From the IMG/VR virus record IMGVR_UViG_3300043464_001172, positions 1-21,902 of that record: a DNA stretch of 21,902 bases; one strand, written 5' to 3'. Every line of letters starts with the position of its first letter. Position 1 is the first letter of the stretch. The notes beneath the pieces were generated by a model. It was not told the DNA's origin, searched no databases, and worked only from the letters and a program-made list of their open reading frames with translations. A program made the position numbers and the translations under genes. Source of the stretch: a virus. Positions 1-21,902 of this stretch are shown here, piece after piece.

Positions 1-6817: not shown

Positions 6818-7676
6818 TCTTCAGCCAGGCCGGCGGCGGGATGTCTACCAGCTTCACGCCTGGATCGACGCTCGCCTCCCAGCATGCCTTCATCTTGCTG
6901 CTGATATCCTTTGCCGCCAGCACCTGCGGCTTACCAACACACTTCGGCTTCCAATGACCGGCCCAGGCGTCCCAGTTGCAGTACACCGGGCTGTAGCCCA
7001 ATTTCTGGGATCCCACCATAGACAGGTCGCGGGTCTGCGTAACGTCCTCGGTGGACGCCTTGGAAGCACAATACTTGTCCTTCCACTCATAGTAAAACCA
7101 GGGCTTGTCGGCTTCGCTCTGAGGTTCCGTAAGGTCAAAGCATCGCATGTCGTACATGATCAGCCCGGTCGGCAACGCGGCACACTCCTGGATGCCGGCC
7201 ATCTTCACGGCCGTGTGGCGGTCGTACATCTCCAGTTGGTAGTCGGGGTTCGGGTTGTCTGAAGCCCAGTTGTTCCACCGGAAGACATACACGCACTCCT
7301 GCGGCGGGGGGCCGCAGTATGGGGCGCCGATGCAGCACGGCCCCTTGTGGTAGTGGTTGATAAGAAAGTCCAGGCTGCTCTTGAAGAACGGCTGGGAGCC
7401 AGGCTGGCCGGCGAGCATGTCGGGCTTCATGTCGCTGTCAACCATGACCAAGACATCGATGCCGTACTCCCGTGCCTGGAGGACGGCCTGGTTACGTGTC
7501 ATGGTGATCGGCGTGTCCGACAGGTTCCAGACACGGATGCTGCCCACGCGGTCATCCTTGGAGAGGTCAAGGACTACGGGAATCATCCACTCCCGAATGT
7601 CAGGGACTTCGGAGGAGATGCCGCCGTTACCGCCGTAAGAGAACGTGACGATGCCGACGTTAAACTTTTGCTGCAT
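6804..7676 (-). CDS. Phage glycosyltransferase, GT-A fold (290 aa)
   Basis: The N-terminus FNVGIVTFSYGGNG starts a nucleotide-sugar binding fold. TMTRNQAVLQAREYGIDVL (about 58-76) is followed by VMVDSDM with a DxD-type metal/sugar-nucleotide motif at Asp80-Ser-Asp82. That order (RN-x3, then hydrophobic strand, then DSD) is typical of GT2-like GT-A enzymes. Later blocks are rich in Trp/Tyr/Cys, with about ten cysteines. Length is normal for a single-domain phage enzyme. GAGG lies 7 bases upstream of the ATG. It may glycosylate capsid or fibre proteins, or modified DNA bases; acceptor cannot be inferred. A candidate regulatory dyad lies 20 bases upstream of the start. Confidence 0.75.
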   Translation of the reverse strand: MQQKFNVGIVTFSYGGNGGISSEVPDIREWMIPVVLDLSKDDRVGSIRVWNLSDTPITMTRNQAVLQAREYGIDVLVMVDSDMKPDMLAGQPGSQPFFKSSLDFLINHYHKGPCCIGAPYCGPPPQECVYVFRWNNWASDNPNPDYQLEMYDRHTAVKMAGIQECAALPTGLIMYDMRCFDLTEPQSEADKPWFYYEWKDKYCASKASTEDVTQTRDLSMVGSQKLGYSPVYCNWDAWAGHWKPKCVGKPQVLAAKDISSKMKACWEASVDPGVKLVDIPPPAWLKSVNV

Positions 7677-7695
7677 ATGTCACCTCGGGGGATAG

Positions 7696-7711
7696 GTAGA
7701 CAAGTTTACAC
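7696..7711 (-). promoter_or_regulatory. Candidate regulatory dyad, copy upstream of glycosyltransferase
   Basis: In the 57-base gap before the glycosyltransferase the minus strand reads GTGTAAACTTGTCTAC. It is an imperfect dyad centred on CT and shares ACTTGTCTAC exactly with the site at 18476-18491. It is one of five similar intergenic sites (consensus near gTGnACACTTGTCtAC). Operator or promoter function is inferred only from position and recurrence. Confidence 0.35.
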
Positions 7712-7733
7712 TGGCACGCCGCCGGATGCAAGC

Positions 7734-8780
7734 TCAGTACATGCTCTGCATCATGGAGTAGATGCGGCGGTTGGCCGGGGTCAGAGAGGCCAGCCACTGC
7801 TTGTTCGCCTGCGACGCGGGCGTTGCCGCCCCAGTCGCGGCCCGGCTGGCGGCGCTCACCCTTGCCAGCGTGTCAGGGGCCGCGCCCTTTCCTTTCAGTT
7901 TCGGGTTGGCGGCGTCTATCGCTCGCTTCTGGCTCAGCGACCAGGCGTCCATGTTGGACAGCATCCTGTTGTGGTCGGCAATCGCCTGCTGCTGCCCGGG
8001 GGCAGTCTTACGCTCATGGGCCATATACTTGGCATGCTCGTCACGCAATGCCTGGAGCTGCTGGTCGGTGTACAAGCCAGACTTCTGAGCCTCTGGCATC
8101 AGCTTGTTGAACGCAGCCTCGTACCCCTGCCCGTAATTCGCTCGCCCCGAAGTCGGCTGCATGACGAGGCGGTTGTACTGTTGCAGAAGGTCCGGCGGCG
8201 GCTTCTGCTGCGGAGGAGCCGGCGGGGCGGCTGGCGGCTGACCCATGTATCCGCCGCCACCGTACGGCTGACCATAAGGCTGCTGGGCGTACGGATTCTG
8301 CCATCCCTGCTGCACCATGTCGCCGGCCTGGCCCCACATCTGCATGGGGTTGAACTGCGGCTGCTGGCCCCACGTTGGCGGCGGTGCCCCCTGGCCCTGG
8401 TACACGCCACCGTTGGCCATGTACTGGCCCATCTGGTCGTTAGCCGTCTGGATAAACGCATCCCGCTGCTGGTAATACTGATTCGGGTTCATCTGCCCGA
8501 ACGGCGTCTGCATGGTCTGCGTGAACGGTGGCTGCTGGCCGTATGGCGAGCCCTGCGACTGCGGCTGGATGGGCTGGGCCTGGCCGGGTCTGAATGACTT
8601 GGGCGAGCCGGCCTGTTGCCATGCCTGCTGGGATTCAGGTGAGTATCGCTCGGGGCTCTGGCGCCAGGCGTTGTAGTTGAACTGCCCGCCCTGCTGCGAT
8701 TGGCGAGGGGCCTGCGACTTCTGGCCGCCAAACCCGCCGAGCGTGCCAGTGCGAGAGCCATTCGGGAACATCAGGCTCAT
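7734..8780 (-). CDS. Q/G/P-rich low-complexity virion-region protein (348 aa)
   Basis: The ATG at 8780 shares a base with the previous TGA (TGATG), and GGAGGAG lies upstream inside that gene. Residues 1-200 are dominated by Gln, Gly, Pro, Tyr and Asn with repeated short blocks such as QPYGQPYGGGGYMGQPP. Residues 200-348 are an ordered, helical domain (YEAAFNKLMPEAQKSGLYTD..., ending RRIYSMMQSMY). A long disordered Q/P/G arm plus a compact C-terminal domain is seen in phage internal-virion or scaffold-associated proteins, but I do not recognise a family. It lies between the capsid cluster and the glycosyltransferase and is probably co-transcribed with the 48-residue gene. Confidence 0.75.
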   Translation of the reverse strand: MSLMFPNGSRTGTLGGFGGQKSQAPRQSQQGGQFNYNAWRQSPERYSPESQQAWQQAGSPKSFRPGQAQPIQPQSQGSPYGQQPPFTQTMQTPFGQMNPNQYYQQRDAFIQTANDQMGQYMANGGVYQGQGAPPPTWGQQPQFNPMQMWGQAGDMVQQGWQNPYAQQPYGQPYGGGGYMGQPPAAPPAPPQQKPPPDLLQQYNRLVMQPTSGRANYGQGYEAAFNKLMPEAQKSGLYTDQQLQALRDEHAKYMAHERKTAPGQQQAIADHNRMLSNMDAWSLSQKRAIDAANPKLKGKGAAPDTLARVSAASRAATGAATPASQANKQWLASLTPANRRIYSMMQSMY

Positions 8781-8926
8781 CAGCTCTCCTCCACTATTTG
8801 ATCAACGCCCATGCCGGTGTCTTGCATCATCCGTAGCCGAAGCATGTCCAGGTACGGATTCTCTCCACGCACCTCTGCAATGAGCTGCCGCAGGTAGTCC
8901 AGGTTTTGAATCGCCGGATCGTTCAT
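8780..8926 (-). CDS. Small helical protein (48 aa)
   Basis: The frame starts at ATG 8926 (MNDPAIQNLDYLRQLIAEVR...) and ends in a TGATG overlap with the Q-rich gene. It is predicted to be mostly helical and acidic, ending DQIVEES. The Shine-Dalgarno is weak. Its last codons (GTG GAG GAG) provide the ribosome binding site for the next gene, a strong sign of real coupling. It is the first gene after the terminator that follows the capsid cluster. Function is unknown; an assembly chaperone or small virion accessory is possible. Confidence 0.7.
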   Translation of the reverse strand: MNDPAIQNLDYLRQLIAEVRGENPYLDMLRLRMMQDTGMGVDQIVEES

Positions 8927-8947
8927 GTTCTAGATTCCAGAAAGTGG

Positions 8948-8982
8948 AAAAGCCTCTGACCCGGTTGCCCAGATCAGAGGCT
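8948..8982 (-). terminator. Intrinsic terminator after the capsid cluster
   Basis: The sequences AGCCTCTGA (8951-8959) and TCAGAGGCT (8974-8982) form a perfect 9-bp stem with a 14-base loop. On the minus strand the stem is followed by TTTT (8948-8951), the right polarity to stop transcripts coming from the capsid and decoration genes. It lies 26 bases after the stop of the decoration-like gene. The short U-run suggests partial termination, allowing reduced expression of downstream genes relative to the capsid genes. Confidence 0.7.
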
Positions 8983-9008
8983 CCCCCCTAGCCCCAAACA
9001 GGGCATGC

Positions 9009-9599
9009 TCAATACCGGGTCTGGAGGATCGCCAGGACGTTCGTCCCGGTGGTCGCACCTGCACTGCACGCACGGCCCAGCACGCCGAGGCTGTTGTCGT
9101 TGGCACCAGCGGTCGAAGCCGACAGCGGCGACGGCGTCACGCGGCCGGCGGTGGTGCTGGTGCTGGCAGCGGCCGTGATGGCCGCCAGCCGATTACCAAC
9201 CGCCACATCCGTGCCCGAGAGCGCCACAGCGACCTCAGTCGGACCCGACACCGTCACCCAGAACACATCGTTCACAGCCACGCCGCCGGCCGGCAGGAAC
9301 TCATCCACAACGCCCACCCGCTCCTCGTTCGTCACGGCCGCATAGCCGTCAACGGCCGAGAAGACCGAGAGGCCGGCAGTGCCGACCGCAAACCGCACCA
9401 GACGCTTCGGAGCGAGAGCGACACTGGCCGCATTTCGCACCGCCATGCAGGTCTTCACCCGATTCGACCGCACCTTGCCGGTGGTCGGATCAACGTCAGG
9501 AAACTGCTTCACTGCCCCAACCCAGTTCTGGCCGTCAGCGGTGGAGCTGACGCCCAGCGTCTGACCAAGGGCGAACGGCGGATCAATCAACAGACTCAT
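9009..9599 (-). CDS. Capsid decoration-like/minor head protein (196 aa)
   Basis: The protein begins MSLLIDPPFALGQTLGVSS and is Ala/Val/Thr/Gly-rich with strongly alternating beta pattern and few charges. Segments such as VKTCMAVRNAASVAL and AVNDVFWVTVSGPTEVAV recall proteins that follow the major capsid gene in many environmental phages and are usually called head or decoration proteins. AAGGAG precedes the ATG by ten bases. It sits 20 bases after the capsid gene and before a terminator, so it is likely expressed at high, capsid-like level. The head-decoration role is inferred from context and composition. Confidence 0.75.
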   Translation of the reverse strand: MSLLIDPPFALGQTLGVSSTADGQNWVGAVKQFPDVDPTTGKVRSNRVKTCMAVRNAASVALAPKRLVRFAVGTAGLSVFSAVDGYAAVTNEERVGVVDEFLPAGGVAVNDVFWVTVSGPTEVAVALSGTDVAVGNRLAAITAAASTSTTAGRVTPSPLSASTAGANDNSLGVLGRACSAGATTGTNVLAILQTRY

Positions 9600-9619
9600 G
9601 TTTCACTATCTCCTTGGTT

Positions 9620-10735
9620 TCAGACAACGAGCTTGAAGAAGTTGCGCGGGCTCTTGAACTTGAGGTTGCCGAGCGTGGACACCACGTAGCGGTACTGCTG
9701 CGTGATTTCGTCGTAAAACGGTCCCTCGCTGGTCATCAACTGACCTTCCATGCAGAGGAGTTCGATGTTGCCCGTCGCCAGACCGTAGCCGGTGTTGGCA
9801 GGAACACTCACCTCGCTCCCGACCTCCACGCCGTCGAACTCAAACACATCCGTGAAGCCGTAGCTCCGCAGACCGTTGGTCCGGCTGACGATGACACGCT
9901 CCTTGGCATCCAGCGTGTTGAGGAAGTCGATGTACAGCCGCCGGTCCAGGAGAACCATGTCGATCTGGTCTTCCTTGGTGTCGTTCCGGCGGGTCTGATG
10001 GATCGCCTCACGCAGGGCCTTGGAGCAGTTGTCCTTCCAGGTCGAAGCCCCGAAGTACGAACTGTCCGCGTTCACAATCACCGGGCTGAAGAAGTCAAAC
10101 TCCGGATCGACATCGCCGTTCGGCCACATCGACACGCCGTCCGCCGAGCCGCCGTACGCACCGAGGACGGTCGAAAGACCGGCGTAGGTGTCGTTCGGGT
10201 AGTAGAACGGGTCGGCCGTGTTGGCCGAGCCGCGGTCTGTAGCACCAGCAACCGTGGAGTTGATGGTGTTTGCCGCGCCCATGAACGATTCGATGCCGTG
10301 GAACCGCAGGTCATTGCCAGCCGCGTAACCGTCCTGCACCCACTCCTTGGCCAGGTACTGCTCCATCGAAGTGAGCAGACGGCTCGCCATCTTGCCGGCG
10401 ACGTTCACCAGCGCCTGGGCGCTGCGGTTCTCCAGCATTTCCTTCTTGTAGATGGCATCGGTGACCTGCGCGCCCCGATACTCCAGCTCCAGCTTCTTCC
10501 ACAGGTTCTCGCGGGCGAAGCTGCGAGGAGTCTCGCCGTTGTTGCCCGAGGGATTGTGGTTCCGGTATTGGATCTCCCAATCGAAGCCACGGCCACTCAT
10601 GTTGGTGCGGATACGGCCCGCACCCTCAAGGGCAGCGAAGAACTTGAACTTCCGCAACGACGCAATCTCTTCCTCACGGAGATGATTGACAATCGTCGTT
10701 GCAATGGAACGAGCCCAGTCGGTCGAACTGCTCAT
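9620..10735 (-). CDS. Major capsid protein (371 aa)
   Basis: The sequence matches my recollection of a widespread environmental-phage capsid family. It has an N-terminal helical region, then LELEYRGAQVTDAIYKKEML with a long spine-helix-like stretch to about residue 135, FHGIESFMGAANT, DPFYYPNDTYAGLSTVLG, and a C-terminal axial-domain-like part with MVLLDRRLYIDFLN and VIVSRTNGLRSYGF, ending GNLKFKSPRNFFKLVV. These are consistent with an HK97-type fold. There is no evident protease domain nearby. GGAG lies seven bases before ATG, and the start overlaps the scaffold stop as TGATG, the normal tight scaffold-capsid coupling. It would form the icosahedral shell. Confidence 0.9.
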   Translation of the reverse strand: MSSSTDWARSIATTIVNHLREEEIASLRKFKFFAALEGAGRIRTNMSGRGFDWEIQYRNHNPSGNNGETPRSFARENLWKKLELEYRGAQVTDAIYKKEMLENRSAQALVNVAGKMASRLLTSMEQYLAKEWVQDGYAAGNDLRFHGIESFMGAANTINSTVAGATDRGSANTADPFYYPNDTYAGLSTVLGAYGGSADGVSMWPNGDVDPEFDFFSPVIVNADSSYFGASTWKDNCSKALREAIHQTRRNDTKEDQIDMVLLDRRLYIDFLNTLDAKERVIVSRTNGLRSYGFTDVFEFDGVEVGSEVSVPANTGYGLATGNIELLCMEGQLMTSEGPFYDEITQQYRYVVSTLGNLKFKSPRNFFKLVV

Positions 10736-11769
10736 CAGATCACTCCATCGTTAACGAGTTGGCCGCGAAGCCTCTCTTCAAAAGACATCCGCTGGCGAGG
10801 TGCCCGCGGCTCAGTGGTTCCAGCACTACGGTTGGGGGTTCGGGTCGCACGTTCCCGGAGGAACTGCATGTTGCTCTCGGCCACGGGGTCCACCGGGGCG
10901 GGTGCCGGCGGGGCCACCGGCGCGGCCTGACCCTGCCCCATTTGCGGCACGGGAGCCTGCTGCATCTGCTGGTAGCGGACGTTCAGGAGATCACGCTGGA
11001 GCATGCCTGTCGCAAACTTCCAACGAGCTTCCGGAGAATTGATTCCAAACTCCGAAGCCTGCTGGATATACGCCTGAATCGCCTGGCCTTCCCGCGAGAT
11101 GTTGCCCGCCTCGTCGTAGAGCCAATCCGCGTTCTGGCGTTCCAGATCCTGGACATAGTTCTGCGCCTGGTACTGGCCGAGGTGCTGTTCGACCAGCTCC
11201 TTGGCCTTCTGCATGGCAACGTCTTCGATGAACGGCTTCAGCGTGTTCTCAGGATCCGTGACGAACTTGCGGGCGAAGTTCGCTGTGTAGTCCTGATACT
11301 TCCGCAGGGCCTGCTGGGCCTCATACGGAGCGTTGGGGTCAATGACCTCCTTGCCCGTCTGCGGATCGCGGACGATGTAGGACTTGTACGATTCCTCAAC
11401 GCTGGGAGGCGCCCACCACTTCGGCTTCTCGGCCGGCTTCGGCTGGGCCGCCTCACGCTGGGCAGCCTGCCACTTCTCATACTCCGCCTTGTTGCGAAGG
11501 TACTCATTGGCCTGCGGGATCAGGTTCTGGTACTGGGAGAGAACCCGCTGGCTTTCCAGGTAGCCCTGCTTGGAGCGGTACAGATCCTGGGCAATAGCCA
11601 GATCGTCCTGGCCAGAGAACTCTGGCAAATGGCGGAACGCCGAGAACGGGCTATCAAAGCCCTGTGACTCTGGGGACGACTCCTGTGGCGATGCCGGTGG
11701 CGCGCCAGCCGCTACGCCGGCCGTACCCTCGGATCCGGAATCGATGCTATTCGCAAGTTCTTCTGACAT
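10735..11769 (-). CDS. Scaffolding protein (344 aa)
   Basis: Scaffolds guide capsid assembly and leave the procapsid. This product is acidic at the start, rich in Gln, Glu and Pro, and largely helical (LSQYQNLIPQANEYLRNKAEYEKW). A Pro/Ala linker lies near residues 275-295 and a basic C-terminus (ATRTPNRSAGTTEPRAPRQRMSFEERLR in segments), the usual capsid-binding end of scaffolds. It directly precedes the capsid gene with a one-base TGATG overlap. The ribosome site is weak (AGAG). The first 58 bases are also covered by the end of the endonuclease VII gene in another frame. Family assignment rests on composition and position. Confidence 0.75.
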   Translation of the reverse strand: MSEELANSIDSGSEGTAGVAAGAPPASPQESSPESQGFDSPFSAFRHLPEFSGQDDLAIAQDLYRSKQGYLESQRVLSQYQNLIPQANEYLRNKAEYEKWQAAQREAAQPKPAEKPKWWAPPSVEESYKSYIVRDPQTGKEVIDPNAPYEAQQALRKYQDYTANFARKFVTDPENTLKPFIEDVAMQKAKELVEQHLGQYQAQNYVQDLERQNADWLYDEAGNISREGQAIQAYIQQASEFGINSPEARWKFATGMLQRDLLNVRYQQMQQAPVPQMGQGQAAPVAPPAPAPVDPVAESNMQFLRERATRTPNRSAGTTEPRAPRQRMSFEERLRGQLVNDGVI

Positions 11770-12389
11770 TGACTTCTCTCTTCGGGGGGAGGCGACTGCT
11801 GCTCGCCTACTAAGTCATTGCCCCGCTCGCCCGATCTTGTTACACGGTACGGCTGATAGCGATAGTCCGTCGCAATTGTTCGCTCCAGATAACGTGCGAC
11901 TGCGTGCAGTGTTACCGGACTTTCCAGGCTGTCGCCCACTATTCCGTTGCACCTAAAGCACAGGACGCCTCTGACTGCTCCGTCGCTATGTCGGTGGTCT
12001 ATGTGCTGATGCCTCGCGTTCTGGAACGCCGCACCGCACGCCTCGCAACTGGCGACAGCGGCCATTTCTCTGGCACGGTCTTCCGGGATGCGGTACCGAC
12101 GCGCCCGACTAACAGCCCTGTCGCACTCTCTGCAAAAGCGACCAAGACCGTCGCTTGCGGCGCGGTATACAGCGAACAACGCGGACGGCTTTACTTCGCC
12201 GCACTTTGCGCACTGCTTTTCAGCAGGGATGTGATCTGTCCCGGATCGCTGCCGCTTCTTTTGGCGGTTGGCGTCATTGCGAAGATACGTGCATTTCCGG
12301 CACCGCGAATACGGCCGTCCGCTGGGGTGTATGTAGAAGTCATCAAGCGACTTCGATTCGCCACAATCAACGCACGGCGTATCCGGCAC
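11712..12389 (-). CDS. Endonuclease VII/HNH-type free-standing nuclease (225 aa)
   Basis: The GTG at 12389 is preferred over the ATG at 12395 because AGGAG is six bases from the GTG and would abut the ATG directly. Two Cys4 ribbons come first: C6-x2-C9/C30-x2-C33 and C60-x2-C63/C86-x2-C89. The endonuclease VII domain follows, with zinc Cys115/118 and Cys144/147, the catalytic block HIDHRH (129-134), and VRGVLCFRCNG. The T4 family member resolves DNA branches, and many phage relatives are homing-like intruders. It interrupts the virion genes and runs 58 bases into the scaffold gene with a non-conserved-looking C-terminal tail, suggesting insertion. A dyad that also fits a LexA-like box lies just upstream. 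Confidence 0.85.
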   Translation of the reverse strand: MPDTPCVDCGESKSLDDFYIHPSGRPYSRCRKCTYLRNDANRQKKRQRSGTDHIPAEKQCAKCGEVKPSALFAVYRAASDGLGRFCRECDRAVSRARRYRIPEDRAREMAAVASCEACGAAFQNARHQHIDHRHSDGAVRGVLCFRCNGIVGDSLESPVTLHAVARYLERTIATDYRYQPYRVTRSGERGNDLVGEQQSPPPEERSQCQKNLRIASIPDPRVRPA

Positions 12390-12400
12390 CGGCATCTCCT

Positions 12401-12416
12401 ATGAACACTTGTTCAC
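12401..12416. promoter_or_regulatory. Candidate regulatory dyad upstream of the endonuclease
   Basis: The plus strand reads ATGAACACTTGTTCAC. The core TGAACA-CT-TGTTCA is a perfect dyad, and it contains GAAC-N4-GTTC, the form of Gram-positive LexA boxes. It lies directly before the endonuclease ribosome site. It also fits the five-member motif found in other gaps. Which protein would bind, if any, is unknown. Confidence 0.4.
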
Positions 12417-12432
12417 AGGACTAATGCCCTAC

Positions 12433-13332
12433 CTACTCCATCCTGCGGCTCGCCTCACCGATGCCTACCCATGTTGCAGGCATGGCCATCTCTTGGCCGA
12501 ATAGACTGCCCGCTCGCAATGCATGGGCTGCGCGGGCCGCTGGCGCTGCGGCTCTCAGTCCCTTGGAGAGATGGCGGATGGCGGCCGTGGCTCCGGTGAC
12601 GGGGTCTGCTGCGGCCTCTAATGCATAGCCCGCCATGTCGGTCTTCCAGTTGTCAGGGAAGCCGAAGTCTTCCTTCAGCACTTGCGGGCCTTCGACAATG
12701 CCTTTGTCCGGAAGTTGCGGCAGGGCGGCGCCTGGGTTGCCCTTTGTCTGAAACATGAGCGTATGGTTGAACGGAATCTTTCCGACCAGATCACGCTCCG
12801 CGGCCCATGCCTCATTGGGATCCTTGCCCTGGACGGCATTCCAAAGACCACCCGTCGCTTTGTTGGCTACGTGCGGAGCGTTCTCTGCCGCCTTATCCAA
12901 GTCCCAGGCGGCCCGAGCGGTGTTGGCTGCCACAGAGAACGGGGCCTGCACCACATCAAAGGCGTTGCGGAGCGGCATTCCCGGAGAAAGCATGCCACGC
13001 TCCCGGTAGGGCGAGCGGTCGATGTCATCAAACTTCAACTCCCGGCCGACCACATCCCGCATGTAGCCTTCGCCCGTCATGCTGCTGACGGCCGGCTCTC
13101 TGTAGATCACCGCCTGGTTGAATCCCGGAGCGTCTTCTTCCTGGATCTTCTGCAACCGCTCCATCAGGGCGGCGTACTTGAGCTTCTGCTGGTACTCCTC
13201 GTTGGTGAGGATCTGATGGCCCAAGACACCTGGATGATTAGCCACTACGCTCAACATGGAAGGGTAGGGCTGACGCGGCGTCTGCGCCGTTTCGTCAATG
13301 GCCTGCTGGATGCGGTCGTAGATGTCGGCCAT
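12433..13332 (-). CDS. Virion-associated protein of unknown function (299 aa), possible fragment of a large polyvalent protein
   Basis: The ATG at 13332 shares a base with the upstream stop (TAATG). The protein starts MADIYDRIQQAIDE, is helical at the N-terminus, and has many Pro/Ala/Gly turns later (FDVVQAPFSVAANTARAAWD, TDMAGYALEAAADPVTGATAA). The segment YALEAAADPVTGAT resembles connector stretches I associate with very large internal virion or injected polyvalent proteins. It ends in EASRRME just before the endonuclease gene, and no catalytic motif is seen. A split or truncated large virion protein is a reasonable reading together with the 488-residue gene; an independent structural protein is the alternative. 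Confidence 0.65.
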   Translation of the reverse strand: MADIYDRIQQAIDETAQTPRQPYPSMLSVVANHPGVLGHQILTNEEYQQKLKYAALMERLQKIQEEDAPGFNQAVIYREPAVSSMTGEGYMRDVVGRELKFDDIDRSPYRERGMLSPGMPLRNAFDVVQAPFSVAANTARAAWDLDKAAENAPHVANKATGGLWNAVQGKDPNEAWAAERDLVGKIPFNHTLMFQTKGNPGAALPQLPDKGIVEGPQVLKEDFGFPDNWKTDMAGYALEAAADPVTGATAAIRHLSKGLRAAAPAARAAHALRAGSLFGQEMAMPATWVGIGEASRRME

Positions 13333-14798
13333 TACTGGTTGAGCCTGTTGATGAGATCGTCTTGGGACATGATGCCAGTGGCTACGGCCGCGCCTACGCC
13401 ACCTTCAATGAGACGGCGGCGCATTTCGTCGGACATGATGTAGCGTCGGCCTGGGGGGTTCATGCTGGGCGGTAGCGGTGCGTCTGTGACGAGATTGTCG
13501 GCGTGCCTCAGTGCTGCATGCGCGGCGGCAATTTCATTCGCCCGCAAGTACATTTCGTTCATTCGCTGCGGACCAACAACTGCTGCCAAGTTGTTGGCGA
13601 TGTTGTGCTTCATGGCGGCAAAATCCTGCACCCCGTCCCAGGCTCCGCCGCGCCTGCCTTCTCTGTATGTGACCTGACCAAGGTCACCAAGGAGCCTTTC
13701 GGCCGCCATTCGTAGGCCAGAGAACTTTGTGCCATCTACATCCGGCAGGTCTGACAAGGAAACCATGCGGTCAAATGCCTCTCCAGACTCCCCGCCATCT
13801 CCCCTGACGCGACGAGACGCAAGCACAGCAGCCTGATCGGAGTCATCAACAAGCCCGCCCATCCTCCTCCCAAGCCGCTCAATCGCCCCTGGCACAACCT
13901 TGCCATAGAAGTGTTCGTAGTTGTCGATGTTGCCGCCGACCTTGTCGGCTATCGCCCGCGGGCTGGCGACTTCGATTGCCCGATGGCCTTTGCGTGCGGC
14001 TTCTAGGGCGAGGCGTTTGATGAGCAGGTCGGCCCATGAGTCTTCCATCGGGAACGGGAGGCTCGGGTCCGGCGGCGTGTATTCGATGCTGCTGCCAAGC
14101 GTCGGCTGTAGCTCCTTGGTCAAATTCGCTTGCTGCTCCCGCACCTTCCGGTTATGAATCCCCAGGTCCGACTGGAGTTCGTTGATCCGCAGGGCATCGC
14201 CGTGAGTGTCGTAGCGGGCGTGGGCGACGACGTTCTTTGTATCTCCATCCCAGTGGCTGCCGTAGTTGCCGCCGACGTGCGGCTGGGTCAGAAGCAGCTC
14301 TGCGTAATCCGCGCCACCCTGACCGTAGCTTTCGTACCTGGGCTTCCCGTGCGACACGCCTTTCCCAAGCCTGGAAACTTCTCCGGTGTCTGGAAATTGG
14401 TAGTCTGGTACACGGGCCTCCACTGGCCCAGGCACCAGGAACTCAGGGTCGGTCGCGTCGTCAGCGAGCGGCGGGAGAACTTGCGACTTTGTTTGCGGCC
14501 TCCCGCCCAGAATCGCCTCGCCGTGCGTATACACCGGGCTGGCATATCGCACTCTAGCCAGCAATTCCTCACGGGGAACCACATCCCGGCCGGCAATGAC
14601 CGAATCCAGATCGGTCGCCTTCAGCTCCCACCCAGGAACGCCTTCCTTGTACCGCTTCAGCAGGCCAGGGAGTTCCTGCGTGCGGACGTTCTCAGGCATG
14701 GCCTGGACGGCACGCTCCAGGCGGGAGTAGATCCCGGGGCCTGGGTTGTAGGTCAGGAGGCCGGCGATAACGCGGCCGGCATCGTCAGGTTTGGCCAT
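13332..14798 (-). CDS. Polyvalent-protein (LPD-like) domain protein (488 aa)
   Basis: Residues about 20-85 (YSRLERAVQAMP ... ELPGLLKRYKEGV ... DLDSVIAG) and 160-315 (YAELLLTQPHVGGNYGSHW, HARYDTHGDALRINELQSD, SWADLLIKRLALEAARKG, HFYGKVVPGAIERLG) match the layout of a large-polyvalent-protein-associated domain. In giant phage and element proteins it reads, roughly, REV-LTLP..HW...N-LAH-R-NDR...IEEIQSD..W-L--KR...FY-K-LP. The family is thought to act in proteins injected with phage DNA; its biochemistry is unknown. Here it is a modest-size, near single-domain version. It starts directly after the TAG of the DUF6321-like gene and ends in a TAATG overlap with the next one. Confidence 0.75.
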   Translation of the reverse strand: MAKPDDAGRVIAGLLTYNPGPGIYSRLERAVQAMPENVRTQELPGLLKRYKEGVPGWELKATDLDSVIAGRDVVPREELLARVRYASPVYTHGEAILGGRPQTKSQVLPPLADDATDPEFLVPGPVEARVPDYQFPDTGEVSRLGKGVSHGKPRYESYGQGGADYAELLLTQPHVGGNYGSHWDGDTKNVVAHARYDTHGDALRINELQSDLGIHNRKVREQQANLTKELQPTLGSSIEYTPPDPSLPFPMEDSWADLLIKRLALEAARKGHRAIEVASPRAIADKVGGNIDNYEHFYGKVVPGAIERLGRRMGGLVDDSDQAAVLASRRVRGDGGESGEAFDRMVSLSDLPDVDGTKFSGLRMAAERLLGDLGQVTYREGRRGGAWDGVQDFAAMKHNIANNLAAVVGPQRMNEMYLRANEIAAAHAALRHADNLVTDAPLPPSMNPPGRRYIMSDEMRRRLIEGGVGAAVATGIMSQDDLINRLNQ

Positions 14799-15053
14799 CT
14801 ACCACTTCACCCGATCTGCCCAATAGGCCGCCGACATCTTGCCTTTGGCGATGTTTTCGGCGTGGCGAGCCTTGAACGCCTCGTTTCTTGCGGTGCCGTC
14901 AGGAGAGCCTTCGACGCCCTGCTGCCCAAAGCGAATCAGCTTCTCTCGGTCGCCAACCTTGGCCAGCACCATGTGAGACTTCTCCGGGTGATTGGGAGTC
15001 CGCACTGGACGGTTGGGGATAAGGTTGCGGATCTTGTCGCCTTCAGCGTCCAT
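14799..15053 (-). CDS. DUF6321-like small basic protein (84 aa)
   Basis: The protein has the characteristic string HMVLAKVGDREKLIRFGQQG followed by a variable loop, then FKARHAENIAKGKMSAAYW and ends RVKW. This matches the DUF6321 family as I remember it, found in cyanophages, gut phages and other tailed phages; its function is not known. It is basic and likely binds DNA or a virion surface. Length is typical. The ATG overlaps the stop of the 18-residue gene as TGATG, and the stop directly abuts the ATG of the LPD gene. Confidence 0.8.
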   Translation of the reverse strand: MDAEGDKIRNLIPNRPVRTPNHPEKSHMVLAKVGDREKLIRFGQQGVEGSPDGTARNEAFKARHAENIAKGKMSAAYWADRVKW

Positions 15054-15109
15054 CAGTCTTCTTCATAATCCCAGAGGAACCAGAACGGGTTCACGCACGG
15101 ATCGCTCAC
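15053..15109 (-). CDS. Coupled aromatic/acidic micropeptide (18 aa)
   Basis: A GTG at 15109 overlaps the preceding TGA as GTGA and the short frame ends in a TGATG overlap with the next gene. The peptide MSDPCVNPFWFLWDYEED is rich in Phe/Trp/Tyr and ends with four acidic or aromatic residues. Both junctions have the same translational-coupling geometry used elsewhere in this operon, which argues for a real gene rather than spacer. GGGAG is only two bases upstream, so initiation may rely on reinitiation. The role is unknown; similar tiny Trp/Phe/Asp-rich peptides occur in phage structural runs, as far as I recall. Confidence 0.55.
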   Translation of the reverse strand: MSDPCVNPFWFLWDYEED

Positions 15110-15597
15110 TTCTCCCATCGCGTGCTGTAGAAGACGCCGTTGGCACGGTCCTCGGATTCTCGGGACGCTCGCTGCCGGCGATCTTCGATCTCCTGCTGCA
15201 TCTGGAGCCGCTTGAGCAGGGTATCCTGGCGAATGCGCTCTAGTTCCTTCTCATGCTCCATGCGGCGCATTTCCCGCATCTGGGCTACGCGGGAGTCGTT
15301 TTCGTCCGACAGAGCGCCTTGCACCTGATTGGCCATGCCGGCCAGATGGCTGCCGAGCTGGGCGTTGTGGGCGGCGGCCATGTTGAAACCACCACGGACG
15401 AAATCCGAGCCGTCTTCGTACATGATTCCTGATCCTATGACTGTTGGCGGAACTGGCCGGCGGGCCGGCGGGGGGCGGCGGGGCCTACGGGGAGGTTGCG
15501 GCTGCCCAAAGCCCTGGAGAGCATTGGGATCCTCGGGAGCCAGGAATGGTCCGACCTCCTCATCGTCGCCGTCCGGATTGAAGATTGCGTCTCGCAT
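15106..15597 (-). CDS. Coiled-coil phage protein (163 aa)
   Basis: The N-terminus (MRDAIFNPDGDDEEVGPF) is acidic and is followed by a Pro/Arg-rich stretch (PRRPRRPPPARRPVPP by about residues 36-52). Residues 95-155 form a long charged helix (VAQMREMRRMEHEKELERIR, then RLQMQQEIEDRRQRASR), a probable coiled coil. AGGGG lies six bases before ATG. No family is recognised. It might be a virion assembly, tape-measure-like or internal protein, but nothing specific supports one of these. The 22-base gap before it contains one copy of the intergenic dyad-like motif. Confidence 0.75.
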   Translation of the reverse strand: MRDAIFNPDGDDEEVGPFLAPEDPNALQGFGQPQPPRRPRRPPPARRPVPPTVIGSGIMYEDGSDFVRGGFNMAAAHNAQLGSHLAGMANQVQGALSDENDSRVAQMREMRRMEHEKELERIRQDTLLKRLQMQQEIEDRRQRASRESEDRANGVFYSTRWEK

Positions 15598-15605
15598 GGG
15601 CCCCT

Positions 15606-15621
15606 ATCGACAAGTGCCTTC
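15606..15621 (-). promoter_or_regulatory. Candidate regulatory motif copy upstream of the coiled-coil gene
   Basis: On the minus strand the sequence GAAGGCACTTGTCGAT fills most of the gap between the Cys-cluster gene and the coiled-coil gene. It matches the right half of the shared motif (CACTTGTC-x-A) but the left half is degenerate. It is the weakest of the five sites. Confidence 0.25.
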
Positions 15622-15988
15622 AAGACGCCGGTTGCGTTTCCTTGCCCCACTTCCCAACGGGGCATTCCTGGTCTGCCCAGGAGAGCTTGGAGATGTACTT
15701 CTTGGTGCGGCTGACCGGACACCCGCATTTCTGGCAGGAGTTGTCTTTGAAGAACTCGCACCCCTGGCAGATGTCATGCCGCCGCAGGATCTCTTCATCG
15801 GAGGCCATGGGCATCCCCGCAGCCACATGCTTAGCCGATGCGACGGCAAAGTTCTTCACCTTGGTTAGGAACGATGGGGCGTCCTCCCTGGCGATAGGCA
15901 TGACGGGAGAGGCAGGGATCGGCTGGTCATCGCACGGCCGCTCCTGCAACCCTCCTTGCTCGTCGTAGTATTTTTCAATGCAGGCCAT
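15620..15988 (-). CDS. Small Cys-cluster (zinc-ribbon) phage protein (122 aa)
   Basis: The C-terminal half carries Cys74-x2-Cys77, Cys85-x2-Cys88, Cys90 and Cys109 in HDICQGCEFF ... SCQKCGCPVSRTKKY ... ECPVGKWG. The pattern C-x2-CE ... C-x2-CGC ... CP-x-GKW is one I recognise from many small phage and Bacteroidetes-phage proteins of unknown function, likely binding one zinc. The N-terminal half (MACIEKYYDEQGG ... helical VKNFAVASAKHVAAG) lacks motifs. It starts one base past the 819-residue gene stop (TGATATG arrangement), so coupling is likely. A virion-associated or host-interaction role is speculative. Confidence 0.7.
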   Translation of the reverse strand: MACIEKYYDEQGGLQERPCDDQPIPASPVMPIAREDAPSFLTKVKNFAVASAKHVAAGMPMASDEEILRRHDICQGCEFFKDNSCQKCGCPVSRTKKYISKLSWADQECPVGKWGKETQPAS

Positions 15989-15989
15989 A

Positions 15990-18449
15990 TCAATCGATTG
16001 TCAGCGTGGAGGTGGATGCGGAGTACGTTCCCGTCGCAGAGGTGCCTGTCAGAACAACGCTAGTCGGGCTGCTTGTCGCACCCGGAAGCAGAACGTACTG
16101 CTGGCCCGATGATGGGGTTCCAGAAAACGCCACCGTCAGGGTGCTGCTAGTCAGCGAGGCCGACGTTGCCAAGCTGCCCGGGTTGGAGACGAACTGCGAC
16201 AGGTTGGCGGTTCCGCCGGACACCGACAGCGTCCCCGTCATGGTGACGGCAGACAGGTTGAGCGTGCCTGCTGCCAGGGCGATGCCGCCGGACCCTGATA
16301 GGTCACTGGCCGTCAGGTCGCCGCCTCCCGTAACTGTCAGCGTGCCAGTCACCACCAGGTCATCAAGAGACTGCGCTACGGCAGGATCCCCTGGATCTTC
16401 CTGAAGCGTCAGGGTGGCTGTGGCCGCCGACACGCGGGTCGCCGGATCGATGCCGCCATACAAAGTGCCACGCACGCGCAGGGAAGTGCCATCCAGCAGG
16501 GACAGGCCGCCGGCCGCCGCCAGGGTGGTGTCCACGGAAAGATCGACAGAGCCGTACGCCAGAACGATCTCGCCGGCAGTTTCCAGCGTCCCAACGGGAT
16601 TGAGCTTCACAGCGCCGGCGTAGCCCGCAGCGCCGAATCGCACGTTGCGATCCGCAGGGCTTCCCGGTGACGCGCCAGCCCACGTGATGTTGTCGAAGAA
16701 GACGCTGCCGTTGTCTGCGGCAACCAGCGTGATATCGCGGCTCATGCGGATCTCACCGCTCGCGAATGTCGCAACGCCAGCCGTATTGGCCCCACCAACC
16801 CACACCTCCTGCGTGCCCGCCGAGGTTAGAACATCAAAGTCGGGACTGGCGGACTGATTCTGCTCCAGCAGGAACGCCGCCACGCCTCCGCGGCCAACGG
16901 CCGTATCTCCTATGGCAACGGTGCTGCCCGCCGCTCCCGAGGCGGCTACCAGCAGCGTGCCGTTCTTTACGGTCAGTGTGCCATCGAACGCCTTGGCGGC
17001 GTTTAGTCGCCACGTTCCGACGTCGTCCTTCACCACGCTGCACTCCCCGGCGCCGGGCAGGGAGTTGATCTGCCGGACCTCGTTGGCGTGCGTGCTTGTT
17101 CCGGCCAGCGTTAGGGTTCGCGAGCAAGAGCCGGCGTGGGCTATGTTGCTCGTCAGGACCAGGGCCCCGCCGCCGCGGGCGTCGATGACGGCGTCCCCGT
17201 ACAGCGTCAGGTTGGCGTTCGTAGTCGCCCCAGAGCCACTGTAGACAAGCGTGGTAACACAGCCGAGATCGCAGTCGCTCAACCGCACGGCAAGTCCGTT
17301 GCAGGCCGAGAAGTTCAGCGTCTCGGTGGTTGTCTCCACTTCCTCCCAGCAGACGGTCACGTTCACGCGGTGGAACGTGGATCCGCAAGGAATCGGTTCG
17401 ATCTCAAAGCGGTCCCGGCACAGCGGGAAGGTGACCGTAAACGGGCATCGCTTGCCGGGTTGTCCCACAGACACGCCATGTACGCGGATGGGTGAGTCGG
17501 TTGTCCCTGTCACTGTGGCGCGGAGCGTTCCCTGGAATGCAGGAGTGCGTTTGTTGTATGGCTGGATGAAGATCAGCCCGGCCCCGGAAGACTGCTTTGT
17601 CTCGCAGCAGTTCTCCGAGAATGGCGACCGGCAATCGCCTTCGCCGGGGCATGCTGTACTCCCGAGCCCGCCCCATAGGCCCCCCGCGGAAAAGCAGTCC
17701 TCCTGCGTGGTCTGTCCAGTAGACACGCCGTCAACACAGCACTCGCCTAGGCAGCCGGACTCGCAGGTGTCGGCCGCGTATCCGACACACAAGGTGGAGT
17801 TAGTGACCTCGCATTCAACATTTCCCGCAGAGTCCTCGGTGCAACACGCCACAGGGCAGCCATCCGAACAGCACGCTGGGCTCCAGGTGTAGCCCTCGTC
17901 TGTGCAACTAGATTGCACGGTTGGCGTGCAGTTGCCGGCACCGTCGCAGCACTGTCCGGGGCACTCGTCGTACTCATTTCGCAATGTCAACACGTCGCAG
18001 GTTGGGCAACACAGCGCAGCAAGGACATCCTCGGTTGTCTCTCGGCCGCCGTTCAGCTCTGGGTCGAAGAGTTCCGGGGGCACGCAGCCACAACACGCCA
18101 GGCTTTCTCCCCAGCGGTGAAAGGTCCAGCCCTCCTCGCACGGAGCATCAGGGTCCGCATCGGAATGCCAGGTTCCGTTGCAGCAGTAGCCCTCGCCTGA
18201 ATACCAAACACCGTCACAGCACCCGCCCGTCTCGGTCTGCCAGACGCCGTCGCAACACTCGCCAGACCCGGTCTCCCACACCCCGCCACAGCACTCGCCC
18301 TCGCCGGTTCGCCAGGTGCCGTCACAGCACACGCCGCCACCGATTCGCCAGACGCCCTCGCAGCACACGCCCACCAGGCGGGGGTACTCACCGCCGCAAC
18401 AGTCGGGCTCCGGGGAGTTGCACTGAGAACAGCAGCACGCACACGGCAT
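15990..18449 (-). CDS. Cys-pair repeat and autotransporter-type beta-repeat protein, probable adhesin/appendage (819 aa)
   Basis: The ATG at 18449 is chosen because GGAGG stands six bases upstream; an in-frame ATG at 18500 lacks this. Residues 1-283 contain 47 cysteines, mostly as CC pairs. Six tandem 12-residue units of the form G-x-CC-x-G-V/T-W-x-x-x-x fill residues 27-98. A later domain (GECCVDGVSTGQTTQEDCF ... GGLWGG ... C) resembles Cys-rich surface domains. Around residues 430-510, SVVKDDVGTWRLNAAKAF then GTLTVKNGTLLVAAS looks like an autotransporter-associated beta-strand repeat, and the rest is Ser/Thr/Gly-rich beta. No signal peptide or membrane segment is seen. As the first gene of the late block it is probably a receptor-binding or decorative appendage. 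It could be disulphide-stabilised or metal-binding. Confidence 0.75.
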   Translation of the reverse strand: MPCACCCSQCNSPEPDCCGGEYPRLVGVCCEGVWRIGGGVCCDGTWRTGEGECCGGVWETGSGECCDGVWQTETGGCCDGVWYSGEGYCCNGTWHSDADPDAPCEEGWTFHRWGESLACCGCVPPELFDPELNGGRETTEDVLAALCCPTCDVLTLRNEYDECPGQCCDGAGNCTPTVQSSCTDEGYTWSPACCSDGCPVACCTEDSAGNVECEVTNSTLCVGYAADTCESGCLGECCVDGVSTGQTTQEDCFSAGGLWGGLGSTACPGEGDCRSPFSENCCETKQSSGAGLIFIQPYNKRTPAFQGTLRATVTGTTDSPIRVHGVSVGQPGKRCPFTVTFPLCRDRFEIEPIPCGSTFHRVNVTVCWEEVETTTETLNFSACNGLAVRLSDCDLGCVTTLVYSGSGATTNANLTLYGDAVIDARGGGALVLTSNIAHAGSCSRTLTLAGTSTHANEVRQINSLPGAGECSVVKDDVGTWRLNAAKAFDGTLTVKNGTLLVAASGAAGSTVAIGDTAVGRGGVAAFLLEQNQSASPDFDVLTSAGTQEVWVGGANTAGVATFASGEIRMSRDITLVAADNGSVFFDNITWAGASPGSPADRNVRFGAAGYAGAVKLNPVGTLETAGEIVLAYGSVDLSVDTTLAAAGGLSLLDGTSLRVRGTLYGGIDPATRVSAATATLTLQEDPGDPAVAQSLDDLVVTGTLTVTGGGDLTASDLSGSGGIALAAGTLNLSAVTMTGTLSVSGGTANLSQFVSNPGSLATSASLTSSTLTVAFSGTPSSGQQYVLLPGATSSPTSVVLTGTSATGTYSASTSTLTID
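18156..18371 (-). repeat. Six tandem 36-base units encoding CC-G-x-W repeats
   Basis: The units encode GVCCEGVWRIGG, GVCCDGTWRTGE, GECCGGVWETGS, GECCDGVWQTET, GGCCDGVWYSGE and GYCCNGTWHSDA. Cys-Cys, Gly and Trp are invariant; the rest varies, so the array has diverged and is under selection for the framework residues. Confidence 0.85.
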
Positions 18450-18475
18450 AGGAAGCCTCCAGACGCCCGATCCTA

Positions 18476-18491
18476 GTAGACAAGTGTCCAC
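18476..18491 (-). promoter_or_regulatory. Candidate regulatory dyad upstream of the Cys-repeat gene
   Basis: The minus strand reads GTGGACACTTGTCTAC, an imperfect dyad (GTGGACA-CT-TGTCTAC) ending 27 bases before the ATG. It shares ten consecutive bases with the site upstream of the glycosyltransferase. It may control the head of the late block. Confidence 0.4.
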
Positions 18492-18667
18492 AGGCGTCAC
18501 GGGAGGCTAGCGGGCGTTAAAACGCACGCCAGGGGCCCTGGCGACACGCGGCGGGAAAGTGGAGCGGCGGGCGGGCGGGAGCGTGAATTACCGAGGGAAA
18601 CATGTGGGGGCCACGGGGGTGAAAAAAGTCAGGAGGGGAATTGACATGATCCTGCGCGGCGACTGGG

Positions 18668-18713
18668 GGGGCCCGGGGGGCTACCTTTCGGCAAGGTTGG
18701 CCCCCCGGGCCCC
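18668..18713 (-). terminator. Strong GC hairpin (14-bp stem)
   Basis: GGGGCCCGGGGGGC at 18668-18681 pairs perfectly with 18700-18713, and ACCTT/AAGGT (18683-18687/18693-18697) extends it across a TTTCGGC-like apical loop. No U-run follows on either strand, so termination is possible but not proven; a pausing or RNA-processing structure is the alternative. Confidence 0.45.
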
Positions 18714-18790
18714 GTTCCCTAAGTCTAATGACGACAAGCCTTTACGCTTTGCCGTGAGTCTACCCTTGCGGCTTTCGATTTTGCAAGGTA

Positions 18791-18829
18791 GCCGACCGGG
18801 GCCCGATTCTAGCCCGGGCCCCGGTCGGC
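18791..18829 (-). terminator. Strong GC hairpin just after the 249-residue gene (15-bp stem)
   Basis: GCCGACCGGGGCCCG at 18791-18805 pairs perfectly with 18815-18829, leaving a 9-base loop. It begins six bases after the stop of the minus-strand 249-residue gene, the expected position for a terminator in a GC-rich genome, although the U-run is missing. Confidence 0.5.
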
Positions 18830-18834
18830 ATGCA

Positions 18835-19584
18835 TTAGCCCACAACCTCCCGACAATCCCCCCCCGTCACGCCCTTCGGGAGTGCCTTCCGGCCCTTCCC
18901 GGCGGCGGCTGTCCGATTGGATACGCTGCCCACCCTCTCAAACCGATACTCGCGAGACTCGCGGATATCGATGGCGGTGTGGGTTTCATACCTTCCGACG
19001 ATATCGACCGTATAGACCTTCCGGCCCCGGCGGCGCATCACCCGGAATGGCCGCGGGGCGTCGGCCGGGATGTATGACAGCCCCCCACGGTATTTCAGTG
19101 GCAGCCCCCGGCGGGATCGATGCCGGGCGGCGGTCTTCGATAGGAGCAATTCCCCCGTGGCCGATTCGATGGCCGCGACGATCCGCTCCGGGTCGGGCGA
19201 CCGGGATGCCGATCCGGCCCCGGTAAACTCATCCGGCTCCCGGCGGCGGTCTGCAACCCGGCGGGTCGCCCCCTCCGACCGCCAACCGCGTTTCCTCGCC
19301 CTGCCAGCATGGAAAAGCACCGCCCGCAAGTGTCGGCCCATATCCGACAGTGTGGGCGGGAATAGGGTCCGGCCGTGGCGGGAGAGTGATTCAATCTCCC
19401 GGGCCGTCCAATCGTCCCCTAGCCAATCCGCGACGATGGCTTGCCGAACGTCCTCCCGCTGATCCTCCCGCAAGGGAGTCTCCCCGAACGTCGATCCATG
19501 GCGGTTCAAGTATCGGTCTACCCTTGCGATGATAGCCTCAATATCGGCGGCTGAAATCGTCGCGGGATCATACATATCATTCAT
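18835..19584 (-). CDS. Basic protein of unknown function, possible regulator (249 aa)
   Basis: The ATG at 19584 has GGAGG eight bases upstream. The first 110 residues are helical (AADIEAIIARVDRYLNRHG, REDQREDVRQAIVADWLGDD, DMGRHLRAVLFHAGRA) and loosely recall sigma-factor region 2 or other small DNA-binding helices, but I cannot assign a family. The middle is very Arg-rich (TRRVADRRREPDEF), and the C-terminal part (SYIPADAPRPFRVMRRRGRKVYTVDIVGRY) is beta-like and basic. Base use is heavy in CCGG and CGGCC runs compared with flanking genes. It sits alone between the late block and divergent plus-strand genes, with its own promoter, a repeat-rich upstream region and a hairpin leader, which fits a regulator that may act on the adjacent repeats. 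That function is inference. Confidence 0.7.
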   Translation of the reverse strand: MNDMYDPATISAADIEAIIARVDRYLNRHGSTFGETPLREDQREDVRQAIVADWLGDDWTAREIESLSRHGRTLFPPTLSDMGRHLRAVLFHAGRARKRGWRSEGATRRVADRRREPDEFTGAGSASRSPDPERIVAAIESATGELLLSKTAARHRSRRGLPLKYRGGLSYIPADAPRPFRVMRRRGRKVYTVDIVGRYETHTAIDIRESREYRFERVGSVSNRTAAAGKGRKALPKGVTGGDCREVVG

Positions 19585-19591
19585 GGCAGAT

Positions 19592-19628
19592 ACCTCCGGA
19601 GGTTATCCCGGGAAACTATCGTTCCCGG
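19592..19628 (-). promoter_or_regulatory. Structured leader over the ribosome site of the 249-residue gene
   Basis: ACCTCCGGAGGT (19592-19603) is a perfect palindrome that contains the Shine-Dalgarno GGAGG right beside its own complement ACCTCC. CCGGGAA (19608-19614) and TTCCCGG (19622-19628) form a 7-bp hairpin further up the leader. Sequestration of the ribosome site, for example by RNA dimerisation or protein binding, is possible. Confidence 0.4.
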
Positions 19629-19638
19629 CGATGGATGT

Positions 19639-19667
19639 ACTAGACCATATATCGGCATGCTGGTCAA
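19639..19667 (-). promoter_or_regulatory. Sigma-70-like promoter for the 249-residue gene
   Basis: On the minus strand TTGACC (19662-19667, five of six consensus bases) is followed after exactly 17 bases by TCTAGT (19639-19644, four of six). The predicted start of transcription is about 48 bases before the ATG. This is a sequence-only call, but spacing and distance are ideal. Confidence 0.5.
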
Positions 19668-19685
19668 CAATATTTCCTTGGAATA

Positions 19686-19735
19686 TCCCCCGGGGGTATC
19701 GGCCATATATCAACGGCCGACAACGGCCGACAACG
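19686..19735. repeat. Direct repeat copy 1 with tandem CGGCCGACAA units
   Basis: This 50-base segment is repeated at 19856-19905 with three mismatches, 170 bases apart. It starts TCCCCCGGGGGTATCGGCCA and ends with two tandem CGGCCGACAA units. CCCCCGGGGG is palindromic. The pair lies in the divergent intergenic region, consistent with operator sites or replication iterons. Confidence 0.85.
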
Positions 19736-19855
19736 GAATACAATCGGCCACGGCCGAACGTATAAGACTGTCGGCCGCGGCCCGGCGAACGCTGCCTGCC
19801 TGATACTCTCGGGCGGGCAGCCAACGTCGAAAAAGGCCAAAAACTTTCCGGGTTT

Positions 19856-19905
19856 TCCCCCGGGGGTATCGGCCATATGTAACCGGCCGACAACGGCCGA
19901 CAACG
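19856..19905. repeat. Direct repeat copy 2 with tandem CGGCCGACAA units
   Basis: The second copy is identical to 19686-19735 at 47 of 50 positions and lies about 54 bases before the start of the plus-strand 164-residue gene. Between the copies, about 120 bases contain further CGGCC-rich inverted segments and a TATAAG box (19761-19766). No gene is present from 19585 to 19958. Confidence 0.85.
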
Positions 19906-19958
19906 CGGGAGGTAACGTATTACTTCCTGTGTATGCGGGCAGTTTAAGGAGTCTTTCC

Positions 19959-20453
19959 ATGTACCAGCCCGAACGGCTGGAGCGCTGGAAGATGCCCCGG
20001 GATTACTTCGGTGCCGAATGGCCGGAGTACTACTTCGCGGGTGTCGGGCGTTCCAGGGATTCGGACTGCCTGGAGGAATCCAACTTCCATTCCCTGCTGG
20101 CAGCCCTTGGTGGTGAATCGGACACCGTTCGCGTTGTCCGTGAATCACACTGGGCTGTCGGCTGGGTGGAGTGGATTGCTATCCATGAGTCCGACACATG
20201 GTCGCTGAAGGTAGCCGATGGGCTGCGGATGCGGCTGGATTCTTACCCTGTCTTGGATGAGGACGATTGGTCCAGACGGGAAGACGAGGAATGCGAGCGC
20301 GTCTGGTCGGACTGCTATACGGCCAAGGAGCGTGTTCGGTATCTGCGGCGGGCCCGATGCACGGAGCGATTCCGTGATCTACGGGCAGCCGTGAATGGTG
20401 ACTGGTATGCGGCGGCGAATCTGCTGCCGTGCCCAAGTGACATCATTCACTAG
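19959..20453 (+). CDS. Conserved-looking phage protein of unknown function (164 aa)
   Basis: The ATG at 19959 has AAGGAG seven bases upstream; an earlier in-frame ATG at 19929 lacks this. The protein has YYFAGVGRSRDSDCLEESNF, then ALGGESDTVRVVRESHWAVG and WVEWIAIHESD, followed by VLDEDDWSRREDEEC and CYTAKERVRYL. I recall closely similar proteins from many metagenomic phages and plasmids, always unnamed, with the GGESDTV-VVRE-HWAVGWVEWI block best kept. It is acidic and likely a small mixed alpha/beta protein. It is the first gene of the plus-strand block and lies downstream of the repeat-rich region. No enzymatic motif is visible. Confidence 0.8.
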   Translation: MYQPERLERWKMPRDYFGAEWPEYYFAGVGRSRDSDCLEESNFHSLLAALGGESDTVRVVRESHWAVGWVEWIAIHESDTWSLKVADGLRMRLDSYPVLDEDDWSRREDEECERVWSDCYTAKERVRYLRRARCTERFRDLRAAVNGDWYAAANLLPCPSDIIH

Positions 20454-20460
20454 ACGGGAT

Positions 20461-20553
20461 TCGATCCCGGGCAGGTGGAAGCGGTACAGCCGGGCGTTAG
20501 GCCCGCGCCGAGGCCGTGCAGCCGTTAGTGCGGCGCTGCCTGCCCGGGTTCGG
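20461..20553 (+). ncRNA. Candidate structured RNA element A
   Basis: CCCGGGCAGG (20466-20475) pairs with CCTGCCCGGG (20539-20548), extended outward by three or four further pairs across one mismatch. Inside, CGGGC-GTTAG-GCCCG (20491-20505) and a GCAGC/GCTGC hairpin (20518-20522/20535-20539, partly competing with the outer stem) give a branched fold. It follows the 164-residue gene stop by eight bases. No promoter is evident, so it is probably part of the plus-strand transcript. The fold was found by eye. Confidence 0.4.
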
Positions 20554-20571
20554 TTGCCGGTTCTGCGGTGT

Positions 20572-20714
20572 CCGAATAGCCCCCTCTGGGCTGACATCAA
20601 AACGCATCCGATCAGCAGGGTGCGTAGTTTGCGGAAGATGGTACACGCGGCGTCGTTTCTAGGCGAAAGCCGAGTCGCATTCCATGCCGCATGATGCCAG
20701 AGGGTGCTATTCGG
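20572..20714 (+). ncRNA. Candidate structured RNA element B (multi-branched, upstream of gp88-like gene)
   Basis: An 18-base helix, 20572-20589 with 20697-20714, pairs at 17 positions and encloses 107 bases. Inside are an 8-bp hairpin ACGCATCC/GGGTGCGT (20602-20609/20618-20625), and an arm TGCGG/CCGCA (20630-20634/20687-20691) continued by ATGG/CCAT (20638-20641/20682-20685). This arm ends in GGC-GAAA-GCC (20662-20671), a GNRA tetraloop. A small CTGC-CGTTA-GCAG hairpin (20715-20727) follows, 15 bases before the Shine-Dalgarno. The 20454-20754 stretch has no supported gene. A cis-regulatory leader or an independent RNA are both possible. Confidence 0.5.
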
Positions 20715-20754
20715 CTGCCGTTAGCAGTCGGCTTCTCTTCATGGAGGTGCGGCA

Positions 20755-21645
20755 ATGGGTTATTCCATTGCCCGCATCGTCCAGCCGGGCAAGTCGAATA
20801 CCAAGATCGCTCACGGTGAGCGGTTTGATATTCGCTCCTGCACGGTTTCTCTTGCGGCCAGTGATTCCGCAGGGTTCAACGTCTGCCCGAGGGCTATGCC
20901 CCGGTCGCAGATCGACTCCCTGCGGGCGGCTGGCCGGACCTGGGAGCAGGTCGCAGCGGTGGCCCACTCGCGTGGGCTGTCGATGTGTACTGCCTCCTGC
21001 GTCACCAATGAGGCAGGCAAGGGGGCTGCGGATTTCGTCCGCAATCCCCGCAAGAACCTGACCCGCTGGTATCGGGAGAACCGTGCCGAGTTCACCGCCC
21101 ATCTGCTGGACGAGCTGCGGGCTGAGATTCGCAAGGCTGGCCCCGGGCAGATCGTTGCCTGCCGGCCGAATGTGGACAGCGATGTGCCATGGGAACGGAC
21201 GGTTCCTGAGATGTTTGACCTGCCGATCCGCTACTGGGACTACACCAAGGTTTCCACGCGGCTGGGCAAGACTCCCGCGAACTATCACCTGACCTATTCG
21301 GTCAACGATGGGACGCAGCCTGAAGACTGGCAGCGGGTGTACGACAGCGGCTGCAACATCGCCGTGGTGTTTGACACTCACTGGCAGCCGGGCGGCCATG
21401 AGAACGGCCGCAAGTTCGGGCAGTTGCCGACATGGTTCACCGATGCCAACGGGTATCGGTGGCGAGTGGTCGATGGCGACAAGTCCGATTTCCGGTTCCT
21501 GGACGATGGTCCGGTGTGCGTTGGGCTGCGGCTGAAGGGGTTCTCCTTCGGCCGGTGGATGGCCCGGATGTCGGGATTCGCCCAGCGGGTGCCACGTACG
21601 GTGCGTGGCCTGTTCTCCAAGGTTCACCCGTCCAGGGCAGCGTGA
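20755..21645 (+). CDS. gp88-like (DUF7227-type) phage protein (296 aa)
   Basis: The ATG has GGAGG seven bases upstream. The layout matches the phage gene product 88 family known from mycobacteriophages and many environmental phages. An N-terminal NVCPRAM (Cys44) is followed by SMCTASC (Cys78, Cys82), then a helical stretch with NLTRWYRENRAEFTAHLLDE, RPNVDSDVPWE, PIRYWDYTKVSTRLGK, NYHLTYSVNDGT and NIAVVFDTHWQPGG. The cysteine cluster suggests metal binding, perhaps an iron-sulphur site; biochemical function is unknown to me. Length is normal. The final 40 residues are basic. It is preceded by the structured RNA region and followed after 48 bases by the next gene. Confidence 0.8.
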   Translation: MGYSIARIVQPGKSNTKIAHGERFDIRSCTVSLAASDSAGFNVCPRAMPRSQIDSLRAAGRTWEQVAAVAHSRGLSMCTASCVTNEAGKGAADFVRNPRKNLTRWYRENRAEFTAHLLDELRAEIRKAGPGQIVACRPNVDSDVPWERTVPEMFDLPIRYWDYTKVSTRLGKTPANYHLTYSVNDGTQPEDWQRVYDSGCNIAVVFDTHWQPGGHENGRKFGQLPTWFTDANGYRWRVVDGDKSDFRFLDDGPVCVGLRLKGFSFGRWMARMSGFAQRVPRTVRGLFSKVHPSRAA

Positions 21646-21661
21646 CGCCGCGTGGCGTTAC

Positions 21662-21677
21662 CTGTACACTTGGACAG
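21662..21677 (+). promoter_or_regulatory. Candidate regulatory dyad upstream of the last gene
   Basis: CTGTACACTTGGACAG is an imperfect dyad centred on CT, and also fits CTGT-N8-ACAG, the shape of a gamma-proteobacterial LexA box. It lies just before the ribosome site of the gene at 21694 and shares ACACTTG with the minus-strand sites. Confidence 0.35.
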
Positions 21678-21693
21678 TTCTCGGAGGTGTGAC

Positions 21694-21902
21694 ATGAGCA
21701 AGCGATATCGGTACATCGCATCGGTTCTGGTGCGTCCAGTCGGTGCAGGGGGCGTCATGGATGCCGTGGACTTTCCGGTTGTGCTGCCCAACGTGCGGGC
21801 GACATCCGGCGAGGTGTTCGATGCGTGGTATTCGCTGGCCGGCGAAGACTTTGAATCTAACGGCATCCTGCGGATCAATGGTGAGTTCACCATGGGCATG
21901 GG
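21694..21902 (+). CDS. Phage protein, N-terminal fragment (runs off right edge)
   Basis: The ATG has GGAGG six bases upstream. The fragment MSKRYRYIASVLVRPVGAGG ... then DAVDFPVVLPNVRATSG and FDAWYSLAGEDFESNGILRI is open to the right edge (69 codons). It is a mixed, beta-rich start with no recognised motif. It follows the gp88-like gene in the same direction and probably belongs to the same operon. Confidence 0.75.
   Translation, partial: MSKRYRYIASVLVRPVGAGGVMDAVDFPVVLPNVRATSGEVFDAWYSLAGEDFESNGILRINGEFTMGM

Follow-up and report, generated by a model that had tools for sequence, protein, structure and literature searches.

Phage genomes have been combed for proteins, and their structured RNAs are poorly known. 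The window analyzed here (the whole stretch of 21,902 nucleotides, positions 1 to 21,902 of IMG/VR record IMGVR_UViG_3300043464_001172) raises the question of what a folded, gene-free stretch does immediately upstream of a GP88-family gene. An earlier note on this DNA had read it as two tandem multi-branched folds, forming a structured non-coding RNA or leader that regulates the GP88-like gene and possibly represents a new class. We find instead a modular array of RNA units, placed between two early genes as follows.

19917-19942, plus strand: motif GTATTACTTCCTG.GTATGCGGGCAG, kept 5' of the first early gene in relatives; probable promoter or leader, judging by its position
19959-20453, plus strand: gene 1, 164 aa, weak phrog_4313 match; its stop codon abuts the array
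20455-20559, plus strand: unit A, inner domain A6 (also in L012), closing helix 20455-20475/20539-20559
20560-20565, plus strand: linker GTTCTG between units; its flanks, as read from the sequence, can alternatively form a linker hairpin
20566-20720, plus strand: unit D, inner type D2
20566-20589, plus strand: 5' strand of helix P1, paired with 20697-20720 at 22 of 24 positions
20590-20594, plus strand: conserved bulge GCUGA, putative pseudoknot strand, complementary to UCAGC at 20612-20616
20595-20599, plus strand: 5' strand of helix P1b, paired with 20692-20696, with covariation across inner types
20602-20625, plus strand: hairpin P2, 8 bp, with stem changes in L027, L030, L031 and L032
20612-20616, plus strand: UCAGC in the P2 hairpin loop, putative pseudoknot partner
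20692-20696, plus strand: 3' strand of P1b, partner of 20595-20599
20697-20720, plus strand: 3' strand of P1, partner of 20566-20589
20711-20731, plus strand: terminal hairpin, then CTTCTCTT; its 5' strand is common with the base of P1, the two being mutually exclusive there
20743-20749, plus strand: Shine-Dalgarno GGAGGTG of the downstream gene
20755-21645, plus strand: gene 2, GP88 family, 296 aa (PF17338, E 2e-23)

The folds in the window

Both folds of the earlier note are present, although as separate units of a modular tandem array and not as a single leader. The 10-bp outer stem pairs CCCGGGCAGG (20466-20475) with CCTGCCCGGG (20539-20548), the 18-base helix pairs CCGAATAGCCCCCTCTGG (20572-20589) with 20697-20714 around a single C.U mismatch, and the MFE fold contains three further hairpins of that note: one of 8 bp (20602-20609/20618-20625), one with the GAAA loop and a small one 5' of the Shine-Dalgarno. 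That first reading had missed the outward extension of the closing helices to 20455/20559 and 20566/20720, the second helix, P1b, and a probable pseudoknot between the bulge and the P2 loop, a kind of pairing that RNAfold is unable to show. The motif CGTTAG is indeed located at 20495, 20523 and 20719, but it is common to L012 and some linkers only, so its recurrence is probably a hairpin-loop coincidence rather than a signal. Integron attC-like sites, suggested by GTTAG(GC), were also set aside: by eye, GTTAG is not retained in most units, and neither a partner core site nor an integrase was seen.

The 321 nt from 20440 to 20760 fold at -156.3 kcal/mol (z = -4.16), which none of 100 shuffles equaled. 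When the entire window, which is GC-rich, was scanned in segments of 150 nt, those of the array gave z scores of about -3.4 to -5.0, and several segments elsewhere, some of them coding, were equally low or lower (-7.7 at 19701, -5.2 at 18701 and -4.9 at 20801). Since other segments fold as well or better, folding energy alone is weak evidence that does not single out the array, and the case for it rests on comparison between phages. The segment at 19701, which has the strongest fold z of the whole window, lies in a divergent intergenic region with two 50-nt direct repeats that are 94% identical (19686-19735 and 19856-19905) and rich in GGCCGACAACG. On the minus strand, positions 15990-18500 encode an 836-aa protein with N-terminal Cys-rich tandem CCxGVW repeats.

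That the array is non-coding is borne out by 12 aligned D1 units, whose indels are not multiples of three and which have no reading frame in common, ruling out a conserved protein-coding sequence. Nothing in Rfam matches 20400-20800 up to E = 10, and at the gathering threshold no family, riboswitches, ribozymes, GOLLD and ROOL included, was found in the window or 12 related loci. ARAGORN identified no tRNA or tmRNA cloverleaf in the window or 35 loci, and no promoter was found within the units.

A common frame with exchangeable inner domains

A search with the GP88 protein led to two phage contigs of about 60 kb, and DNA patterns led to further contigs. We classified 45 arrays from related uncultured phages, possibly of freshwater origin, including that of the window (independent arrays are fewer, since some contigs are near-identical), plus L112, a 55 kb contig in a Pirellulaceae MAG. 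Four complete or near-complete phage contigs carry one array apiece. Arrays hold one to four units, begin at or near a small gene's stop codon, always lie on the sense strand and end 26-35 nt before the next ATG in 45 of 45 cases. BLASTN of annotated phages returned no matching record, and the terminase of the window has only distant relatives among them. A search for the linker in genome contigs gave four matches, three of which (L113-L115) look like chance.

All units have the base motif CGG..YCGA/..CGG.TGCCG (CGG-NNN-YCGA / CGG-YTG-CCG), with a variable helix above it. The closing helices are 20-24 bp long, with 19-24 of 24 positions paired across units. At positions 11-22, 96.7% are paired in 10 distinct helices, compared with a mean of 55.5% when whole 3' arms were shuffled among units, and none of 5000 such shuffles matched the observed pairing. 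In L003, L017 and L031 the base itself is altered on both strands, CTGAA/TTCAG replacing CCGAA/TTCGG. At the level of sequence, this comparison shows that compensatory changes have preserved the outer frame helix, whereas the inner domains have been swapped among related phages. Together with the zero Rfam matches, the covarying helices give good support to the proposal of the earlier note that this is a structured RNA outside the catalogued classes.

The frame encloses ten or more D inner domains that are unlike one another, as well as several types of A inner domain. D1-D6 and D10 share the closing helix CCGAATAGCCCCCTCTGG or a variant differing at the inner end only, and the other closing helices (D7-D9, unit B and unit A) enclose further inner domains. 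The commonest inner type, D1 (13 of 45 arrays), has a core in which 50 of 67 columns are invariant, compared with three of 30 in one variable arm. D2 of the window and D3, D4, D5 and D7 have a common layout of P1, a 5-nt bulge GCUGA (GCUGC in D4) and P1b, whose pairings differ and yet always match (CATCA/TGATG, CATC/GGTG, CACAC/GTGTG, CATAT/ATATG, CAGTGC/GCATTG, CTGTGGT/GCCACAG and CTGTGC/GCACAG). A perfect complement of the bulge occurs within the unit in 10 of 12 sequences, with a chance expectation of 5-17% each, and in D4 the changed bulge GCTGC is accompanied by its complement GCAGC; this match and the compensatory change make the putative pseudoknot likely.

Several arrays have further features. 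In L028 (minus strand), a small ORF (MDYMSEYDWWVDPD...) that has start signals of its own sits between units A and D, as if the array takes up genes too. At the same position in L112 (minus strand) is an insert with a T-arm-like stretch (GCGGGTTCGATCCCCGTAGCGGC), in which ARAGORN calls no tRNA. An inner domain at L026:10622-10714 contains two direct copies of GGCTAGGTACCAGAAGAGG.

Neighboring genes, hammerheads and function

The next gene after 44 of the 45 arrays is GP88 or phrog_2554-like (phrog_2554-like 24, GP88 type iii 13, GP88 type i 7), and the remaining array, L081, precedes an unrelated 111-aa protein. GP88 and phrog_2554-like proteins had no detectable similarity in our comparison, and AlphaFold models of both families were too poor for use (pLDDT 39.6 and 40.0). 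Genes 5' of the arrays vary too. A permutation test found inner type to be independent of the type of gene that follows (p = 0.86, n = 21), making gene-specific regulation unlikely. A riboswitch or gene-specific leader would have an aptamer tied to one gene class; with three families (the two GP88 subfamilies and the phrog_2554-like one) and one unrelated gene downstream, the proposed leader regulating the GP88-like gene is not established. Of five records of other phages with GP88/phrog_2554 genes, we folded the 5' gaps of the two in which these are long (Bradyrhizobium BDU-MI-1, z -2.1; Caulobacter S2B, z -1.3), and these two lend no support to a general link of structured RNA with these genes.

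In nine relatives, a type II hammerhead core lies between the GTATTACTTCCTG..GCATGCGGGCAG motif and the gene 5' of the array:

L027:3417-3470, plus strand
L023:6860-6913, plus strand
L012:1505-1558
L016:12684-12735
L029:1000-1051
L019, L030, L112 and L129, minus strand

By Rfam model RF02276, L027 scores 39.0 bits (cut-off 37), and L012, L016 and L029 fall just under the cut-off (33.8-35.1). These hammerheads mostly abut the stop codon of a tiny gene, gene0, and the gene0 family is followed directly by an array in L064 and L094 and by a hammerhead in L012 and L029. L027 (about 3128-3416) and L129 (minus strand) contain more long helix-closed elements, e.g., CTTCCGAGCAGG...CCTGCTTGGAAG, between the promoter-like motif and the hammerhead, apparently RNA units without an intervening gene. 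Judged by the core GAAA...GUC...CUGAUGA, three stems and a match to RF02276, the window array is not a type II hammerhead. Perreault et al. (PMC3088659) proposed that long phage transcripts are divided into shorter, gene-length mRNAs by hammerheads that flank prophage genes.

Mainly because the array occupies the same kind of place as these hammerheads, we tentatively prefer to read it as an intercistronic element that processes or insulates the early polycistronic transcript. Like hammerheads, its units would sever or protect the early mRNA at gene junctions, either through host RNase III acting on the nearly perfect closing helices or through self-cleavage. The mRNAs on both sides would then end in protective hairpins, the terminal hairpin before the Shine-Dalgarno capping the 5' end of the downstream mRNA, and small RNAs made of the inner domains would be released. 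RNase III requires dsRNA of about 20 bp or more, a length that the closing helices reach; cutting by this enzyme is a prediction. The processing reading is favored by the fixed placement between cistrons with constant spacing to the ATG, by the pairing of the closing helices, by the hammerheads in nine relatives together with the prophage proposal, by a terminal hairpin at all 29 distinct array ends and by the independence of inner type from downstream gene, as expected for a generic junction element. Against it are the strong conservation of the D1 core, superfluous in a mere processing stem; the placement nearly always before one of two gene families, to which a generic element need not be tied; the lack of resemblance between any unit and the known self-cleaving ribozymes of Rfam; and the fact that the early operon of the window phage has no hammerhead of its own.

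In another reading, the inner domains would themselves be the product, namely small RNAs acting in trans (decoys, antisense or protein-binding RNAs, possibly directed against host defense) in a constant frame that enables their processing-out and exchange. This is possible but rather unlikely. The diversity of D and A inner domains in one frame, the conserved D1 core with a hypervariable arm beside it, the recurring putative pseudoknot and P1b, and the one to four units per array all agree with it; a search with a D1 model had no hits among 149 genomes from the putative host family, a weak counterargument as that search had no positive control. In its boldest form, which we would likewise give a minor chance, this would be an undescribed RNA system of pseudoknotted cassettes, freed from the early mRNA by a new ribozyme type or by RNase III, acting in trans on the infected cell and with inner domains swapped like gene cassettes.

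The terminal hairpin raises another alternative. It is 7-10 bp long, reuses the last base motif and is followed by at least five T in eight in 19 of the 29 ends; it could be an attenuator, or could provide a protected 5' end and an unstructured site before the Shine-Dalgarno. As a transcription attenuator or riboswitch-like leader, the hairpin and the pyrimidine tract behind it would stop transcription, or make it pause, ahead of gene 2, and the last closing-helix base and the terminal hairpin, which share UUCGGYUGCC, would be mutually exclusive there. Even if we consider it unlikely, attenuation is a serious rival: a terminator scan flags 20711-20731, the distance to the start codon is fixed and the array almost always lies 5' of GP88/phrog_2554 genes. 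However, the T tract is broken by C and is absent in 10 of 29 ends, the inner domains do not follow the downstream gene and the L081 array precedes an unrelated one. Full switching is doubtful because the two have no more in common than the weak outer 8-9 nt of a helix exceeding 20 bp.

It is improbable that the array is primarily a recombination joint, in which conserved unit bases and linkers supply DNA homology for swapping early genes or RNA cassettes in a role like that of T4-like mobile cassettes. The reassortment of array types with the genes on either side, and base motifs that are near identical between phages, speak for this reading. Against it, P1 and P1b show compensatory changes that include G-U pairs, which imply that pairing in the RNA is under selection, and the array always lies in sense; any such exchange may be a by-product instead of the function.

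Host and relation to known systems

The portal protein of the window is 78% identical to that in the array-bearing Pirellulaceae MAG. Portal relatives occur in three of 149 Pirellulaceae genomes and in no other among 294 genomes across the phylum, the latter searched at a stricter E-value. A host in the Pirellulaceae (Planctomycetota) is plausible, but as a lead only, because viral contigs can be binned into a MAG. With its constant frame and exchangeable inside, the array would be a modular RNA element near real hammerheads, in phages probably linked to this family, and would represent either a new way of dividing polycistronic phage mRNA or a store of swappable functional RNAs.

The array shares features with four known systems. 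Type III toxin-antitoxin RNAs (ToxI; RCd22 of AbiF, PMC12373285) are likewise structured, repeated RNAs 5' of a protein gene. Those systems have near-identical tandem RNA repeats 5' of a ToxN/CptN/TenpN or Abi_2 RNase, whereas array units are 90-230 nt long and unlike inside, and their neighbors match only PF17338, phrog_1617, phrog_1392 or phrog_2554, the adjacent GP88 and phrog_2554-like proteins having no toxin or Abi_2 match; we therefore rejected this assignment. The PeSL-type mobile regulatory cassettes of T4-like phages, consisting of a promoter and a simple stem-loop, are also structured intergenic cassettes tied to phage gene exchange, but the array has tandem RNA frames with covarying helices and no promoter was found in it. 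Between the early genes of T7, RNase III processing sites similarly form long helices in a polycistronic mRNA; each is one irregular hairpin that has neither tandem frames nor an exchangeable inner domain, and cutting of the array units is predicted. Compared with type II hammerheads, the array units have no hammerhead core, are much larger and carry an exchangeable inner domain, and their cleavage is something we infer. Nevertheless, the hammerheads between (pro)phage genes (RF02276; PMC3088659) are, like the array, intercistronic and in sense orientation, may be present in multiple copies around genes, and are found in the very same operons of array-bearing relatives.
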